Positions 1-64,000 of a DNA stretch of 64,000 nt are shown piece by piece. Made by a program: the position numbers and the translations under genes. Location: assembly GCA_019187105.1 (NCBI GenBank), contig JABAQM010000001.1, positions 2,820,734-2,884,733 on the forward strand. Reading direction: 5' to 3'. Source of the DNA: Fimbriimonadaceae bacterium. Lineage in GTDB: Bacteria; Armatimonadota; Fimbriimonadia; Fimbriimonadales; Fimbriimonadaceae. Every line of letters starts with the position of its first letter. The first letter of the stretch is position 1. The notes under the pieces were generated by a model, which worked only from the letters and a program-made list of their open reading frames with translations, had not been told where the DNA came from and did no database searches.

Positions 1-192
1 CGCGCGACCGTGTTTGTCGCGCTCCTCCTGTTTAACTTGGTGCTTATCCTCCTGCAACTATGGCTGTTTGCCAGCGTGCTTGAGGCTTTGGCTCATGGGG
101 AATCCCAGATGGCCATACCCGCTGCCATGGCCAGTGTCGGACTCTTCTTGGTGAATGCGTGGATGCTCGGGGGCTTGAGGCGCCTCGATTAA
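1..192 (+). CDS. small two-helix membrane protein, 5' end possibly cut (DUF6755-like)
   Basis: The frame is open from base 1; the first possible start inside the window is GTG at 10, with no visible ribosome site, so the gene may begin outside. The product (about 60 residues) has two hydrophobic helices and a short basic C-terminus ending GGLRRLD. The pattern QLWLF, then PAAMAS, then FLVNAW recalls the small DUF6755 membrane proteins found near respiratory genes; that match is from memory. It converges on the NarI-like gene with stop codons directly adjacent. The function is unknown. Confidence 0.5.
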   Translation, partial: RATVFVALLLFNLVLILLQLWLFASVLEALAHGESQMAIPAAMASVGLFLVNAWMLGGLRRLD

Positions 193-1218
193 CTACCCAA
201 CGTAAGGCTGGCCGTCGATCAGGGCCGCCTGGTTCAAGGCGATCAGACGCCTCTTTTCGGCTGGCGATAGATCCTGGTGGGGCCCGAAATCGATATCCAG
301 CTCCCGCATGACGGCGACCATATCGTCGTGGTGCATTTGGCTCTGGTAGGGGACTCCTGACCGAGAGCATATAGCCTGCTCCGTCCTCTCGCCCTCCTCC
401 TTGTAGTAAGCCACACCAAGCTGCGCCGGCCGCTGGATCACATGAAACAGCTTGCCAAAAGGCAGCCACAGGAGAAGGACCACCACGGTGAACGCGTGCA
501 ACAAGGACAGAAAGGCGAAATTTTCCCCGTGCATGAACTTGTAGCTCGCCGTAATCATGAGTCCGGTGACGGAAACGGCGAACAGCAAGAAGAGAGGAAT
601 CAGGTCGTTGGCCAAGGTTTGGACGGCGCGAGCCCCACGGTCGAACATGCGGCGGTGCATGGCCAAACCAACGCCGGCGAGAACCATAACCGCGCTGATG
701 TTGAGGCCATTGAACATCAAGAAGCCGACCACGCTATTGGGTGGGAAGGCAAACATGCCCATTCCCATGAACTCGACGACGTAGTCCCGGCCGTTTTGAG
801 CGACGCCGAACTGGACCCAGCCCCAACTGAGCGGGAAGGTTATGGCAAACGCAAGCAGGCATCCCCATGCCAGGCATAGGTGGGCTGCCCATCGCTGTCG
901 GCTTCGCTTCTCGATAAATCGTTGCGCGATGATGTCGTCCCAAAGCAGACGAATGAACCGCAGTAGGTTTGGCAGCAGCCGGCTGGGGCGGAAGAAGAGG
1001 CGCCAACTGGCAAGAAAGTATCGCCATGTGGGAGGTCGCTGGATCCACATCGCGTATCGATACACGATCGCAAATGCTGCGAAGACGGTCGCTGCGGCAT
1101 AAGCGGCCAAGGGGCGGTCGAACCGTGACAGCGCCCCTGAACCAAAGTAGATGCCGCCCGTCACCAAGAGGGCGGCAACCAATCCGGCACAGAGAGCATT
1201 CGCTTGCGATCGACTCAC
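193..1218 (-). CDS. NarI-like membrane cytochrome b subunit
   Basis: A 341-residue integral membrane protein starting at GTG 1218, with about six hydrophobic helices and paired histidines in helices (WAAHLC near residue 112, AMHRRM near 187, LLHAF near 240, LFHVI near 260). This fits the diheme cytochrome b fold of respiratory nitrate reductase gamma subunits and related quinol dehydrogenases. The hydrophilic tail of about 70 residues contains MHHDDMV. The gene lies 11 bp downstream of the NarK-type transporter and is probably cotranscribed with it. The catalytic partner (for example NarGH) is not in the window and may lie to the left. Nitrate specificity is inferred from context only. Confidence 0.6.
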   Translation of the reverse strand: MSRSQANALCAGLVAALLVTGGIYFGSGALSRFDRPLAAYAAATVFAAFAIVYRYAMWIQRPPTWRYFLASWRLFFRPSRLLPNLLRFIRLLWDDIIAQRFIEKRSRQRWAAHLCLAWGCLLAFAITFPLSWGWVQFGVAQNGRDYVVEFMGMGMFAFPPNSVVGFLMFNGLNISAVMVLAGVGLAMHRRMFDRGARAVQTLANDLIPLFLLFAVSVTGLMITASYKFMHGENFAFLSLLHAFTVVVLLLWLPFGKLFHVIQRPAQLGVAYYKEEGERTEQAICSRSGVPYQSQMHHDDMVAVMRELDIDFGPHQDLSPAEKRRLIALNQAALIDGQPYVG

Positions 1219-1229
1219 CGGTTAAGACT

Positions 1230-2558
1230 TTAACACGGTTTCTTCGCGGACGGTCGCGCGTAGCACCACCAATTCAGCACCAGATTAAGGGCGTAGAAAA
1301 CGGCAGCGCCATAGAAGAACGCAGTTCCGCTTCCCGTCCGTGCGATGATGGCGCCAAACGCCACCGAAAAAAGGAACGGACCATAGGCTGCGATCGCCGA
1401 TGTCCAGCCGATCACGCCACCAGCTTGTCGAGGCGGGAAAATCATTGGCATCTGCTTGAATGTGGAGGCGTTGCCGATTCCGCTGAAGAAGAACAGGCCG
1501 AGCATGCACCAGAGGAAACCGTTCCAGCTCGACATGTCCGTCGGGTTCGTGAACTGAGTCACGGCAAGGGCGCATGCGAGAAGGCCGAGGCCGCTGACCA
1601 TCGTAACCTTTGCTCCGCCGAATCGGTCGGCCACTGGTCCTGCCAACGCTCTAACGGTCGCACCGATCAGCGGGCCAAGGAAGGCATAGGTTAGTGGCTG
1701 TGGCGCATTGGGGAATTCACCGTAGGTTTCCTTGATAAGGAGCGGGAACACGGCGGCAAAACCGCTGAAGGAACCGAAGGTCATGATGTAAAGGCTGGTC
1801 ATGGCCCACGTGTGGCGATCCTTGAAGATGTCGAGCTGTTCGCGGAAATCGGCTTTGACCGGCACGCGTTTCAGGCCGAACCACGCCATGATAGCGCCCA
1901 GCAGGATGAACGGCACCCAAATGAAGGCGGCGTTCTGAAGATTGATGCTGGATGTCGTGCCCTTCTCGGTAAAGGTTTGGGCCGATCCGATCATCGAAAT
2001 ACCGATGACAACGGGAATGAGGAACTGAGCTACCGAAACGCCGAAGTTACCGATTCCGGCCTGGATGCCGAGCGCGGTGCCTTGAAGGCGCTTCGGGAAA
2101 AACAAGGAAGTGCTTGGCATAAATGAGCTGAAGTTTCCGCCCCCCAAACCAGCCAGAAAGGCCAGCACCATAAAGGTGCCATAGCTGGTGTTGGGGTTGG
2201 CAACCGCGACACCCCAGCCGATCGCCGGAATCAGCAACAGCAGCGTGGAGACCGCAACCGTGCGGCGAGTTCCGAAGATCGGAATCAGGAATGTGTGGAT
2301 GATTCGGAGAGTGCCGGCAGCGAGGCCCGGCATGGCGTTTAGCCAGAACAGCTGACCTTTGTCGAATTGGAACCCAACTCCGGTCAGCTTTACCACGATT
2401 GCGCTGACCATGAACCACGTGCTGAAACTCAGCAGGAGGCAGAATGTTGTAATCCAGAGGGTCTTCCACGCGATCGGCTTTGCGGTTGTATCCCAGAAGT
2501 CAGGTTCGTTGGGTTGCCACTGGTTGAAGGTGTCGGGCTTGGTAAGGACGGCTGCCAT
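1230..2558 (-). CDS. narK: nitrate/nitrite transporter, MFS NarK family
   Basis: A 442-residue protein of about 12 transmembrane helices from the nitrate-nitrite porter family of the major facilitator superfamily. The family signature is visible twice: AGLGGGNFSSFMPSTSLFF around residues 137-155, followed by GIGNFGVS, and SGIGNASTFKQMP near residue 360. A cytosolic loop between the halves carries KDRHTWAMTS. It would move nitrate and/or nitrite across the cytoplasmic membrane by proton symport or antiport. It starts at ATG 2558, divergent from araB, and precedes the NarI-like subunit, so the pair probably serves nitrate respiration. The direction of transport cannot be read from the sequence. 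Confidence 0.85.
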   Translation of the reverse strand: MAAVLTKPDTFNQWQPNEPDFWDTTAKPIAWKTLWITTFCLLLSFSTWFMVSAIVVKLTGVGFQFDKGQLFWLNAMPGLAAGTLRIIHTFLIPIFGTRRTVAVSTLLLLIPAIGWGVAVANPNTSYGTFMVLAFLAGLGGGNFSSFMPSTSLFFPKRLQGTALGIQAGIGNFGVSVAQFLIPVVIGISMIGSAQTFTEKGTTSSINLQNAAFIWVPFILLGAIMAWFGLKRVPVKADFREQLDIFKDRHTWAMTSLYIMTFGSFSGFAAVFPLLIKETYGEFPNAPQPLTYAFLGPLIGATVRALAGPVADRFGGAKVTMVSGLGLLACALAVTQFTNPTDMSSWNGFLWCMLGLFFFSGIGNASTFKQMPMIFPPRQAGGVIGWTSAIAAYGPFLFSVAFGAIIARTGSGTAFFYGAAVFYALNLVLNWWCYARPSAKKPC

Positions 2559-2687
2559 ATGCTAACTCCGGTTCCAGTATTGGGCCGTAAGGTTTATGGC
2601 ACCATGACGGCGGTCATATCGACGAAAAGGAATGTTACCGGTCATCACTCGTTGGAATACACTTGCGATCCGAGGTAACCAGCCGCC

Positions 2688-4349
2688 TTGCCCCAGACCA
2701 CTTTTTCCCTTGGAGTTGATTACGGCACCAACAGCGTCCGAGCCCTGATAGTCGACACCCGCGATGGTAGGGAAGTCGGTTCAGCAGTTTGGAACTACCG
2801 GCACGGCGAGGATGGCATCGTTCTCGACGCGAAAGATCCCCACCTGGCCCGCCAGCATCCGCAGGATTACTTCGACGGTTTCTCGGCGGCTGTCAAGGCA
2901 GCGCTGGAGATAGCGAGCGCTGACCGTGAATTCCAGAAGGACAAGATCGTGGGTATCGGCGTGGATACCACCGGCTCGACGCCGGTCCCAGTGGATGCTC
3001 GGGGAACGCCGCTGGCTTGCATCGCCGACTTCGGCGACGATCCGAACGCCATGGCCTGGTTGTGGAAGGACCACACCGCATGGGCTGAGGCAGGGGAGAT
3101 AACCGAACTGGCAGAGCGGCGGGATGAGCCCTATCTGAAAAAGTGCGGCGGAACCTACTCTTCGGAGTGGTTCTGGTCGAAAATCCTTCACTGTGCCAGG
3201 GTCGCCCCGGCGGTATTCGAGAAGGCTTTCTCGTGGGTGGAATGCCAGGATCTCGTCCCTGCCTGGTTGACGGGAGAAACGGATCCCCTCAAGCTCAAGA
3301 GGGGAGTATGCGCGGCGGGACACAAGGCGATGTTTCACGCCGATTGGGGAGGACTTCCCTCAGAGGCGTTCCTGCGGGAGCTAGATCCACGGCTTCCCGG
3401 TCTGCGTTCGCGCCTCTACCAGCGAACCCATACCGCCGACCAAGAAGCCGGCAAGTTGACCGCGGAAAGAGCGGCTGATTCCAATTTGCCGGCGGGGGTC
3501 CCTGTGGCTGTCGGCGCCTTCGATGCCCACCTCGGGGCGGTCGGCAGCGGTGTCTGTCTTGGCACGATGGTGAAGATTATGGGGACCAGCACCTGCGATA
3601 TCCTCGTTGGCGACGAATCCCTTCCTGACATTCCTGGCGTGTGTGGCATGGTCCCGGGCTCGGTCATACCGGGCCAGATCGGAATTGAGGCGGGCCAGTC
3701 GGCTGTGGGCGACCTTTTCAACTGGTGTGCAAAGCAGCTTCATGGTGGAGAGAATGCTCATGCCGAGTTGAATCGCGACGCCGCCAAGCTGAGGCCCGGC
3801 GAGAGTGGCCTGCTCGCTCTCGACTGGAACAACGGCAACCGCACGATACTGGTGGACCCCCTGCTAACCGGTCTGCTGATCGGTCAGACCCTGCATTCCA
3901 CGCCCGCCGAGATCTATCGCGCCCTTATTGAAGCGACCGCCTTCGGCGCCCGCAAGATACTCGAGCGAATCGAGTCCTATGGGGTTGCCGTCGAACGCAT
4001 TGTCGTGTGTGGCGGGGTCGCGGTAAAGAGCGAACTCACGCTTCAGATCTATGCCGACGTGTGCAATCGGCCGATTCAGGTGAGTCGCACGGAGCACACC
4101 TGTGCCCTGGGCGCCGCGATCTGCGGGTCAGTGGTGGGCGGTGTCCATGCCGACATTCCGGCTGCCATTGCGGCGATGACGGGCATCAAGCCGACGGTCT
4201 ATCTCCCTAGCGCTTCGGCCGGACTCTACGACCGGCTATTCAAGCTGTACTCGCGCCTCCACGACGCCTTCGGCATCCGAGGAACCGAGTCCGACCTTAG
4301 CGGAGTCATGAAGGAGTTGTTGTCCATTTCGAAGGAGGCGCGGGCGTGA
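2688..4349 (+). CDS. araB: ribulokinase AraB
   Basis: A 553-residue FGGY-family sugar kinase that phosphorylates L-ribulose in L-arabinose catabolism. The N-terminal ATPase motif LGVDYGTNSVRALIVD is at residues 8-23, and the C-terminal adenosine motif CGGVAVKSELTLQIYADV is near 443-460. The ribulokinase-typical segment DPHLARQHPQDYFDGF distinguishes it from xylulokinase and glycerol kinase. The start is TTG 2688, preceded by GAGGT about 12 bp upstream; no closer ATG keeps the conserved N-terminus. It overlaps araD by 4 bp (GTGA), so translation is probably coupled. No AraC- or AraR-type regulator is present nearby. Confidence 0.9.
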   Translation: MPQTTFSLGVDYGTNSVRALIVDTRDGREVGSAVWNYRHGEDGIVLDAKDPHLARQHPQDYFDGFSAAVKAALEIASADREFQKDKIVGIGVDTTGSTPVPVDARGTPLACIADFGDDPNAMAWLWKDHTAWAEAGEITELAERRDEPYLKKCGGTYSSEWFWSKILHCARVAPAVFEKAFSWVECQDLVPAWLTGETDPLKLKRGVCAAGHKAMFHADWGGLPSEAFLRELDPRLPGLRSRLYQRTHTADQEAGKLTAERAADSNLPAGVPVAVGAFDAHLGAVGSGVCLGTMVKIMGTSTCDILVGDESLPDIPGVCGMVPGSVIPGQIGIEAGQSAVGDLFNWCAKQLHGGENAHAELNRDAAKLRPGESGLLALDWNNGNRTILVDPLLTGLLIGQTLHSTPAEIYRALIEATAFGARKILERIESYGVAVERIVVCGGVAVKSELTLQIYADVCNRPIQVSRTEHTCALGAAICGSVVGGVHADIPAAIAAMTGIKPTVYLPSASAGLYDRLFKLYSRLHDAFGIRGTESDLSGVMKELLSISKEARA

Positions 4350-4990
4350 GGGGCGCGGTGTGCAGGGCGAATCGCTTGCTGCCAGCGAGTGGTTTGGTGA
4401 CGGCACATTCGGGAAATGTAAGCGGACTGGATCGGGCATCGGGGGTGGTCTATATCAAGCCTAGTGGCTTCGATTACGAGGCCCTGACTGAAGATGACAT
4501 CGTTGCGGTCGACCTCGAAACGGGTACCAGCCAAGGCGACCTGCGCCCAAGCGTCGACCTGCCCCATCACCTCTTCCTGTACCGGAACCTTGAAGGTATT
4601 GGGGGCATTGTCCACACCCACAGCAATTACGCGACCGCGTTTGCGGCTTGTGGGATGTCAATTCCCGCCGTTCTCACGGCGATTGCCGATGAATTCGGAG
4701 GAGAGATTCCGTGTGCGCCCTACGTGGACAACGAGGGAGACCATATCGGACATTCGATTCTGCAACATCGCTCGACGCGCGCTCCCGCGATCTTGCTCGC
4801 CAATCACGGCGTGTTTGCCTGGGGGGAGACCGCCGAGGCAGCATTAAAGGCCGCAATCATGGTCGAAGACACCGCGAAGACGGTGTTTCTTGCCATGCAA
4901 ATAGGAAGGCCCCACCCCCTGCCGCCCGATGAGGTCGAAAAGTGGTGGGACCGGTACCAAAACCGCTACGGGCAAACCGAGCGAACCTAG
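4346..4990 (+). CDS. araD: L-ribulose-5-phosphate 4-epimerase AraD
   Basis: A 214-residue class II aldolase/epimerase that converts L-ribulose 5-phosphate to D-xylulose 5-phosphate. Family motifs are HSGNVSGLD near residue 21, the zinc ligands HTHSNYATAF near residue 91 and the later NHGVFAWG near residue 153. It starts at GTG 4346, which overlaps the araB stop as GTGA. Its stop overlaps by 4 bp (CTAG) the stop of the convergent sugar-binding gene. Arabinose isomerase (AraA) is missing from the window. The araB neighbour makes the epimerase call more likely than fuculose-phosphate aldolase. Confidence 0.87.
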   Translation: MRGAVCRANRLLPASGLVTAHSGNVSGLDRASGVVYIKPSGFDYEALTEDDIVAVDLETGTSQGDLRPSVDLPHHLFLYRNLEGIGGIVHTHSNYATAFAACGMSIPAVLTAIADEFGGEIPCAPYVDNEGDHIGHSILQHRSTRAPAILLANHGVFAWGETAEAALKAAIMVEDTAKTVFLAMQIGRPHPLPPDEVEKWWDRYQNRYGQTERT

Positions 4991-6054
4991 TACTTTCGGT
5001 TTGGCATTTCCTTAGCCGCGACGGCCTGGTCGAAAATGCCGTCCTTGATCACCGTTCGCTTCGGCAGTTCCTTACCGGCAAGGGTCGCGGCGATCGCATC
5101 GAACAGCATAGGGCCGAGCAGTGGATTGCATTCGACGGTGCAGTTGAGCTTTCCGGCAACCATCGCCTCGAAGGCACCCTTGACGCCATCAATCGAGATG
5201 ATAATGATGTCTTCCCCAGGCTTCTTGCCGGCCTCTTCGATCGCTTGAATCGCGCCAAGCGCCATATCGTCGTTATGGGCATAGAGCGCGTTCACCTTGG
5301 CGCCGGTCGGGCTCTTCAGCAGGGCTTCCATCACTTCCTTGCCCTTGGATCTCGTGAATTCGCCCGTTTGAGAAAAGGCAATGGTCATGTCGGGATGCTT
5401 CGCCAATTCCTGGGCAAAGCCCTTCTTGCGGTCGTTCGCGGGGGCACTGCCTGGCGTGCCCGTCAGCTCGGCGATCACCGCCTTGCCGTTCATCTTCTTG
5501 GCAAGCCATTCGGCCGCCATACGGCCTTCTTCGACGAAGTCGGAACCAATGAACGTGACATAGAGGTCTTCGGGCACATCTGGCCGCCGGTCGGAGACGA
5601 TGACCGGGATCTTCGCATCCCTCGCTTCCTCTAACACCTGCTTCCAACCGGTCTCGACGACGGGCGCAAATGCAATGACATCGACCCCTTGGGCGATGAA
5701 ACTACGAATCGCTTTGATCTGGTTCTCTTGCTTTTGCTGCGCATCGGAGAACTTAAGCTCCACACCACGCTTGGCAGCCTCTTCTTGGATCGACTTTGTG
5801 TTAGCCGTTCGCCAAGCGCTTTCGGCGCCAATCTGGCTGAATCCAACCACGGCCTTCCTGCCATCCTTGGTCAGGATCTCGGTTGCACTGCTTCCATCGG
5901 TCGAAGTGGTGTCGCTCTTTGTCTGGGGCTCGGTTGTTGCGGTGGTACCTCCATTGGCCACGGTCGTCGTGTCGGAGGATCCAGAATTGCAGCCGGCGAG
6001 GAAAGTGCCCATGGCAACCAGGGCCGCGGTTATCCGAAAGTTAAAACGGTTCAT
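4987..6054 (-). CDS. sugar-binding lipoprotein of an ABC transporter (YtfQ-like)
   Basis: A 355-residue periplasmic binding protein of the ribose/galactofuranose type. I chose ATG 6054 because it begins a lipoprotein signal (basic MNRFNFR, hydrophobic run, lipobox FLAGC near residue 22); a farther upstream ATG at 6120 would spoil it. A Thr/Ser-rich linker follows, then the YtfQ-type start VVGFSQIGAESAWRTANT and the hinge segments EFTRSKG, AHNDDMALGAIQAIE and IISIDGVKGAFEAM. It converges on araD with a 4-bp stop overlap. The next genes on this strand do not encode the permease or ATPase. Arabinose or galactofuranose is the likely ligand, judged from araBD. Confidence 0.8.
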   Translation of the reverse strand: MNRFNFRITAALVAMGTFLAGCNSGSSDTTTVANGGTTATTEPQTKSDTTSTDGSSATEILTKDGRKAVVGFSQIGAESAWRTANTKSIQEEAAKRGVELKFSDAQQKQENQIKAIRSFIAQGVDVIAFAPVVETGWKQVLEEARDAKIPVIVSDRRPDVPEDLYVTFIGSDFVEEGRMAAEWLAKKMNGKAVIAELTGTPGSAPANDRKKGFAQELAKHPDMTIAFSQTGEFTRSKGKEVMEALLKSPTGAKVNALYAHNDDMALGAIQAIEEAGKKPGEDIIIISIDGVKGAFEAMVAGKLNCTVECNPLLGPMLFDAIAATLAGKELPKRTVIKDGIFDQAVAAKEMPNRKY

Positions 6055-6204
6055 CAGCTTGCTCACTGCTCGGCGAGCAGTATACATGCGGAGTGATTCG
6101 TCCTTAGCTGCCGCCGGCAATTGAGTCGTTCGTCAGCGTTTTAGATGACAATTGAGGTCTCCCTCCGGCATTGGGTCGAAACGATAGATAGGTAACCTCG
6201 TTAT

Positions 6205-6804
6205 GTGGTGCGGTGCGAGCGGCTGGGCAAGCGATACGGCCGGCGCTGGATTTTTCGCAACGTGACGTTCGCGGTTTCGCCAGGCGATTGTCTGGTTGTG
6301 ATCGGTTCGAACGGAAGTGGAAAGAGCACCTTGCTCAAGACCCTGGCCGGCCTCATTCCCTCGACAGAGGGTCAGTGTTTCCGGGGCGACGATCGACGCC
6401 AGGACCTCGGCTATGCAGCGCTCGATCAGCCTGTCTATCCGGTGCTGACGGTTGCCGAACACCTGGTTCTTTCCGCTAACCTCAGAGGTTGCGAACCTCG
6501 TGTCGATGAGCTTCTCGATGAGGTCGAGCTCGGCTACGCCCGCGACGTGGCGGGTCGCCACCTCTCGACGGGTATGCGGGCGCGACTGAAGTTTGCCCTT
6601 GCCATCCAAGCGGAACCGGCGGCGGTCCTGCTCGATGAGCCCAGCGCCGGCTTGGATGCCAGGGGCCGGGAAATCGTCAACGATCTCATAGAACGCCGAC
6701 GCGAGAGGACCGCTTTCGTTATCGCCACCAACGATCCCAATGAACGCAAATTTGCCACCCACGAGCTCAACTTGGATGGGCGAGATTCGGGCAGTATTCC
6801 GTAA
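6205..6804 (+). CDS. ccmA: heme exporter ATPase CcmA
   Basis: A 199-residue ABC ATPase, short as is usual for CcmA. Walker A GSNGSGKST spans residues 34-42, the Q-loop is near Q75, the signature is the variant LSTGM (120-124) typical of CcmA, and Walker B VLLDEP ends at E145, followed by AGLD. With CcmB it drives release of the heme-loaded chaperone CcmE from CcmC in cytochrome c maturation system I. It starts at GTG 6205. The coding end overlaps ccmB, and ccmC and a ccmD-like gene follow, so this is a ccmABCD operon. It sits beside genes for about 33 heme c sites. Confidence 0.88.
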   Translation: MVRCERLGKRYGRRWIFRNVTFAVSPGDCLVVIGSNGSGKSTLLKTLAGLIPSTEGQCFRGDDRRQDLGYAALDQPVYPVLTVAEHLVLSANLRGCEPRVDELLDEVELGYARDVAGRHLSTGMRARLKFALAIQAEPAAVLLDEPSAGLDARGREIVNDLIERRRERTAFVIATNDPNERKFATHELNLDGRDSGSIP

Positions 6805-7444
6805 GGAGCTGCAAAGCGAGCTTCGCAACAAGAGCGCAACCTACACGGCGTTCATGCTCAGCGGCGTCACCGTATTCACGCTCGCCTTCGCCTTCTACGG
6901 CAGGGAATTGACGAGCGAAGCGGCAGCGGGAATGCTGTGGGCCGCTATTTTGTTCGCTGGAGTCGGAACCCTAACCAGGGCGTTTGTGGCAGAGGAAGAG
7001 CAGGGCACCGCCGACCTTCTGCGCATGTGGGCACGTCCGCCCGCCGTCTACTGGGGCAAGGCCGGCTTTGCCTTCCTGCAAATGAGTGGCACCGCGCTGA
7101 TGGTATCGCTGTTGTTTCTGGTCTTGACCGGTGTGGGTGTCGGAAACTACCCGTTGTTGGCTCTAACTTTGTTGGGTGGGTCTGGCGCACTTGCCGGCCT
7201 GATTTCACTCGTCTCCGCTCTGATATCTCGCGGCAACAATAGAGGCACCTTGGCAGGAGTCATTGCACTGCCGCTATTGGTGCCGCTTGTCGCGTTAGGC
7301 GTCAACGCTGGCCGAGTCTCGCTTGAGATTAATACAATAAGCGACCAGGCGGGGTGGTCGAGCTGTGCCGGGGTTTGGCTGTATACTCTGCTCGTGCTGG
7401 CAACCGCACCCTATCAGTTTGCCGCAGTATGGAGCGACGCATGA
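6740..7444 (+). CDS. ccmB: heme exporter membrane protein CcmB
   Basis: A protein of up to 234 residues with six hydrophobic helices. The N-terminal IRAVFRKELQSELRNKS and the following EEEQGTADLLRMWARPPAVYWGK are typical of CcmB, the permease partner of CcmA. ATG 6740 gives a 65-bp overlap with ccmA; ATG 6776 (MGEIRAVF) would match the usual CcmB start better and reduces the overlap to 29 bp. Neither has a clear ribosome site. The end overlaps ccmC in an ATGA at 7441. Confidence 0.85.
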   Translation: MNANLPPTSSTWMGEIRAVFRKELQSELRNKSATYTAFMLSGVTVFTLAFAFYGRELTSEAAAGMLWAAILFAGVGTLTRAFVAEEEQGTADLLRMWARPPAVYWGKAGFAFLQMSGTALMVSLLFLVLTGVGVGNYPLLALTLLGGSGALAGLISLVSALISRGNNRGTLAGVIALPLLVPLVALGVNAGRVSLEINTISDQAGWSSCAGVWLYTLLVLATAPYQFAAVWSDA

Positions 7445-8166
7445 GGTGGATTGCGCTCTTCGGTATGGTCGGCTTGATCATCGCCTCCTTTCTTGTCCCA
7501 CCCGCCAAGAATTTTCCCGAGCCCGAGCTTGCGAGGATCATCTTCTTCCACTTGCCTTGCGCTTTTGCGACCGTGGCATTTGTCATCTTCGCGGCCTTTT
7601 GCGCATGGAAGTATTTGGTTAGCAAAGACTGGATCTGGGAAAGTAGGACGCACGCTGCTACCGAACTATCGATGTCTGTTGCTGTGGCCACGATGGTCAC
7701 GGGAATTCTCTTCTCCAAAGTCCAATGGGGGGCTTGGTGGCACTGGGATCCCCGGCAGACTTCGTTTCTCATCGTATTGCTCCTGCTCGGAGCGTACTTT
7801 GCGATAAGGATGTCGTTCGAGGACGAGATTACAAGGGCAAAGGTTTCATGCGCCTACTCGACGCTAACGCTGCTGCCTATTCTCTTCCTCTTCTTCGTCT
7901 TTCCCCGGCTACCGCAGGTACTGAAGAATTCGCTTCACCCCAGCACGACTGTGCAGTCCGGCGGTTTCTCGCCAGACTATTGGATGGTGGTCATGGGGAT
8001 CTTCGTCATTTTGATGGGAATGTGCATATGGCTGTATAAGTTGCACGTTCGCACATCGCTGCTGGAACAAAGACTTAAGGACTTAGATGGAAACCTGGAA
8101 ATTGCTGGCGATGGCCCCACCGCTTATCGTGTGGATTCTGGTGTTCATGTACGCGAATCGCGTTGA
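7441..8166 (+). CDS. ccmC: heme handling protein CcmC
   Basis: An integral membrane protein of 241 residues with six helices and the tryptophan-rich periplasmic loop WGAWWHWDPRQTS at residues 96-108 (WWD motif) that presents heme to CcmE. Conserved periplasmic histidines (FFHLP near residue 37, SLHPS near 165) are the expected heme ligands. I chose ATG 7441 because it overlaps the ccmB stop as ATGA and has GGAG 6 bp upstream; ATG 7429 is also possible. The 3' end overlaps a 43-codon ccmD-like gene by 80 bp. Confidence 0.88.
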   Translation: MRWIALFGMVGLIIASFLVPPAKNFPEPELARIIFFHLPCAFATVAFVIFAAFCAWKYLVSKDWIWESRTHAATELSMSVAVATMVTGILFSKVQWGAWWHWDPRQTSFLIVLLLLGAYFAIRMSFEDEITRAKVSCAYSTLTLLPILFLFFVFPRLPQVLKNSLHPSTTVQSGGFSPDYWMVVMGIFVILMGMCIWLYKLHVRTSLLEQRLKDLDGNLEIAGDGPTAYRVDSGVHVRESR

Positions 8167-8218
8167 TCGCCGGTTGGTTGCCTTAGAAAACGAATTGTGC
8201 GGAAAGAAAAAGGACTAA
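8087..8218 (+). CDS. ccmD: CcmD-like small heme exporter subunit, 43 residues
   Basis: A 43-codon frame (ATG 8087, TAA 8216-8218) encodes one hydrophobic helix (APPLIVWILVFMYANR, residues 10-25) followed by a charged amphipathic tail RRLVALENELCGKKKD. This is the layout of CcmD-family proteins, which stabilise the CcmABC-CcmE complex. AAGG at 8077-8080 gives a ribosome site with 6-bp spacing. It lies directly after CcmC in the expected ccmABCD order, although it overlaps the ccmC end by 80 bp in another frame. The identification rests on size, topology and position, since CcmD sequences are weakly conserved. Confidence 0.7.
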   Translation: METWKLLAMAPPLIVWILVFMYANRVDRRLVALENELCGKKKD

Positions 8219-8224
8219 GGTCGG

Positions 8225-8596
8225 TTAAGCCTTAGTTCCGGTTTCGCTTTCGTACTTGCTCGGACACTTCACAAGCATCTGGTGTGCCTCGAATGTGTCA
8301 TCTTTCTTGCTACCGATGACAACCACCTGGTTTGCGTGGGAAAGGTTGGACTGGGCGGGGCCGACGTAACGGACCTTCATGACGCCGCTCTCATCCTTGA
8401 GCTGGAAAAGGACCTCTCGCTGCATTGGGTTCTGCTTCAGCGTCTCGGGAACGATCTTGCCGACGACGTGGACCTTCGTACCGGGCTGGGCTTCGGCAAT
8501 CGTCACGTAGGGCGATGCATTGCCGACGAACACGGCCATCAGCCCACCTCCAGCAGCCAGGGCAATAACGGCTGAAACAATAACACCGGGTTTCAT
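8225..8596 (-). CDS. ccmE: heme chaperone CcmE, Cys-type (CxxxY)
   Basis: A 123-residue periplasmic OB-fold heme chaperone anchored by one N-terminal helix (residues 4-26). The core KVHVVGKIVPETL (41-53) and VRYVGP near 76-80 fit CcmE. Where classical CcmE has a heme-binding histidine in HxxxY, this protein has CPSKY (C111, Y115). This Cys-type CxxxY form is known from archaea and some sulfate reducers as part of system I*, which lacks CcmH. No CcmG or CcmH gene is seen in the window. It converges on the ccmABCD operon with 6 bp between stops and lies on the opposite strand. Confidence 0.85.
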   Translation of the reverse strand: MKPGVIVSAVIALAAGGGLMAVFVGNASPYVTIAEAQPGTKVHVVGKIVPETLKQNPMQREVLFQLKDESGVMKVRYVGPAQSNLSHANQVVVIGSKKDDTFEAHQMLVKCPSKYESETGTKA

Positions 8597-8802
8597 GTGC
8601 TGATAGATCTCCTACTACATGATACATCAGACCAGTTCCGCATCGATCCATGAGAAAGGAAATGGCCGGGTAGTCGCTGCGAAGTGTTGTTGTCCGATGG
8701 GCACGAATCAAAGCTATAACACGCTTTCATTGTGACTACTTAGATCCTACCCCAGATGTGGCGCGCAACGGACACCTCATTAGCCATCAAAAAGGTGTTC
8801 GT

Positions 8803-10362
8803 ATGAGCCATAAAATTCGCGAGATCGGTGTGTATACTGAATTCTTACTGCACCCGAGCGGCGAGAGAACTATGGTCAAAAGGCTTCCGAAGGCATTCTA
8901 CAACTCGACGTCGATGGTTGGACTCGCGATTTCGCTCAGCGCTTTCGCCGTCATTATCCTCCTTTACCTACTCGATCTGTTTTCGAAGAACGACAATCCC
9001 TACACGGGCCTTATTACGTTCATCTTCTTGCCGATCGTCCTACTCTTTGGTGTCTTCTTGTTCCTGCTTGGTGCCTTCCGATCCGCCCGGCGAGTAAGGA
9101 AGGGAGCTCCCCAAGGCGACCTTCCCGTCCTCGACTTCAACAACGCTCGTCACCGCTTCGGCTTCTCATTCATTCTCTTTGGCGGCGTGTTCCTTGCCGC
9201 GATTTCTGCTTTCGGCAGCTACCAAGCCTACGAATATACGGAATCGGTGGAATTCTGCGGTACGGCTTGCCACAGCGTGATGAAGCCTGAGTACGTGGCC
9301 TATAAAGCCTCGCCGCATGCCAGGGTTACCTGTGTTCAGTGCCATATCGGTCCTGGTACCACTTGGTACGTCAAGTCGAAGTTGTCTGGCGCCTACCAAG
9401 TCTATTCGACGCTCTTCAACAAATACGAGAAACCGATCAAGACCCCTATTGAGAACCTTCGACCCGCCAGGGAGACATGCGAGCAGTGCCACTGGCCGAG
9501 CCACTTCTTTAGCCAGAAGCTGATGGACCGAACCTATTTCATGTCCGACGAGGAAAACACAGCCTTCAAAACGAGCATGCTCATGAAGATTGGCGGAAGG
9601 GAGGAAGGTACCTCCGAGGGAATCCACGCTCACATGTATCTCGATCACGAGATCTCGTACATAGCGACTGATCGACAGCGCCAGGACATCCCTTACGTCG
9701 AGATGAAATCGAAGGACGGCAAGGTCACCGTCTACCACAGCACTGAGAAGCGGCTATCTGAAGTCGAAATCAAAGCCGGCAAGAAGCGATTGGTAGACTG
9801 CATCGACTGCCATAACCGTCCGTCGCACCAATACAATCCTCCAATGACGAGCGTCAACCGGGCAATGGCCAAGGGAATGATCGATCCCAGCCTTCCGGAG
9901 ATAAAGAGCCTTGCCGTTGAGGTCCTGGAAAAAGCCTATAAGACGGAGCCAGAGGCGCTTGCTGCCATCCGAAACGACATCATCGCCTATTACAAGGAGA
10001 ATTATCCCAAGGCCCTGGTCGAGAAGGAAAAGCTCCTCAACGCGGCCATTGAACATATTCGAACGATTTACAGCAACAACTACTTCCCGGAAATGAAGAC
10101 CGACTGGAAAGCGTTCCCGAACAACTTGGATCACATCCATAACAAAGGGTGCTTCCGGTGCCATGACGACAAGCATGTGAGTCCCGAAGGAAAGGTTATC
10201 AGTAAGAACTGCCAAAGCTGCCATACGATCGTGACCCAACGCAGCGCCGACGGAAAAGGGAAGTTTTCCATGGACGGCGTGCCGTTCGAACATCCGGTCG
10301 ATGTTGGAGACTCGTGGAAGACCGACATGTGCATGGATTGCCACGGCAAGCAAGACGAGTAG
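8803..10362 (+). CDS. heptaheme NapC/NirT-type inner-membrane cytochrome (ImcH-like)
   Basis: A protein of about 519 residues. I prefer ATG 8803 (AAGGTG 5 bp upstream); GTG 8758 and ATG 8872 are alternatives. Three N-terminal hydrophobic helices lie at about 40-60, 68-90 and 119-138. Then come seven heme c sites in order: an unusual CGTACH (CX3CH, followed by SVM, a possible Met ligand as in NrfH/NapC), CVQCH, CEQCH, CIDCH, CFRCH, CQSCH and CMDCH. This layout resembles Geobacter ImcH, an inner-membrane menaquinol oxidase needed for high-potential extracellular acceptors. It would pass electrons from quinol to periplasmic cytochromes. Other NapC/NirT roles, such as nitrite reduction, remain possible. 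Confidence 0.8.
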   Translation: MSHKIREIGVYTEFLLHPSGERTMVKRLPKAFYNSTSMVGLAISLSAFAVIILLYLLDLFSKNDNPYTGLITFIFLPIVLLFGVFLFLLGAFRSARRVRKGAPQGDLPVLDFNNARHRFGFSFILFGGVFLAAISAFGSYQAYEYTESVEFCGTACHSVMKPEYVAYKASPHARVTCVQCHIGPGTTWYVKSKLSGAYQVYSTLFNKYEKPIKTPIENLRPARETCEQCHWPSHFFSQKLMDRTYFMSDEENTAFKTSMLMKIGGREEGTSEGIHAHMYLDHEISYIATDRQRQDIPYVEMKSKDGKVTVYHSTEKRLSEVEIKAGKKRLVDCIDCHNRPSHQYNPPMTSVNRAMAKGMIDPSLPEIKSLAVEVLEKAYKTEPEALAAIRNDIIAYYKENYPKALVEKEKLLNAAIEHIRTIYSNNYFPEMKTDWKAFPNNLDHIHNKGCFRCHDDKHVSPEGKVISKNCQSCHTIVTQRSADGKGKFSMDGVPFEHPVDVGDSWKTDMCMDCHGKQDE

Positions 10363-10371
10363 CGACATCAA

Positions 10372-10400
10372 AAGCCCCCCGCCCGATCGGCGAGGGGCTT
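10372..10400. terminator. bidirectional terminator between convergent cytochrome genes
   Basis: A hairpin with AAGCCCC paired to GGGGCTT around a 15-base loop lies between the ImcH-like gene (+) and the heptaheme-cytochrome b gene (-). TTCTTCT follows on the plus strand. It can serve both transcripts. Confidence 0.65.
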
Positions 10401-10422
10401 CTTCTGCCTGGATTTGGGGAGA

Positions 10423-12300
10423 TTACGGACTTGGATTTTCTCCAGGCACTTCGTCTGAAGGAGCTTGGTCTTCCGCTTCAGTAGCTTCGGGCTCGACGTC
10501 ACCGGAAGGTTCGGCGCCACCGTTGGCGCGCTTGATCGCAGCGAGTTGGTCGCCGTGCTCTTCGGACATCACTTCTTCCGAGAGCCTTCCCGTGATGAAC
10601 ACTGGATTCATTGGGAAGTTGCTCGGTTTGAAATGGGTGTTGTAGATATGCCACGTGATAATCGTAAGGAAAGCTAGAACCGCCTCATCAGCATGGGCGA
10701 TGTAGGCCAGAGGGATACCTTCCTTCGGCAGGTAGTTGCTGAGGTACACGGGGAACCACAGGATCAAACCTGAGAAGACCATGATCGGCATGCCCCAATA
10801 CACGGCGAAGTAATCAAACTTCTCTCGGAACTGGAACCTGTCGAACGAAGGCGGCTCCTTACGCTTGCCGAGATGATACTGGACGGTCGCGACCAGGTCG
10901 CTAACGTCCCGCTTTCGTGGCCACATTGTCCAAGACGAGAAGGTGAACCCAGCTCGTTTCCATCGCACGAACAGCTCCACGGTGTGGAAGATCCAGAGCG
11001 CGATCAAGACGACTGCTGCCAACCTGTGAACGAAGCGCATGACTTCGATCCCGCCCATCGCCAGGTAAACGGACCTGAGGATGTCGTTTTGGGGATACCG
11101 GATCGGCATCCCGGTGACGACCAATGCCGTGAAGCTAACGATCATTGTCAGGTGCTGAATTCTCTGGGAGAGAGTGAACCGGACATAGGTCGCCTCATCA
11201 GGCTGGCGTTCAACTGGCCGTCGGGTTGCGAAGTGGAGAATCACGCTCAAGGCGGCCAGAACCACGCCTCCGGCAGTCCAATAGAAACCTGCCGCATTTT
11301 TCATTACCGCGAAGGCGATTGATCCGACGATCGCCGCGAAGCTCAGGGCAATAAGGAATGCCACCGGCCGAATCATGCCTGGCTTCTTCGGACCGAAAAG
11401 AGCTATCCGCATGTCGAGTGCGATCCCGACAAGCAGAAGAGCCAAAACGCCGAACGTGAGCACTTTGAAGAAGAGCTCGGTACCGGCAAGAATGGGTTCG
11501 TCCTTCATGCGAACGTTGAGGTGGCTGAAGCCCGAATCCGCGAAGTTCATCGTGGCGCCAGGGTGGCATCCCGATTGGCCGCATGTTTCCTTCACGCGAT
11601 GAACGCTGACTGTCGAGAGAGGATCGGATGGCGGCAGAACGGAGTGCGACGTATGGCAGCTCACGCATATCGCGGTGTCCTGTTTGCCAAACCGCAGCAG
11701 CGCCTTACCGTGAAAGCTCGCCTCATACGAGGCAACCGCATCCACGTCAACGGCATTCCTAGCCATTCTTTCTGCGTCGGCATGGCATTGTTCGCAAGTG
11801 CGAACCCGGCTCTCCCGCGTACGCATGTCGATCGGCACGATCCCGTGAGGATCTTTCATATCGACGTGACACGTCTTGCAGGATGGAGTGTCGCCTGGCC
11901 GAGCAGGAGTCCGACTGTGGACACTCGCCGCAACAGCCTCGTCTTGCTCTACGTGGCAGTTGCCGCACTGGACCTTTTCCGACTTCATCGCATCGGTATG
12001 CGGAGCTTCTGCGGTGAAGCTCGAATGGCAGTCCGTGCAATCCCGTTCCCTATGAGGGGATCTCTTCAATGAAGCGATGAGGACTGCCGGTGCCGCTTCC
12101 GCTTCAGGGTCGTGACAGCCCAGGCATGCCTGGTTGGCTTCACTTACTTCTTCTGCAGGGGGCGGAGAAGGCTGGTTCCCAGGTTCTTGGGCAAAGACCT
12201 GGGCCAGCACAAACGGTAAGAAAGCTAATACAAAAAGAGTCAAGCGGCGAATGGTCGCGATTGCCCACTGCCCATTCTGCCGCTTGTAGTCGCTATTCAA
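10423..12300 (-). CDS. heptaheme c / cytochrome b fusion quinone oxidoreductase (CbcL-like)
   Basis: A 625-residue protein starting at TTG 12300 (GGAG 7 bp upstream) with a signal or anchor helix at 19-37. The periplasmic part holds seven heme c sites at C59, C88, C112, C141, C169 and C212 (all CXXCH) and C240 (CGQSGCH, CX4CH). The membrane half (about 275 onward) has two helices plus a FdnI/HydC-type diheme cytochrome b domain with RIQHLTMI, RFVHRLAAV, WIFHTVEL, YIAHADEA and TWHIYNTHF; its tail is acidic. This order resembles Geobacter CbcL, a menaquinol dehydrogenase for low-potential acceptors. It closes the minus-strand operon that begins with the decaheme protein. Confidence 0.78.
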   Translation of the reverse strand: MNSDYKRQNGQWAIATIRRLTLFVLAFLPFVLAQVFAQEPGNQPSPPPAEEVSEANQACLGCHDPEAEAAPAVLIASLKRSPHRERDCTDCHSSFTAEAPHTDAMKSEKVQCGNCHVEQDEAVAASVHSRTPARPGDTPSCKTCHVDMKDPHGIVPIDMRTRESRVRTCEQCHADAERMARNAVDVDAVASYEASFHGKALLRFGKQDTAICVSCHTSHSVLPPSDPLSTVSVHRVKETCGQSGCHPGATMNFADSGFSHLNVRMKDEPILAGTELFFKVLTFGVLALLLVGIALDMRIALFGPKKPGMIRPVAFLIALSFAAIVGSIAFAVMKNAAGFYWTAGGVVLAALSVILHFATRRPVERQPDEATYVRFTLSQRIQHLTMIVSFTALVVTGMPIRYPQNDILRSVYLAMGGIEVMRFVHRLAAVVLIALWIFHTVELFVRWKRAGFTFSSWTMWPRKRDVSDLVATVQYHLGKRKEPPSFDRFQFREKFDYFAVYWGMPIMVFSGLILWFPVYLSNYLPKEGIPLAYIAHADEAVLAFLTIITWHIYNTHFKPSNFPMNPVFITGRLSEEVMSEEHGDQLAAIKRANGGAEPSGDVEPEATEAEDQAPSDEVPGENPSP

Positions 12301-12348
12301 TTTCCTGCTCCCGTGATTGGGTAGCGGTCTCGGCCCGAACTCTTGCGG

Positions 12349-12672
12349 TTATTGACCTGGGTTCGAGTCAGCCTTGATTTCGTCGATGTTTTTCTTGCCG
12401 TCTTTGTCGGAGTCGAGGCCCTCGACCTTGGCAAGAATAGCCGGGGTGAGTTTCTTTGACTTCTCGGCCTTCATGGCATCGGAGAGGTCCTTTCCATAAG
12501 CATTGAGCTTTCCACCCTTAGGCTTAACGTGGCAGACAGCACAATCGGCTTTGCCAAGAGTTGAGTCTTTTTTCACGTTGTATTTGTCGTGGAACACCTT
12601 GTTGTAGGTGGCGAGAGCCATGGCCATGGCCATGATGACCATGACGCCAGCCGTGAATAGAAGTTTTTTCAT
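12349..12672 (-). CDS. monoheme cytochrome c with EF-hand-like loop
   Basis: A 107-residue periplasmic protein with an N-terminal signal or anchor helix (4-22), one heme site CAVCH (C44-H48) and a C-terminal calcium-loop-like stretch DSDKDGKKNIDEI (87-99). ATG 12672 has GAGGAG 7 bp upstream and overlaps the ccmF stop by 4 bp, which ties it to the cytochrome operon. It could shuttle electrons between the inner-membrane oxidases and the decaheme protein. The joining of a monoheme domain to a D-x-D-x-D-G loop is unusual. Confidence 0.7.
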   Translation of the reverse strand: MKKLLFTAGVMVIMAMAMALATYNKVFHDKYNVKKDSTLGKADCAVCHVKPKGGKLNAYGKDLSDAMKAEKSKKLTPAILAKVEGLDSDKDGKKNIDEIKADSNPGQ

Positions 12673-15071
12673 GTGGTTTCTCCTCGAAACGCCGGTCCGA
12701 GCTCAGGAGTCCGGCCGGGTCGTTCAAGTAAGGGTGTTTTCGCCGGCTGGGACCGCCGAACTCGCCGGTAGGCGGCGGCAGCAAAGCCGGAAATCGTGAG
12801 AATGCCGGTTCCCGCCCAGACGAGGGTGGTCATCGGCTTGTGGAAGACCTCGATGGGATACATCGGCGAGGTGAGCTGCATGCGCAACGTGACCGACTTG
12901 TCGGCAGCATTCATGCCAACGATCGCGACCTGCAACTGGTTGTCGATCTTCGCCGGATTCATGATCGTCTTACCCAGATCCCCGAGTTCCATTGTCGGGT
13001 TGACGTCGACCGCGTGAGCGCCGTTAGAAACGGTTACAAGCGCGCCGAACTTCGTACCTTCGGCTCCAAAGTCGCCGGAACGGGTCATCTTCTTGTAAGT
13101 GATGACCATCCCCTGGAAATCGGTCGACTGGCCGGGGGCGAGTGTGAAGTCCTCGCTAATGTCGGTCTGAGGCTGACCGAGGGAAATATAAGTATCCATC
13201 AGCGGGCCTCGCTCGATATGGGGCCATACCATCGTATTGGTTTGACCGTCGGGCGTCTCCAACTTGTAGACGCCGGGGAAAGCGGTGAAAAGTTGCTTGC
13301 TCGTGTGAGGGTCATAGACGTGCAATTTCAGCTTGTTGTTGCGGTCATGCTCGTCTGAAGTCATCCCCCCATATCGAATCTCGTAAGCGAGCAGCTTAGC
13401 GGGAACATCCTTCATCACGAAGCCTTCTGCCCGTTGCTCAAGGCCCCTTGAAACGATCAGCCCGGCCATGAGAACGGCTACGCCGATATGCGCGCCGAAC
13501 GAAGCCGCTCCCATTTTGCTGCGCCGAAAGATGTCGGTAATCCGCCAGGTGTTGGCGACGAGAACAAAAATGCAGATGCCGAACAGGACCATGATCCAGG
13601 CAAGGCCCTTGACCTCATACCGACCCAGCATGAGCACGGTTGGCGACATCTCAATCTTGCGGGCGAACGGCGTAACGACGGTGATAAAGAGCGCTAGGCC
13701 GGTCACACCGATTGCCACGCAGAAGACCGAGTACACCTTCGAGAGGAGCTCCCGGCCCTTCATACCGTTCCAAGCGACAAACGGGGTGATCGCCATCAAG
13801 ATCATAAGAGGGATGAAGATCCACGGCAGAACCTGGTGGTATAGCCCTTCTTCCACGACACGCGGCTTGTCCCCCCGCAGTGCCTGCACGAGCGGCACGC
13901 TCATTCCGATCATGGTTGCAACGCCGAGCGTGATCAGGGCGGCAATACCCATGACATAAAAGGCTTCGCGTCGCACCGGCGTCGCATCAGGCACCGGTTT
14001 CGGCACGCGTCTCTCTTGGAACAGGCGGTATCCCCAGAGGCCAGCAAAACCGCCCACCGAGATAGCGAGGAGTGCGATGAGGAGCTTGAGGGCGGACCGA
14101 TCCATTTCAGCAAAGCTGTGAACCGAGGTCTCGCTAAGAAATCCTGAACGGGTGAGGAAGGTCCCGTAGATGAAGGCCAGGAAAGGTAGTCCGCCCAAGA
14201 GCAGGTTGGACATTTGCCATTTCTTCTTCGTTACCTGAACCAGAACGCCGTGCATGAAGGCTGCGCCAAAGCACCAGGGAACGAAGCTGACATTTTCAAC
14301 GGGATCCCACATCCAGAATCCGCCCCAACCAAGGGTCTCATAGGCCCAGAAGCCGCCCATGCAAAGTCCGAGACCAACCAGGGTTACAGCAACGATCGCC
14401 CAGGGTCGAACGATCGGTATCCAGCCTTCATACTTTCGCTCGGCCATCGCGGCAAAGGCAAGGGCAAAGAGAACCGTGAGCGAGCCGAAGCCAAGAAAAA
14501 TGGTGGGCGGGTGGATGATGACCCAGTAGTTCTGAAGCGACGGCGCAAGTCCAACACCATCGGCCGGGACAAACGGCTTGCCATCGACCAGGTTGAGATT
14601 GAACGGCGATTCAAAGGCCAGAATGCTCGTGATGCCGCCGAGAAAGAAGGCGAATGCTATCGAGTACCAGCGCCGATAGATGCCGGTTCCGCCTACCGTG
14701 AGCAGGGCGAAAATCGCTGAGCACGACGCCCACAGAAGAAAGCTGCCTTCTTGCCCTGACCAGATGCCGGCGATGCGATAGGCGAGTGCATTCTTGGTGT
14801 CTGCATGGCCGAAAACGTATTCGTACTCGAACCGGTTGTTCGCAAAGAGAACTCCAAGTGAGACCAGGGTTCCCAAGATTGCCGCGCAACCCAAATTGAA
14901 AGCGATTGATCCGACCTTCTGGAGGCCGGGTAAGCGCTTCGACGCGAACCACGAAGCGCCGGATACGAGGAACAGAGCAGCAGATAGATAGACAAGGGTC
15001 CGGCCGATGAGACCAACCGTCAGGGACCAAGATGGCGGTGAGATGAGATCGGCAGGATTAAGATCGCTCAT
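12669..15071 (-). CDS. ccmF: cytochrome c heme lyase CcmF
   Basis: An 800-residue polytopic membrane protein. The tryptophan-rich heme-handling motif GWGGFWMWDPVENVS starts at residue 248. Other CcmF landmarks are IAGIWSGQEGSFLLWAS (100-116), NYWVIIHPPTIFLGFGS (181-197) and TFLTRSGFLSETSVHSF near 305-321; a large periplasmic domain precedes the last helix. In system I CcmF attaches heme from holo-CcmE to apocytochromes, usually with CcmH; no CcmH is seen here, as in system I*. The gene sits between the octaheme and monoheme cytochrome genes in the same operon, so maturation and substrate genes are expressed together. Confidence 0.92.
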   Translation of the reverse strand: MSDLNPADLISPPSWSLTVGLIGRTLVYLSAALFLVSGASWFASKRLPGLQKVGSIAFNLGCAAILGTLVSLGVLFANNRFEYEYVFGHADTKNALAYRIAGIWSGQEGSFLLWASCSAIFALLTVGGTGIYRRWYSIAFAFFLGGITSILAFESPFNLNLVDGKPFVPADGVGLAPSLQNYWVIIHPPTIFLGFGSLTVLFALAFAAMAERKYEGWIPIVRPWAIVAVTLVGLGLCMGGFWAYETLGWGGFWMWDPVENVSFVPWCFGAAFMHGVLVQVTKKKWQMSNLLLGGLPFLAFIYGTFLTRSGFLSETSVHSFAEMDRSALKLLIALLAISVGGFAGLWGYRLFQERRVPKPVPDATPVRREAFYVMGIAALITLGVATMIGMSVPLVQALRGDKPRVVEEGLYHQVLPWIFIPLMILMAITPFVAWNGMKGRELLSKVYSVFCVAIGVTGLALFITVVTPFARKIEMSPTVLMLGRYEVKGLAWIMVLFGICIFVLVANTWRITDIFRRSKMGAASFGAHIGVAVLMAGLIVSRGLEQRAEGFVMKDVPAKLLAYEIRYGGMTSDEHDRNNKLKLHVYDPHTSKQLFTAFPGVYKLETPDGQTNTMVWPHIERGPLMDTYISLGQPQTDISEDFTLAPGQSTDFQGMVITYKKMTRSGDFGAEGTKFGALVTVSNGAHAVDVNPTMELGDLGKTIMNPAKIDNQLQVAIVGMNAADKSVTLRMQLTSPMYPIEVFHKPMTTLVWAGTGILTISGFAAAAYRRVRRSQPAKTPLLERPGRTPELGPAFRGETT

Positions 15072-15089
15072 GTTCAGTTCTAGAAGTGG

Positions 15090-15114
15090 GATGGGACCGT
15101 GCTACGGTCCCATC
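15090..15114 (-). other. intra-operon hairpin between octaheme gene and ccmF
   Basis: A perfect 10-bp stem (GATGGGACCG with CGGTCCCATC, 5-base loop TGCTA) lies between the ccmF start and the stop of the upstream octaheme gene. No T-run follows on the minus strand, so it looks more like an mRNA-stability or processing hairpin than a terminator. It could set the cytochrome-to-CcmF ratio. Confidence 0.5.
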
Positions 15115-15121
15115 CGGTGTC

Positions 15122-16561
15122 TCAGTTTCCGCCCTCCTCAAGCTCTACGCGAATTGCGCGGGCCTTGTCGGACTCGATGAGCTCAAGCTTTTGCGATGTG
15201 CTCATGCGAGAATCCTGTGCAGGGGCAACTCCGAGAGTGTCGAGGTTCGTGTTTCCAACTCCGATCAGGTGTTTGGCATACGGGGCGTTGTGAACGCCGT
15301 AGTCGCCGGACCGAATCACGAAGTAGTAGTTGTGGCGGGCTCGCTTGATCTCGATCGGAACGGTCTTCTGATCAGGAGGCGTGCCACCTTCGGCAGTGAT
15401 GATTGAGGTGTAGTCCCAGTAATCGCCATTGCCGTATTTGCCCTTTGCCCATGCCTCCATTCGGCTTCGGAGGGCAACGAGCAGGCCCAGCACTTCAGAC
15501 TTGATCGAAGATGCCCTAGCCGCCGCGTCAGCGGCCGTGTGACACGGCGCGCAACCCTTATCGAAGCTGACCGTAAAGGTGTGGCGCGAATCGGGCATGT
15601 GGCACTTCGTGCACTGGCCGGGCGCCTCAGCGTGAGCGGTGTTCCTTTGAATCGGACCTGATCCGTCAACGCCGCCAAACCCCATCAGCATTTGCATCTG
15701 GTTACTGTCGTGCATGCTTGGCCGGGCCGTACTTGCGTTGAGACGCGTGTCCGACGGGTCGGTACCGCGGCCGTTATGGCACTGGGCGCACAAGTGGTCA
15801 TAGGTGGTGAACTCCGACGCCGGTTTGCCAGGGCCGATCGGCGTTGTATCGGTGTTGAACACCTTGTGCCGAAGTTGCGCTTCGTCCCCGTTCTGGGTCA
15901 GGTTCCCGGTCTTCTGGTGCGGGTTGTGGCAGGTAACGCACAAGGCGCTATGGGGAACGACGTTGAGCGTGTTCTCGGCGATCTCGCGGATTTCATCGTC
16001 CGTCATCTTGGAGATGTCACGTCCGGATTCCACCGCTTCCGCGCGGAAGAGACCACTATGGCAAGCCACGCATCGCGAGTTGCGACCATAGTTCTGAGGG
16101 TTGTGAATGGCTTCTTCAACAGGCGACGCAACAAGCTTGTTGTGGCCAGAGAACTTGTACTCCTCAACGATCGGACCATGGCACTGGCCGCAGACAACTG
16201 GGGAGGCTAGCTTTGGAAAAGTCAGGATGTTGGTCTTGGAAGGGGCCGCCTTGTGCACACTTCCGGGGCCGTGACATCCTTCGCAGGTGACGCCCTTGTC
16301 AAAGTGCTTGGTCTCCTTCCAATGCGCGTAGATTGGATCGTTCTGGTCGCGGCCACCATGGCAGTCGGCACACTCCTCAGGAGAAATCGATTTCGCGGGC
16401 CGCTGCTCATCGCTTAATAGCGCGAGAAACTGCTCAGAAACCGACCCCTGTCCGCCGTTTCCGGCAGTTGGACCGCCAACGCCACCGCAGCTCTGGAGTG
16501 CCAAAACTGCAGCCGCAACCGGAATTGAGGCGAATAGTGAAATTAACCATCGGTTTTTCAT
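15122..16561 (-). CDS. octaheme c-type cytochrome lipoprotein (candidate outer-surface subunit)
   Basis: A 479-residue protein with a lipoprotein signal (basic start, lipobox ALQSC with C25) and a Gly-rich linker. Eight CXXCH heme sites begin at C64, C93, C124, C164, C208, C258, C317 and C337. Segments such as HWKETKHFDKGVTCEGCHGPG resemble cytochrome c554-type multiheme folds. The last 140 residues carry no heme. It lies directly downstream of the MtrB-like barrel and decaheme genes, the position where surface cytochromes (MtrC, OmcB type) are encoded in porin-cytochrome clusters. Surface location is inferred; a periplasm-facing lipoprotein is possible. No CXXCK site argues for nitrite reductase. 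Confidence 0.78.
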   Translation of the reverse strand: MKNRWLISLFASIPVAAAVLALQSCGGVGGPTAGNGGQGSVSEQFLALLSDEQRPAKSISPEECADCHGGRDQNDPIYAHWKETKHFDKGVTCEGCHGPGSVHKAAPSKTNILTFPKLASPVVCGQCHGPIVEEYKFSGHNKLVASPVEEAIHNPQNYGRNSRCVACHSGLFRAEAVESGRDISKMTDDEIREIAENTLNVVPHSALCVTCHNPHQKTGNLTQNGDEAQLRHKVFNTDTTPIGPGKPASEFTTYDHLCAQCHNGRGTDPSDTRLNASTARPSMHDSNQMQMLMGFGGVDGSGPIQRNTAHAEAPGQCTKCHMPDSRHTFTVSFDKGCAPCHTAADAAARASSIKSEVLGLLVALRSRMEAWAKGKYGNGDYWDYTSIITAEGGTPPDQKTVPIEIKRARHNYYFVIRSGDYGVHNAPYAKHLIGVGNTNLDTLGVAPAQDSRMSTSQKLELIESDKARAIRVELEEGGN

Positions 16562-16610
16562 TGTCGAACTCCGGTAACGTGATCTTCCCTTTTTGTGTCC
16601 TTGTTCATGT

Positions 16611-18233
16611 CTAGAATCGCACCGTGTATTTCAGCATGACGAAAGTCGAGCGGTACCCCGAGCGATCGTAGAGCTTGTCGTCGAAGCGCCATGGCGCAAC
16701 CATCAGTTCCAATGCGTTGTTCAAGCCAAGTTGTTTGCGGAGACTCAGCATCAGCTGAGACCCGCGGACATTGGCAGAATCAAAGAAATTGATGCTTGCC
16801 GACGCGCTGAGTCCGTCGCTGTTGGCCCAGTTGAGGCCAACCGCCCCGGACCGTGAATCCGGAAAATAAAAGTCAAGTCCGCTGCCTATGCCGTCACCCG
16901 CTTCGGCCTTGTATTGGTCGAAAGAGATTTCGGCAAAGCCATTCAAAGACTCGTTAAAGATGTAGGTTCCGCCGAACGAAACCCCGGTCCAACGAATCTC
17001 TACCCCACGCTGCTTGTTCTGTTGGAAGCGGTGCGTGAAGGTTCCGTAAGCCGTGAAGTTCTCGTTGCCCGTATCGGCTTTCGCCTGGAAAGTAACGCGA
17101 TCGTCCCAGAACATCTGGCGCCGATCGACAGTGTTCATAACCGCTGTCTCGCGAAGATCCTGCCAGGAGCCTCGCAACGTTACTCTCGCCGATCCGATTC
17201 GACCGGAGAGCCGGGCATCGTACTCATTTGTCTTGGGCACGTCCACGAAGCTCTGGTCGGTTCGCAACCGCTCCGTCGAGCGATACTTGTAACCGAACTG
17301 AAGCGACCATTTGGGCCAGCGGTGAATCAATCTGGCACTGGATACAAACCGCTTGCGATCGTAGGCGTTCTGCACGTTGGCCAAGGACAAGTCCGTACGG
17401 CCAAAGAGAAACTGCATCGAAGTGTCGGGTCCCAGCGTTAGCCCGCCGGAAAGGGCGTAGTTCCTGACGCTGGCATTGGCCAGCCCAGATTGCTCGATCC
17501 GTGTGTACCCGGCGATGCCCTCCAAGCTAAGCGTTTGGCCGAAGTCCACTCCATAGCTTCCTTCGATCTTTCTAAACAAAGTCTCCGGTCGGACGTTCTG
17601 GTCGTTGTAGATCCGGCGTTCGGAAGCGGTGACTCCAACGTTCCCACCCAAGACCTGGCCCTGGATGCCACCTGCGTAGAACCGCGTTCGGGACTGATCG
17701 TCGATTCGCGGGGCTGGATAGCGATTGTGCTCCTCGTTCGTTCGGTAAGTGAAAAAGCCTCCGATGTGCGGCGTGAAGGCATGCTCAACGGTGACTTCCG
17801 ATTCTCGTTCGGTGCTCTTGGCCGCCGGGCGAAAGTCCGCGGCATAGTATCCATAGTCCTTATGGGTTCCACGGAGAACGGTGCGGCCCCGGTTGAACGA
17901 TAAGTAGTGGTCGTAGTAGGCGTCCTGCTTTGGTGCTCCGCGCACCGTGAGGGCCCCATAGTGGGTGTGGTCCTCACCATAAGTGAATACCTTCAGATCG
18001 GCAAGGCTCAAGCCCTCGGTGGGCCGAGCATATCGGCTCATCTCAGCATGTGGCTTGACCGATGTATAGGCGACCGTAATCCAGTTGCGCTTGGGAGCCG
18101 AGGCCTCCGCCTCCGGTTCTTGAGCTTCGGTCTTTTGGTCTTCCGTGGGCGGCGTATCCTGGGCCGCGGCGAAGACGGCCGCCATGGCGAGGATTGCGAT
18201 GGATCCGGTCGATAGCCATGAACTGCGTTTCAT
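16611..18233 (-). CDS. MtrB/PioB-like outer-membrane beta-barrel of a porin-cytochrome complex
   Basis: A 540-residue protein with a signal peptide cleaved near AAAQD (residue 25), an acidic linker (EDQKTEAQEPEAEAEA type), then alternating beta-strand sequence rich in Tyr, Arg and Gly to the C-terminus YTVRF, which ends in the phenylalanine expected for BamA-assembled barrels. ATG 18233 has AAGGA upstream. It lies between the decaheme and octaheme cytochrome genes, exactly the mtrA-mtrB-mtrC type order, so it probably sheathes the decaheme protein through the outer membrane. It is shorter than typical MtrB or PioB (about 700-800 residues) and I see no cysteine in it, so no CxxC motif. The call leans on gene context. 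Confidence 0.72.
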   Translation of the reverse strand: MKRSSWLSTGSIAILAMAAVFAAAQDTPPTEDQKTEAQEPEAEASAPKRNWITVAYTSVKPHAEMSRYARPTEGLSLADLKVFTYGEDHTHYGALTVRGAPKQDAYYDHYLSFNRGRTVLRGTHKDYGYYAADFRPAAKSTERESEVTVEHAFTPHIGGFFTYRTNEEHNRYPAPRIDDQSRTRFYAGGIQGQVLGGNVGVTASERRIYNDQNVRPETLFRKIEGSYGVDFGQTLSLEGIAGYTRIEQSGLANASVRNYALSGGLTLGPDTSMQFLFGRTDLSLANVQNAYDRKRFVSSARLIHRWPKWSLQFGYKYRSTERLRTDQSFVDVPKTNEYDARLSGRIGSARVTLRGSWQDLRETAVMNTVDRRQMFWDDRVTFQAKADTGNENFTAYGTFTHRFQQNKQRGVEIRWTGVSFGGTYIFNESLNGFAEISFDQYKAEAGDGIGSGLDFYFPDSRSGAVGLNWANSDGLSASASINFFDSANVRGSQLMLSLRKQLGLNNALELMVAPWRFDDKLYDRSGYRSTFVMLKYTVRF

Positions 18234-18246
18234 CGTAACTGTTCCT

Positions 18247-19212
18247 TCAGGGGCTTAGTAGCTGCCTGTTCGTATTGCTTCCGTGCGGCGCCACATGGCA
18301 GCCGGAGTTCCAGCAGGTCTGACCCGGGAAATGCTGAGCGAGCTTGTCTGTATGACATTGCGCGCACAATCCTCGGGTGACGGAGTTTAACAGTTTGGGG
18401 TTGTTGGATCCATGCGGCTTGTGGCATTCCTGGCAGCCATCGCCGGTATGGCCGGCAACCGGATCATGTTCAAAAATGAATGGTCCTGCCTTTTCGGTAT
18501 GGCACGTGACGCACTTGCCCTTGATTGGGTCTCGATCAACCTTTGACGACTTGGTCGGGTGAGGGCTATGACAGTCGCTGCAGACCACCCTTCCTTCTGG
18601 AACAGGATGGTGATACGCGGCTCGGAACTCTCCGACTGACGCCGGGTGGCAAGAGCCGCAGAGCGTGGCCTCATCAGCCCTAAGCATCAGCTTGGGATCG
18701 ACCTTGGCAACATAAACCTCGCGGCGAGCGTCTTTCTTCACCGCCGCATGAGTCATCTCCGAATCGGTGTCGGTATGAATCTGATGGCAGGATACGCACG
18801 AGAGGTCAGCTCGTGCATGAGCGGTGTGCTGCCAGTGCGACTTCGAAAGGGTTTTCTGGTGGCAGCGCAGACATGCCGCAGACGACTCCTTGGGCGTCAT
18901 CTTTCGAAAGGCGATGACCTCCGCGTTCTCCTCGGCCTGATGGATGTGGCCGGGTCCGTGGCAGCCCTGACAACCTCGCTTATCAAGAGGAAGGCTTTCA
19001 TCCGAGACGAGCGCGGCATGAGGGGAGGCAGGAAAGTTTTTGACTCTTTCGCTGTGGCATTCGCCGCAGCCGGCCTCGCTCATGTAATCGTCGGGTTTTG
19101 CCCGCGCGAAGAGCCGCTCGGCTTGGGAGGCGCCTTTTGTTTGGCCTGAGGTTGTGAAGCCAAATGAGAGAAGGGCGATTCCCAGGATCAGGAAGAGCGC
19201 TTGTAACTTCAC
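18247..19212 (-). CDS. MtrA/DmsE-type decaheme periplasmic cytochrome c
   Basis: A 321-residue protein if started at GTG 19212, which directly begins a signal peptide (VKLQALFLILGIALLSFGF) and has a strong AAGGAGG upstream, though 12 bp away. ATG 19248 would give 333 residues but lacks a ribosome site. Ten heme c sites begin at residues 49, 81, 114, 139, 185, 211, 234, 260, 283 and 300; nine are CXXCH and the tenth is CWNSGCH (CX4CH). Size and heme count match MtrA, the wire threaded through MtrB. It is the first gene of the minus-strand operon and lies 13 bp upstream of the barrel gene. Confidence 0.82.
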   Translation of the reverse strand: MKLQALFLILGIALLSFGFTTSGQTKGASQAERLFARAKPDDYMSEAGCGECHSERVKNFPASPHAALVSDESLPLDKRGCQGCHGPGHIHQAEENAEVIAFRKMTPKESSAACLRCHQKTLSKSHWQHTAHARADLSCVSCHQIHTDTDSEMTHAAVKKDARREVYVAKVDPKLMLRADEATLCGSCHPASVGEFRAAYHHPVPEGRVVCSDCHSPHPTKSSKVDRDPIKGKCVTCHTEKAGPFIFEHDPVAGHTGDGCQECHKPHGSNNPKLLNSVTRGLCAQCHTDKLAQHFPGQTCWNSGCHVAPHGSNTNRQLLSP

Positions 19213-19248
19213 TTTGTGGATATGCCTCCTTCGCGTTTTGGGCCCCAT

Positions 19249-19865
19249 CCGTTGGAGTCCGTTCTGACTTTATCCCGAACTCAGCGTTAGGTTGGGGCTG
19301 TAATCGTCAAAAACGTTACCTTGTCATCAGAAAACCGTACAAGTCCCCTGCAGTTCTTTCTGGGTCCAATTGGTTGTGGAAGCGAAGGTCCATAGTTGTG
19401 AACCCTGCGTTGCGCCAGCCCGCCTCACGCCGGCGATGCTGGGTCTGGCTGGTCGTAAGCGGAAACTATCACAAATCCATAGGATTTCGGTGCATACGGG
19501 CAACCATCGAGCGTCAAGCGCCTAAGATCGTTTCGGGGAAAGCCAAGGGGAGGTTGTGGCGCGGTAGCCCAGGGGGGACTGCCGCGTCTAACGCGTTTAT
19601 GCCGCGAATTCAGCAAGCCGTAGCTCGTCGACCCAAACTGCCAAAGCTCAGCGGCGGGAGGCCCGGGATCAGTCCCCCATGCCCTGAAAAGGGGATTCAA
19701 CCGGGCCAAAAGTCGGCGGCGGAGCCCAGTTCGTCACGCTGGGCCCCAGGAGGTGTGTGTCGTCCTTATCTCCCAGTAGCTAATGTCGGTATCCCAAATC
19801 CAAATTCCGACTAAGAAAAGGATGTTACGTGCGGGGCAAGAACCCAATGTACGGTTGCCAGCCGC
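19249..19865. ncRNA. unassigned, strongly structured non-coding stretch upstream of the decaheme operon
   Basis: About 600 bp without a convincing gene. Several stems crowd into 19385-19770. AAATCC/GGATTT pair around ATA (19473-19487). CGCGGTAG/CTGCCGCG form an 8-bp stem (19560-19586). GGCCCGG/CCGGGCC (about 19661-19707) encloses a TCCCC/GGGGA stem. GCCCAG/CTGGGC lies near 19725-19745. Such density suggests a structured RNA of about 400 nt, either a leader of the cytochrome operon (minus strand) or a separate RNA (plus strand). I could not match it to RNase P RNA, tmRNA, 6S or SRP RNA. Short open frames on both strands look incidental. Confidence 0.4.
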
Positions 19866-20495
19866 TCAAGTCTTGCGGATCATGCACATAAAGGCGCGGT
19901 CTTTGCCTTTGCTTACTGCCGACAGGTTCGCCGCAATCATGAATTCCTCGCCGCTGCGATGCAGGGCAGGCGTGTTGAGGTGATCCCCCATTTTTCGCTT
20001 GTCAGGATCCGTTACGTACTTCGAGACGTGGGTGGAATGCACGCCCCGCAGCCGTTCCGGTACCAGCACCGAGATGTGCTTGCCCTGCAACTCGGCCTGC
20101 GTATAGCCAAAAAGATCGGCGCCGGCCGCGTTGATCATCTCGATTCTTCCGGAAGGATCGACAAGCAGGATTGCGTCGGCGGCATCCTGAACTATCTGGC
20201 GATAGAAGTTTGCCGGATCGCGCTCCGGCATTTTCGAGAGCTCAGCCATGAGCTTCTTTTGTTCGGCTAATAGCGCGCCGATGATACGCTCGCTTTCATT
20301 CTTGAGGAGCGAAGCCACTAGCTCCGTCCTCGAGTACGGTCCAACCTTTGCCCGAATCCGCCGCCAGTAGGTGCTGACCGTGGCTTCGCTGATTTCGAGC
20401 CGATTTGCGATCGCGGTGTCCGTGAGTCCGTCGGCCGCGAATTTGATGAGCTGTTTCTCCCGTGGAGATAACTTGACTCGCCTAACCTCTGCCAT
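19866..20495 (-). CDS. transcriptional regulator with N-terminal LuxR-type HTH and C-terminal PAS domain
   Basis: A 209-residue protein. Residues 7-65 form a GerE/LuxR-type helix-turn-helix (LSPREKQLIKFAADGLTDTAIA, then ISEATVSTYWRRIRAKVG). A short helical linker follows, then a PAS domain at about 95-205 (QIVQDAADAILLVDPSGRIEMINAA, GYTQAELQGKHISVLVPE, HRSGEEFMIAANLS). DNA-binding-first order is the reverse of the common PAS-HTH layout. It lies upstream of the decaheme operon on the same strand, so it may regulate it in response to a PAS-sensed signal; that link is inference. No heme- or flavin-binding residue can be assigned. Confidence 0.75.
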   Translation of the reverse strand: MAEVRRVKLSPREKQLIKFAADGLTDTAIANRLEISEATVSTYWRRIRAKVGPYSRTELVASLLKNESERIIGALLAEQKKLMAELSKMPERDPANFYRQIVQDAADAILLVDPSGRIEMINAAGADLFGYTQAELQGKHISVLVPERLRGVHSTHVSKYVTDPDKRKMGDHLNTPALHRSGEEFMIAANLSAVSKGKDRAFMCMIRKT

Positions 20496-20584
20496 TCAAC
20501 TTTGGATTTTAGCATCGACTTGTCGGCAGTAGTTGCGACATTCGAGCACCAAAGAAAAGTGACGACCGTTTTTTAGAATTTTGC

Positions 20585-20616
20585 TTGGAAGGCGGCCAAC
20601 CTCCACTATACTGCGG
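20585..20616 (+). promoter_or_regulatory. possible sigma70-type promoter of the PEP-CTERM gene
   Basis: TTGGAA at 20585-20590 is followed after 16 bp by TATACT, shortly upstream of the PEP-CTERM start at 20636. The -35 box is only a partial match. Confidence 0.4.
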
Positions 20617-20635
20617 TCGGAGGACCCTCTTTGTC

Positions 20636-21472
20636 ATGAAATTTAACTGTAGTGTCGCGTTGTTCCTTGCTGCATCGGTGGCGTCATTTGCCCAAACCAA
20701 CGATTTCATTGGCGTCGAATTCGATAGCGGCGACTTCTTCTGGGTCAATTCGTCCGATGGTGCCAAGACGCTTCGTGGCAACACCGGCCTCGCTGGGATC
20801 GGTGCCTTGGAGACCGCTGCGAACGGCGACGTCTATGCCATCTCCGGCTATGAGACCAATAGCCTGCAGCTCAACAAAATCGATCCCTTGAATGGCTCGG
20901 CCACGATGATTGGCAACCTCGGCTTGACGGGACTGGTTGAGGGCGCCTTGGTCATCACGCCCGGAGGAACCGCATACACGGTCAACCATCCCGCCTCTAC
21001 CGGCTACAACCTCTGTAGCATAAACCTCGTCACCGGCCAGGCCACGGTCGTAGCTTTCATGGGAAACCACGAGATCAACGGCCTCATGTGGCGTAATGAC
21101 GACATGTTGGTTGGCTTGGACCGCACCACCAATGCGCTAGTCCAGATCAATCCCGCAACCGGACAGGTGTTGGAAATCACGACTTACAACTTCGGTCTGG
21201 GTTCCGTCGGCGGCATGGCCGGCAACCCTCTGGGCAACGGCGGTGTCTTCGCAACTGGGAGGGCAGGCGGCAGCGACACTCTGTATTCTTTTAATGCCTA
21301 TACCGGTCAGTTTTCCGTACGCGGGCCCCTGGATTCGGCGCCGGTCGGCCTTGGCGGACTTGCCCGGAACCCCGTACCGGAACCAGCGACCTGTCTAGCC
21401 GTTGGTCTGGGTTTGGCCGCCTTCGCCGGACGACGTCGAAAGCGATGCGCTAACGGCTCGGCTTGCCAATAG
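20636..21472 (+). CDS. PEP-CTERM exported protein, beta-propeller-like
   Basis: A 278-residue protein. ATG 20636 begins a clear signal peptide (MKFNCSVALFLAASVASFAQ) and has GGAGGA about 11 bp upstream; a farther upstream ATG lacks this. The C-terminus carries the PEP-CTERM sorting signal: VPEPAT, a hydrophobic helix, then GRRRKR, followed by eight extra residues. Repeating segments such as LRGNTGLAGIGALETAANGDVYAI and MIGNLGLTGLVEGALVITPGG suggest a beta-propeller. PEP-CTERM proteins are processed by exosortase and often linked to extracellular matrix; no exosortase is in the window. Confidence 0.8.
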   Translation: MKFNCSVALFLAASVASFAQTNDFIGVEFDSGDFFWVNSSDGAKTLRGNTGLAGIGALETAANGDVYAISGYETNSLQLNKIDPLNGSATMIGNLGLTGLVEGALVITPGGTAYTVNHPASTGYNLCSINLVTGQATVVAFMGNHEINGLMWRNDDMLVGLDRTTNALVQINPATGQVLEITTYNFGLGSVGGMAGNPLGNGGVFATGRAGGSDTLYSFNAYTGQFSVRGPLDSAPVGLGGLARNPVPEPATCLAVGLGLAAFAGRRRKRCANGSACQ

Positions 21473-21739
21473 CCTTGCCCACAATCAGTCGGGCTCGCTC
21501 GTTTGGATTTAACGCAACCTTTCGCCGTCACGTAATGCCTCGGTGGCTAGATCGTGAATTCCGGCATGGCCCTTCCGAATTGGTCGTGACGATAAAGGAG
21601 CTGAACACGGCTTTTCAGGGATTTGGCGAACACTCGTTGGGATAAAGGGCGCAATTCGCCGGGCACTCGGCTAAGAAGGTCGCATAGATCCTTCGTCGCC
21701 ACGCATGAAAGGCGTCGAACCCCCGATTCTAGGCCGTCG

Positions 21740-21831
21740 TGGCGCGTCCTAATCGTTACAATCTGTACTCCACAGACACAGCCAATCCCCATGGCTCCGC
21801 GGTCCCCCTGCCTCCACGGGGGGCCGCTTTT
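21740..21831 (+). ncRNA. candidate short RNA ending in a GC-rich terminator
   Basis: TACAAT near 21755 could be a -10 box. The stretch ends in a perfect intrinsic terminator (GCGGTCCCCC with GGGGGGCCGC, 9-base loop, 21799-21827, then TTTTA). No credible coding frame fills it, so a small RNA of about 60-70 nt is possible. A downstream end of the PEP-CTERM transcript is the alternative. Confidence 0.35.
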
Positions 21832-21859
21832 AGTTGTTCTCCTCGCATTCGCGCGATAT

Positions 21860-21979
21860 CCGGCAATCTTCCCGGCGCGGGAAGCAGAACATGCCTGTAG
21901 AATTTCCCTGTCTGAAAAAGACACTCGTCAGAAACATTGACAAACTTATTGGTCCCCTCGAGGAGGGGGCCGTTTTTTT
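21860..21979 (+). ncRNA. candidate small RNA, copy 1 of a repeated element
   Basis: In order: hairpin CTTCCCG-GCG-CGGGAAG (21867-21883); hairpin TGTCT-GAAAA-AGACA (21909-21923); a 29-base core (21924-21952) that starts CTCGTCAGAAACAT and ends ACAAACTTATTGG; and a strong terminator (GGTCCCCTC/GAGGGGGCC, 21951-21971, then seven T). The core recurs at 46978-47006 with one mismatch and similar flanking hairpins. The TTGACA inside the core lacks a -10 partner, so I do not read it as a promoter. Confidence 0.5.
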
Positions 21980-22300
21980 CGCGAACGGTCCTTCTCCACA
22001 ATCCGGCTTTGGGCGATTTTCGAGCAGACGCTTTAGAGCTAAATCATGCGTGGCATTTCCTTCGGCAGCCAGGATCAGGACACATTTCCACGAAACCTGT
22101 CGTTTTTTACAGGTTTTGCACCAAAGGAGCGTATACTTTGGGCTGACGATTCCTGCCTTCAACCGCTCCAAGGAGTAAGTTGCCGCCTCCTCACACCCTT
22201 CAAAAGGAGGCCCGTGATATGAGTGAGGGCCGTCCTCGAAAATTCGAGATGTAGCTGCGGCTGCCCTGCGGTGAGGGGTTCGGTGGATTGGAGGCACGAC

Positions 22301-22567
22301 ATGGAGATTAAGGGCCCGTTTTGGGTCATAGCGAACGACGGCGGCAAGAAGCTTGTCATCCGGCAGGATGCCGGCGACGGCAGTGAAAGTCCAAACTGTA
22401 CGATGCACTGCCGCGACCTCGTCTTGAGGAAGCGAGCCAGCACCTTGGCGCCCGGGGATCGCATCATGATCATGACGGTCGGGAAAGTCGATGCGTCAAG
22501 AGAATCAAACGAGCTCTTCGACTTTGAGCTCGTCACGGCGGCGGACGAACTTCTCAGAGGCGAATAA
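22301..22567 (+). CDS. hypothetical protein, 88 residues
   Basis: ATG 22301 is preceded by GGAGG with 6-bp spacing, which decides this start over an upstream ATG. The product is hydrophilic and mixed alpha/beta (WVIANDGGKKLVIRQ, then CTMHCRDLVLRKR, APGDRIMIM, FDFELVTAADELL). It has no signal peptide or transmembrane helix. I do not recognise a family. The two cysteines in CTMHC might bind a metal, but nothing else supports this. It stands alone between terminator-bounded intergenic stretches. Confidence 0.6.
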   Translation: MEIKGPFWVIANDGGKKLVIRQDAGDGSESPNCTMHCRDLVLRKRASTLAPGDRIMIMTVGKVDASRESNELFDFELVTAADELLRGE

Positions 22568-22639
22568 GCCCCGGCTCTAGCTATGCACATTATAAGAATG
22601 GATATGGCTGGCGCATAGATGTCGTCATAAGGCGCTCGA

Positions 22640-22750
22640 TTCACGATAGTTTGCAGTACCTTGACTGCGGACATTCTCTCGTCCGATACTGATAGCAACT
22701 GGCACTCATGGCATGCTAATGGCCCCCGACCCCCACCGGGGGCCTTTCTC
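22640..22750 (+). ncRNA. candidate very short RNA with promoter and terminator
   Basis: TTGACT (about 22660) and GATACT spaced by 18 bp form a plausible promoter. About 50 bases later comes a perfect terminator (GGCCCCCG/CGGGGGCC, 22721-22744, then TTTCTCT). This would give an RNA of about 60 nt with no real coding frame. Its body TGGCA...CAT.GCAT resembles the stretch before the terminator at 48635-48677. The rest of the 22568-22940 gap shows nothing I can name. Confidence 0.4.
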
Positions 22751-22940
22751 TGTCTGGCAGCCTCTGCGAGTGAATGGAGTTGGGTCGATGGAATGCTCCA
22801 CGCAAGGGGCGACTTCGGACTGACTCCACGTATGGTTGTTCGAGCAGGTGGGCGTTATTGCGACTCTGCTACGAGTAGAAAGCACGTATGAATGACGCCG
22901 ACCTGGCCTTTACGAAGCATCGAGGGATCTACAATGAGCC

Positions 22941-23411
22941 ATGAACTCCGGAGACAGTGACTCCGGCTTGGAGTCGATTGTCCCTCGCATCAACCCGGAT
23001 CAGTTTAGGGAAGATGTCCAGGCCTGCCTGGCCAAGGGCGGCTGGCCACTTCACGAACTGTTGGGCGATGACTGGAATGACCGATTCAGGTCCCATCTTC
23101 GCTTGAAGTACGTCCCCAATGACATTCCGGGGACGGCCCCCGTTCGACACCGTGTCAGCGAATACGTGAGGGCGGCAAGCGCTCGGTTCCTTTCCTTCAC
23201 GCAAGCCTGGGAGACCCTGGCCTTCGGCGTGTGGCAAGGCTACGTACCTCGAATGATGGACTTCGACCTCGCCTATCTAGAGGCAGCGGCCGTCGTGCAC
23301 TGGGATGCCAGTTCCTCTCTGTTTGCGGAACGCTTCATTGGAGCAGCAGCGATGCGCGAGGATTTCCCCGATGAGTTCGATGCTCACTATTTTTGGCCTG
23401 ACCGCTGCTAG
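22941..23411 (+). CDS. hypothetical soluble protein, 156 residues
   Basis: A 156-residue acidic protein starting at ATG 22941, with GAGGG about 15 bp upstream. It has no signal peptide or membrane helix and looks alpha-helical (FREDVQACLAKGGWPLHELLGDDW, RHRVSEYVRAASARFLSFTQAWETL). The C-terminus FDAHYFWPDRC is aromatic. I cannot place it in a family. It lies upstream of gcvH with about 100 bp between and is probably separate. Confidence 0.55.
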   Translation: MNSGDSDSGLESIVPRINPDQFREDVQACLAKGGWPLHELLGDDWNDRFRSHLRLKYVPNDIPGTAPVRHRVSEYVRAASARFLSFTQAWETLAFGVWQGYVPRMMDFDLAYLEAAAVVHWDASSSLFAERFIGAAAMREDFPDEFDAHYFWPDRC

Positions 23412-23508
23412 CAGCCCCTGACCAGCGCAGGTGGGCTTTGCCCACGTTTGGGACGACGGACCTCGGGCACTGCGCCACGGTAAACTCGCCTACCGAGGAG
23501 CCTGAATT

Positions 23509-23883
23509 TTGAACGTCCCCAACGAGCTGAAGTACACGAAGTCGCACGAGTGGGTGCGCATCGAGGGCGACATCGCCACCATCGGTATCACCGAGCATGC
23601 CCAGGCGGAGCTAGGCGACATCGTCTTCGTCGAACTGCCCAACGTCGGTCGAGCGCTGCAAAACCATCAGACCTTTGGTACGGTCGAATCGGTCAAAACT
23701 GTATCCGACCTGTATGCGCCGGTGGAGGGGGAAGTGGTCGAGACCAATCCCGCTCTTGGCGGGCAGCCAGAGTTGGTGAACAGCGACCCCTATGGTAACG
23801 GCTGGATGATCAAGGTGCGAACGTCCGGCGGTGCCGACCACTTACTCGACGCAGACGGATATCGCGCCTCTTTAGAATCTTAA
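23509..23883 (+). CDS. gcvH: glycine cleavage system H protein
   Basis: A 124-residue lipoyl carrier protein. K63 in the motif FGTVESVKTVSDLYAP is the lipoylation site; EWVRIEGDIATIGITEHAQAELGDIVFVELP is the typical H-protein core. The start is TTG 23509 with GAGGAG 8 bp upstream. H protein shuttles the aminomethyl group between the P, T and L proteins. gcvPA follows after 6 bp; gcvT and gcvPB are not in the window. Confidence 0.93.
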   Translation: MNVPNELKYTKSHEWVRIEGDIATIGITEHAQAELGDIVFVELPNVGRALQNHQTFGTVESVKTVSDLYAPVEGEVVETNPALGGQPELVNSDPYGNGWMIKVRTSGGADHLLDADGYRASLES

Positions 23884-23889
23884 CCCTCG

Positions 23890-25221
23890 ATGCCTTACAT
23901 TCCGCATACCGAAGCTGATGAGCGAGCGATGCTCGCAACCATCGGTGTCGATTCGATCGACGCTCTTTTCCGCGAGGTCCCTCCCAATCTGGTGCTCAAA
24001 GATCCGCTCAACGTCCACGAGGCTTTGGACGAGCACCGGCTGTTGGGCAAGCTCTTCGAACTCTCCCGAGAGAATAAGAACTTGGTCAGCGATCTCGTCT
24101 GCTTTCTCGGCGCCGGAATGTACGACCGCTATATCCCCGCAACGGTTGGCGCGGTCATCTCGCGCGGGGAATTCCTGACGGCTTATACACCCTATCAGCC
24201 GGAGCTCTCGCAGGGCTACCTGCAGACGATTTACGAGTTTCAGACAATGGTTGCCGAGCTCTATGGCATGGATCTCGCAAACGCGAGCATGTACGATGGG
24301 CCAACGAGCATGGCGGAAGCGGCGATCCTCTGCCACGGTGTGAATGGACGCACCAAGATTGCGGTAAGCGAAGCCGTGCACCCGCACTATCGGCAGGTCA
24401 TGCACACCTACGGGTGGTCGACATCCCTGGAGGTCGTGGAGCTTCCACAGTCCGATGGCCAGACCCAGGACTACACGAAGGTCGACAGCGACACAGCCTG
24501 CATTGTGGTGCAGTATCCGAACTTCTTTGGTGAGATCGAGGATCTTGCCGCTGCGCGTGCTGCCGCCGATCGGGCCGGGGCGATGCTGGTCGTCGTTGCC
24601 GATCCGGTCGCATGTGCTTTGCTGAAGCCACCGGGCGCATTCGGAGCGGACATCGTGGTCGGCGAGGGTCAGCCGCTTGGGATCGCCATGGGCTTCGGTG
24701 GGCCGGCACTCGGCCTCTTCTCCTGCAAGCGCGAGCACGTGCGACGGATCCCGGGCCGAATCGTGGGGCGGACGAACGACGCAAAGGGAACTCCGGGATT
24801 CGTAATGACGCTCCGCACCCGCGAGCAGGACATTCGACGCGAGAAGGCGACATCGAACATCTGCACGAATGAGGCTTTGATGGCCCTATCCGCAACCGTC
24901 TATATGTGCGCCCTCGGTAAGAATGGGATGCGCCAGGTCGCGGAATCCTCTGCTCGAAATGCGCACTACGCAATATCCCAGCTCGGAAGCGCGGGCGCGA
25001 AGCGAAAGTTCGGCGGGCGAATCTTCGATGAGTTTGTGGTGGAGCTGCCGCGGCCGGCAAAGGACGTGCAGAAAGAGCTGATTGCGAAAGGCATCCTCGC
25101 CGGATTGCCGCTCGGCGACTATTACGGCAGCATGGACAACTGCCTCTTGGTCGCGGTGACGGAGACCCGGACAAAGGCGCAGGTCGATGACTTTGCCGCC
25201 AAGCTTCGAGGCGTTCTCTAG
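23890..25221 (+). CDS. gcvPA: glycine dehydrogenase (decarboxylating) subunit 1
   Basis: A 443-residue alpha-type subunit of the split P protein. Diagnostic segments are MPYIPHTEADERAML at the start, SQGYLQTIYEFQTMVAELYGMD near 112, NASMYDGPTSMAEA, GFGGPALGLFSCKREHVRRIPGR near 268 and TREQDIRREKATSNICTNEAL near 316-336. With subunit 2, which carries the PLP lysine, it decarboxylates glycine and loads the H protein. It directly follows gcvH, so they form one operon. The partner gcvPB must lie elsewhere. Confidence 0.92.
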   Translation: MPYIPHTEADERAMLATIGVDSIDALFREVPPNLVLKDPLNVHEALDEHRLLGKLFELSRENKNLVSDLVCFLGAGMYDRYIPATVGAVISRGEFLTAYTPYQPELSQGYLQTIYEFQTMVAELYGMDLANASMYDGPTSMAEAAILCHGVNGRTKIAVSEAVHPHYRQVMHTYGWSTSLEVVELPQSDGQTQDYTKVDSDTACIVVQYPNFFGEIEDLAAARAAADRAGAMLVVVADPVACALLKPPGAFGADIVVGEGQPLGIAMGFGGPALGLFSCKREHVRRIPGRIVGRTNDAKGTPGFVMTLRTREQDIRREKATSNICTNEALMALSATVYMCALGKNGMRQVAESSARNAHYAISQLGSAGAKRKFGGRIFDEFVVELPRPAKDVQKELIAKGILAGLPLGDYYGSMDNCLLVAVTETRTKAQVDDFAAKLRGVL

Positions 25222-25264
25222 GTTCGCGTTAGGTCGCCGCGGTAAACTTGGAGGTTGAGGCAGC

Positions 25265-26353
25265 ATGGCCACGATCGCTCCTTCTCCCCCATCTATCGAA
25301 CTTATCGCGGATAAGGTTTATGCCGGTGATCGGATCGACGCCGACGAAGCGCGACTCCTGTTTGACCATCCGAATCTCCTCGATCTTTCCGCGTTGGCCG
25401 ATGCCAGGCGTCAGCAGAAGGTTCCGGGTCGGACGGCCACTTATGTTATCGGCCGCATCCTCAACTACACCAACGTATGTTGGGTTCGCTGCAAGTTCTG
25501 CGCGTTTTACCGCGTGCCGAATCATGAGGAAGGGTATTTGCTGAGTGACGAGGACATCCTCGCCAAGGTCGGAGACACCGTGGAGAAGGGCGGTGTCGAA
25601 ATCCTGTTCCAAGGCGGGTTGAATCCCAAACTTAAGATCGATTACTACGAAGGGATTTTCCAGAAGATCAAGGCTGCCTATTCCGAGGTCATCCTGCATG
25701 CTCTGAGTCCGGCAGAGATCATTTATATTGCGCACATCAGCCGGCTGACTCTACGCGAGACGCTTGTTCGATTGAAAGAGGCTGGCTTGCACAGCATTCC
25801 TGGGGCGGGCGGCGAGATCCTCGTGGACCGGGTTCGAAAGATCATTGCCCCCTATAAGGACACAACAGACGAGTGGCTCGCCTGCATGAGGACCGCCTCT
25901 GAGCTCGGCATACGTTCAACCGCGAGCATGATGTTTGGACATGTCGAGACGATCGACGACCGTATCGAACACCTTCAGCGCATTCGCGACCTCCAAGACG
26001 AGTGCCAGCCTTTCCGAGCCTTCATCACCTGGAACTTCCAGCCCGAGGACACGCAGCTCCAGATCCCGCAGAAAGCCAGCGGCTTCGATTACTTGCGAAC
26101 CTTGGCGGTTTCGAGGATCTTCCTCGACAACGTCGACAATTTTCAGGTCAGCTTCCTGACCCAGGGCCCCAAGATCGCCCAGCTCGGCCTTAACTACGGT
26201 GCCAACGATTTCGGCTCGGTGATGATCGAGGAAAATGTGGTCAGTGTCGCGGGTGACAAGCACATCGTCGATGCCGTCGAGTTTGAGCGACTGATTCGGG
26301 GTGCGGGCTACCAGCCACGACGCCGCAATACTCGGTACGAAGTCCTCAACTAG
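25265..26353 (+). CDS. mqnC: cyclic dehypoxanthine futalosine synthase MqnC
   Basis: A 362-residue radical SAM enzyme of the futalosine menaquinone pathway. The Fe-S cluster ligands are C72, C76 and C79 in NVCWVRCKFCAFYR, followed by GYLLSDEDI; ILFQGGLNP, HALSPAEI and the C-terminal LNYGANDFGSVMIEENVVSVAG are shared by MqnC and MqnE. The CAFYR...GYLLS wording favours MqnC over MqnE. The start ATG 25265 has GAGG just upstream. It shows that the organism makes menaquinone, the likely electron donor for the membrane cytochromes in this window. Other mqn genes are not here. Confidence 0.88.
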   Translation: MATIAPSPPSIELIADKVYAGDRIDADEARLLFDHPNLLDLSALADARRQQKVPGRTATYVIGRILNYTNVCWVRCKFCAFYRVPNHEEGYLLSDEDILAKVGDTVEKGGVEILFQGGLNPKLKIDYYEGIFQKIKAAYSEVILHALSPAEIIYIAHISRLTLRETLVRLKEAGLHSIPGAGGEILVDRVRKIIAPYKDTTDEWLACMRTASELGIRSTASMMFGHVETIDDRIEHLQRIRDLQDECQPFRAFITWNFQPEDTQLQIPQKASGFDYLRTLAVSRIFLDNVDNFQVSFLTQGPKIAQLGLNYGANDFGSVMIEENVVSVAGDKHIVDAVEFERLIRGAGYQPRRRNTRYEVLN

Positions 26354-26798
26354 TCTCGTCCGCGGCGGCAAAGGCTAGCATCGATTGCTTGGTCGCTCCC
26401 CAAATGCCGACTTCCAGGCCATGGCGTTTGAGATTTTCAGACGTGGATAGGAAAAACCAAATCTGAACGGCCCATCCGATGATGCCAATCAGTACGCAAA
26501 GGGCGAGCATCAAGCCGACCGACCACCCGTACTGCTTGGTCGCAGCTTGGTAAACGACGTACGTGGATACGAGTTGGGCAAGCTCGACAAAAATGATACT
26601 GCCGACAACGGGAATGATCGTGGAATCGTTAGTGGGTATGACCTCGGCAAGAGCCAGCAGCATCATAAGGAGCAAAGCGAAAAACGACGCAGCTGAGATC
26701 AAGAGCAGCGGCATCAGGAATCGGTGATACCTTGCGACGTGAAGGATCTCCGCTTTGGTCAACGAGATTGTCGAATCACTCCTCACCGTAACTCGCAC
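26346..26798 (-). CDS. hypothetical membrane protein, four helices
   Basis: A 150-residue integral membrane protein with four hydrophobic segments (about 28-52, 62-85, 92-112 and a shorter one) starting at GTG 26798, directly after the aminotransferase stop. An internal GTG at 26786 is another possible start. The C-terminus is soluble (SENLKRHGLEVGIWG). It overlaps the end of mqnC by 8 bp on the opposite strand. No family is recognised. Confidence 0.6.
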   Translation of the reverse strand: MRVTVRSDSTISLTKAEILHVARYHRFLMPLLLISAASFFALLLMMLLALAEVIPTNDSTIIPVVGSIIFVELAQLVSTYVVYQAATKQYGWSVGLMLALCVLIGIIGWAVQIWFFLSTSENLKRHGLEVGIWGATKQSMLAFAAADETS

Positions 26799-26799
26799 T

Positions 26800-28041
26800 T
26801 TACAGTATGCGGGCCAGAACGCTGCAACAACGGTCTATTTCTTCGGAAGTGTTGTAGTGAACGAAGCTGACCCTTGCGACGCCGTCTTCCGGGTCGAGCC
26901 CAAGGGCCTGGCACAGGCGGTAGGCATACATATGGCCATTTCGCACGGCAATACCGCTTGAGAGCAGGTGGTCCACAATCGTTTTGCTGGACATGGAGCG
27001 GTGCACGAAGCTGACCGTACCGACGCGTTCATTGTCAGCGACATCGGACCCGATGATGCGGATATCGTCATATTTTCGAAGGAAACTGAGCAGTTGTTCG
27101 ATCAGCGGAAACTCATGCTGCTGCATGACCTGGTAAGCCGCCTCAATAGTCGAACGCCCCATTTCCCCCTCGCTCGGTTGCCCTGATAGGAAGTTGAGGT
27201 ATGGCCGAAGGCCAAGAAGGGCAGCGCAGCCTTCATGTGAAGCGCCTCCCAACTCGAACTTATAACGAACGTCGTCCTTGGGGATGAAGAAGTGGTTAGG
27301 TCCGGTGAGTTCTGCGAAAGCGTCGTTCCGTCCGAAAAGCGAGGCCATGTGGGGACCATAGACCTTGTAATTGGAAAATACGTACCAGTCCGCATGCCAC
27401 TTCGCCACGTCCGGAGCCCGGTGCGAGGCGTAAGCCACGCCGTCGACTACAACCTTTGCACCGAATTCATGCGCAATAGCTGCGACCTCGGCTACGTCAA
27501 TGATTTTCCCCAGAATGTTCGAAACGTGTGGAAAAGCCACGATTCGCGTCCTTTCATTGCACAATGCGCGAAGGTCGCTGGGGCGGCATTCGAAGGTGTC
27601 AGGATCGAGCCGCCAGGTCTTGATTTCGAGACCGTGCTGTCCGAGCCTCCACCACGGTCCAAAGTTCGATTCGTGGGCGGTCTCGCACACGACGACTTCG
27701 TCGCCTGGGCGCATGATTTCGAGGTAGGCGTCGGCGAGCATTCGGCAGAGGACCGAAGTGGAAGCTCCAAGAATGGTGTGCCCAACTTGAACACCATTCA
27801 TTACGGTGTTCATAAAATCATGCGCAGAGTTATACGTAGCGGTGGCGCGCTGGGACTCGGGATAAGCGACGCCAAGCTGAACATAGGAGTTCCGGTAGTA
27901 GTCTCCTACCGCTTCGATCACCGTGTGCGGCACCTGGGAACCGCCCGCATTTTCCAGCAGCACGGTTGGCGTCGATAGACCGGGAAACTGTGCTCTGATC
28001 GAATCGATAGTCGGCGCCACCCTTGTGCTTAAGGTGCTCAC
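26800..28041 (-). CDS. class V aminotransferase, cysteine-desulfurase-like
   Basis: A 413-residue PLP enzyme of fold type I, aminotransferase class V. The PLP lysine is K226 in VFSNYKVYGPHMASLFG; the PLP-binding aspartate lies in KVVVDGVAYASHRAPDV (D200), and GASTSVL near 92 contacts the phosphate. The sequence resembles cysteine desulfurase-like proteins (CsdA/SufS relatives), but I do not see a clear active-site cysteine loop in the SufS position, so the substrate is unknown. The start overlaps the end of the acyl-CoA dehydrogenase gene by 4 bp (ATGA), so they are cotranscribed. Confidence 0.82.
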   Translation of the reverse strand: MSTLSTRVAPTIDSIRAQFPGLSTPTVLLENAGGSQVPHTVIEAVGDYYRNSYVQLGVAYPESQRATATYNSAHDFMNTVMNGVQVGHTILGASTSVLCRMLADAYLEIMRPGDEVVVCETAHESNFGPWWRLGQHGLEIKTWRLDPDTFECRPSDLRALCNERTRIVAFPHVSNILGKIIDVAEVAAIAHEFGAKVVVDGVAYASHRAPDVAKWHADWYVFSNYKVYGPHMASLFGRNDAFAELTGPNHFFIPKDDVRYKFELGGASHEGCAALLGLRPYLNFLSGQPSEGEMGRSTIEAAYQVMQQHEFPLIEQLLSFLRKYDDIRIIGSDVADNERVGTVSFVHRSMSSKTIVDHLLSSGIAVRNGHMYAYRLCQALGLDPEDGVARVSFVHYNTSEEIDRCCSVLARIL

Positions 28042-29234
28042 TTCGTCTCAAATGGCCAAGTCGGTAAGGTCTTTGAAAGCGGCTTGTCCGATCGGTAGCC
28101 TAACTCATATTCGGCCTGCATCAACGTGTGGATTTCGTGGGTGCCCTCATAAATCATCGCTCCACGAGAATTGCGGAAGTAGCGCTCGACGGGGAATTCA
28201 TCGCTATAGCCGTAAGCACCATGGATCTCGACCGCCTTGTTAGCCGCGTCGAAGGCCGCCGCACAGTTCGTCCACTTGGCAAGGCTGCACTCACGGGTGT
28301 GGCGGAGGCCCTGGTTCTTCATCCATCCAACCTTGTAATAAAGAAGTCTGCCGATTTCCCGTCCTTGGACCATGGCGGCAATCATCTGCTGGACGAGCTG
28401 CTTCGAGCCGATCGGTTCTCCCTGAACGGTGCGGTCATTGGCGTAAGGCACGCAGGCATCGAGGCAAGCTTGAATGATTCCCACCGCGCCCGACGCAACA
28501 GTATATCGGCCGTGATCGAGAGCTGACATGGCGACCTTGAACCCGTCGCCTTCCTCCCCGATGCGGCAATCCTGGGGGACTCTCATGTCTTGAAAGAAGA
28601 TCTCGCCCGTGTTCCCCGCCCGGACCCCAAGTTTGCCGTGAAGAGCCTTTGAAGAGAACCCGGGGGTCGTCCGGTCGACGATAAAGGCGGCATACGGCGC
28701 TTTCGCCGAGGATTCGGCCAGCCGAGTGATTACCAAAAACTGATCCGCATAGTCGGCCAGTGAAATCCAGGCCTTTTGGCCATTGATGATATAGCTGTCG
28801 CCGTCCCGAACGGCGGTGGTCTTGAGATTGGCGGCATCGGATCCGGCGTTCGGTTCGGTGAGCCCAAAGGCACCGATCCGCTTTCCCGTTGACAAGTCGG
28901 GCAGCCATCGCCGCCGCTGTTCCTCCGTGCCCCATTGCAGCAAGGTCATGCAGTGGAGGCCGTTATGGACGCTGAGGACGACGCGGGCACTGGTGTCGGC
29001 CCGCTCAAGCTCCTCGCATACGATGCCGAGGCTAATATAGTCGGCTCCCATCCCACCGTAGGACTCGGGCATACAGACGCCAAGCATGCCCGCCTCACCC
29101 ATTTTTTCCAACATTTCGCGGTCACTTCGAGCTTCTCGGTCGCGTTCTCTTAAACCTGGCAATATTTGCGCTCGTCCGAACTTTTCAGCGGCTTCCCGAA
29201 CCTGATTGTGCTCGCTGGTGAGGCTAAAATCCAT
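28038..29234 (-). CDS. acyl-CoA dehydrogenase
   Basis: A 398-residue flavoprotein of the acyl-CoA dehydrogenase family. I chose ATG 29234 because it starts the usual MDFSLTSEHNQVREAAEKF and has GGTGGG just upstream; a longer frame upstream lacks support. Motifs are FGLTEPNAGSDAANLKTTA near 145, KAWISLADYADQF and the C-terminal YGYSDEFPVERYFRNSRG then MIYEGTHEIH, with the likely catalytic Glu in YEGT. It oxidises an acyl-CoA to the enoyl-CoA, passing electrons to ETF. Short-chain or branched-chain substrates are likely. It is the first gene of a two- or three-gene minus-strand operon. Confidence 0.88.
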   Translation of the reverse strand: MDFSLTSEHNQVREAAEKFGRAQILPGLRERDREARSDREMLEKMGEAGMLGVCMPESYGGMGADYISLGIVCEELERADTSARVVLSVHNGLHCMTLLQWGTEEQRRRWLPDLSTGKRIGAFGLTEPNAGSDAANLKTTAVRDGDSYIINGQKAWISLADYADQFLVITRLAESSAKAPYAAFIVDRTTPGFSSKALHGKLGVRAGNTGEIFFQDMRVPQDCRIGEEGDGFKVAMSALDHGRYTVASGAVGIIQACLDACVPYANDRTVQGEPIGSKQLVQQMIAAMVQGREIGRLLYYKVGWMKNQGLRHTRECSLAKWTNCAAAFDAANKAVEIHGAYGYSDEFPVERYFRNSRGAMIYEGTHEIHTLMQAEYELGYRSDKPLSKTLPTWPFETK

Positions 29235-29329
29235 CCCACCGAGTGTACCGAGCGGGGGCGACGCAACATAGCATGCCGGTAATGCTGACAGGAAGTAACG
29301 GCAGGTTCGCCGGAATGGCAAAAATGTCC

Positions 29330-29358
29330 TTGACATGGCCTGAACCGTGTTGTATAGT
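29330..29358 (+). promoter_or_regulatory. near-consensus sigma70 promoter
   Basis: TTGACA (29330-29335), exactly 17 bp, then TATAGT (29353-29358): 11 of 12 consensus bases at ideal spacing. It points to the secreted protein at 29651 and implies a leader of about 285 nt. Confidence 0.75.
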
Positions 29359-29364
29359 AGAGGC

Positions 29365-29650
29365 ACATAGCGTCTGGCATCTTGATGTTCGGCGGTGGTT
29401 CCCGCTAGGTCGGCAGGAGCGACTTTCGTAGCGAGTTGTCATTCTCAATTGATCTTTTTTGATTCAATTTAGGAAAGGTACAGCAAGCAACGCACCGTTT
29501 ATCGAGAGGTCGAAGCAATTCGTCCAAGCCATCACGCTATCTCTGGGTTTGCGCCCGGAAGCAAAAGTCGCAAACCGGTGTCGGCGGAGACCGCACGTGC
29601 CGGCAACCACAAGTTCATATTGGGCTTTGGTAAGGAGATTAAGTTAGGCT
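29365..29650 (+). promoter_or_regulatory. long structured 5' leader of the secreted protein
   Basis: The stretch between the strong promoter and ATG 29651 has no gene. It holds a perfect 8-bp hairpin, GGTTTGCG with CGCAAACC around a 15-base loop (29546-29576), then a GC-rich stretch, and AAGGAG at 29632-29637 about 13 bp before the start. It could be a stabilising leader or a regulator; I could not fit it to the c-di-GMP riboswitch consensus. Confidence 0.5.
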
Positions 29651-30979
29651 ATGAATAAGACTATGATGATGATGGCGCTCGTCGCCGTCGTTGGCGCTGC
29701 ATATGCAGATAAGCCAGAACTGAAGACGACGTATGCCGGCAAGGAACTCAAGCCGATCCGCTGGGCCAAGGTAGATGCCAGTGGCAAGCAGATCTCGCCG
29801 TGGTACTACGCCAGCAACAACGAAGGCATCGCCGCCGCCCCGCCTCCTGCATGGGACACCTTCGAGAACGATGGTTCCGCTTGGGACGGCCCTCCGGGCG
29901 ACCGCTACGGCGCTGACCCCAACACCTATCGCTGGTACTTCGGTTCGGGCTATCACAACCCGTACATCGCCAGCGACATGCGACAGTTGAACCCCGGCAC
30001 CGAGGGTGGCGTTGCTCCGTATGCTCAGACCTCTTGGTACTGGGAAACGACCGAGCAGTGCTATATGCTGATCAGCACCTACGGCGCTTTCGGTTACACG
30101 TCGGTTCCTGCTCTCGATGGCTTCATCGGCGGCTGGATCTTCGACTTTGGCATCCTCGATGCAACGACCGGCGGCTACTACTACGCTAACTTTGATGGCG
30201 TGACCGGTGGCTATGACTGGACGATGCCGTCGAACAACGACGGTGGCTTCGAGCTTGCTTACGGCAACGCGTTCGACGGCACGACGTTCACGCTCGCTTC
30301 GCTCTGCCAGCCGATGCTGTGGGGCACCGAGGGTACCAACCCGTCGGTCAACGATGCGCTGCAGTATGACGACGACAATCCCACCGATGGCACGCACGTC
30401 GACGCTGAGCGATACGACTACACCTTCGGTGTTGCTCCGGATCCGCTTGGTATCAGCCACGGCTTCTACGTAAGCGACAGCGGCCCGATCACCGAGGTTC
30501 TCGCTCCGACGAGCTACACCGTTGGACCGCAGGGTACGGAAGAGGGCGCCAACGACGTCACCAAGGTTACGACCAGCGACGACGTCCGAGCCGTTGCCTT
30601 CAACACCACCGTTGCGAACAGCAGCATTCCTTCGATCCGCTTCACCTTCTTCTTCACCTCGCCGGTTACCACCGACATCACTGAGTTGAAGGCTTCGGTC
30701 GAAATGCAGTCGCAGTTCGGTCAACACGAGCGACGCGTCGAGTTCGTGAACGCTTCGAACAACAACTCGTTCATTCAGGTCGCCCTCGACGTGGAGACCA
30801 CTCCGAACGTCGACAAGACTCTGACTGGTTCGCTCACCGATGCGGGTCAGATCTCGTCGGTCGTCGCTCTCGACGGAACCGTCAAGACCACCGCTCGCGG
30901 CCGAAAGGTTGGCGTTATGCCGGCCCAGAAGCACCGACTCCGAGTCGACATGGCTCAGCTGTCGGTCACGCACAACTAA
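29651..30979 (+). CDS. abundant secreted protein of unknown function
   Basis: A 442-residue protein with a signal peptide (MNKTMMMMALVAVVGAAYAD, cleavage near residue 19). The mature part is rich in Asp, Tyr, Gly, Thr and aromatic clusters (TYRWYFGSGYHNPY, TSWYWETTEQCYM, GGYYYANFDG) and looks all-beta. Codon choice is strongly biased toward C-ending codons, and a near-consensus promoter and a good terminator frame the gene, so high expression is likely. It lacks a PEP-CTERM, LPXTG or TonB signal and ends LSVTHN. A surface-layer or matrix role is a guess. I do not recognise a family. Confidence 0.7.
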   Translation: MNKTMMMMALVAVVGAAYADKPELKTTYAGKELKPIRWAKVDASGKQISPWYYASNNEGIAAAPPPAWDTFENDGSAWDGPPGDRYGADPNTYRWYFGSGYHNPYIASDMRQLNPGTEGGVAPYAQTSWYWETTEQCYMLISTYGAFGYTSVPALDGFIGGWIFDFGILDATTGGYYYANFDGVTGGYDWTMPSNNDGGFELAYGNAFDGTTFTLASLCQPMLWGTEGTNPSVNDALQYDDDNPTDGTHVDAERYDYTFGVAPDPLGISHGFYVSDSGPITEVLAPTSYTVGPQGTEEGANDVTKVTTSDDVRAVAFNTTVANSSIPSIRFTFFFTSPVTTDITELKASVEMQSQFGQHERRVEFVNASNNNSFIQVALDVETTPNVDKTLTGSLTDAGQISSVVALDGTVKTTARGRKVGVMPAQKHRLRVDMAQLSVTHN

Positions 30980-31002
30980 TCTTCTCGGATTCAGTTGGCA
31001 TT

Positions 31003-31029
31003 CAAACCCCTGGCTCCGGCCAGGGGTTT
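31003..31029 (+). terminator. terminator after the secreted protein
   Basis: AACCCCTGGC pairs with GCCAGGGGTT around a 4-base loop, followed by TTCTC; it sits about 25 bp after the stop. Confidence 0.75.
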
Positions 31030-31062
31030 TCTCTTTGCCCGGGGCCAAGGTAAAACCCCTTC

Positions 31063-31452
31063 GTGATCACCGATGCGGGAACCTCGTGGTGCCAAGTTCG
31101 CGACATGCCAGGGGCGGTTGCCTTCTATCGAAACGTGCTGGGTCTCAAGTGCCTGTTCGAGAGCACCCATTGGACCGAGTTCGAAATGGGACAAGGGAAG
31201 TTCGCCCTTCACCTAGCGCTAACGGATGGCGTGGGACCACTCGGAGAAGTTGGCAAGGGCTGGATGTTTGGACTGGTTACGGATAACATCCGGGCTCTGG
31301 AAGGCCGTGTGCGCGAATCGGGCGTCGGCACCGTCCACGACTACCACCAGATCCCCTCGGGCGTGACCCTTACGATAGCCGACCCAGACGGAAACCCACT
31401 TCAGCTGATCCAGCTCGGCACCACGATGGCAGATCTCGGATTACCGGGTTGA
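31063..31452 (+). CDS. VOC-family (glyoxalase/bleomycin-resistance fold) protein
   Basis: A 129-residue protein with the vicinal-oxygen-chelate fold: WCQVRDMPGAVAFYRNVLGLKC at the N-terminus, HWTEFEMGQGKFALHL in the middle and the C-terminal TIADPDGNPLQLIQ. Metal-ligand candidates are H36, H50 region residues and the Glu/Gln of PLQLIQ. The start is GTG 31063. The substrate cannot be inferred. It overlaps by 12 bp the end of the convergent pseudopilin-like gene. Confidence 0.75.
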   Translation: MITDAGTSWCQVRDMPGAVAFYRNVLGLKCLFESTHWTEFEMGQGKFALHLALTDGVGPLGEVGKGWMFGLVTDNIRALEGRVRESGVGTVHDYHQIPSGVTLTIADPDGNPLQLIQLGTTMADLGLPG

Positions 31453-32256
31453 CCAAATGCCCGAAAGCTCATCGCCGATGCGCGCGACGCGTGCGGTGCT
31501 CGGACCCAGGGTTTCGACGTGGCCATCCACAAACAGGTAGTGAATCCCGTTGGGATGGCGCGAGTCGTTCGCCTTGGAAAACACGCCTTTGGCAGAGTTT
31601 CGGTAGGCAAGGCGCGTAACGAACTGGGTCTTCATCGTGTGACGCAGGTTGCTGTCGTCGTATCCAATGAGAAATCCATCGACGGGAACCGCATTGCCGC
31701 CCGGATCGACGAAGGGCATCGGATCATAGGAAGACTCGGCGCCAAAGTTAGAGGTCTCGCTGATCAGGACCGACTGGTTGATGGATGGAATCAGCGATAG
31801 CTGGCGAGTCGCCATCGAGACATACATACCGTATGCCGAGCTCAGTGACTTGCTCCGAGAGTCCGAATGCTGGTTGCGAACGAGCTCAGCGTCGGTTGCG
31901 GAGGGGCATCTGAAGCTCGCGCGCGGCGACATCCCGGGCTGGACGAGTGACACCCATGTATACGGCCGGCCGTTCTCGTCAAGGGTTGGTGTCGTATCGC
32001 CTTCGGCGATGGTGGAGTAGATAGGTGGTAGGCGATCGCTCCAACTCGCTGCATACAGCTGGATCGCCTTGCTGATCGAGACCATGTTTTGCTGGCACAG
32101 GTGCTTCTCACTCTGCCGCTTGAAGACCATGTAGATCGGAATAAGCGCGAGCACAAGCACCGCCATTACAATTAGAAGGCGGACGAGGTCCTTCTTGGAG
32201 ACGTACTCTGAACGTGCTGAACCTTCCGGTTCATCTGGCGCGAAGGGGTCCGACAA
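31441..32256 (-). CDS. pseudopilin-like protein with H-X9-DG motif
   Basis: A 271-residue protein with one N-terminal helix (about 25-45) preceded by an acidic cytosolic segment. After the helix comes KHLCQQNMVSISKAIQLYAASW, which resembles the post-helix region of type II secretion pseudopilins (cysteine then NLKQ-like helix). Near the end is HPNGIHYLFVDG, an exact H-X9-DG motif, which marks a large prepilin-related family in Planctomycetes and Armatimonadota. The usual prepilin-peptidase site before the helix is absent, so it may be a membrane-anchored relative. It is 6 bp downstream of the LCP gene. Confidence 0.65.
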   Translation of the reverse strand: MSDPFAPDEPEGSARSEYVSKKDLVRLLIVMAVLVLALIPIYMVFKRQSEKHLCQQNMVSISKAIQLYAASWSDRLPPIYSTIAEGDTTPTLDENGRPYTWVSLVQPGMSPRASFRCPSATDAELVRNQHSDSRSKSLSSAYGMYVSMATRQLSLIPSINQSVLISETSNFGAESSYDPMPFVDPGGNAVPVDGFLIGYDDSNLRHTMKTQFVTRLAYRNSAKGVFSKANDSRHPNGIHYLFVDGHVETLGPSTARVARIGDELSGIWSTR

Positions 32257-32262
32257 GCTTCT

Positions 32263-33222
32263 TCAGCTCCGATCCGCGCTCAGTTTTCCAGGCGCCCTTC
32301 GGAAGTGGAGCTTCACAAGCTCCTTTTGCAGGCCGACGGGATCCAACAGCAAGTTGCTCGAATAGCGTTGCTCGAATGTCGGAACCATCCCCATCTTGAT
32401 ATTGTCGTTGCCGACCCTCTGGGCGAACAGTGCGAGTGCTGCCATCTCTTGGTCGTTGATCTCGTTCCCCATCATCTCGACCGCCTTCTCGGCGACAGCA
32501 GATATGACGGTGGGATCCTTCTTGACCGCTTCCTTAAAGGCGAGCATGAACTCCTTCTGGCGATCTTGGCGGGCGAAATCGCTGTCGCGGTGGCGGTAAC
32601 GGACGTAACCCATCGCATCGTGACCGTCAAGGTGCTGGCGACCGGACTTTATCTCGATGGAAAGATCGCCCGCTCGATCGTGATAGGTCAGGTTCCGTTT
32701 GACAAAGACGTCAATGCCGCCGACCAAATCGACCATCTCCTGGAAGGCCTTGAAGTTCAGCACGACGACCTTGTCGATAGTGATGTCGAGAACCTCTTCC
32801 GCTGCCTGCTTGGCTAGCAACTTGCCTCCGAAAGCATGCGACGCGTTGATCTTGCTCCGGCCGTGGCCGGGGAGGGATACCTCAAGGTCGCGCGGAATCG
32901 AGATGCCTGAGATTCGTTTGTGGTCGAAATCGACCTTGGCAACCATCATCATGTCGCTTCGGGCATTCGGGTTGGTGATGCGCTTGCCCCCCTTGGTCCG
33001 ATCTTCGTCGCAACCCAAGATGAGGATGTTGATATGTCCCCGGTCGTTGAAGACCTCCTGGGGCCGCGTCCCCGCAAAATACTGCTTGCCCATTTCCGAG
33101 AGGAACGGGCTTTTGCCGAGGAATCCCATGGCGGTTCCCGCCAAGCCAAATGCACCACAAAGCAGGCCGTAACCGGTCCAGCCAAAGATCTTTATCCACA
33201 TGGGTTTGCCGCTGTCAGCCAT
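32263..33222 (-). CDS. LytR-CpsA-Psr (LCP) family protein
   Basis: A 319-residue protein with an N-terminal membrane anchor (about 8-35) and an LCP domain: INILILGCDEDRTKGGKR, then NARSDMMMVAKVDFDHKRISGISIPRDLEV, GRSKINASHAFGG and the arginine-rich ALGYVRYRHRDSDFARQDRQ-type segment, where conserved Asp and Arg bind the polyprenyl pyrophosphate substrate. LCP enzymes transfer glycopolymers from a lipid carrier to the cell wall or other acceptors. ATG 33222 is chosen because it directly precedes the anchor. In a diderm the acceptor is uncertain. Confidence 0.82.
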   Translation of the reverse strand: MADSGKPMWIKIFGWTGYGLLCGAFGLAGTAMGFLGKSPFLSEMGKQYFAGTRPQEVFNDRGHINILILGCDEDRTKGGKRITNPNARSDMMMVAKVDFDHKRISGISIPRDLEVSLPGHGRSKINASHAFGGKLLAKQAAEEVLDITIDKVVVLNFKAFQEMVDLVGGIDVFVKRNLTYHDRAGDLSIEIKSGRQHLDGHDAMGYVRYRHRDSDFARQDRQKEFMLAFKEAVKKDPTVISAVAEKAVEMMGNEINDQEMAALALFAQRVGNDNIKMGMVPTFEQRYSSNLLLDPVGLQKELVKLHFRRAPGKLSADRS

Positions 33223-33365
33223 CCTTGGTGACCCTCCTAGGGTACCTCTGCATTTAGACGCCAAAAAAGAGCCACTTGACGTCTCTTTTCTCATTTCTAT
33301 AAACCAACCTCGCCCCCCTCGGGTTTCCGAGCGGTGGCATGAGTTCCGGGGGAATACTGAGCGCT

Positions 33366-34121
33366 ATGCTCGAGGTGCTTTCGAAAGGTCCGGTCCTGCA
33401 CATGGTGCTTAACCGGCCCGAAGTCCGCAACGCCCTTAACGAAGAGCTGATCGCCGCCCTTAACGGTGCGTTCTCGAATCTCCCGCAAGGAACTCGCGTC
33501 GTCGTCATCCGTGGCGAAGGGAAGTCGTTTTGCGCCGGTGGCGACCTTAACTGGATGCGGAAGGCGGCGAGCTACACCGAAGACGAAAACCGTCGGGACG
33601 CGATGGAAATCGGCAAGCTGTTTGCAAACGTAGCCAACTGTCCGGCGGCGGTTATCGCGCAAGTGCACGGCGCGGCCTTTGGAGGGGGTGCGGGGTTGGT
33701 CTCAGCCGCCGATCTTTCGGTCGCGGCGGAAGGCACCTTATTCTCGTTCAGCGAGGCGCGCCTGGGATTGATTCCGGCCACGATCTCGGGTTTCGTCATC
33801 GACAAGATCGGCGCCGGACAGGCACGGGCCCTCTTTGCAACCGCCGAAGCGTTCGACGCCCGCCGGGCCTACGAGATCGGGCTTGTGCATGCCTGCGTCC
33901 CCGAGCCCGAGTTGGAGGAAGTCGTCCGGACCAAAGTGGCGAGCATTCTCAAGAATGGTCCCCAAGCCGTGGCCAAATCCAAGCGGCTCGTATTGGATGC
34001 ACCGCTCCCACTCGGTGAATGCGTCAACCGGCTGGCCGAGGCACGCGCCAGCGAAGAAGGCCGGGAAGGAGTTGCGGCGTTCCTGGAGAAGCGTCCAGCC
34101 GCATTTGTGGCCGAGCCATGA
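33366..34121 (+). CDS. enoyl-CoA hydratase/isomerase family protein
   Basis: About 251 residues from ATG 33366; ATG 33339 would add nine residues. Crotonase motifs are LNRPEVRNALNEEL near 15-28, FCAGGDLNWMRKA (first oxyanion loop, near 56), HGAAFGGGAGLVSAADL near 101 and FSEARLGLIPATISG near 130-144. The Glu in SEARLGL is a candidate catalytic acid. It overlaps the biotin carboxylase by 4 bp (ATGA). With that partner it may act as methylglutaconyl-CoA hydratase in leucine breakdown; this is inferred from the neighbour. Confidence 0.82.
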   Translation: MLEVLSKGPVLHMVLNRPEVRNALNEELIAALNGAFSNLPQGTRVVVIRGEGKSFCAGGDLNWMRKAASYTEDENRRDAMEIGKLFANVANCPAAVIAQVHGAAFGGGAGLVSAADLSVAAEGTLFSFSEARLGLIPATISGFVIDKIGAGQARALFATAEAFDARRAYEIGLVHACVPEPELEEVVRTKVASILKNGPQAVAKSKRLVLDAPLPLGECVNRLAEARASEEGREGVAAFLEKRPAAFVAEP

Positions 34122-35641
34122 TCAAGAAGCTGCTCATCGCCAATCGAGGCGAGATCGCGGTCAGGGTGATTCGTGCCGCGCGCGAACTGGGGATTCGAAC
34201 GGTGGCGGTCTATAGCGATGCCGACGCCCACGCAGTCCACACCTCTCTTGCCGACGAAGCTGTGTGGATCGGCGAATCGGCGCCCGGCGCCAGTTATCTC
34301 CGAATCGACGCGATCCTTGACGCAGCCCGGTCTTCCGGAGCCGATGCCATTCATCCTGGGTACGGATTTCTATCCGAACGAGGGGAGTTTAGCCAGGCTT
34401 GTGCCGATGCCGGGCTGATCTTCGTTGGCCCCCCGGCCAAGGCCATGCGCGCCTTGGGGTCGAAGATCGACGCAAAGACCCTCGCCGTCGCAAGCGAAGT
34501 GCCGATTACACCAGGCTTCTTTGAGCCGGGAGCGAGCCCGACTGAGCTGCGAGCGGCCGCCGAGCAGATCGGCTTTCCGGTCCTGCTGAAGGCCAGTGCC
34601 GGCGGTGGCGGTCGCGGCATGCGAGTGGTTCGCGAGGCCGCGGAGTTCGACCATGAGCTGAGCGTGGCCAGCAGCGAGGCGTTACAGGCCTTTGGCGACG
34701 GAACCATGATGGTTGAGAAGCTGGTCGAGAGGCCGCGCCACGTCGAAGTGCAGTTCTTGGCGGATGCCCATGGCCAGGTCGCCTGCCTGTTCGAGCGCGA
34801 ATGCAGTCTCCAGCGGCGCCACCAAAAGTTGATCGAGGAGGCGCCCGCGACATTCTCCAAGGACCAGTCCTCGCGGTGGGATGGCATGGCCGCGCTATGG
34901 CCGGCCATGCAAAGAGCCACCAAACGTCTGGCTATGGCGGCGGGATACATTGGCGCCGGCACAGCGGAGTATCTGGTCGATGGCGCGACAGGCGCGTTTT
35001 ACTTCCTCGAAGTCAATGCCAGACTCCAGGTGGAGCATCCCGTTACCGAGGCGATAACGGGAATCGACCTCGTCAAATGGCAGCTTCGGGTCGCCAGTGG
35101 GGAGCGCCTTCTTCTCGGCGAGGACTTGATGGAAGGTGACCGGCGAGCGATCAGGGGCCACAGTATAGAAGCCCGGGTCGTTGCCGAGGATCCCGCCAAG
35201 GGCTTTCTTCCCTCAACTGGCCGCATCCTTGCATGGGCGTTGCCGACCGCGCCAGGCGTCCGCGTGGATACCGGGTTTGGCCCAGGTTCTGAGATTTCTC
35301 GGTTCTACGACAGTCTGATTGCCAAGGTGATCGTTGCCGCGGAAACCCGAGAGGAAGCGATCGATCGGCTCGCCGCAGCCCTGCGGGACTTTCACGTCCT
35401 GGGCGTCAAGACCAACATCCCGTTTCTGCTCGACCTGTTGGCAGATGCCAAGTTCAGAGATTCCGAGCACGACACCGGCTACCTTGGACGAGAGTACGAC
35501 GATTGGGAGCCACCGGACGCGATTCCGCCCGAGCTTGGCCTCCTCATGCGCCAGGGCACCGGTACGGCGACAGTCACCGGGGCAGCGCCAAAGGCGCCCT
35601 TGGTTTGGGACCTCTCCGACGAGTTTCGGGTTGTGCGCTAG
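34118..35641 (+). CDS. biotin carboxylase subunit of an acyl-CoA carboxylase
   Basis: A 507-residue ATP-grasp enzyme starting at ATG 34118 (ATGA overlap with the upstream stop): MIKKLLIANRGEIAVRVIRA, HPGYGFLSERGEF, the glycine-rich loop ASAGGGGRGMRVV, ECSLQRRHQKLIEEAP and FLEVNARLQVEHPVTE are all biotin carboxylase landmarks. It carboxylates biotin on a carrier using ATP and bicarbonate. It is longer than AccC by about 55 residues but lacks the C-terminal biotinyl domain (no AMKM), so the carrier is a separate protein. The hydratase neighbour suggests methylcrotonyl- or propionyl-CoA carboxylase rather than acetyl-CoA carboxylase. Confidence 0.85.
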   Translation: MIKKLLIANRGEIAVRVIRAARELGIRTVAVYSDADAHAVHTSLADEAVWIGESAPGASYLRIDAILDAARSSGADAIHPGYGFLSERGEFSQACADAGLIFVGPPAKAMRALGSKIDAKTLAVASEVPITPGFFEPGASPTELRAAAEQIGFPVLLKASAGGGGRGMRVVREAAEFDHELSVASSEALQAFGDGTMMVEKLVERPRHVEVQFLADAHGQVACLFERECSLQRRHQKLIEEAPATFSKDQSSRWDGMAALWPAMQRATKRLAMAAGYIGAGTAEYLVDGATGAFYFLEVNARLQVEHPVTEAITGIDLVKWQLRVASGERLLLGEDLMEGDRRAIRGHSIEARVVAEDPAKGFLPSTGRILAWALPTAPGVRVDTGFGPGSEISRFYDSLIAKVIVAAETREEAIDRLAAALRDFHVLGVKTNIPFLLDLLADAKFRDSEHDTGYLGREYDDWEPPDAIPPELGLLMRQGTGTATVTGAAPKAPLVWDLSDEFRVVR

Positions 35642-36654
35642 ATCTTCTTCAAGAGCGTGACGCGGCCGATGGGAACCCATTCCGCAACGAGAATGTCTCC
35701 GTTGCGAAGGAAGATCGCATCGTGGGGGTGGATGAACTTGCCGGGGATGAAGTCGGTTCGTGGCTTGCCCCGCAGCCCGCTGGGGGCGCCGTCGCCGAGG
35801 TGCACGATCACGCGGTTCTTGTCGTCCAGAATCGTCACCACACTTTCGAGGTCGGGAACCAGCAGCTCGCCCTTGCGGATCGAGAAGTGGCAGGGAAGCC
35901 GCATGCCCATCGTCGAGAAGCCCCGATGCTTGCCGTCCTGATCGAAGTATTGGATGCGGCGATTGCCCCGATCGGCGACGGCGACCAACGCATCCTTGCG
36001 GCGGCTATCGAACCAGATGCCATGCGGCTGCGTCAGTTGCCCGGCTTCCTTTCCGCTGCCGCCGAAGGTGGAGAGATACTTGCCCTCCACGTTGTAACGA
36101 TGGACCCAGTTTGAGCCGTAGCCGTCGGCGACCCAGAGATCGCCGTTGGGCGCAAACGCCACGTTCGTGGGGATGAAAGGCTCGCCCGCCGCATACTTTC
36201 CGCTTTCGGCCGGAGCGCCGACGCTCCAGATCACCTTGCCGTCGAGATCGGTCTTGACGACCAGCCTCCGCTGGATGTCGCAATGGTAGAGGAACTCCTG
36301 GTTGCCTTCCTTGCGAAGGTCCAGCCCATGCGCGCCGCCGCGAAACTCGGCGCCCCAGCTCCGAAGGAACTTGCCGTTCTCGTCGTACACGCAGACGGCA
36401 TCGGCGACCTGCGAATCGGGGTGGACGGTGTGGGCGACGTAGATGTTGCCCTTGCCGTCCTGAGCAAGGCCATGGGTATCCCCGAAGAGCATTCCGGTCG
36501 GAGCCTGCAGCCAATCGTGGAGGCAGCGATAGCGGTGAGAGCCTTCACCGAGAATGGGTGGATCCTGAGTCATGGTTGGCATTCCGAGTTTTACCGCCGC
36601 GTACGACGCGGCGGCGCCGATCATGAATTCTCGTCGCGAAAGTCCAGGTTCCAT
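35638..36654 (-). CDS. exported NHL-repeat beta-propeller protein (Tat signal)
   Basis: A 338-residue protein. SRREFMIGAAASYAAVKLG at residues 5-23 is a twin-arginine signal. The rest is NHL/SMP-type repeats: GDTHGLAQDGKGNIYVAHT, GGAHGLDLR, PTNVAFAPNGDLWVADGYGSNWVHRY, LTQPHGIWFDSR and VADRGNRRIQYFD, together a six-bladed propeller. Such proteins can be peptidyl-alpha-hydroxyglycine lyase-like or binding scaffolds; the catalytic residues are not certain here. It overlaps the biotin carboxylase end by 4 bp on the other strand. Confidence 0.75.
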   Translation of the reverse strand: MEPGLSRREFMIGAAASYAAVKLGMPTMTQDPPILGEGSHRYRCLHDWLQAPTGMLFGDTHGLAQDGKGNIYVAHTVHPDSQVADAVCVYDENGKFLRSWGAEFRGGAHGLDLRKEGNQEFLYHCDIQRRLVVKTDLDGKVIWSVGAPAESGKYAAGEPFIPTNVAFAPNGDLWVADGYGSNWVHRYNVEGKYLSTFGGSGKEAGQLTQPHGIWFDSRRKDALVAVADRGNRRIQYFDQDGKHRGFSTMGMRLPCHFSIRKGELLVPDLESVVTILDDKNRVIVHLGDGAPSGLRGKPRTDFIPGKFIHPHDAIFLRNGDILVAEWVPIGRVTLLKKI

Positions 36655-36695
36655 GGCGGCATATTACCGGACCCAGGATCGTCAGGCTCGGATCG

Positions 36696-37607
36696 TTAGC
36701 GCGAGGATTCCCGCAGAAACGTCCCGCGGTCGAGGTCAGCGATGGCCTCGTTGATCTGCTCCCGCGTGTTCATCACGATCGGCCCGTACCAGGCGACCGG
36801 CTCGCGCAGGGGCTTGCCCGAGACAAAGAGGAATCGCACGCCCTCTTCACCCGCTTCAAGGGTCACCTCGTCGCCCGTATCGAAGAGCACCAGCGACCGG
36901 TTGCCGGCAAACGAAGGCGTCGCATCGTGCGAGTCGATCGCGGTATCGGTCGGTACCGGCTGCGGAGGCGAGGCGTGGCCAAACGTGCCGTCGCCGCTAA
37001 AGACGTAGGCGAAAGCCTGGCGGCTGGTATCGACCTTGATCGTCTTGCGCACGCCGGCCGGAACCGCCACGTCCAGATAGATCGGATCGGCGGCGATGCC
37101 GTCGACCGCGCCGCGCTTGCCCCAGAACTCGCCGGCGACGACCCGCACCTGGGTCCCGTCGTCGTCGACGACGACCGGCACCTCGGCCGACTTCACTTCC
37201 TGATAATGCGGGCTCGTCATCTTCAGCGAGCTCGGCAGATTGGCCCAAAGCTGGAAGCCGTGCATTTGGCCGGCCTCGTTCCCGCGCGGCATCTCCTGGT
37301 GAATGATGCCGCTGCCCGCCGTCATCCATTGGATGTCGCCCGCCTCGATCACGCCATGGTTGCCGATGCTGTCGCCGTGCTCCACGGTGCCGGCCAGAAC
37401 GTAGGTGATCGTCTCGATGCCGCGATGCGGATGCCAGGGAAAGCCCTTGAGATAGTCCTCCGGCCGCTCGTTGCGAAAGTCGTCAAGGAGCAGGAAGGGG
37501 TCGAAGGCCTCGGTCTTGCCAAAGCCAAAGGCGCGATGCAAATGGACGCCGGCCCCCTCCAGGGTCGGTTCCGCGTGGGTGATGCTCTTGACCGGTCGAA
37601 TGGACAT
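36696..37607 (-). CDS. pirin family protein (cupin)
   Basis: A 303-residue bicupin. The N-terminal cupin has the pirin metal site HPHRGIETITYVLAGTVEHGDS near residues 58-75 and SGIIHQEMP near 98-106, giving the three His and one Glu iron ligands. The C-terminal half AYVFSGDGTFG and VRFLFVSGKPLREPVAWYGPIVMN matches pirins (the YhaK/YhhW quercetinase-like branch). The biological substrate is not known. It lies 41 bp from the NHL gene on the same strand. Confidence 0.88.
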   Translation of the reverse strand: MSIRPVKSITHAEPTLEGAGVHLHRAFGFGKTEAFDPFLLLDDFRNERPEDYLKGFPWHPHRGIETITYVLAGTVEHGDSIGNHGVIEAGDIQWMTAGSGIIHQEMPRGNEAGQMHGFQLWANLPSSLKMTSPHYQEVKSAEVPVVVDDDGTQVRVVAGEFWGKRGAVDGIAADPIYLDVAVPAGVRKTIKVDTSRQAFAYVFSGDGTFGHASPPQPVPTDTAIDSHDATPSFAGNRSLVLFDTGDEVTLEAGEEGVRFLFVSGKPLREPVAWYGPIVMNTREQINEAIADLDRGTFLRESSR

Positions 37608-37664
37608 TGATGATTCCTACGTCCCGAAACGGATGGTTCGCAGCAGCTTACAATAAAAAGTAAA

Positions 37665-38252
37665 GTGCATGCAAGACAGCCTGAACGTCTGCGCATGTAT
37701 CCGACATTCATGGGCATGGTGGAACGACCATTCGACGTGAACCGCTTGCGGATTGCATCGCCCTGCAGCATGCGATGGGAGCACATGGAGGGTGACGAGC
37801 GGTCCCGCTATTGTTCCGCCTGCAAGCTCAGCGTGCTGAACGTCGCCGGGATGACCCGAAACGAAGTGGCAGACGCGGTGAGGATGCGCGAAGGGCGGCT
37901 CTGCATGCGGTTGCTGCGGCGGGCGGATGGGACGGTGGTCACGAAGGACTGCCCGGTCGGCGCCAGGGCGATTCGGTTGCGGATTGCCCGCTCGTTGGCG
38001 GTCTGCTCGACGATGTTCGCCTCGGCCATCGGCTGGACGATCCATTCGAAGTGGAAGGAAGAGATGGGGGAGCGAGCCGAAACGGCGTCACCGATCACGG
38101 GCAAGCTTGCGCGATCCTCGACGCCGCCCCCTGATCGGGACACCGCGCAGCCTGAGACGGGTATGGCCTTCCCAGACTGTAAAACGCGGCCGTTCATGGG
38201 CGAGATCGCTCGCGGTGCCGAACCGCAGTGGTGTCCGGACGAGCAGCGGTAG
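37665..38252 (+). CDS. Cys-motif single-helix membrane protein, copy 1
   Basis: About 195 residues (ATG 37665; ATG 37695 or 37710 are also possible). The N-terminal domain is SPCSMRWEHMEGDERSRYC, SACKLSVLNVAGMT, GRLCMRLLRRADGTVVTKDC, PVGARA, with Cys residues spaced like a metal site; a hydrophobic helix (about 110-125) and a low-complexity tail follow. The C..W..M.GD.R.R.C..C / RRADGTV.T.DCP.G pattern occurs widely in Planctomycetes-type genomes with no known function. A related protein lies at 39515. Confidence 0.6.
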   Translation: MHARQPERLRMYPTFMGMVERPFDVNRLRIASPCSMRWEHMEGDERSRYCSACKLSVLNVAGMTRNEVADAVRMREGRLCMRLLRRADGTVVTKDCPVGARAIRLRIARSLAVCSTMFASAIGWTIHSKWKEEMGERAETASPITGKLARSSTPPPDRDTAQPETGMAFPDCKTRPFMGEIARGAEPQWCPDEQR

Positions 38253-38310
38253 TCGACCTGTAGTACCGACCGTTGCAACCAATTCCGGCCCTGGTTCCGT
38301 CCACCTTGTT

Positions 38311-39444
38311 GTGAGATGGTACGCAATTGTCGTGGGCCTGGCTATGATGAGCAGAGTCGGCGCATGCCTTTGGGATTCCGACACGATTCACGACGAGATC
38401 AATGGCAAGCTGACGCTCCAGAACGCGATCGCCGGACGCATCGATCGGAATCCGCCGGAGTACTACGAGCTCCGCCTCGAGATCGTCAAAGCCAAGATTA
38501 AGAGCAATCCGCGGGATGTGGCTGCCTACGACGATGCGGCCGTCGCATGCGACAGATTGGGCCTTCACGACGAAGGGCTTCAATGGCTGGCCAAGAAGCG
38601 CGCCGTCCTCGATCCCTCCGACGACGATGCGCTCTATAAGACCTTGGCCAATGAGGGAACGATACGCTTTCATCGGTGGCTTGCGAAAGGTCACTCCAAG
38701 GAGACCAGGCCCGACGCCATACGAGGACGCGATCAGATTGCCGAGGCGATTCGGATCAACCCCGAGGCCCACTTTGGCCGGGAAGCCATACAACTGCTGG
38801 TTATGGATTGGACCCTGCAAAACACCTCCGGCACGGTCGATGCGTTGGACGTCCAGCTGCCTTACTACATTGCCCGGCATTCCAGCATCCCGCGAGAGAG
38901 GCGGCAGGAGGGGCTCATCGGCCTCATGATGCTCGGAACCGCTTGGGAGAGCGTCGACATCCTGTACGCGCTTGCCGAAGCTTCACTTCATAGTGAGGCT
39001 TCCGTCCGGCTCCTGATTCGATATCGAATCGCAGAACTCGAGGATAGGGGGAAGTCCAGCATGAGCGGTAGCCGTCTGGCAGAGGCGGTTCATTCGGCAA
39101 CGTTGGGGACGCAGGATCGCTTGGCCCAGGAGGCCTTTCGAGGCATGCGAGCCAATGCAGACCGGTATCAGGAGGTAAGAACCAGGTTCATCCTTGATCG
39201 AATCGGCGAAGGCAAGCATCCGGATACCCACGCGGACTTTTGGGATGGTTACCAGCCAGTGCCGTCGTACGTGGTTCCTGCGCCGGGTCTGTGGGACACG
39301 ATCAAGGTCAAGTTGGACAATCCCAATTTCTTATCCAACCTTATGCTTCCGGTAGCGGGATTAGCGATTTTGGGTGCCATCGCCAGGTATGCCATCTTGG
39401 CCCGCCGTCGACGTGAAAAACCTCCGGTTGAGACCGTGACCTGA
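38311..39444 (+). CDS. TPR-like exported or membrane-anchored protein
   Basis: About 377 residues from GTG 38311, which begins a short hydrophobic signal (RWYAIVVGLAMM); upstream frame extension has no support. The middle is helical and tetratricopeptide-like (PRDVAAYDDAAVACDRLGLHDEGLQWL, then DDDALYKTLANEG). Near the C-terminus is a transmembrane helix (LMLPVAGLAILGAIARYAIL) with a basic end RRRREK. It sits between two related Cys-motif membrane proteins and may function with them. No enzyme motif is visible. Confidence 0.55.
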   Translation: MRWYAIVVGLAMMSRVGACLWDSDTIHDEINGKLTLQNAIAGRIDRNPPEYYELRLEIVKAKIKSNPRDVAAYDDAAVACDRLGLHDEGLQWLAKKRAVLDPSDDDALYKTLANEGTIRFHRWLAKGHSKETRPDAIRGRDQIAEAIRINPEAHFGREAIQLLVMDWTLQNTSGTVDALDVQLPYYIARHSSIPRERRQEGLIGLMMLGTAWESVDILYALAEASLHSEASVRLLIRYRIAELEDRGKSSMSGSRLAEAVHSATLGTQDRLAQEAFRGMRANADRYQEVRTRFILDRIGEGKHPDTHADFWDGYQPVPSYVVPAPGLWDTIKVKLDNPNFLSNLMLPVAGLAILGAIARYAILARRRREKPPVETVT

Positions 39445-39514
39445 CCTGCTGGCTGACATGTAACTCCCACCGAAACCGAACGGACATGATCGATGTTGTT
39501 ACGAACAAGGTCGA

Positions 39515-39982
39515 ATGAACATCAACCCTCGCTTCGACGCTCGTGATTTGCGACGGGCCTCGCCGTGTCCGGCCTTGTGGAACGACATGGAGGGGGATGA
39601 TGTCTGCCGCACCTGTCCCATCTGCAACCGGAAGGTCTACCGCACCTCGGGCCTGCGCCAGATTGAGGTTGCCAAGCTTGTCGATTGTCCGGAAAGGCGC
39701 CTGGGACGCCTGCTTCGCCGCTCTGATGGAACGGTGATCGCCAAGGATTGCCCAATCGGCGGTCGCCAAGCGATGAGCCGCATTGGAAAGGCAGCGGCGG
39801 TGTGCGCGGCGTTCGTCACCTTCGCGCTATGGCAGCAACTCCGGCCTGACCCAGTCAAAGAGCTGTACTTCCTCGACCCTGACCCGATGGACGCTGTCGT
39901 GGTTCCAGAAATACGGGATGCACGGGCCCGGGCCAATCCGGATCCGGCACCGCCAGTAGGCACAAATACCCTTCGAAATTGA
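39515..39982 (+). CDS. Cys-motif single-helix membrane protein, copy 2
   Basis: A 155-residue protein with the same domain as the gene at 37665: SPCPALWNDMEGDDVCRTC, PICNRKVYRT, then LGRLLRRSDGTVIAKDC, PIGGRQ, followed by a transmembrane helix (AAAVCAAFVTFALWQQL) and a periplasmic tail rich in Pro and Asp. The start is ATG 39515. The two copies differ widely outside the domain, so the duplication is old. Function unknown. Confidence 0.6.
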   Translation: MNINPRFDARDLRRASPCPALWNDMEGDDVCRTCPICNRKVYRTSGLRQIEVAKLVDCPERRLGRLLRRSDGTVIAKDCPIGGRQAMSRIGKAAAVCAAFVTFALWQQLRPDPVKELYFLDPDPMDAVVVPEIRDARARANPDPAPPVGTNTLRN

Positions 39983-40095
39983 CCTCTCGGCGGCTCAAAC
40001 GGTATCCTCATGCGCGGCAGGGGTGGCAGCTCCCTTAGCTAAACCTTAATTGCTTTCCGCGGTGCGGCGTGTCGCTGGCAAACGTCAGATAAAAC

Positions 40096-41730
40096 GTGGC
40101 CTCGCTGGATAATTCGAGCGACTTGATGTCCATTTTTGCCGACGGTCTCCCCCAGTTCTTAGACATTCTTCCCCCGGTGATTCGCGAGAAGCTCCAGGTG
40201 GGCGATGACCTTGACCGCCTCATCGAGGTGGTGCTGGACTATGGCCGGCCGGCCGAGGCGCGCTACCGCGACCGGGTTGAGCGCATGCCGAACCAGATCA
40301 TCACCGAGCACGACATCGACTATGTCGTGAAGCAGCTCGGCGAATTCGGGCAGGACAACCGGGCCGGCATCGAGCGCACCCTTCACCGCATTTCCGCGAT
40401 CCGCAATCGCAGCGGCAAGATCATAGGCCTGACCTGCCGTGTCGGCCGCGCGCTGGAAGGCACCATCGACATCATCGACGACATCGTCCGTTCCGGCAAA
40501 TCGATTCTGCTGCTCGGACGCCCCGGCATCGGCAAGACGACCAAGCTGCGCGAGGTTGCGCGGGTCCTCGCCGACGAGGTCGGCCGCCGGGTGATCATCG
40601 TCGACACGAGCAATGAGATCGCCGGTGACGGCGACGTCCCCCATCCAGCCATCGGCCATGCCCGGCGCATGCAGGTCAAGAACCCGATCGAGCAGCACCA
40701 GGTGATGATCGAAGCGGTGGAGAACCACATGCCGGAAGTCATCGTCATCGACGAGATCGGCACCGAGCAGGAAGCGCTTGCGGCAAGGACGATCGCCGAG
40801 CGCGGCGTCCAGCTCGTCGGCACCGCCCACGGCCAGACGCTGGAGAACCTGATGCTGAACCCGACGCTGTGCGACCTGATCGGCGGCATCCAGGCAGTCA
40901 CGCTCTCCGACGATGAAGCCCGTCGGCGGGGAACCCAGAAGACGATCCTCGAACGCAAGGCGCCTCCTACGTTCGACGTTGTGATCGAACTGGTCGACTA
41001 CGACCGGCTGGCGGTTCATAACAACGTGATGAAGACGGTGGACCTGATTCTGCGCGGCGTTCCGCCCCGGCCAGAGATTCGCGTTCGCACGGGAGCAGGC
41101 GACGTCGAGGTGGTCCAGCAGGAGGAGTCGCGGGACGTGGACGAGCCTGGCTTCAACCAGCGGTTTCCCTCGATCTCCCGCTCCGAGTCGGCCTTGCCCG
41201 AGCCCAAGCCGACCGAGAAGCGGTCGAGTACGCCGAAGGAGCCTCGTCCCGCCAAGGCGCCGCCATCGATGGTCCGTATCTTTCCGTACGGCATTGCCCG
41301 AACCCGACTGGAGCGAGCGATCCGCGAGCGGCGCGCCCCTGCAATGATCGTGAGCGATATCGGCCAGGCCGATGCCGTGATCGCGATTCGAACGACCTAC
41401 CAGAGCCGACCCGGCAAGCTTCGGGAGTTGAATAGGCCGCTGCCAACGGTGGTGGTCAAATCCAACACGTTCAGCCAGATCGCGGCTGCTCTGGATGAGC
41501 TCGTCAACGGAACCAGCGACGACCAAGAGAAGGTCGGTGCGGCGATGGCGGAAGCTCAGCAGGCGATCGAACAGGTACTGCACTCGGGACGGCCGATCGA
41601 GCTGGCGCCGCAGGATGCGAGAACGCGCAAGATGCAGCTCCAGCTGATCGAGAGCAAGAAACTTGCCGGCGAAGGAGTCGGTGAGGATCCCCAGCGCCGG
41701 GTTAGGATCCTGCCGATCAAGCTGATTTAG
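40096..41730 (+). CDS. AAA ATPase with C-terminal R3H domain (SpoIIIAA/Ycf45-like)
   Basis: A 544-residue protein starting at GTG 40096 (ATG 40126 is an alternative). The N-terminal third is followed by a SpoIIIAA-like AAA domain: Walker A GRPGIGKTT at 141-149, IIVDTSNEIAGDGDVPHPAIGHARRM near 190-215 and Walker B VIVIDEIG near 240. The C-terminus holds an R3H-type nucleic-acid-binding segment (RKMQLQLIESKKLAGEGVGEDPQRRVRI). This family is shared with cyanobacteria and plastids (Ycf45) and probably binds single-stranded nucleic acid. A very long antisense frame covers the gene but is incidental. Confidence 0.82.
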   Translation: MASLDNSSDLMSIFADGLPQFLDILPPVIREKLQVGDDLDRLIEVVLDYGRPAEARYRDRVERMPNQIITEHDIDYVVKQLGEFGQDNRAGIERTLHRISAIRNRSGKIIGLTCRVGRALEGTIDIIDDIVRSGKSILLLGRPGIGKTTKLREVARVLADEVGRRVIIVDTSNEIAGDGDVPHPAIGHARRMQVKNPIEQHQVMIEAVENHMPEVIVIDEIGTEQEALAARTIAERGVQLVGTAHGQTLENLMLNPTLCDLIGGIQAVTLSDDEARRRGTQKTILERKAPPTFDVVIELVDYDRLAVHNNVMKTVDLILRGVPPRPEIRVRTGAGDVEVVQQEESRDVDEPGFNQRFPSISRSESALPEPKPTEKRSSTPKEPRPAKAPPSMVRIFPYGIARTRLERAIRERRAPAMIVSDIGQADAVIAIRTTYQSRPGKLRELNRPLPTVVVKSNTFSQIAAALDELVNGTSDDQEKVGAAMAEAQQAIEQVLHSGRPIELAPQDARTRKMQLQLIESKKLAGEGVGEDPQRRVRILPIKLI

Positions 41731-41754
41731 CTTCGAGGCAGTATCCTGTGCCGC

Positions 41755-43140
41755 ATGCCGCAAAGCATCGGCTTTCATGGCGCCGCCGAGACCGTCACCG
41801 GTTCGCGCCATCTGCTCAACCTAAACGGAAAGCTCGTCTTGGTCGACTGCGGCCTCTTTCAAGGGAGTCGCGAACTCCGGCAGCGGAATTGGGAGCCGTT
41901 TCCGGTTAACCCATCGGACATCGATGCCGTTGTCATCACCCACGCCCACACCGACCACATCGGCTATTTGCCCCGACTGGTTTCGCATGGGTATCGTGGC
42001 CCGATCTACGCGACGCGTGCCACGATTGCGCTGTGCCGAGTCTCGCTTCCCGATTCCGCCCGGCTCCAAGAAGAAGAGGCGAGGCACGCCAACAAGCACG
42101 GCTACTCGCGCCACAGTCCTGCTCTGCCGCTTTACACCGAAGAGCAAGCCTACGCTTCCCTGAAACTCTTCCGGCCCCTGCATTACTTCGAGTTTCATGA
42201 CCTGCCCGGTAAGGCGACCTTTCGGTTCTTGCCGGCGGGGCACATTCTCGGCGCGGGTTTCGCGGAAATCTACTTTGAAGACGGTCAGCGCATCCTTATG
42301 GGGGCCGATTTGGGCCGCTGGGATATGCCAATCATCAAGGACCCAACCCTGGTCGACTTTGCTGAATACCTCGTCATCGAGAGCACCTATGGGGATCGGC
42401 GGCACAGCGAGGAGGATCCCGAAGCCGTGCTCGAGGCGCTCTTCCATGAGGCGATGGACAACGGATCGGTGGTGCTCGTCCCAAGCTTTGCGATCGGACG
42501 GACCCAAGAGCTTCTGTTCTACATCTCCCGGCTTGAGGATGCCGATAGAATCCCGCGCATGCCCATCTTCGTCGACAGCCCGATGGCCACATCGACTTCG
42601 CTCATCACGATGGAGCACCAGGAAGATCACGACCACGATATGAAGATCCTGCTGGACGAAGGGAAGTCGCCGATCCACCCGAAGCACCTGGAGTTTGTGC
42701 GGGACCGAAACCAGTCCAAGGCACTCAACTCACGAACCGGCCCCATGGTCATCATCAGCGGCAGTGGGATGGCGAATGGTGGCCGCATCGTTCACCACCT
42801 GAAGCAGCGACTCGACGATCCGACCACGATCGTTCTCTTCACCGGCTACCAAGCCGAAGGAACCCTGGGCAGGTCGATGATCGAAGGGGCACCCGAAGTC
42901 GAAATCCACGGCCAGCGTGTCACCGTACGCGCCAGCGTTCGCCAGATGACCAGCCTATCAGCCCATGCCGACTACGAGGAAATGCTCACCTGGCTGGGCC
43001 ACTTCAAAGCCGCTCCTAAGCGAACGTTTATCGTCCACGGCGACCCGCCCGCCCAAGAATCTTTGCACCGGAAGATAGTCGAAAGGTTCGGCTGGGAAGT
43101 GACCATACCCAAGTACCACCAGCAGTTCGATCTCCCTTAA
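41755..43140 (+). CDS. metallo-beta-lactamase/beta-CASP ribonuclease-like protein
   Basis: A 461-residue protein of the beta-CASP family (CPSF73/Ysh1-like). The zinc motif is HAHTDH (63-68), followed by GHILGAGFAEIYF, GADLGRWDMP and ESTYGDRRH. The beta-CASP part has SFAIGRTQELLFYI, FVDSPMA, ISGSGMANGGRIVHHLKQRL and the C-terminal motifs SLSAHADYEEML and FIVHGDP. These enzymes are RNA endonucleases or exonucleases. The start ATG 41755 lies 24 bp after the R3H ATPase, so both could act on RNA in one operon. Confidence 0.85.
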   Translation: MPQSIGFHGAAETVTGSRHLLNLNGKLVLVDCGLFQGSRELRQRNWEPFPVNPSDIDAVVITHAHTDHIGYLPRLVSHGYRGPIYATRATIALCRVSLPDSARLQEEEARHANKHGYSRHSPALPLYTEEQAYASLKLFRPLHYFEFHDLPGKATFRFLPAGHILGAGFAEIYFEDGQRILMGADLGRWDMPIIKDPTLVDFAEYLVIESTYGDRRHSEEDPEAVLEALFHEAMDNGSVVLVPSFAIGRTQELLFYISRLEDADRIPRMPIFVDSPMATSTSLITMEHQEDHDHDMKILLDEGKSPIHPKHLEFVRDRNQSKALNSRTGPMVIISGSGMANGGRIVHHLKQRLDDPTTIVLFTGYQAEGTLGRSMIEGAPEVEIHGQRVTVRASVRQMTSLSAHADYEEMLTWLGHFKAAPKRTFIVHGDPPAQESLHRKIVERFGWEVTIPKYHQQFDLP

Positions 43141-43147
43141 AATCGCA

Positions 43148-43172
43148 GAGCCCCGCCGGATGGGCGGGGCTC
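43148..43172 (+). terminator. hairpin after the beta-CASP gene
   Basis: GAGCCCCGCC pairs with GGCGGGGCTC around a 5-base loop, starting 8 bp after the stop. No T-run follows, so it may be a 3' stabiliser with the true end at 43291. Confidence 0.5.
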
Positions 43173-43290
43173 GGTTCTGGAGAGGACACCGATTCGGAGT
43201 TCGGCGATCCAAAAGAGGGAGGACTTACGGTGTCTTTCAACCAGCCCACAGAACTTTTGGTTCCGGGAAGTGGTGGATTTGCAAAAGAAA

Positions 43291-43320
43291 AACCCCGCCG
43301 GGGATAGCGGGGTTTCTTTG
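43291..43320. terminator. bidirectional terminator in the 43141-43464 gap
   Basis: AACCCCGC pairs with GCGGGGTT around about 8 bases, with AAAGAAA before and TCTTT after, so it can end transcripts from both sides (beta-CASP on plus, M1-like peptidase on minus). The rest of this 324-bp gap shows nothing else. Confidence 0.7.
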
Positions 43321-43464
43321 GGGGTGGGATTTCGAGAGAATTCTTTCAATCCCTGAGAGGAAGGAGGATATGTGTCACTACATTCAACGGCTGATTCATG
43401 GTCAAGGTTCCTGCCACTAGGACTTTAGACCCATCCTCGTCAAATAGGCTAACTGGCCGACAAA

Positions 43465-45651
43465 TTAGAGCGCGTAGGTTAACGGGCCTGTCCGAACGGG
43501 GTCAGTTGTGGCTCGAAGGCATCGGCCGCAATCGTCAAACAGCATCGCTCGAGCTGAACCCGTGCTGGGTCGTCGGCGTGCCTGCCCAAGAGCGACGACA
43601 CAGTTCTTGCCTCCCCCCAAATCGACCACGCCGGCGAAACCACCACGCCGCAGATCGACTGTCGTTCCCCGGTAAGTTATGCTGGTCTCTGTAACGGATA
43701 CTCCCATCTTTGCCAGCCACGACGCGATCTTGGGGGTCGTCTTGGGATGGGCAATAATCGTCCAGCCGTTGGGATCGCTCGGGAATTTCGACTCTGGCGT
43801 CCGGCTTGGGGCGAGTACCTTGGCCCACGCTGTGCCCCGCTCATCGGCGTACAAATTGCGTCCTTTCCGGATGGCGTCGGACAGGGTCGTACGAGTTTCC
43901 TCGGCCGATGCATCACGCAAAACCTTCTGCCACGGGTCGATCGTGACCCGGTTCGGCTTCTTGGCAACGGGGAAGGAGATCGTCCAGCGCAACGGGTCGT
44001 CGGTGGGCTTCAGCTCGGCCCTCGCAAAAGCCTCTCCGTCGGCCGTGCGAACGAGGGCGTCGAGGGTCATGCGATAGCCCGCCTTCTGAAATTCGCAGAC
44101 GCCGGAAAGCTTTCCGCCCGCCCACTTCCAATTTCGGAAATGGAATCGGGCATACCCCGGCCGCCGAATCCACTGGTCGAAGAACCACTTGTAGGACTCG
44201 CCCGTGGACTTGGCGATGGCCGCTTCAAAGTCCTCCCATTCTCCCAGTTCGCCCTGCCGGTGGTCGATCAGCCATTGTCGGAGCGCCTTCTTCATGCCGT
44301 CCGGTCCGATTTCGTTCTCAAGCATCCCCAGCACCTGGGCGCCTTTCCCATAGCCCATTGTCGTTGCAATGCCGCCCGAAAAGGCGCCGGCCGTCGCACA
44401 AGTAGCGGTGTCGTAGCTTGCATTCGCACCTGCCTGAGCGGCATACGCCTTGCGCCGGTCCTCCTGATTTCCAATCGGGCATTCGCGATCGAAAAACCCG
44501 TCGCAATACGAGGCGAACGACTCGTTCCAAAACGACTTGAGATAGCTGTTGGGAATGACGCCGCCAAACCATGTATGGGCGGGCTCATGTCCGTCCTCGT
44601 CGGGCAACCAGCCCGTGCCGTAGGTCGCGAAGGAATAGGCTTCCAACGCACCTCCGCCATAAGCATCGCTGACCAGCGACATCCATGTTGTGAAGGGGTA
44701 AGGGTAGATCTTGTCGAAGAACTCGATGACCGGCGCATTGAGCTCGCATTGCAGGTCCATCTGATCCTGGGTCATCGTCGTCGACGCCACCGCGTATCGG
44801 CGGTCCCCGATGATTTTCGAGTAGAGCTTGTAAGGAGCGGCAGAGAGGCTGAAGTACACCGAAGGGAGATCCATCCGATAGTTGAACACCGACTCCTTGC
44901 CGTTGTCCTGTTGTGTGACCAGCTCGCCCTGCGCAATGGAAACCCATCCCGAGGGCGCGGAGATCTTCGCGGTATAGGTCGCTGGGCGGCGTCCGCTCAT
45001 GGGGTACCAGTAGTCGTTCGTGAGCATCGCCTCGCGGCTATCGATGCTTCCCGCATACTGTCGAAGATCCACAACGCCATCGTAGGTCAGCTTGTAGGAG
45101 AACATCGGAGCCGGCGGTGTCGGCAGCACGACGGTTCCACCGGCCTGCCCGAATTCGATCGCCTTTCCCGCCAGGTCCTCCACTTTCCGAACTCGATAAT
45201 GCGGCGACATGCGGATCAGAAAGTTCGGCTTTGCGGAGCTGGCCTTGAACTGGACGATGTCGGTGATGAAGACCTGCTTCTTGGGCGGATCGAAGCGGAT
45301 ATCGAACGCGTGGTGAGTGGGAGCGACTCCGAGGGTATCGGCTTCCGGCAAATAGCGGTCCAGCTTGCTGCCGGCCATCTCGAAAACCATCTCGCCGATG
45401 TCTTCGCTCGTTAGCTTGGTCGTAAAGACCGCGTAGGTGCTGCCGCCGAACGTCGTGGTCTCGACACGCCAACCCCCCTGGCTGCCGGTGCCGTAGGGGC
45501 CGGGCTGGGTGATGAAGCGGAACCCGTTCGTCGCTTTCACCGCCTCCGCGCTGCTTCGGGCCTTTAGCCCCTCGACATCTCGCGCCTGGGCGAGTCGGGT
45601 GAGCTCTGCGTCGAGGGAAACGAGGTTAAAGACGAGGCCAAGGACAAGCAC
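43465..45651 (-). CDS. M1-family-like exported metallopeptidase, divergent
   Basis: A 728-residue protein with a short signal (MLVLGLVFNLVSLDAE). The zinc motif is HEPAH (355-359), and E377 in FWNESFASYCDGFF is the likely third ligand. In typical M1 enzymes the distance is HEXXH-X18-E; here 17 residues separate them. The usual GxMEN substrate motif is replaced by GGALEA (333-338). DKIYPYPFTTW and the catalytic-domain layout still fit M1. It could be an aminopeptidase with altered N-terminal recognition, or a non-classical relative. It is divergent from the PhyH gene with 23 bp between starts. Confidence 0.7.
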   Translation of the reverse strand: MLVLGLVFNLVSLDAELTRLAQARDVEGLKARSSAEAVKATNGFRFITQPGPYGTGSQGGWRVETTTFGGSTYAVFTTKLTSEDIGEMVFEMAGSKLDRYLPEADTLGVAPTHHAFDIRFDPPKKQVFITDIVQFKASSAKPNFLIRMSPHYRVRKVEDLAGKAIEFGQAGGTVVLPTPPAPMFSYKLTYDGVVDLRQYAGSIDSREAMLTNDYWYPMSGRRPATYTAKISAPSGWVSIAQGELVTQQDNGKESVFNYRMDLPSVYFSLSAAPYKLYSKIIGDRRYAVASTTMTQDQMDLQCELNAPVIEFFDKIYPYPFTTWMSLVSDAYGGGALEAYSFATYGTGWLPDEDGHEPAHTWFGGVIPNSYLKSFWNESFASYCDGFFDRECPIGNQEDRRKAYAAQAGANASYDTATCATAGAFSGGIATTMGYGKGAQVLGMLENEIGPDGMKKALRQWLIDHRQGELGEWEDFEAAIAKSTGESYKWFFDQWIRRPGYARFHFRNWKWAGGKLSGVCEFQKAGYRMTLDALVRTADGEAFARAELKPTDDPLRWTISFPVAKKPNRVTIDPWQKVLRDASAEETRTTLSDAIRKGRNLYADERGTAWAKVLAPSRTPESKFPSDPNGWTIIAHPKTTPKIASWLAKMGVSVTETSITYRGTTVDLRRGGFAGVVDLGGGKNCVVALGQARRRPSTGSARAMLFDDCGRCLRATTDPVRTGPLTYAL

Positions 45652-45674
45652 GCTATGATTGTAGCTGTCCGCCG

Positions 45675-46448
45675 ATGACCACCGACCTCAACCAGTTCGC
45701 CGCCGACTTTCGCAGCAATGGATACGCCATCGCCAAAGGCGTTTATTCTCCCAGCCAGGTCGCGGAACTGGAGGCCGATTTCGATCGGATCGTCGCCCAG
45801 CTGCTCGCATCCGGCGAGGATGTCAACGCCCGCTGGGCAGGGGGCGAGGTCGACAAGCTCGATGCCGGCAAAAGCGTCGTGATCCACACCCACAATGTAC
45901 AGAAGTTCTCGTCCGTGTGGGCGAAGGCGTTGTTCGATGACGCCTTCCTGGATTGCTGCGCGGCGATTCTCGGTCCCGACGTCGTTCTCCACCACACCAA
46001 GCTGTTTCAAAAGCCGGCGGAGGAAGGCGCACCCTTCCCCATGCACCAAGATTGGAATTACTTTCCCGCCGAGCGCGACACGATGATCGCCGGGGTGATC
46101 CATGTTTCCCGCGCGACGGACGAGATGGGTTGCCTGCGGGTCTATCCCGGCAGCCACCGGCTGGGCCGGGTGGAAGGAACCTGGGGCGGGGCCGCCAACG
46201 AGCTGCTCGCCCAGTATCCGATCGAAGGTTCCACGCCGGTCGAGGCGGAGCCGGGCGACGTGGTTTTCTTCCACTACCTCACGATCCACGGCTCGCTGCC
46301 CAACCGCTCGCGCGAGACCCGCAAGACGGTGCTGGTGCAGCTGCTGAGCGGTAGCGACGCGATCGAGCCAGGCGTCACCCACCCGAACGAGCGCTTGGTC
46401 CTTCGGGGCTGGAACTCGCGCATCGGCCGGTCGGAGGCAGGGGAGTAG
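45675..46448 (+). CDS. phytanoyl-CoA dioxygenase (PhyH) family protein
   Basis: A 257-residue Fe(II)/2-oxoglutarate oxygenase. The metal-binding H-x-D is in MHQDWNYFP near 117-125, the distal histidine in TIHGSLPNRSRETRK near 208, and the Arg of SRETRK is the likely 2-oxoglutarate contact. GCLRVYPGSHRLG is family-typical. It would hydroxylate an unknown substrate. The start is ATG 45675. Confidence 0.85.
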   Translation: MTTDLNQFAADFRSNGYAIAKGVYSPSQVAELEADFDRIVAQLLASGEDVNARWAGGEVDKLDAGKSVVIHTHNVQKFSSVWAKALFDDAFLDCCAAILGPDVVLHHTKLFQKPAEEGAPFPMHQDWNYFPAERDTMIAGVIHVSRATDEMGCLRVYPGSHRLGRVEGTWGGAANELLAQYPIEGSTPVEAEPGDVVFFHYLTIHGSLPNRSRETRKTVLVQLLSGSDAIEPGVTHPNERLVLRGWNSRIGRSEAGE

Positions 46449-46513
46449 CGCGGAGGCGGTTGACCGTTACGCCAGCCGCCGTCCTGGATCGCTTCGCAAA
46501 AGCGGTTTTGCCG

Positions 46514-46789
46514 CTAGTGCCGCATCGTCCCGTCCGACCCTTCGAGCTTCACCAGCTTGTTGTACACCCCCATGATGAGGATCGCCGGGGCCCACTGTCC
46601 GATGAAGTTGGCGGTCTCGTCTTTGCCGCTGACTTTTAACGCGAGCGAAACCGCCATCGCGCCGCCGGCGAGCCACAAAAAGGTGTCGGAGGGCAGCTTC
46701 GCGGTTTCCTGCTCGATGCTTCGAGCGAGGTCGCCTTCGCGATGTTCCGGCTGCGGTGAAGAGATGGGTGAAGTCTTGAGATGTTCCAT
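46514..46789 (-). CDS. small single- or two-helix membrane protein
   Basis: A 91-residue protein; ATG 46789 (MEHLKTSPISSPQPEH) is the simplest start. A helical region (GDLARSIEQETAKLPS) precedes a hydrophobic pair (TFLWLAGGAMAVSLALKV and WAPAILIMGVYNKLV). No signal peptide and no recognised family. Similar small proteins with this layout occur beside diverse genes; the function is unknown. Confidence 0.5.
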   Translation of the reverse strand: MEHLKTSPISSPQPEHREGDLARSIEQETAKLPSDTFLWLAGGAMAVSLALKVSGKDETANFIGQWAPAILIMGVYNKLVKLEGSDGTMRH

Positions 46790-46929
46790 AAGCTTGTCTG
46801 GGGTTGAGCGCGGAAGAGCCGGACCCGAGCGGAATCCAGCTGGAGGAAAGGTTCGATCCCACAGGGCGGAGATCAATATTAGGGACGTCCTAAACAGGTC
46901 CGCCCGACAGCGGAACGTCTGCAGCCACT

Positions 46930-47033
46930 CGACTGCAGGCGCGGCGTCCGGATGGATACTTCGGGTCTAAAAGAGCCCTCGTCAGAAACATGGACAAACT
47001 TATTGGATGCAAAAAGTGTTGGCGCATTTTTGC
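46930..47033 (+). ncRNA. candidate small RNA or leader, copy 2 of the repeated element
   Basis: Hairpin CTGCAG/CTGCAG (near 46930-46950), hairpin GGGTCT-AAA-AGA-g-CCC (46963-46978), the 29-base core (46978-47006, 28/29 identical to the core at 21924-21952), then a stem-loop GCAAAAA/TTTTTGC (47009-47033). It lies about 90 bp upstream of the HDOD gene and might be its leader. The differing hairpin sequences with kept pairing suggest an RNA that is selected for structure. The rest of the 46790-47119 gap shows nothing else. Confidence 0.5.
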
Positions 47034-47119
47034 CACCGCAGGTTCCAGAGAACCTGTAGACGCCGCCGTTGGTGGCCGACTTTGTTCAGGGGAGCGCACC
47101 GGCATTCCCTGTCACATCT

Positions 47120-48001
47120 ATGGCAATCGAATGTACCAATTACGACAATTTGTCATTGCTTTTTCGTCGCGCGGGGCATCTGATGCCGCTTCCGGCTGAC
47201 TTTCAGGAGTTGAGCCAAGCGGTGGGCAGCGACCAGACGTCGATGCGGCAGCTGGAAATCTACGTCACCAAGGACCCGATCCTGACGGCGGCGGTCTTGC
47301 GCCATGCCTCGTTCGTGTTTCCCTCCAGCTCCGGCGGCTACAGCCTACGGACGGCGCTCATGGCGATGGGCACGCGCGAGCTTCGCAGCCTCGTTTCCAG
47401 CTTGGTCCTGCACCAGCGCTTGGCCGAAGGGCAACCGAGCCACTTTCCCTCCGAACGCTATTCGAACTATTCGCTGGCCACGGCCGCGTTTGCGCGCGTG
47501 CTGTTCACCAAGCGGGACAAAGTGGAACCGATTGCGACACACTGGAACGCCGACGACGTTTTTTCGGCCGCTCTACTGCATGGCCTGGGCTTGCCGATGC
47601 TGGCGCGGCTCTCGGAACCCGCCTATCGCCGCACGCGCGACTGGTGCCAGATGAAGGGCCACACCTTTTACGAGGGTTTCGAGACGATGTTCAATGGATC
47701 GCTGCACGAACTGGCCGCCCAGGCGGCGGAAGCGTGGTCGCTGAGCCCGCAGTTCTCGCTCGTGATCCGGTGGGTGGGTCGACCCGACCTCGCCCCGGAA
47801 CAGCATGACGTCCTCGCGATCATCCAATATGCGTCGCAACTCGCCGGCCGACTGGTCGGGCCGGTGGAAGACTGGAAGTGCGCGACTCCTCTCTCCCCTG
47901 AGCTAACCGCTCGGTTTGGATTGTCGGAAGCGGATGTCGTGGACCTGGCTTCCGCCCTCGGGGCCTACAACCTCAAGCCAGCCTCGCCTTTTGCGGCGTG
48001 A
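47120..48001 (+). CDS. HDOD-domain protein, first copy
   Basis: A 293-residue protein starting at ATG 47120. The HDOD domain runs from about 20 to 220: MPLPADFQELSQAVG, MRQLEIYVTKDPILTAAVLRHAS, LRTALMAMGTRELRSLVSSLVLHQRL, AALLHGLGLPMLARL. HDOD proteins lack the HD phosphohydrolase ligands and act in signalling and cell-cycle or stress control. The repeated RNA element lies just upstream. A second HDOD gene is at 55261. Confidence 0.78.
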   Translation: MAIECTNYDNLSLLFRRAGHLMPLPADFQELSQAVGSDQTSMRQLEIYVTKDPILTAAVLRHASFVFPSSSGGYSLRTALMAMGTRELRSLVSSLVLHQRLAEGQPSHFPSERYSNYSLATAAFARVLFTKRDKVEPIATHWNADDVFSAALLHGLGLPMLARLSEPAYRRTRDWCQMKGHTFYEGFETMFNGSLHELAAQAAEAWSLSPQFSLVIRWVGRPDLAPEQHDVLAIIQYASQLAGRLVGPVEDWKCATPLSPELTARFGLSEADVVDLASALGAYNLKPASPFAA

Positions 48002-48254
48002 GAACCCGAACTGATCGGCTGAGCATGGCTCCGCAGCGAGTCGCCGTCCGAAGAGAAGTGGCTTCCTTGCGAGTCACCAGGGCAGGTGAACTCGTTGAAG
48101 CCCGATCCTTTCATACACGCTTCTTAGCCCAACCATCGCAAAAAATACGCTAGAGTTAAAGTGACCGGCAGACCGGGAGAGTCACGGAGCCAATCGTGGC
48201 CTCAAAACGCGCCGTTGAGCGCGATCTGAATTCTCCCGGCGAGGCTTTGAGGTT

Positions 48255-48455
48255 TTGTTGGTCGAGGTCAGAGTCGTCAAAACCACAAACAAGGATGGCG
48301 AAGACGCCTGGGAGGTCCAGGTTGGCGCCATCGACGGATCGTCCGAAACGGAGTCATTCAGCTTCATCTCGGAAGCCCAGGCGGTCGCCTTTGCGCGCGA
48401 CTACGCCTCCTCCAACGGCGATACCGACGGCGTTCCCCACATGGTCGTCATGTAG
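48255..48455 (+). CDS. small DUF2188-like protein, 66 residues
   Basis: A 66-residue frame from TTG 48255 (or TTG 48258) with GAGG a few bases upstream. The sequence VEVRVVKTTNKDGEDAWEVQ, then SFISEAQAVAFARDYASSNG resembles DUF2188-type proteins: beta strands, then a helix with AxxxARxxA. No membrane segment. Confidence is limited by size and the TTG start. Confidence 0.45.
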   Translation: MLVEVRVVKTTNKDGEDAWEVQVGAIDGSSETESFSFISEAQAVAFARDYASSNGDTDGVPHMVVM

Positions 48456-48579
48456 GTAGCGGATTGCCGCTCGCCGTCCTCCCCGTCTGAATGCAGGAAC
48501 GTAAGCAACGCGTATAAATGCGGTCATGTTGTGCATAAACGCCATGGTGGATCGCGGTTCTGGGCGAAAACCGTTGTAC

Positions 48580-48677
48580 AGTGACCGTGACATTTTCTTA
48601 GCCCCACACTAAGGACATTGGCAATACACATAGCATTAGCCCCCTTCTCTCCCCACCCCCGGGGGCTAATTTTTTTA
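48580..48677 (+). ncRNA. candidate very short RNA ending in a strong terminator
   Basis: GTGACA (about 48587) could be a -35 box. The stretch ends with ATTAGCCCCC paired to GGGGGCTAAT (48635-48670), then seven T. Its body TTGGCA...CAT.GCATTA resembles the candidate at 22640-22750. No coding frame of interest. Confidence 0.4.
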
Positions 48678-48823
48678 TAAGGGTCGGTCAGTCCACGCGC
48701 AGGATCGCCTAACCATGCACTTTGGCCAGTCTTCCACTTCAGACCCCGGGCTGAATGGGCCACAGCGTCATAGCATGTTTTTGGCGTCTCGTCGGTAGAG
48801 CGTGAAAGGGCTTTCTCAACTGG

Positions 48824-48852
48824 CAATAAAGAAGGGGCCTTAACCTGGCCCC
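48824..48852 (-). terminator. terminator of the repeat lipoprotein gene
   Basis: On the minus strand GGGGCC pairs with GGCCCC around 7 bases, followed by TTCTTTATT; it lies about 40 bp after the stop at 48892. Confidence 0.7.
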
Positions 48853-48891
48853 TCCGATCCTTCACATAAAGGACAGATTCCGATCCTTGGT

Positions 48892-49620
48892 CTAGCTTGG
48901 GTTCAATGTGATGGTTGTCGACATGCTCTGGCCTTCGTAAACAACCGTTATCGTTCCTACGATTTGGCCCTGAGCATTCTTGCTTAGAGTGCCACTCATC
49001 GTGACGGAGTACGTGGGATAAGTGCCAGATGCCTGGAATACACCGTTCGATTGGATGGTGCCCGAGAGCGTGCCCTTCTCACCCATTTCATCGGTTAAGG
49101 TTCCCGCCACGGTTCCATCAGCGGAGATTGTGCAGGAATTGACTGTTCCGGTTCCCGCGCCGCTTACAAACGAGCCAGAATAAGAACCCGAGAAGGCATG
49201 GGAGTTTCCTCCGCCTCCTGTTGGAGACAGCGTAACGGACAAGGTTGCGTTCTGCCCGTTGACCACGACCGTTAGATTGCCGACAATCTGGCCCTGGTTG
49301 TTCTTCGTCAGTGTCCCAGAAAGCATATCGGTTCGAGTTTGATAGACCACTTGGGCGTTAACGGTTCCGGTATCACTGATAGTGCCCGTGATGGTGCCGT
49401 TGCCTGAGTTGTTGTCAACGTTTGTTCCTGATATGGCTCCCGCAGCCGAGATTGTCAGGGACATGGTTCCACTACCGCCCAGAGCTTGCACTGCGTAGTT
49501 TCCGCTGTAGGATCCAGCATATGAATTATTGCCTGCAACTGCCGTGCCGCCACCGCCACCGCAACCGGCGGCAATGGCAACCACGAGAGCGATCGGGATG
49601 AGCGCGAATTTCATTCTCAT
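48892..49620 (-). CDS. lipoprotein with two tandem beta-rich repeats
   Basis: A 242-residue protein with a lipoprotein signal (lipobox AAGC with C at about 20, then GGGGG). The mature part is two related units of about 100 residues, each starting GSYSG and ending LSGTLTKNNQGQIVGNLTVVV (first) or MSGTLSKNAQGQIVGTITVVY (second), then a TL-P close. All-beta, Gly/Thr/Ser-rich. It is probably an outer-membrane or surface lipoprotein of unknown function. The start is ATG 49620; ATG 49614 is also possible. Confidence 0.65.
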   Translation of the reverse strand: MRMKFALIPIALVVAIAAGCGGGGGTAVAGNNSYAGSYSGNYAVQALGGSGTMSLTISAAGAISGTNVDNNSGNGTITGTISDTGTVNAQVVYQTRTDMLSGTLTKNNQGQIVGNLTVVVNGQNATLSVTLSPTGGGGNSHAFSGSYSGSFVSGAGTGTVNSCTISADGTVAGTLTDEMGEKGTLSGTIQSNGVFQASGTYPTYSVTMSGTLSKNAQGQIVGTITVVYEGQSMSTTITLNPS

Positions 49621-49814
49621 GATTTCCTCCGTTATACGAACCCCCCTCGGGCTCGCCTCGTCGACATAGTATCACAAGACAGAGGGATCCGTAAAAGCTG
49701 TTTGTGCGTAGTAGTTAGTAGTGATTACGCTGTACCGATGTATGCAGAGACCGTGCACTTGGGAGTTCTAGTTAGTGACCATTGGTTCTCATAAGGATGT
49801 GGTGTTAACTGCTA

Positions 49815-50095
49815 ATGATAGAAAGCAAGTGTCTGGGTGTTTCGGGCTCCGATGTTGATCAAAAGGGGCAGGTCATCATAAATCACGCCTGCAACATTGA
49901 TGAACCTGGTGATGGCTGCCCGCAGAGATTGCATTCCTGTTTCGGGATTCATCGCGCCTGGAGTCTGGCTTCGCGCCGGAGAGGCTGCCGGTTGAGCCCC
50001 CTGACCGGGAAGGGTCAGTCGAGTCACCGGGCCCTGCAGCCTTCGCATAACCTGCAGCCACGTTGGCGCTCACGCATGGGAGGATTACGAAAGGA
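49815..50095 (+). promoter_or_regulatory. structured stretch upstream of the GNAT gene
   Basis: The 49621-50102 gap holds a long imperfect stem (GGGCAG-g-TCATCA with TGATG-g-CTGCCC, 49866-49921), CTGACC/GGTCAG near 50000 and CTGCAG/CTGCAG near 50035-50060. An open frame through it lacks a ribosome site. It may be a leader or riboswitch-like element of the acetyltransferase gene. I could not match it to cobalamin, glycine or SAM riboswitches. Confidence 0.35.
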
Positions 50096-50102
50096 GCAGG
50101 AT

Positions 50103-50561
50103 ATGTTGCTTACTGGAGCGAAGGATGGGCAAACTGTTGGAGGAATGAATATCTCGATTCAGCGAGGGCTTGAGGGGGTGGCCGCCTCGGACCTCGACGC
50201 CTTCGACATGCTCGGCGGGCGTACTGGATACGGCAGGTTCCTTCTTGCCATGCTGCAAGGAAGCGAAGGCGCTTTCATCGCCAAGGTCGAAGACGAGGTT
50301 GTGGGGTATGCCGCCGTTATCGGCGACGGTTTTGCGTTCGCTTTCCTGACTGCAATGGAGGTCAAGGCCGACCTTCGAGCGAAAGGAATTGGCAGCGCCC
50401 TCTTGGCGACAGCTTTGGATGCGTTTGCCGGTCGCTACGCCTTCGATCTTGCCTGCGATGAGGGAATGGCCGCTTTTTACGAGCGCTTCGATTTCGTGCC
50501 GGCTACCGCGATGATTCGCAGGAACTACGAAGCATGCCGCCTCAACATGACGACCGAGTAA
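50103..50561 (+). CDS. GNAT family N-acetyltransferase
   Basis: A 152-residue protein. ATG 50103 has AAGGAG with 6-bp spacing, which overrides an upstream frame extension of 96 codons. GNAT motif A is visible as AMEVKADLRAKGIGSALLATALDAF (the acetyl-CoA loop around RAKGIGSAL, near 85-93) and motif B as ACDEGMAAFYERFDFVPA. It acetylates an amine of an unknown substrate. A structured non-coding stretch precedes it. Confidence 0.78.
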   Translation: MLLTGAKDGQTVGGMNISIQRGLEGVAASDLDAFDMLGGRTGYGRFLLAMLQGSEGAFIAKVEDEVVGYAAVIGDGFAFAFLTAMEVKADLRAKGIGSALLATALDAFAGRYAFDLACDEGMAAFYERFDFVPATAMIRRNYEACRLNMTTE

Positions 50562-50637
50562 TCCGCGCACGGCTCGGCGTACCCACGCCCGTAACCCGTT
50601 AACCCCGAATCCCGATTCGATGTAACATCTGGCGGCA

Positions 50638-53253
50638 ATGCTGACGGCGATGCTGCTTCCACTCGTAGGTTTAACTCAGACGGCCATACCCACACCCAAG
50701 AGCCACTTCGGCTTCGACATGGGGGCTGATTATTGCCTGGCCAACTATCGGTCGATGGCGGACTACTGGAAGAAGCTCGACGAGGCCTCCGATCGGGTGA
50801 AGGTCGTCGAGATCGGCAAAACGGCCGAGGGTCGCCCGCAGCTGATGGCGATCATCACGTCGGCGGAGAATCATCGCCGTTTGAAGACCATCCAAGCGGA
50901 CAACCGCAAGCTTGCGCTGGCCAAAGAGCTGACCGACGAGCAGGCACGGCACCTTTCCGGCGCAGCCAAGCCGGTGATCTGGATCGACGGCGGACTGCAT
51001 GCCAGCGAGACCCTTTGCGCGCAGGCGCTAATCGAAATGAGCTACCGACTGGCCTCGGGGAACGACGGGGAGATCCGGCGCGTGGTCCACGACAACGTCA
51101 TCCTGCTTGTGCACGCCAATCCGGACGGCCACGACCTAGTCGCGGATTGGTACATGCGAAAGGAGCATCCGGAATCGCGGAGCCTGGCCGGCGTGCCGCG
51201 GCTTTATCAGAAGTACATCGGCCACGACAACAACCGTGACTTCTTCGCAAGCACGCAAGCCGAAACCAGGAACATGAATCGAGCGATGTACCGCGAGTGG
51301 TTTCCCGCGATCGTGTACAACCACCACCAGACGGGTCCGGCGGGCTGCGTGATGTTTGCCCCTCCGTTTCGCGATCCGTTCAATTACCACTGCGATCCGC
51401 TCACCCAGGTTGGGCTGGACATGGTGAGTGCGGCGATGCATAACCGGTTCGTCGTCGAGAACAAACCCGGTGTCACGATGCGCGACGGTGCGGCTTATTC
51501 GGCGTGGTGGAATGGCGGACTGCGGACGACGGCCTACTACCACAACATGATCGGAATCCTCACCGAGACGATCGGCAGCCCGAACCCCTCGCAGATACCG
51601 TTCGTGGCTAACCGGCTGTTGCCAAAGGGCAACCTGCCGTTTCCGATCGAGCCCCGCGACTGGCATATGCGCGACTCCGTGGAGTACTCAATCACGGCGA
51701 ATATGGCGATTCTCGATTACGCCAGCCGATACCGCTCGCCACTTCTTTACAACTTCTATCGGGCAGGAAAGAATGCGATCGAAAAAGGCAGCCGCGACAC
51801 CTGGACGCCTTCGCCTTCGCGGGTCCGTGCTGCCCAGGCCTTTGCCGACCTGCGAAAACCCGAGAATCGGGATCCGCGTGGCTATGTGATCCCGGCCGAT
51901 CAGCCCGATTTTCCCACCGCGGCGAAGTTCGTTCAAGCGCTCCTGGACACGGGGGTCGAGGTCCTTCAGGCTCCTTCTGAGTTCGAGGTAGCCGGGAAGA
52001 AGTATCCGGCGAATTCTTTCATCGTTCGATGCGATCAGGCGTTTCGTCCGCACATTCTCAGCATGTTCGAGCCTCAGGACCATCCGGTGGACCTGCAGTA
52101 TCCGGGTGGGCCTCCGGTGGCTCCCTATGACAGCGCCGGATGGACTCTCGCGTATACGATGGGCATCCAGTTCGATCGAATCCTGGAAGGGTTTGACGCC
52201 CCGGCGAATGCGCTAGGCGAGACGGTATCTCCACCGAAACCGACCATTCCCGACCGAGTTGAGCCGTTCTTCGGCTATAGCTTCAGCCGGGCAGCAAACA
52301 ACTCGTTTGCCCTCGTTCAATACTTGGAGCGGATGCGACTGCGCGTCCTGTATGACCATGACCGTTTTATCCTGCCTGCGCCGGCTACGGATGTGGAATC
52401 GGCAAGGTGGAAGGCCTGGAATCTCGTCAAGGAGCGAGCCGAGCAACTCGGAGTGTCGATGCAGCCCTTGACGGAGGCTGCTCTCGGCGACGAATTGACG
52501 ATTGGAAGGGTCGCGCTTTGGGATACCTATGGCGGATCGATGCCCTCCGGTTGGACGCGGTGGATCTTCGAAACCTTCTCGATTCCCCATAAGCTGGTGT
52601 TCGCGCCGGAGATCGATCGCGGGGATTTGGCCAACTACGACGTGCTCGTGCTGGTGAGCGGGGCAACCCTATCGGACCGCGAACGGCCGTCCTCTGGTCT
52701 CGCGGACGATCCTACGGTGCCGCAGGAGTGGCGCAACCGCATGGGTTCGATGACAACGGAAAAGACCTTGCCTCGCATCAAGGAGTTCATTGAAAAGGGT
52801 GGGACCGTCGTTACCATCGGCTCGGCAAATGCGCTCGCCGGTCGCTTGGGCTTGCCGGTGCGCGACCTTCTCGTTGCAACAACTGATGGCCAGGATCGTC
52901 GTCTGCCCCGGTCCGAGTTCTTCATTCCGGGATCAGTCGTCCGACTGAGCGTGGAGAAGCACGCGCTAACGGCCGGTATGTCGGCTGAGATCGACACGAT
53001 GTTTGAGGACGACAATACTGCCTTTTCCATCGCACCGGATGCACCGGTTACCGTTCTCGCTCGCTATGCCGATAAACCGTTGCGGAGCGGGTGGGCCATC
53101 GGCCAGGATAAGATCGCCGGGCAGGTGGCAGCCTATGAGGCTAAGGTTGGCAAGGGAAGGGTGATCGGCTATGGTCCTGAGGTCCTGTTCCGGGCTCAAA
53201 CCCATGGCACCTTCAAACTCGTGTTCAATGCCTTGATTCGTCAGCCAGGATAG
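50638..53253 (+). CDS. exported M14-family zinc carboxypeptidase
   Basis: An 871-residue protein with a short signal (MLTAMLLPLVGLTQTA). The zinc ligands H121 and E124 are in DGGLHASETLC; the third is probably in YNHHQTGPAG near 237; HDNNRDF near 200 and the later catalytic Glu in GILTETIG also fit M14. A C-terminal domain with SGATLSDRE and GGTVVTIGSANALA looks like a glutamine-amidotransferase-type (DJ-1/PfpI-like) fold, as in large M14 proteins. It removes C-terminal residues from peptides in the cell envelope. Confidence 0.82.
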   Translation: MLTAMLLPLVGLTQTAIPTPKSHFGFDMGADYCLANYRSMADYWKKLDEASDRVKVVEIGKTAEGRPQLMAIITSAENHRRLKTIQADNRKLALAKELTDEQARHLSGAAKPVIWIDGGLHASETLCAQALIEMSYRLASGNDGEIRRVVHDNVILLVHANPDGHDLVADWYMRKEHPESRSLAGVPRLYQKYIGHDNNRDFFASTQAETRNMNRAMYREWFPAIVYNHHQTGPAGCVMFAPPFRDPFNYHCDPLTQVGLDMVSAAMHNRFVVENKPGVTMRDGAAYSAWWNGGLRTTAYYHNMIGILTETIGSPNPSQIPFVANRLLPKGNLPFPIEPRDWHMRDSVEYSITANMAILDYASRYRSPLLYNFYRAGKNAIEKGSRDTWTPSPSRVRAAQAFADLRKPENRDPRGYVIPADQPDFPTAAKFVQALLDTGVEVLQAPSEFEVAGKKYPANSFIVRCDQAFRPHILSMFEPQDHPVDLQYPGGPPVAPYDSAGWTLAYTMGIQFDRILEGFDAPANALGETVSPPKPTIPDRVEPFFGYSFSRAANNSFALVQYLERMRLRVLYDHDRFILPAPATDVESARWKAWNLVKERAEQLGVSMQPLTEAALGDELTIGRVALWDTYGGSMPSGWTRWIFETFSIPHKLVFAPEIDRGDLANYDVLVLVSGATLSDRERPSSGLADDPTVPQEWRNRMGSMTTEKTLPRIKEFIEKGGTVVTIGSANALAGRLGLPVRDLLVATTDGQDRRLPRSEFFIPGSVVRLSVEKHALTAGMSAEIDTMFEDDNTAFSIAPDAPVTVLARYADKPLRSGWAIGQDKIAGQVAAYEAKVGKGRVIGYGPEVLFRAQTHGTFKLVFNALIRQPG

Positions 53254-53882
53254 TCGTGGCCGGCTTCCCTGGCCACATCGGCAGCCGTTTTGCCATCGTC
53301 GGTGGTAGCCGATGGGTCGGCGCCGGCGGCGATCAGCATCTCGATGATGGTGATATCGCCATTTTGGGCAGCGCTGTGGAGAGCGGTGAAACCGCCCTCT
53401 TGGCGGGCGTTTGGATCCGCTCCTCGGGTTAGCAATAGTCGCACGACCTCGACGCATCGTCCTGCCGCAGCGGCATGAAGCGGCGTTACGTTGCCAAAGC
53501 CGGGAGAGCGTGCTTCCAGGTCGGCACCCTGTTCCACCAGCTTCTCCGCAATCTCCTGGTGCCCAAAGTAGCTGGCAAAACCTAACGGAGTACCCCCGTC
53601 TTGGGAGAGCGACTCGATCGCTTCCGGATTGACGGTTAGGTGCTGAAGCGCCGTGCCCCAATCACCGACTACGACGGCGGTGTGAAGGTCGAACTCCTGC
53701 ATCTGGCTCGCAAGGTGCTTGGCGATTTCCGGATGACCGTAGTAGTAGGCATGCTGGGCTGGGAGGGCGCCGCTTGGCGTTCGAGCGCTGATCAGCGACG
53801 GATCGTCGTCCAAGTGCCTGCGGACGGCGTCGAGGTCGCCATCCGATATCGCTTGCCAAAAAGTGTCGCTCACATTGGCCAT
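53241..53882 (-). CDS. ankyrin-repeat protein
   Basis: A 213-residue protein. ATG 53882 with GGGGAT upstream is preferred over a longer frame. It has about five ankyrin repeats: DAVRRHLDDDPSLISARTPSGALPAQHAYYYGHPEIAKHL, GGTPLGFASYFGHQEIAEKLVEQGADLEAR, VTPLHAAAAGRCVEVVRLLLTRGADPNAR, GFTALHSAAQNGDITIIEMLIAAGADPSAT. Ankyrin repeats mediate protein binding. No signal peptide. It overlaps the end of the M14 gene by 13 bp on the other strand. Confidence 0.85.
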   Translation of the reverse strand: MANVSDTFWQAISDGDLDAVRRHLDDDPSLISARTPSGALPAQHAYYYGHPEIAKHLASQMQEFDLHTAVVVGDWGTALQHLTVNPEAIESLSQDGGTPLGFASYFGHQEIAEKLVEQGADLEARSPGFGNVTPLHAAAAGRCVEVVRLLLTRGADPNARQEGGFTALHSAAQNGDITIIEMLIAAGADPSATTDDGKTAADVAREAGHDYPG

Positions 53883-53938
53883 GATATCCCCGATTTGCAC
53901 GGAATGTCGTTGCACAAACAAGCCATCATAGAGAAGAT

Positions 53939-54259
53939 ATGACCGATAACCCTGGATTTTTGGAAAGCCTGAAAGAGAAAGCAGAAGACATGGTCGAAAA
54001 GGCAAAAGAGGCCATCGACAAGGATAAAGACGGCAATGTGATGGATGACGTGAAGGACGGTGTCTCTGGAGCTTTGAAGAGTGCGAAGGATGCGGCCACC
54101 GGAGCCTACGATAAGGCCCACGACGCCCTCGACCGCAATGACGATGGAGCAGTTGTGGACGATCTAAAGGCGATGGCAGGAGAGGTTGTCGACGGCGTCA
54201 AGGGACTCTTTGGCGGAAAAGAAAAAGAAGAGAAGACTGAAGGCGAACCCAAGGCATAA
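53939..54259 (+). CDS. amphipathic helical protein with two EF-hand-like loops
   Basis: A 106-residue very acidic and lysine-rich protein. Two related units each hold an amphipathic helix and a D-x-D-x-D-G loop: IDKDKDGNVMDDV (near 26-38) and LDRNDDGAVVDDL (near 64-76). Helices such as AEDMVEKAKEAI and AATGAYDKAHDAL resemble LEA/CsbD-type stress proteins. It may bind calcium or protect against stress; neither is proven. It is divergent from the ankyrin gene and followed by a membrane-protein gene. Confidence 0.6.
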   Translation: MTDNPGFLESLKEKAEDMVEKAKEAIDKDKDGNVMDDVKDGVSGALKSAKDAATGAYDKAHDALDRNDDGAVVDDLKAMAGEVVDGVKGLFGGKEKEEKTEGEPKA

Positions 54260-54286
54260 GATCGCCTCAGGGGTACCCTTGCATCG

Positions 54287-54655
54287 ATGATCTGGATCCA
54301 GGGATCAATTTCCTTTGTTCTTTGGATTCTCTACGGCTGGCGGTTGCGTGCGACCTCTGCCAGCCTTCACCGTCGCCTCATTCAGTGGCCGCGTTCGCGT
54401 CGAGTCTTCGTGGCCTCGATTGGGCTCCTTCTTTCGCTCGTACTCCTCTTCCTGGGTTTATGGGGGGTTGCAGCTCTCGGCGGTCTTGATCATCGCGGCA
54501 TGACCTTTTGGGGGTGGGTTGCGGTGACCGCACTTGGCCTTGGATTCATCCATATGCAGGTGGTTTCAGCGGCGGCAATGATCACTCTGCTCCAGTCCCC
54601 GGTAACAAGGTCCGGTTCCGGTTCGTCAGTTCATCAGGACACCAAAATATCATGA
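54287..54655 (+). CDS. hypothetical membrane protein, 122 residues
   Basis: A 122-residue protein from ATG 54287 with three hydrophobic segments (about 4-20, 42-66 and 76-98) and a short Ser-rich tail. The first loop is basic (RRLIQWPRSRR), so the loop is probably cytosolic. It overlaps the next gene by 4 bp (ATGA). I do not recognise a family. Confidence 0.55.
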   Translation: MIWIQGSISFVLWILYGWRLRATSASLHRRLIQWPRSRRVFVASIGLLLSLVLLFLGLWGVAALGGLDHRGMTFWGWVAVTALGLGFIHMQVVSAAAMITLLQSPVTRSGSGSSVHQDTKIS

Positions 54656-55260
54656 GATTCTTGGCACGCTATTCGCTTCTTGTAACACTCGTACTGGGGT
54701 TGGCGGCAGTGGGAGCTGCCCAAACGGGGTCTAAGGAATCGCAAAAGGCCGACGAGATACTGATGCGCATTCGCGAGCTTGACCTCCTTAACCAGATCCT
54801 TCCGATTGTTTTCACCAAAGAGCAAGTGACCAAGATCCTGCCCGCGGTCGAGCGAGCTCGAAAGGAGGTCGCCAAAGCTGAGCAGAACGAGCTGGAAGCC
54901 ATGAAAAAGCTCGACGAGAAGATTCAAAAAGCGGTGAAGGAAGCCTATGCAACGGGACAAGTGCCGACTCGGGAGCTGCTTGGGGAAGCCGCTAAATTGA
55001 TCAAGGAGCTAACTCTTAAGCGGCTGATCGTTGCCAGCCAAAACGCCGATCACGTTTTTCGGGTCCTGGACGACACGCTCAATCGTGGTCAGAAGAAGGC
55101 TGTCGCTAACGCCCTCGAACCAAGCTTGATTGATCCAAGCCTTGACAAAGAGAAGATGACCGAAGAAGAGAAGCTCCGCTTCTTCGTGAGAATCATCCTG
55201 CTCGATCCAATCGCCTACGACATTTTGGTCAAGCTTGGTCGTGGGCAGATTGGCAAGTGA
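54652..55260 (+). CDS. exported helical protein of unknown function
   Basis: A 202-residue protein. ATG 54652 overlaps the upstream stop (ATGA) and starts a signal peptide (MRFLARYSLLVTLVLGLAA, cleavage near AAQT). The mature part is highly helical and charged (ILPAVERARKEVAKAEQNELEAMKKLDEKIQKAV), which suggests a coiled coil. No domain is recognised. Its stop is adjacent to the stop of the convergent HDOD gene. Confidence 0.6.
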   Translation: MRFLARYSLLVTLVLGLAAVGAAQTGSKESQKADEILMRIRELDLLNQILPIVFTKEQVTKILPAVERARKEVAKAEQNELEAMKKLDEKIQKAVKEAYATGQVPTRELLGEAAKLIKELTLKRLIVASQNADHVFRVLDDTLNRGQKKAVANALEPSLIDPSLDKEKMTEEEKLRFFVRIILLDPIAYDILVKLGRGQIGK

Positions 55261-56109
55261 TCAGAAGTTGAATGCGGCTTGCGCGGAGGCCACTTCCTGA
55301 CTGACGAGATCCTGAATCGTCGCCAGCTGCTCCTCATCCAGGCCTAACCAGTTAGCAACCGACGCATCAAGTTCCTTTGAAGGCTCGTTCTTGTGTTCGG
55401 TGATCTCTGCTCGGTGGGCAATCGTGTTTGCTGCGCTGACGATGGCGGTCATTTCAAAGTACTCGCCGTCACCGGATGGATTGTGGTGAAACTCGATGGC
55501 CTGCCGCATGGACGGTACCAGGCACCATTTCTCGGCGAGGATCTTTCCGATATCGCAGTGGGTGAAGCCGAGGGCAAGCGGCTCGGCAAGGTAGAGAGGC
55601 ATTTCATCCTGTTTGGCCTGTCTAAGTGCTGCGTCGAACTCGTTCGGTGCAAAGCGTTCCAAAACCAGTTTGCCCACATCGTGGAGCATCCCGGCGCCGT
55701 AAAGCTCTTCGGCCTTTGACGGCATCTTGAGCTTCCCGATGATCCGTGAGCCAGCCGCAACTGCAAGGCTGTGCTGCCAAAATGCGATGCGGTCAAAGCT
55801 GCTTTTGCTGGGATGTTCGCCGACCATCTGCTGGTAGGCAATGGAAACGATCAGGCTCTTGAGGGTGTTGATGCCGAGGATGCTGATCGCGCGGCCAATA
55901 GTGGATACCTTGTTGCTCCCATAGAATGCGGAATTGGCCACTCTCATGACCTTCCCTGAAATGGAGGCATCTCGTTCGATCAACCGCTCAAGGTCGCGGG
56001 GTGTCGTATTTGGATTGTCCGCTGCTCGGAGAACGCTGGTTACGACCTGCGGGAGCACCGGCAGGTTTTCGCTCCGGGCAACGCGAATCTCTAAGCCACC
56101 GATGTCCAT
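55261..56109 (-). CDS. HDOD-domain protein, second copy
   Basis: A 282-residue protein starting at ATG 56109. The HDOD domain: LPVLPQVVTSVLRAADNPNTTPRDLERLIERDASISGKVMRVANSAFYG, then IGRAISILGINTLKSLIVSIAYQQ, YGAGMLHDVGKLVLE and FTHCDIGKILAEKW. The HD-like LHDVGK is present, but the full phosphohydrolase set is not. It is a signalling protein of unknown partner. It is divergent from dnaJ with about 110 bp between starts. Confidence 0.85.
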   Translation of the reverse strand: MDIGGLEIRVARSENLPVLPQVVTSVLRAADNPNTTPRDLERLIERDASISGKVMRVANSAFYGSNKVSTIGRAISILGINTLKSLIVSIAYQQMVGEHPSKSSFDRIAFWQHSLAVAAGSRIIGKLKMPSKAEELYGAGMLHDVGKLVLERFAPNEFDAALRQAKQDEMPLYLAEPLALGFTHCDIGKILAEKWCLVPSMRQAIEFHHNPSGDGEYFEMTAIVSAANTIAHRAEITEHKNEPSKELDASVANWLGLDEEQLATIQDLVSQEVASAQAAFNF

Positions 56110-56165
56110 TAGCTGGATTTTCGGCTGTCCAGGACGCCCACTGGACTATACATTTTAGCCGAAAC

Positions 56166-56197
56166 TTTGCTGCTGACTTGAGCGTTATATACTCATA
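56166..56197 (+). promoter_or_regulatory. dnaJ-hspR promoter with HAIR-like operator
   Basis: CTTGAGC-N7-ACTCATA at 56177-56197 matches the HspR operator HAIR (CTTGAGT-N7-ACTCAAG) at 6 of 7 and 5 of 7 positions with exact spacing. A -10 box TATACT (56188-56193) lies inside it and TTTGCT sits 16 bp upstream. HspR binding here would block the promoter of its own operon. Confidence 0.65.
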
Positions 56198-56218
56198 GCA
56201 TTGAGCGTGGGTACAGCG

Positions 56219-57283
56219 ATGCCGACTGATTATTACGAGCTTCTGGGGGTTCAGCGCGGGGCGGATGAAAAGGAAATCAAATCCGCCTATCGGCGCTTAG
56301 CCCGTAAATACCATCCCGACGTCAATCCAAACGATAAAGCTGCGGAAGCCAAGTTCAAGGAGGTCAGCCAAGCTTATGAAGTCCTTGGCGATCCGGAGAA
56401 ACGCAAGCTCTATGATCGGTTCGGCCATCAATGGGAGAACGTCCAGAATTTCACCGGACAAGGCGGAGAGGGAGGCGTTGGGGATTTCGACTTTCAGTTT
56501 CCCGGCGGCTTCGAATCCATCTTCGACACCTTCTTGGGCGGTGGCTTTGGCGGTGGCCGACAGCCAACACCTCAAGCCCAGCCGCGCGATGTCGAGCAAG
56601 TGATTGATGTCAGCCTTGAGGAAATCGACACCGGTGCCAAGCGGAAGCTCACGTACCAGGTACGGGACGCCTGCAAAGGCTGCCAGGGAACTGGTCAAGT
56701 TCAGCTACGGAACGCCGGCCAGTGTGCCACGTGCGGCGGAAGTGGCGTGCGTCGGAGCGTGTTTGGCAACCAGCCATGTCCGGCATGCGGTGGGACCGGG
56801 CAATCCGCCTACGATGTATGTCCGACCTGCAAGGGGAGTGGCACTGCGACGAGTACCAAGTCGGTTGAGGTTACGATCCCACCCGGTGTGGCAAACGGCA
56901 AGAAATTGCGGGTGCCAGGGCGTGGCGCCATGGGAGCTAACGGAAGGGCCGGTGATCTGTTCGTCGTAATTCGTGAAATCGAGCATTCGAAGTTTAAGCG
57001 CAAGGGCGATAATCTCGAAGTTGAGGTCCAGGTTCCGTTCACCACCGCCGCGTTGGGCGGCAATATTCGTGTCCCAACCCTCCGCGGCTCGGTGAATATG
57101 ACCATTCCGGCCGGGACTCAGGGCGGCCAGATTTTCCGGCTGGCGGACCAGGGCATCTCCAAGTTTGGGGGCGGTCGCTCTCACCTCCTCGCCAGGGTTC
57201 AGATCAAAGTGCCGAAGCAACTGGACGCGAAGGCAAAGAAGCTGGTCGAGGAACTGAGGAAGTTCGAGGAGGATGCAGCATGA
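56219..57283 (+). CDS. dnaJ: DnaJ chaperone (type I)
   Basis: A 354-residue co-chaperone from ATG 56219 (the TTG at 56201 would add six residues). J domain with HPD in [11 protein letters not shown] (near 30-40), a Gly/Phe-rich region ([20 protein letters not shown]), four zinc motifs [24 protein letters not shown] and CPTCKGSG, then the substrate-binding C-domain. It stimulates DnaK. The following hspR overlaps by 4 bp (ATGA), the usual dnaJ-hspR arrangement; dnaK and grpE are not in the window. Confidence 0.92.
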
Positions 57284-57687
57284 ACCGGGACACGCAGCCG
57301 GTCTACATGATTGGCGTCGCTGCACAGCTTTGCGGAGTTCATCCCCAAACGCTCCGCCAGTATGAGCGCTTGGGCTTGGTTTCGCCGTCCCGGGTCGGAG
57401 CCAAGAACCGGCTATACAGCGAGAACGACATTCGGCGAGTCCGTCGCATTCAACGGCTGACGCAGCACCTTGGCGTCAATTTAGCGGGTGTAGAGATCAT
57501 TCTTCGGCTGCTCGACGATATGGAGGACATTCGCCAAGACCTGGAAAAGCAAATGGACGAGTACCGGTTAGAGGCGGAAAAGCGAATTCAGCAGCTCATG
57601 TCAAACAGTGCGGTACCGATACGCAAGGACGAGACCCTGCTACCGGTACCGAACATCCAGTGGCGTCGCCGGATCGAGTTGGACTGA
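57280..57687 (+). CDS. hspR: heat-shock repressor HspR (MerR family)
   Basis: A 135-residue MerR-type regulator. The HTH is [29 protein letters not shown] (10-38), followed by [35 protein letters not shown], the HspR-typical second part, and a C-terminal coiled coil. HspR represses dnaK-type operons and binds HAIR sites; such a site lies in front of dnaJ here. It overlaps dnaJ by 4 bp. Confidence 0.87.
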
Positions 57688-59022
57688 CTACTTCAGCCAG
57701 TCCCGCATGGTGTCGACAACGGCAGGATTAAATGCTTGCCCGCCCTTGCCCCATTTGGCCAGGCTATCGGCAAACGATTCCGTGGTGAAGAAGCCGTGAT
57801 CCGTTTTTGCCAGCTTGACGTATTTGCCGTTCCCAGCCTTCCGCTTGTTGGCGATATCCGCGATCATGACATGGTCGATTTCAGTGGAGATGAAGTCGTT
57901 CTCGCCCCACAGTGACAGGACGGGGGCGTCGATCTTCGTCCAAAGCTCTTCGAAGTTGTACTTCGCAAGCTGACGCCAGAATGGCAGCCCCACGCCCGAC
58001 ATCGTCTTACCGTCGGGAGTGAAGTCATTGACGATGGAAGCCAACTCTGGGTGCTTGGCCTTGACCTCCTCCGGTCCTAACCCTTCATAGAGGATGTAGT
58101 GGAGAACCGGAGCCAGTCCCAAAAGCTCCCGGCCGAGCTGATCGGAGCCCATACCGGCGAGTGCGGACTGGCGGCGCGTGTTCTCGAGGAAGTACTCCGT
58201 CCACGTCTTACAGACCGTACCGCAGACGATTATCTTGGCCACCTTCTCCCGGCTGGCGACGATGGGACCGAATGCTCCTCCCATGCTATGCCCAAAGATC
58301 GTAATCTGGTTGGCATCGACAAAGTCGAACGTCTTGGCAAGCTTTAATGCCTGCATATAGGCATCGAGCTCGGTCTCGAAGTCCAGCTCCTGGTAAATCG
58401 GCCCTTCGCTGTCGCCCATGCCCGGTTTGTCGATTCGAACGGTCGCAAACTTGTCTTTTGCAAACGGGGCCAGGACGTTTCCGTAGGGGATCGTCCCGAA
58501 TTCACCGTCCACGCTGTAGCCTCCGATTCCTCCGATGAGGAAGATCGTCGGGTGCTTGCCGGGCTTGTCGGGATGTGTGGAAATAATGCGGATCCGCTTG
58601 CCTTTGCTGACGACCTGGTCGTACTTGACGGCAAAGCCGTCCGGCTTTTGCATCGGACGCGGTACGAACTTGACGTTAAGGCTTTCGGCCTTTCCGGCCT
58701 TGAGAAACTCGATCTTTGCTTCGTCCCCGCCATTGAGGTTTCGGACGATACGCACAAAGTCCTGGGGAGAAGTCACCTTCTGCCCGTTGATTCCGGTGAT
58801 GATGTCCCCTGACTTGATCCCTGCCGCCTCGGCGGTGGAACCACTAAACACGTTACCGACCGATATCCCGACCCCTTCGAGCTTGTTTGCTGTCCGCGCT
58901 TCTTGACTCAGCGGCGCGAGCTGGGCGCCGAAGAAGCCTTTTCGCTTGAGGGGTTCTCCCCGTTCTTGGGCCCCGACCATGGTCGCGGCGAGGGAGAGGC
59001 AAATGAGCACTGTCGAACGCAT
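57688..59022 (-). CDS. exported PDZ plus alpha/beta-hydrolase protein
   Basis: A 444-residue protein with a signal peptide (MRSTVLICLSLAATMVGAQ). A PDZ domain spans about 28-118 (FFGAQLAPLSQEAR, GSTAEAAGIKSGDIITGINGQKV). A serine hydrolase follows: nucleophile S246 in FGHSMGG, probable acid in the GENDFISTEID segment, and H in KTDHGFF. It resembles dienelactone-hydrolase or prolyl-oligopeptidase-like enzymes that act on an ester or peptide in the periplasm. The PDZ part may bind substrates or target it. The fusion is not common. The stop is adjacent to that of hspR. Confidence 0.75.
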   Translation of the reverse strand: MRSTVLICLSLAATMVGAQERGEPLKRKGFFGAQLAPLSQEARTANKLEGVGISVGNVFSGSTAEAAGIKSGDIITGINGQKVTSPQDFVRIVRNLNGGDEAKIEFLKAGKAESLNVKFVPRPMQKPDGFAVKYDQVVSKGKRIRIISTHPDKPGKHPTIFLIGGIGGYSVDGEFGTIPYGNVLAPFAKDKFATVRIDKPGMGDSEGPIYQELDFETELDAYMQALKLAKTFDFVDANQITIFGHSMGGAFGPIVASREKVAKIIVCGTVCKTWTEYFLENTRRQSALAGMGSDQLGRELLGLAPVLHYILYEGLGPEEVKAKHPELASIVNDFTPDGKTMSGVGLPFWRQLAKYNFEELWTKIDAPVLSLWGENDFISTEIDHVMIADIANKRKAGNGKYVKLAKTDHGFFTTESFADSLAKWGKGGQAFNPAVVDTMRDWLK

Positions 59023-59086
59023 GGCTATCCGTACCAGATTCTGCCTCGCCCGGGTTTCCGCAGTTTCGTTCGGCTAAGCTGATCAG

Positions 59087-60784
59087 GTGTCAAGCCTAGC
59101 CCTGATCGCCTGTGGCATTCTCTCTTACGGTATGCCCCTAGGGACGGATAGCATCGATATGCGGACTGTGATCGAGTCCTACAGCCGGGACATGGATTCG
59201 GTCGAGCGGCTCGGTAGCGTCCCTTTTGCTGGGCGTAGCCGGAAGTTGCTAAAGGAGTTCCTCCAAGCCCAACATCAGGCAGCTGCGGCTATCGACTTCA
59301 AGGCCCTGGAAATCGATGGCCAAGTCGATTGGCTGCTGCTTGATAACGATATTCGTCGAAGGCTGCGGGAACTCGAGCTCGACGAGAAGCGGGACGCGGA
59401 GATGAGCGCTTACCTTCCATTCCAGGAGGAAATCCTGGAACTTTGCGATCAGTTGCGGCTGCTAAATTTTGCCTCCGGCCGCGCGAGCGCCACAACCCTG
59501 GATACCATTCGCCGCGAGCTTGCGGAGGCCGAAAGGGCGGCCAAGGCGAGCGAGAAGGCAAAGCTTCCTGCACGTTCGATCGCCGCGAGAACGCTTCGAA
59601 GAGTGGAAGCGCTCGGGGGACACTTGAACACATGGTACGAGTTTTACGAAGGCTACGACCCAATGTTCACGTGGTGGTGCAAGAAGCCATATGGGCAAGT
59701 CAAGGAAGGCCTCAAGGCGTACGGCAATGCGATCAGGGAGCATTGGGTTGGGATCAAGCCTGACGATAAGGAGACCATCATCGGTGATCCAATCGGCAGG
59801 GAAGCGCTGCTTGCCGACCTTGAATTCGAGTGGATCTCATACTCACCAGAGGAACTGGTGAAGGTTGCGGAGCAAGAGTTCGCCTGGTGCGAGGCCGAAA
59901 TGCTAAAGGCAGCCAAGGAGTTGGGCCACGGTCGAGATTGGAAGGCAGCCCTGGAACACGTGAAGAAGCAGCATGTGGAACCGGGTGAACAACCCGGAAT
60001 GATCAAGGATCTGGCCTTCGAAGCTATCGAGTTTCTCGAGAAGAACGACCTCATCACGATTCCACCCCTCGCAAGGGAGAGCTGGCGAATGACGATGCTG
60101 TCGCCAGAACAACAGCTCGAAAGCCCCTTCTTTCTAGGCGGACCGACGATCTTCGTCAGCTTTCCAACTGATTCGATGACACACGAGCAGAAGCTGATGA
60201 GCCTGAGGGGGAACAACCGCCACTTTGCCCGGGCGACGGTCCACCATGAGCTGATTCCCGGTCATCACCTGCAGGCATTTATGAACGCGCGCCACCGGCC
60301 GTACCGGGAGGCTTTCTATACGCCGTTCTGGACGGAGGGCTGGGCGTTGTACTGGGAAATGGTGCTGTGGGATAAGAACTTCGCCAGATCGCCAGAGGAC
60401 CGGATTGGAATGCTCTTCTGGCGCATGCACCGCTGCGCGAGAATCATCTTCAGCCTCAACTTCCACCTTGGCAAGATGAGCCCGCAGGAGTGCATCGATC
60501 TACTGGTCGACAAAGTGGGGCACGAACGAGAAAATGCCGCAGCCGAGGTTCGACGCTCGTTTGCTGGAGGCTATCCTCCGCTCTACCAGATCGCCTACAT
60601 GATCGGCGGCATGCAGATTCGCGCCCTTCGCCGTGAGCTTGTCAACTCGGGGAAGCTATCGGAGAAGGCCTTTCACGATAAGATTCTGCAGCTCAACGCG
60701 ATCCCAATTGAAGCGGTTCGGATGACGCTTATCCGCCAGAAGCTGAGCTCTTCAAAGCGGAAGCCCTGGAGATTCCTGAATTAG
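59087..60784 (+). CDS. DUF885 family putative metallopeptidase
   Basis: A 565-residue protein starting at GTG 59087, with a short hydrophobic start that may be a signal. The DUF885 zinc motif is HHELIPGHH (386-394); the distal Glu is in FWTEGWALYWE about 30 residues on. The C-terminus GGYPPLYQIAYMIGGMQIRALR is also family-typical. These proteins are probable carboxypeptidase-like metalloenzymes of the cell envelope. It overlaps by 4 bp the end of the sigma-factor gene. Confidence 0.8.
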   Translation: MSSLALIACGILSYGMPLGTDSIDMRTVIESYSRDMDSVERLGSVPFAGRSRKLLKEFLQAQHQAAAAIDFKALEIDGQVDWLLLDNDIRRRLRELELDEKRDAEMSAYLPFQEEILELCDQLRLLNFASGRASATTLDTIRRELAEAERAAKASEKAKLPARSIAARTLRRVEALGGHLNTWYEFYEGYDPMFTWWCKKPYGQVKEGLKAYGNAIREHWVGIKPDDKETIIGDPIGREALLADLEFEWISYSPEELVKVAEQEFAWCEAEMLKAAKELGHGRDWKAALEHVKKQHVEPGEQPGMIKDLAFEAIEFLEKNDLITIPPLARESWRMTMLSPEQQLESPFFLGGPTIFVSFPTDSMTHEQKLMSLRGNNRHFARATVHHELIPGHHLQAFMNARHRPYREAFYTPFWTEGWALYWEMVLWDKNFARSPEDRIGMLFWRMHRCARIIFSLNFHLGKMSPQECIDLLVDKVGHERENAAAEVRRSFAGGYPPLYQIAYMIGGMQIRALRRELVNSGKLSEKAFHDKILQLNAIPIEAVRMTLIRQKLSSSKRKPWRFLN

Positions 60785-61632
60785 CCGAGCATTTCTTTGA
60801 GCTTGCGGCGCTGGGCGAGTGCGCGTAGCTTCTTGATAGCCTGGACTTCGATTTGCCGAATGCGCTCGCGGGACAATTTGAGCTCTTTGGCCGCATCTTC
60901 TTCTGAATCCTCGTCGGTGCGGTTGTCCAAGCGTAGCCGGTGACGCATCACCCGCTGCTCGCGGTCGGGCAATTGGTTAAGGATCAGGTTCAGCTCGTCG
61001 ATCATTTCACGAGAGATGACTTCGTCTTCGGGGTCGCCTGCCTGAACATCCCGCAACAGGTTTCCAAGGGTCGTATTCTCGGCGTCTCCCACCTTCATGT
61101 CAAGGCTGAGCAGGTCTTGGGCGGACTGCATCATCTGCTGGAGCCGCTTCGCGGAGATCCCGATTGCGGCCGCGAGCTGCTCCATCGAAGGCTCATGCCC
61201 GAACTCTCGCATGAGACGGGCTCGCTCCTTGTCGATTTTCCGCAGCGACTGGCTCACGTGGGCGGGAAGTCGAATGGCCTTGGATTTATTGTCGATCGCA
61301 CGGCCGATTGACTGTTTGATCCAGTGGGTGGCGTAGGTCGAGAATCGGAATCCTTTTTCGGGATCGAATCGCTCGACGGCATGCATCAGGCCGATTGCGC
61401 CCTCCTGAATGAGGTCCTCAAGGGGAATTGACCGGCTGCGATAGGCTTTGGCGATGTTGATCACAAGCCGCATATTGGCTTCGATCAAGCGTTGGCGGGC
61501 GTCATGGTCACCGCGCTGAGCAGCCCTGGCCAGACTGCCTTCGTCATCAGCGGAAAGCAGTGGCTCCTGCGTCAGCCGGCTAAGGTAGCTCGGCAGGCCT
61601 TCATCAAAATCAGCGGATTCACGGTGAAGCAA
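60781..61632 (-). CDS. RNA polymerase sigma factor, RpoD/SigA-like
   Basis: A 283-residue sigma70-family factor with region 1.2 (DFDEGLPSYLSRLTQEPLLSADDE), region 2 (ANMRLVINIAKAYRSRSIPLEDLIQEGAIGLMHAVERFDPEKGFRFSTYATHWIKQSI), region 3 and region 4 (LPDREQRVMRHRLRLD, LSRERIRQIEVQAIKKLR). It lacks the long region 1.1 of many primary factors, so it may be the housekeeping factor of this lineage or a group 2 relative. The start ATG 61632 is divergent from queC across a 358-bp gap. Confidence 0.85.
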   Translation of the reverse strand: MLHRESADFDEGLPSYLSRLTQEPLLSADDEGSLARAAQRGDHDARQRLIEANMRLVINIAKAYRSRSIPLEDLIQEGAIGLMHAVERFDPEKGFRFSTYATHWIKQSIGRAIDNKSKAIRLPAHVSQSLRKIDKERARLMREFGHEPSMEQLAAAIGISAKRLQQMMQSAQDLLSLDMKVGDAENTTLGNLLRDVQAGDPEDEVISREMIDELNLILNQLPDREQRVMRHRLRLDNRTDEDSEEDAAKELKLSRERIRQIEVQAIKKLRALAQRRKLKEMLG

Positions 61633-61990
61633 TTACTTATTCCTCTCTGGACGCCACCTCGATGTGGCGGCAAACGATATTGCCTTTCTACGACTTAGCA
61701 CACCGTGTGCCAAGCCTTGGCAATCGCTCATTTTCGACCGGAATAATGGAAAGTGGATCGGCCGCGTCATCGTATGGACTCCTTTTTTTGCCAAAAGTTC
61801 GGGTCAAAGTACCGGCTTTTGCCGACGTCCACTGTACAGCCTGGCTCGGGCGATCCATGCCCAAGGTCCTATGACCAACCCTAATTTCATTGCTTGATCG
61901 GGACTTATGACCCCCAACCTATTAGCCGAATTCTACCGCAGTAATGCGGTCGAAGTGCGCCAGTCAACATGCCAGGTACCTTCCCCGTGA
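61633..61990. other. 358-bp gap between the sigma-factor and queC genes
   Basis: No gene supported. GCCAC/GTGGC and CCGCA/TGCGG small hairpins are present. I looked for a preQ1 riboswitch upstream of queC and found no match to its short pseudoknot consensus. Confidence 0.5.
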
Positions 61991-62668
61991 ATGCAGTCGG
62001 CAGTTGTGCTCCTCAGTGGTGGGTTGGATTCGGCAACCGTCCTGGCGATGGCGCGGGATTGCGGCTACGTGGTCCACACCCTGACAATCGCCTACGGGCA
62101 GCGCCACCGCATCGAGCTGGAAGCGGCCGCGAGCGTAGCTGCCTCACTGGCTGCGGCCAGCCATGTGGTCGTCGGAGTGGATTTGGCACGAATAGGAGGT
62201 TCTGCGCTTACGGACGACAACATCGCGGTTCCAAAGGACGCGCTGACGGAGGGTCAGATTCCGGCAACCTACGTGCCGGCAAGGAACACGATCATGCTGT
62301 CCGTCGCTCTCGCCCATGCCGAAGTCGTCGGAGCGAATGACATCTTCATCGGGGTCAATGCCGTCGACTATTCGGGCTACCCCGATTGCCGTCCGGAGTT
62401 CGTCGAGGCCTTCGAGCGCCTGGCGAATCTGGCAACGCGTGTGGGCGTCGAAGGGCATAGGCTACGAATCCACGCACCGCTCATCAACATGACCAAGTCC
62501 GAAATTATCCGGGAAGGACTGCGTTTGGGGGTGGACTACGGCATGACCTGCAGCTGTTATGACCCGAGTGCCTCGGGGCGCCCATGCGGCCACTGCGATG
62601 CATGCCTCATTCGATTGCGGGCATTTTCGGACCTTGGCATGACGGATCCGGCAATGGCGAATGTCTAA
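61991..62668 (+). CDS. queC: 7-cyano-7-deazaguanine synthase QueC
   Basis: A 225-residue enzyme converting 7-carboxy-7-deazaguanine to preQ0 with ATP and ammonia. The PP-loop is SGGLDS (9-14); [15 protein letters not shown] is family-typical, and the zinc site is [19 protein letters not shown] near 188-206. Its end overlaps queE by 8 bp, so they are cotranscribed. The start is ATG 61991 (GTG 61988 in the same frame is possible). QueD and QueF are not here. Confidence 0.92.
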
Positions 62669-63365
62669 GCTCCCGATCGCCGAAACCTTCGTGAGCGTCC
62701 AAGGCGAGGGGTCGAGGATCGGCTCGCCGTCGCTCTTCATTCGCGTTGCGGGCTGCAACCTGCGTTGCACGTGGTGTGACACCCCTTATGCAAGCTGGAA
62801 TCCGGAAGGAGACCTGCTGGAGATCGACCAATTGCTGGCCAAAGCTAGCGAGGCCACTTGCACCGACGTCGTGCTAACCGGAGGAGAGCCGATGATCTTT
62901 GACGGGCTGGTGGAACTGACCGCTGGGCTCAAAGCTGCTGGAAAGCACATCACCATCGAAACCGCGGGAACCGTTTACCGGGACCTGACCTGCGACCTCA
63001 TGTCGATCAGCCCAAAACTGGCAAACAGCACCCCGCCAACGGACGTTCCTGGCCGATGGGCGGAGCGTCATGATGCGTTGAGGCTGCAACCGGATGTCCT
63101 ACAACGTCTGACCGAGCAATACGATCACCAACTGAAGTTCGTTGTACAGCCAGACAAGTCGCAGGAAGAGCTCCAAGAGATCGAATCGATCCTAGCCCAG
63201 CTACCCGCAGTGAATCGGGACAAAGTGTTTTTGATGCCGGAAGGTACGGATGCGGAACTGCTCCGGAGCAACCTCCGCGAGCTCGTGTCGATCTGCTTAA
63301 GACACGGATTTCGACTTGCTCCGCGCCTCCACATCGAGCTCTTCGGCAATCGTAGGGGCACCTAG
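62661..63365 (+). CDS. queE: 7-carboxy-7-deazaguanine synthase QueE
   Basis: A 234-residue radical SAM enzyme. The cluster ligands are C32, C36 and C39 in [33 protein letters not shown] near 10-28 and LTGGEPMI near 74 are family-typical, as is [12 protein letters not shown]. It makes 7-carboxy-7-deazaguanine from 6-carboxytetrahydropterin. It overlaps queC by 8 bp. Confidence 0.92.
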
Positions 63366-63386
63366 CAAGCCGGGTACGCTAACCCT

Positions 63387-63782
63387 ATGAGCCCCACCCA
63401 ACGAAATCGCATCTTGATGGCCGTATACGGTGTCTTTTTGATCGTGATGGGGCTGCTGGGGCTGGAGAGGAGTCCGGTTTCCTTCTATGCCGGTGGCGGC
63501 GCCGGCCTGATCGTCTTGATCTGTGCCGCTCTCGTGGCGTCGAAGCCCCGGATCGCCTACATTACTTGCGCGATCGTATGCTTGGCTGTATTCGGCCGCT
63601 TCCTGATGACATTCATCAGCTCTGGCAATGTCTATCCCCACCTGATTATCGTCATAGCCTCCTTCTTGACCATGGCGATTCTCATCGCGGGTCACTTCGA
63701 AGCCCAGAAGAATCCTCCCGTGGAGGAAAAGCTTCCTCGCGATAGCCGACCCGACGAAAAGGGTCCGCTTGTACTGGACTGA
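63387..63782 (+). CDS. hypothetical four-helix membrane protein
   Basis: A 131-residue protein with four short hydrophobic segments (AVYGVFLIVMGLLG, GAGLIVLICAALVA, AYITCAIVCLAVFG, PHLIIVIASFLTMAIL) and a charged tail. The layout recalls TMEM14/UPF0136 proteins, but I am not sure. It lies about 20 bp after queE. Confidence 0.5.
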   Translation: MSPTQRNRILMAVYGVFLIVMGLLGLERSPVSFYAGGGAGLIVLICAALVASKPRIAYITCAIVCLAVFGRFLMTFISSGNVYPHLIIVIASFLTMAILIAGHFEAQKNPPVEEKLPRDSRPDEKGPLVLD

Positions 63783-63793
63783 GGCATAATAAA

Positions 63794-63819
63794 GGAGGCT
63801 CGCCATCCGAGCCTCCCTT
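63794..63819. terminator. terminator between convergent genes
   Basis: GGAGGCTCG pairs with CGAGCCTCC around a 5-base loop; TTCC follows. It ends the gene at 63387 and probably also the minus-strand gene at 63831. Confidence 0.7.
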
Positions 63820-63830
63820 CCAATCGGGCG

Positions 63831-64000
63831 TTAGTTGCCGCCCTTTTTCTTCTTAAACATCTCCAGGCGATCCTTGATCTCCTTCTGAGTTGCTTCCGGC
63901 ACGTTTGCCGACAGTGCCTTCACGGCCTTTTCTTGCCACGAGATGGCCTTGTCTAGATCATTCTTGAGGAAGTAGGCATAGGCCAAGGTGTCCAAGCTGT
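63831..64000 (-). CDS. TPR-repeat protein, C-terminal part (cut by the right edge)
   Basis: The minus-strand frame is open from the window end to TAA at 63831. The last 56 residues include LDTLAYAYFLKNDLDKAISWQEKAVKAL, a clear tetratricopeptide unit, then a helical lysine-rich end (EIKDRLEMFKKKKGGN). The rest of the gene lies outside the window. Confidence 0.65.
   Translation of the reverse strand, partial: SLDTLAYAYFLKNDLDKAISWQEKAVKALSANVPEATQKEIKDRLEMFKKKKGGN

Follow-up and report, generated by a model that had tools for sequence, protein, structure and literature searches.

A new C-terminal domain family of exported proteins in Armatimonadota, proposed as a surface retention or sorting module

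A 442-residue protein that a preliminary description of this DNA could not place is built from two modules, an N-domain and a C-terminal tail domain; a further 36 proteins encoded in this genome finish with the same tail. The tail represents a genuine, new domain family in a little-studied lineage, and it came to light through one of its carriers. We propose, with a probability of about one half, that it is a module for retention or sorting at the C-terminus and would tether diverse cargo to one surface ligand.

Results

Organisation of the window gene

The open reading frame at 29651-30979 (+) encodes 442 amino acids (hereafter the window protein; the window is the whole 64-kb stretch of DNA analysed). 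Its signal-peptide-like start, MNKTMMMMALVAVVGAAYA, supports the earlier suggestion that the protein is exported. The features of the gene are:

29330..29358, +, sigma-70-type promoter, 11/12 consensus positions, spacing 17 (motif search with shuffle control)
29365..29650, +, leader, start inferred from the promoter; holds the Shine-Dalgarno sequence AAGGAG at 29632-29637
29546..29576, +, perfect hairpin of 8 bp with a 15-nt loop, not above chance
29651..29707, +, signal-peptide-like N-terminus of 19 residues, cleavage site placed by eye (sequence; crude hydrophobicity measure)
29708..30478, +, N-domain, residues 20-276 (relatives in the phylum)
30479..30976, +, C-terminal tail domain, residues 277-442, predicted jelly roll (profile and model)
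31004..31029, +, intrinsic terminator-like hairpin of 11 pairs followed by a T-rich tail (stem length and place)

The protein had been called Asp/Tyr-rich. In the part that follows the signal, Asp makes up 7.8% and Tyr 5.4% of the residues, and Thr (10.6%) and Gly (10.2%) outnumber either. Searches of Pfam, NCBIfam and PDB with the full window protein returned nothing significant (PDB best E 0.52).

The tail domain and its distribution

The possibility that the window protein is an orphan was rejected, because a protein search of its own genome gave nine further places. The ten places comprised the protein itself, one full-length paralogue (35% identity) and eight others, whose partial matches were confined to residues 244-442 of the window protein (29-78% identity). 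Profile A1 was made from an alignment of the ten own-genome tails and profile A2 from an alignment of 43 tails; in the own genome A1 found 19 places at E <= 1 and A2 found 39, and 37 of the latter were examined as complete proteins. The window protein matched the tail profile over residues 276-441 of 442 (E 2e-43); the window protein is itself part of this profile, but its sequence used as sole query was enough to find the nine further places. The domain is approximately 166 residues long in the window protein, where it had no significant Pfam, NCBIfam or PDB match. Near-invariant Asp residues are present at D310, D388 and D433 of the window protein (91, 91 and 95% of members, respectively); H428 and L437 stand where Trp is commonest, and the usual aromatic positions are not kept. 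No description of the tail was found among the open-access literature titles searched.

At E <= 1e-3 the tail was present in 91 of 291 Armatimonadota genomes (71 of the 194 good ones); copy numbers across the phylum are lower bounds, with at most 12 candidates scored per genome. All 14 tail loci in GTDB contigs were titled Armatimonadetes, Fimbriimonadaceae or Fimbriimonadales, and the tail of one of these loci has the same sequence as a tail in G038, a genome from the order to which the window's belongs. A tblastn search with one family member, a method that detects close relatives only, returned nothing in plasmids or phages. The subfamily of the window tail (GPQG type) was represented by ten strong A1 matches among 41 genomes, all of them in the own genome, the other A1 matches reaching at most 44.5 bits; A1 was built from those ten own sequences, and none of the 40 relative genomes belongs to the same genus. 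The A1 scan gave no relative in GTDB contigs, a collection that may lack records of the own genome and of its closest kin. The ten GPQG-type tails formed one clade on a long stem (100/100, in a bootstrap that had not settled).

Position of the tail and nature of the cargo

The tail was found at the extreme end of its carriers. Of the 37 own proteins, 22 have no residue between the tail and the stop codon, eight have 1, three have 2, and single proteins have 4, 5, 10 and 28, so that the tail ends at most 5 residues from the stop in 35 of 37. The A1 scan added 34 further sequences, all ending at most 6 residues from the stop codon, and a further partial match (L056, E 0.006) located 286 residues before the protein end. 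A signal-like hydrophobic start was detected in 35/37 own carriers by a crude measure that is free to choose among start codons.

A Pfam family over cut-off was recognised in 16 of the 31 carriers scanned, and these families were of nine kinds: subtilase (4 carriers), glucose/sorbosone dehydrogenase (3) and FG-GAP (3); RCC1, BNR, sortilin-type propeller, laminin-G with Ig-like domains, NHL and LVIVD were found in one carrier each. No glycoside-hydrolase Pfam family exceeded its cut-off in the 31 scanned carriers. Three consecutive tail-domain genes lie on the same strand at C1:2469143-2476012 (L154 and L157), and their bodies are RCC1 repeats, an unplaced body and BNR repeats.

Exchange with other C-terminal modules

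Two adjacent tandem paralogues of the own genome, 57% identical over 286 residues, differ in their ends: one terminates in a PEP-CTERM segment (L012; PF07589, 31.3 bits, cut-off 20.7) and the other in the tail. PEP-CTERM matches that exceed the cut-off number 51 in the own genome, and the window protein has no PF07589 match (maximum E 0.1). Within the window, a PEP-CTERM over cut-off ends a 319-residue frame at 21371-21439 (+), corresponding to C1:2842104-2842172. PEP-CTERM was also present in 81 of the 91 tail-bearing genomes (two lists compared by eye), so the two modules may serve different ends. Tail-bearing genomes without a PEP-CTERM match at E 1e-3 exist in one genus (G110, G121, G123, G124 and G126, 98-100% complete), and the f22 genomes G193, G194, G196, G199 and G200 (55-92% complete) carry the tail and stand outside the 230 genomes with PEP-CTERM, indicating that the tail does not depend on PEP-CTERM.

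Of the 291 genomes of the phylum, 21 contain relatives of the N-domain; the own genome is one of these and holds one paralogue (41%). The tail closes eleven N-domain proteins (E 2e-43 to 3e-5), which come from eight genomes of family f1, the window's among them; a contig end cuts one of these proteins, and in another the frame passes the tail through an N stretch. The tail was weakly matched in one f5 relative (E 0.12). Thirteen relatives end instead in short paired repeats (nine in f2, four in f1) that are dockerin-like by eye; Pfam Dockerin_1 matched 2 of 6 repeat-ended relatives, both below cut-off. The repeat carriers include L189, L191, L194, L196 and L199, among others, in f2, and L190, L193, L204 and L207 in f1. 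The remaining N-domain frames are fragments or their end is not visible.

Modularity and copying of tail DNA

Bodies and tails were compared in the 666 pairs of own carriers. Bodies were similar in 29 pairs, tails in 199 and both in 16, and 21 pairs had tails at least 40% identical with bodies lacking similarity. The window tail itself shows 75% and 80% identity with tails carried on two unrelated bodies. In the tandem subtilases L150 and L180 (C1:3238360-3242215) the bodies are 54% identical and the tails have no detectable similarity.

Copying of tail DNA between loci was shown at the level of sequence. In 4 of 8 chosen pairs, tail DNA was 91-93% identical, compared to 45-58% in the bodies; these are L148/L149 and three non-independent pairs among L172, L173 and L174, located about half a megabase or more apart. 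Four-fold degenerate sites differed at 11/60, 15/56, 13/53 and 12/54 positions in the tails of the four pairs and at 37/50, 57/72, 46/81 and 51/66 in the bodies (Fisher p 4e-9, 4e-9, 3e-4 and 2e-9, respectively). As four-fold sites contrast between tails and bodies, protein-level selection alone cannot explain the identity of the tails. Identity dropped to background just after the stop codon in all four pairs, and rose approximately 30 nt or less from the domain start in three of them and approximately 180 nt earlier in L172/L174. The tandem pair in L177 showed no contrast (48/79 vs. 27/42, p 0.84). The window tail differs from its two nearest relatives at 42/63 and 29/55 four-fold sites, indicating that it is not a recent copy.

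Predicted fold and nearest named family

Structure prediction, a check proposed beforehand, was run on the window tail and gave a jelly roll (pLDDT 85.7, pTM 0.85). AlphaFold2 applied to another family member with a 14-row alignment reached pLDDT 92.6 and pTM 0.87. Both models are confidently predicted jelly-roll sandwiches like those of carbohydrate-binding modules; the window tail model shares the jelly roll with these modules, and the fold is not specific to them. For both models the top solved match was 9eui_D, a domain from a baseplate protein of Staphylococcus phage phi812, with Z 13.7 across 143 residues (2.8 Å) in one case and Z 12.1 across 149 residues (3.2 Å) in the other. Among the matches listed, many carbohydrate-binding modules came next (Z 9-11), and the others included the meprin MAM domain, PAPP-A, Cry toxin domains and IFT25, as well as BcsB, indole-alkaloid cyclases and Eph receptors. 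The models suggest that the tail may hold a glycan; since non-sugar binders have the same fold, the fold does not prove sugar binding.

PF14741 (GH114_assoc) is the nearest named family by sequence, and is likely a distant relation. It matched 9 of 43 tail members at E <= 1, and the eight matches seen singly shared one register (tail minus profile position 21 to 27). L059 alone passed the PF14741 cut-off (23.1 vs. 22 bits). The window protein and its tail had no PF14741 match, and the own genome gave 8 weak matches with 0 over cut-off. PF14741 was not named in the literature searched.

Signs of expression of the window gene

The preliminary description had listed several signs of very high expression, most of which were borne out. 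The near-consensus promoter is present as TTGACA-17-TATAGT and is the sole such site in the window (shuffles predict 0.03). The 3.3-Mb genome holds 9 sites of 11/12 with 17-nt spacing, the window promoter included, compared to 0 for the reversed-pattern control. Its score of 11.3 was the highest among the upstream regions of the 37 tail-domain genes (37 stretches, two of them shorter than 450 nt), and the maximum in 185 single-base shuffles was 10.3. A strong promoter common to all tail-domain genes was rejected, as the next scores (10.3 and 10.2) fall inside the shuffled range.

The leader, put earlier at about 285 nt, measures 286 nt from the start inferred from the promoter. The perfect 8-bp hairpin reported in it exists and is no better than chance: 37 of 500 shuffled leaders hold one too, and it is therefore given no weight. 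There was no Rfam match at gathering scores anywhere in the window, and at E 0.1 the leader resembled none of the 36 sequences upstream of the remaining tail-domain genes. A role of the leader as regulatory RNA was rejected on these three grounds. Behind the gene, the 11-pair hairpin with its T-rich tail agrees with the terminator described before; this call rests on stem length and place, because the number of terminator-like sites in the region (3) is near expectation (2.2). Downstream, a gene on the opposite strand (window 31441-32256, -) encodes a protein with a single N-terminal hydrophobic stretch and the end HPNGIHYLFVDGHVETLG, by which it presumably resembles prepilin-type H-X9-DG proteins.

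The codons of the window gene are biased, as had been noted, with an effective number of 34.2. This is the lowest value among the 37 tail-domain genes, and the window gene is the most codon-biased carrier of the domain by this measure; it is also the lowest of the 10 window genes measured (36.0-54.0 in the other nine). Codon adaptation to rpoC-fragment codons was 0.72, a value exceeded by one of the 36 other tail genes (0.73) and one of nine neighbours (0.74). Promoter score and codon bias point to high expression, and the window protein is possibly a main surface or matrix protein.

Discussion

A retention or sorting device is in our opinion the best reading of the tail, because the domain lies at the extreme end, is carried by varied exported cargo, swaps with a sorting tag and has been copied from gene to gene. 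The window gene would encode an exported protein in which an N-domain restricted to the lineage is joined to a tail of general use in retention or sorting. After export, the folded tail would bind a ligand common to the carriers, most probably a polysaccharide belonging to the envelope or matrix of the cell itself, and this binding would prevent proteases, propeller enzymes and coat-like proteins from leaving the surface. The window protein, whose gene ranks first among the carriers in promoter score and codon bias, would be plentiful at the surface or in the matrix and held there by its tail.

The jelly roll would also suit an ordinary carbohydrate-binding module, one directing secreted enzymes or adhesins to external glycans, such as food polymers or the surfaces of algae or plants, and not to the own surface; the fold is nearest to CBM4, CBM15, CBM22, CBM61 and other modules among the listed solved structures, and there is a weak match to a glycosyl-hydrolase-associated domain. 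We nevertheless doubt this explanation, given the lack of glycoside-hydrolase Pfam families over cut-off in all 31 scanned carriers and the exchange of the tail with PEP-CTERM; to our knowledge, ordinary carbohydrate-binding modules are not bound to the extreme C-terminus. We also consider it rather unlikely that the tail is a folded secretion signal read, and perhaps cut or joined to lipid or sugar, by an outer-membrane machine like that of type IX secretion. Its extreme C-terminal place on diverse cargo agrees with such a signal, as does its presence at the position where a known sorting tag stands in a paralogue, but no machine was identified; a SprA_N search gave no match, although control genomes gave none either. 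That the tail merely caps or stabilises exported proteins, or acts as a spacer with no sorting or binding function, seems highly improbable. Widely differing bodies carry it and its three near-invariant Asp could be structural, for example as a metal site; however, a cap or spacer leaves unexplained both the exchange with PEP-CTERM and dockerin-like ends and the copying between genes.

If the retention or sorting reading is right, Fimbriimonadales (Armatimonadota) may, more tentatively, possess an undescribed surface-sorting system independent of PEP-CTERM/exosortase, in which a DNA-copied folded C-terminal module and one envelope partner would fix dozens of proteins. We know of no described surface-protein sorting route in this little-cultured phylum. 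One module marking 37 proteins of one genome provides a ready list of candidate surface proteins and a possible handle for surface display, and constitutes a case of a C-terminal module copied between genes while the cargo diverges.

The tail can be compared with several known systems. The Pfam name of GH114_assoc puts that domain N-terminal to glycoside hydrolase 114, whereas the tail domain is C-terminal on other cargo. CBM4-2, CBM15 and CBM22 share the predicted jelly roll (Z 9-11 over 130-138 residues) but carbohydrate-binding modules are only approximately 5-15% identical to the tail, which has no Pfam CBM match. The phi812 baseplate domain is the best structural match, yet identity is 10-12% and tblastn gave no phage record. 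Type IX secretion C-terminal domains are likewise folded domains at the C-terminus of many cargoes, but the tail had no matching family in the Pfam or NCBIfam scans. In an excerpt of one published report, a metagenomic xylanase carries a type IX sorting domain (PMC8857248). The PEP-CTERM/exosortase tag (PF07589) resembles the tail as a C-terminal module on many exported proteins and occupies the same slot in tandem paralogues; it consists, however, of 24 positions with a hydrophobic segment, whereas the tail is predicted to be a folded domain of approximately 160 residues.
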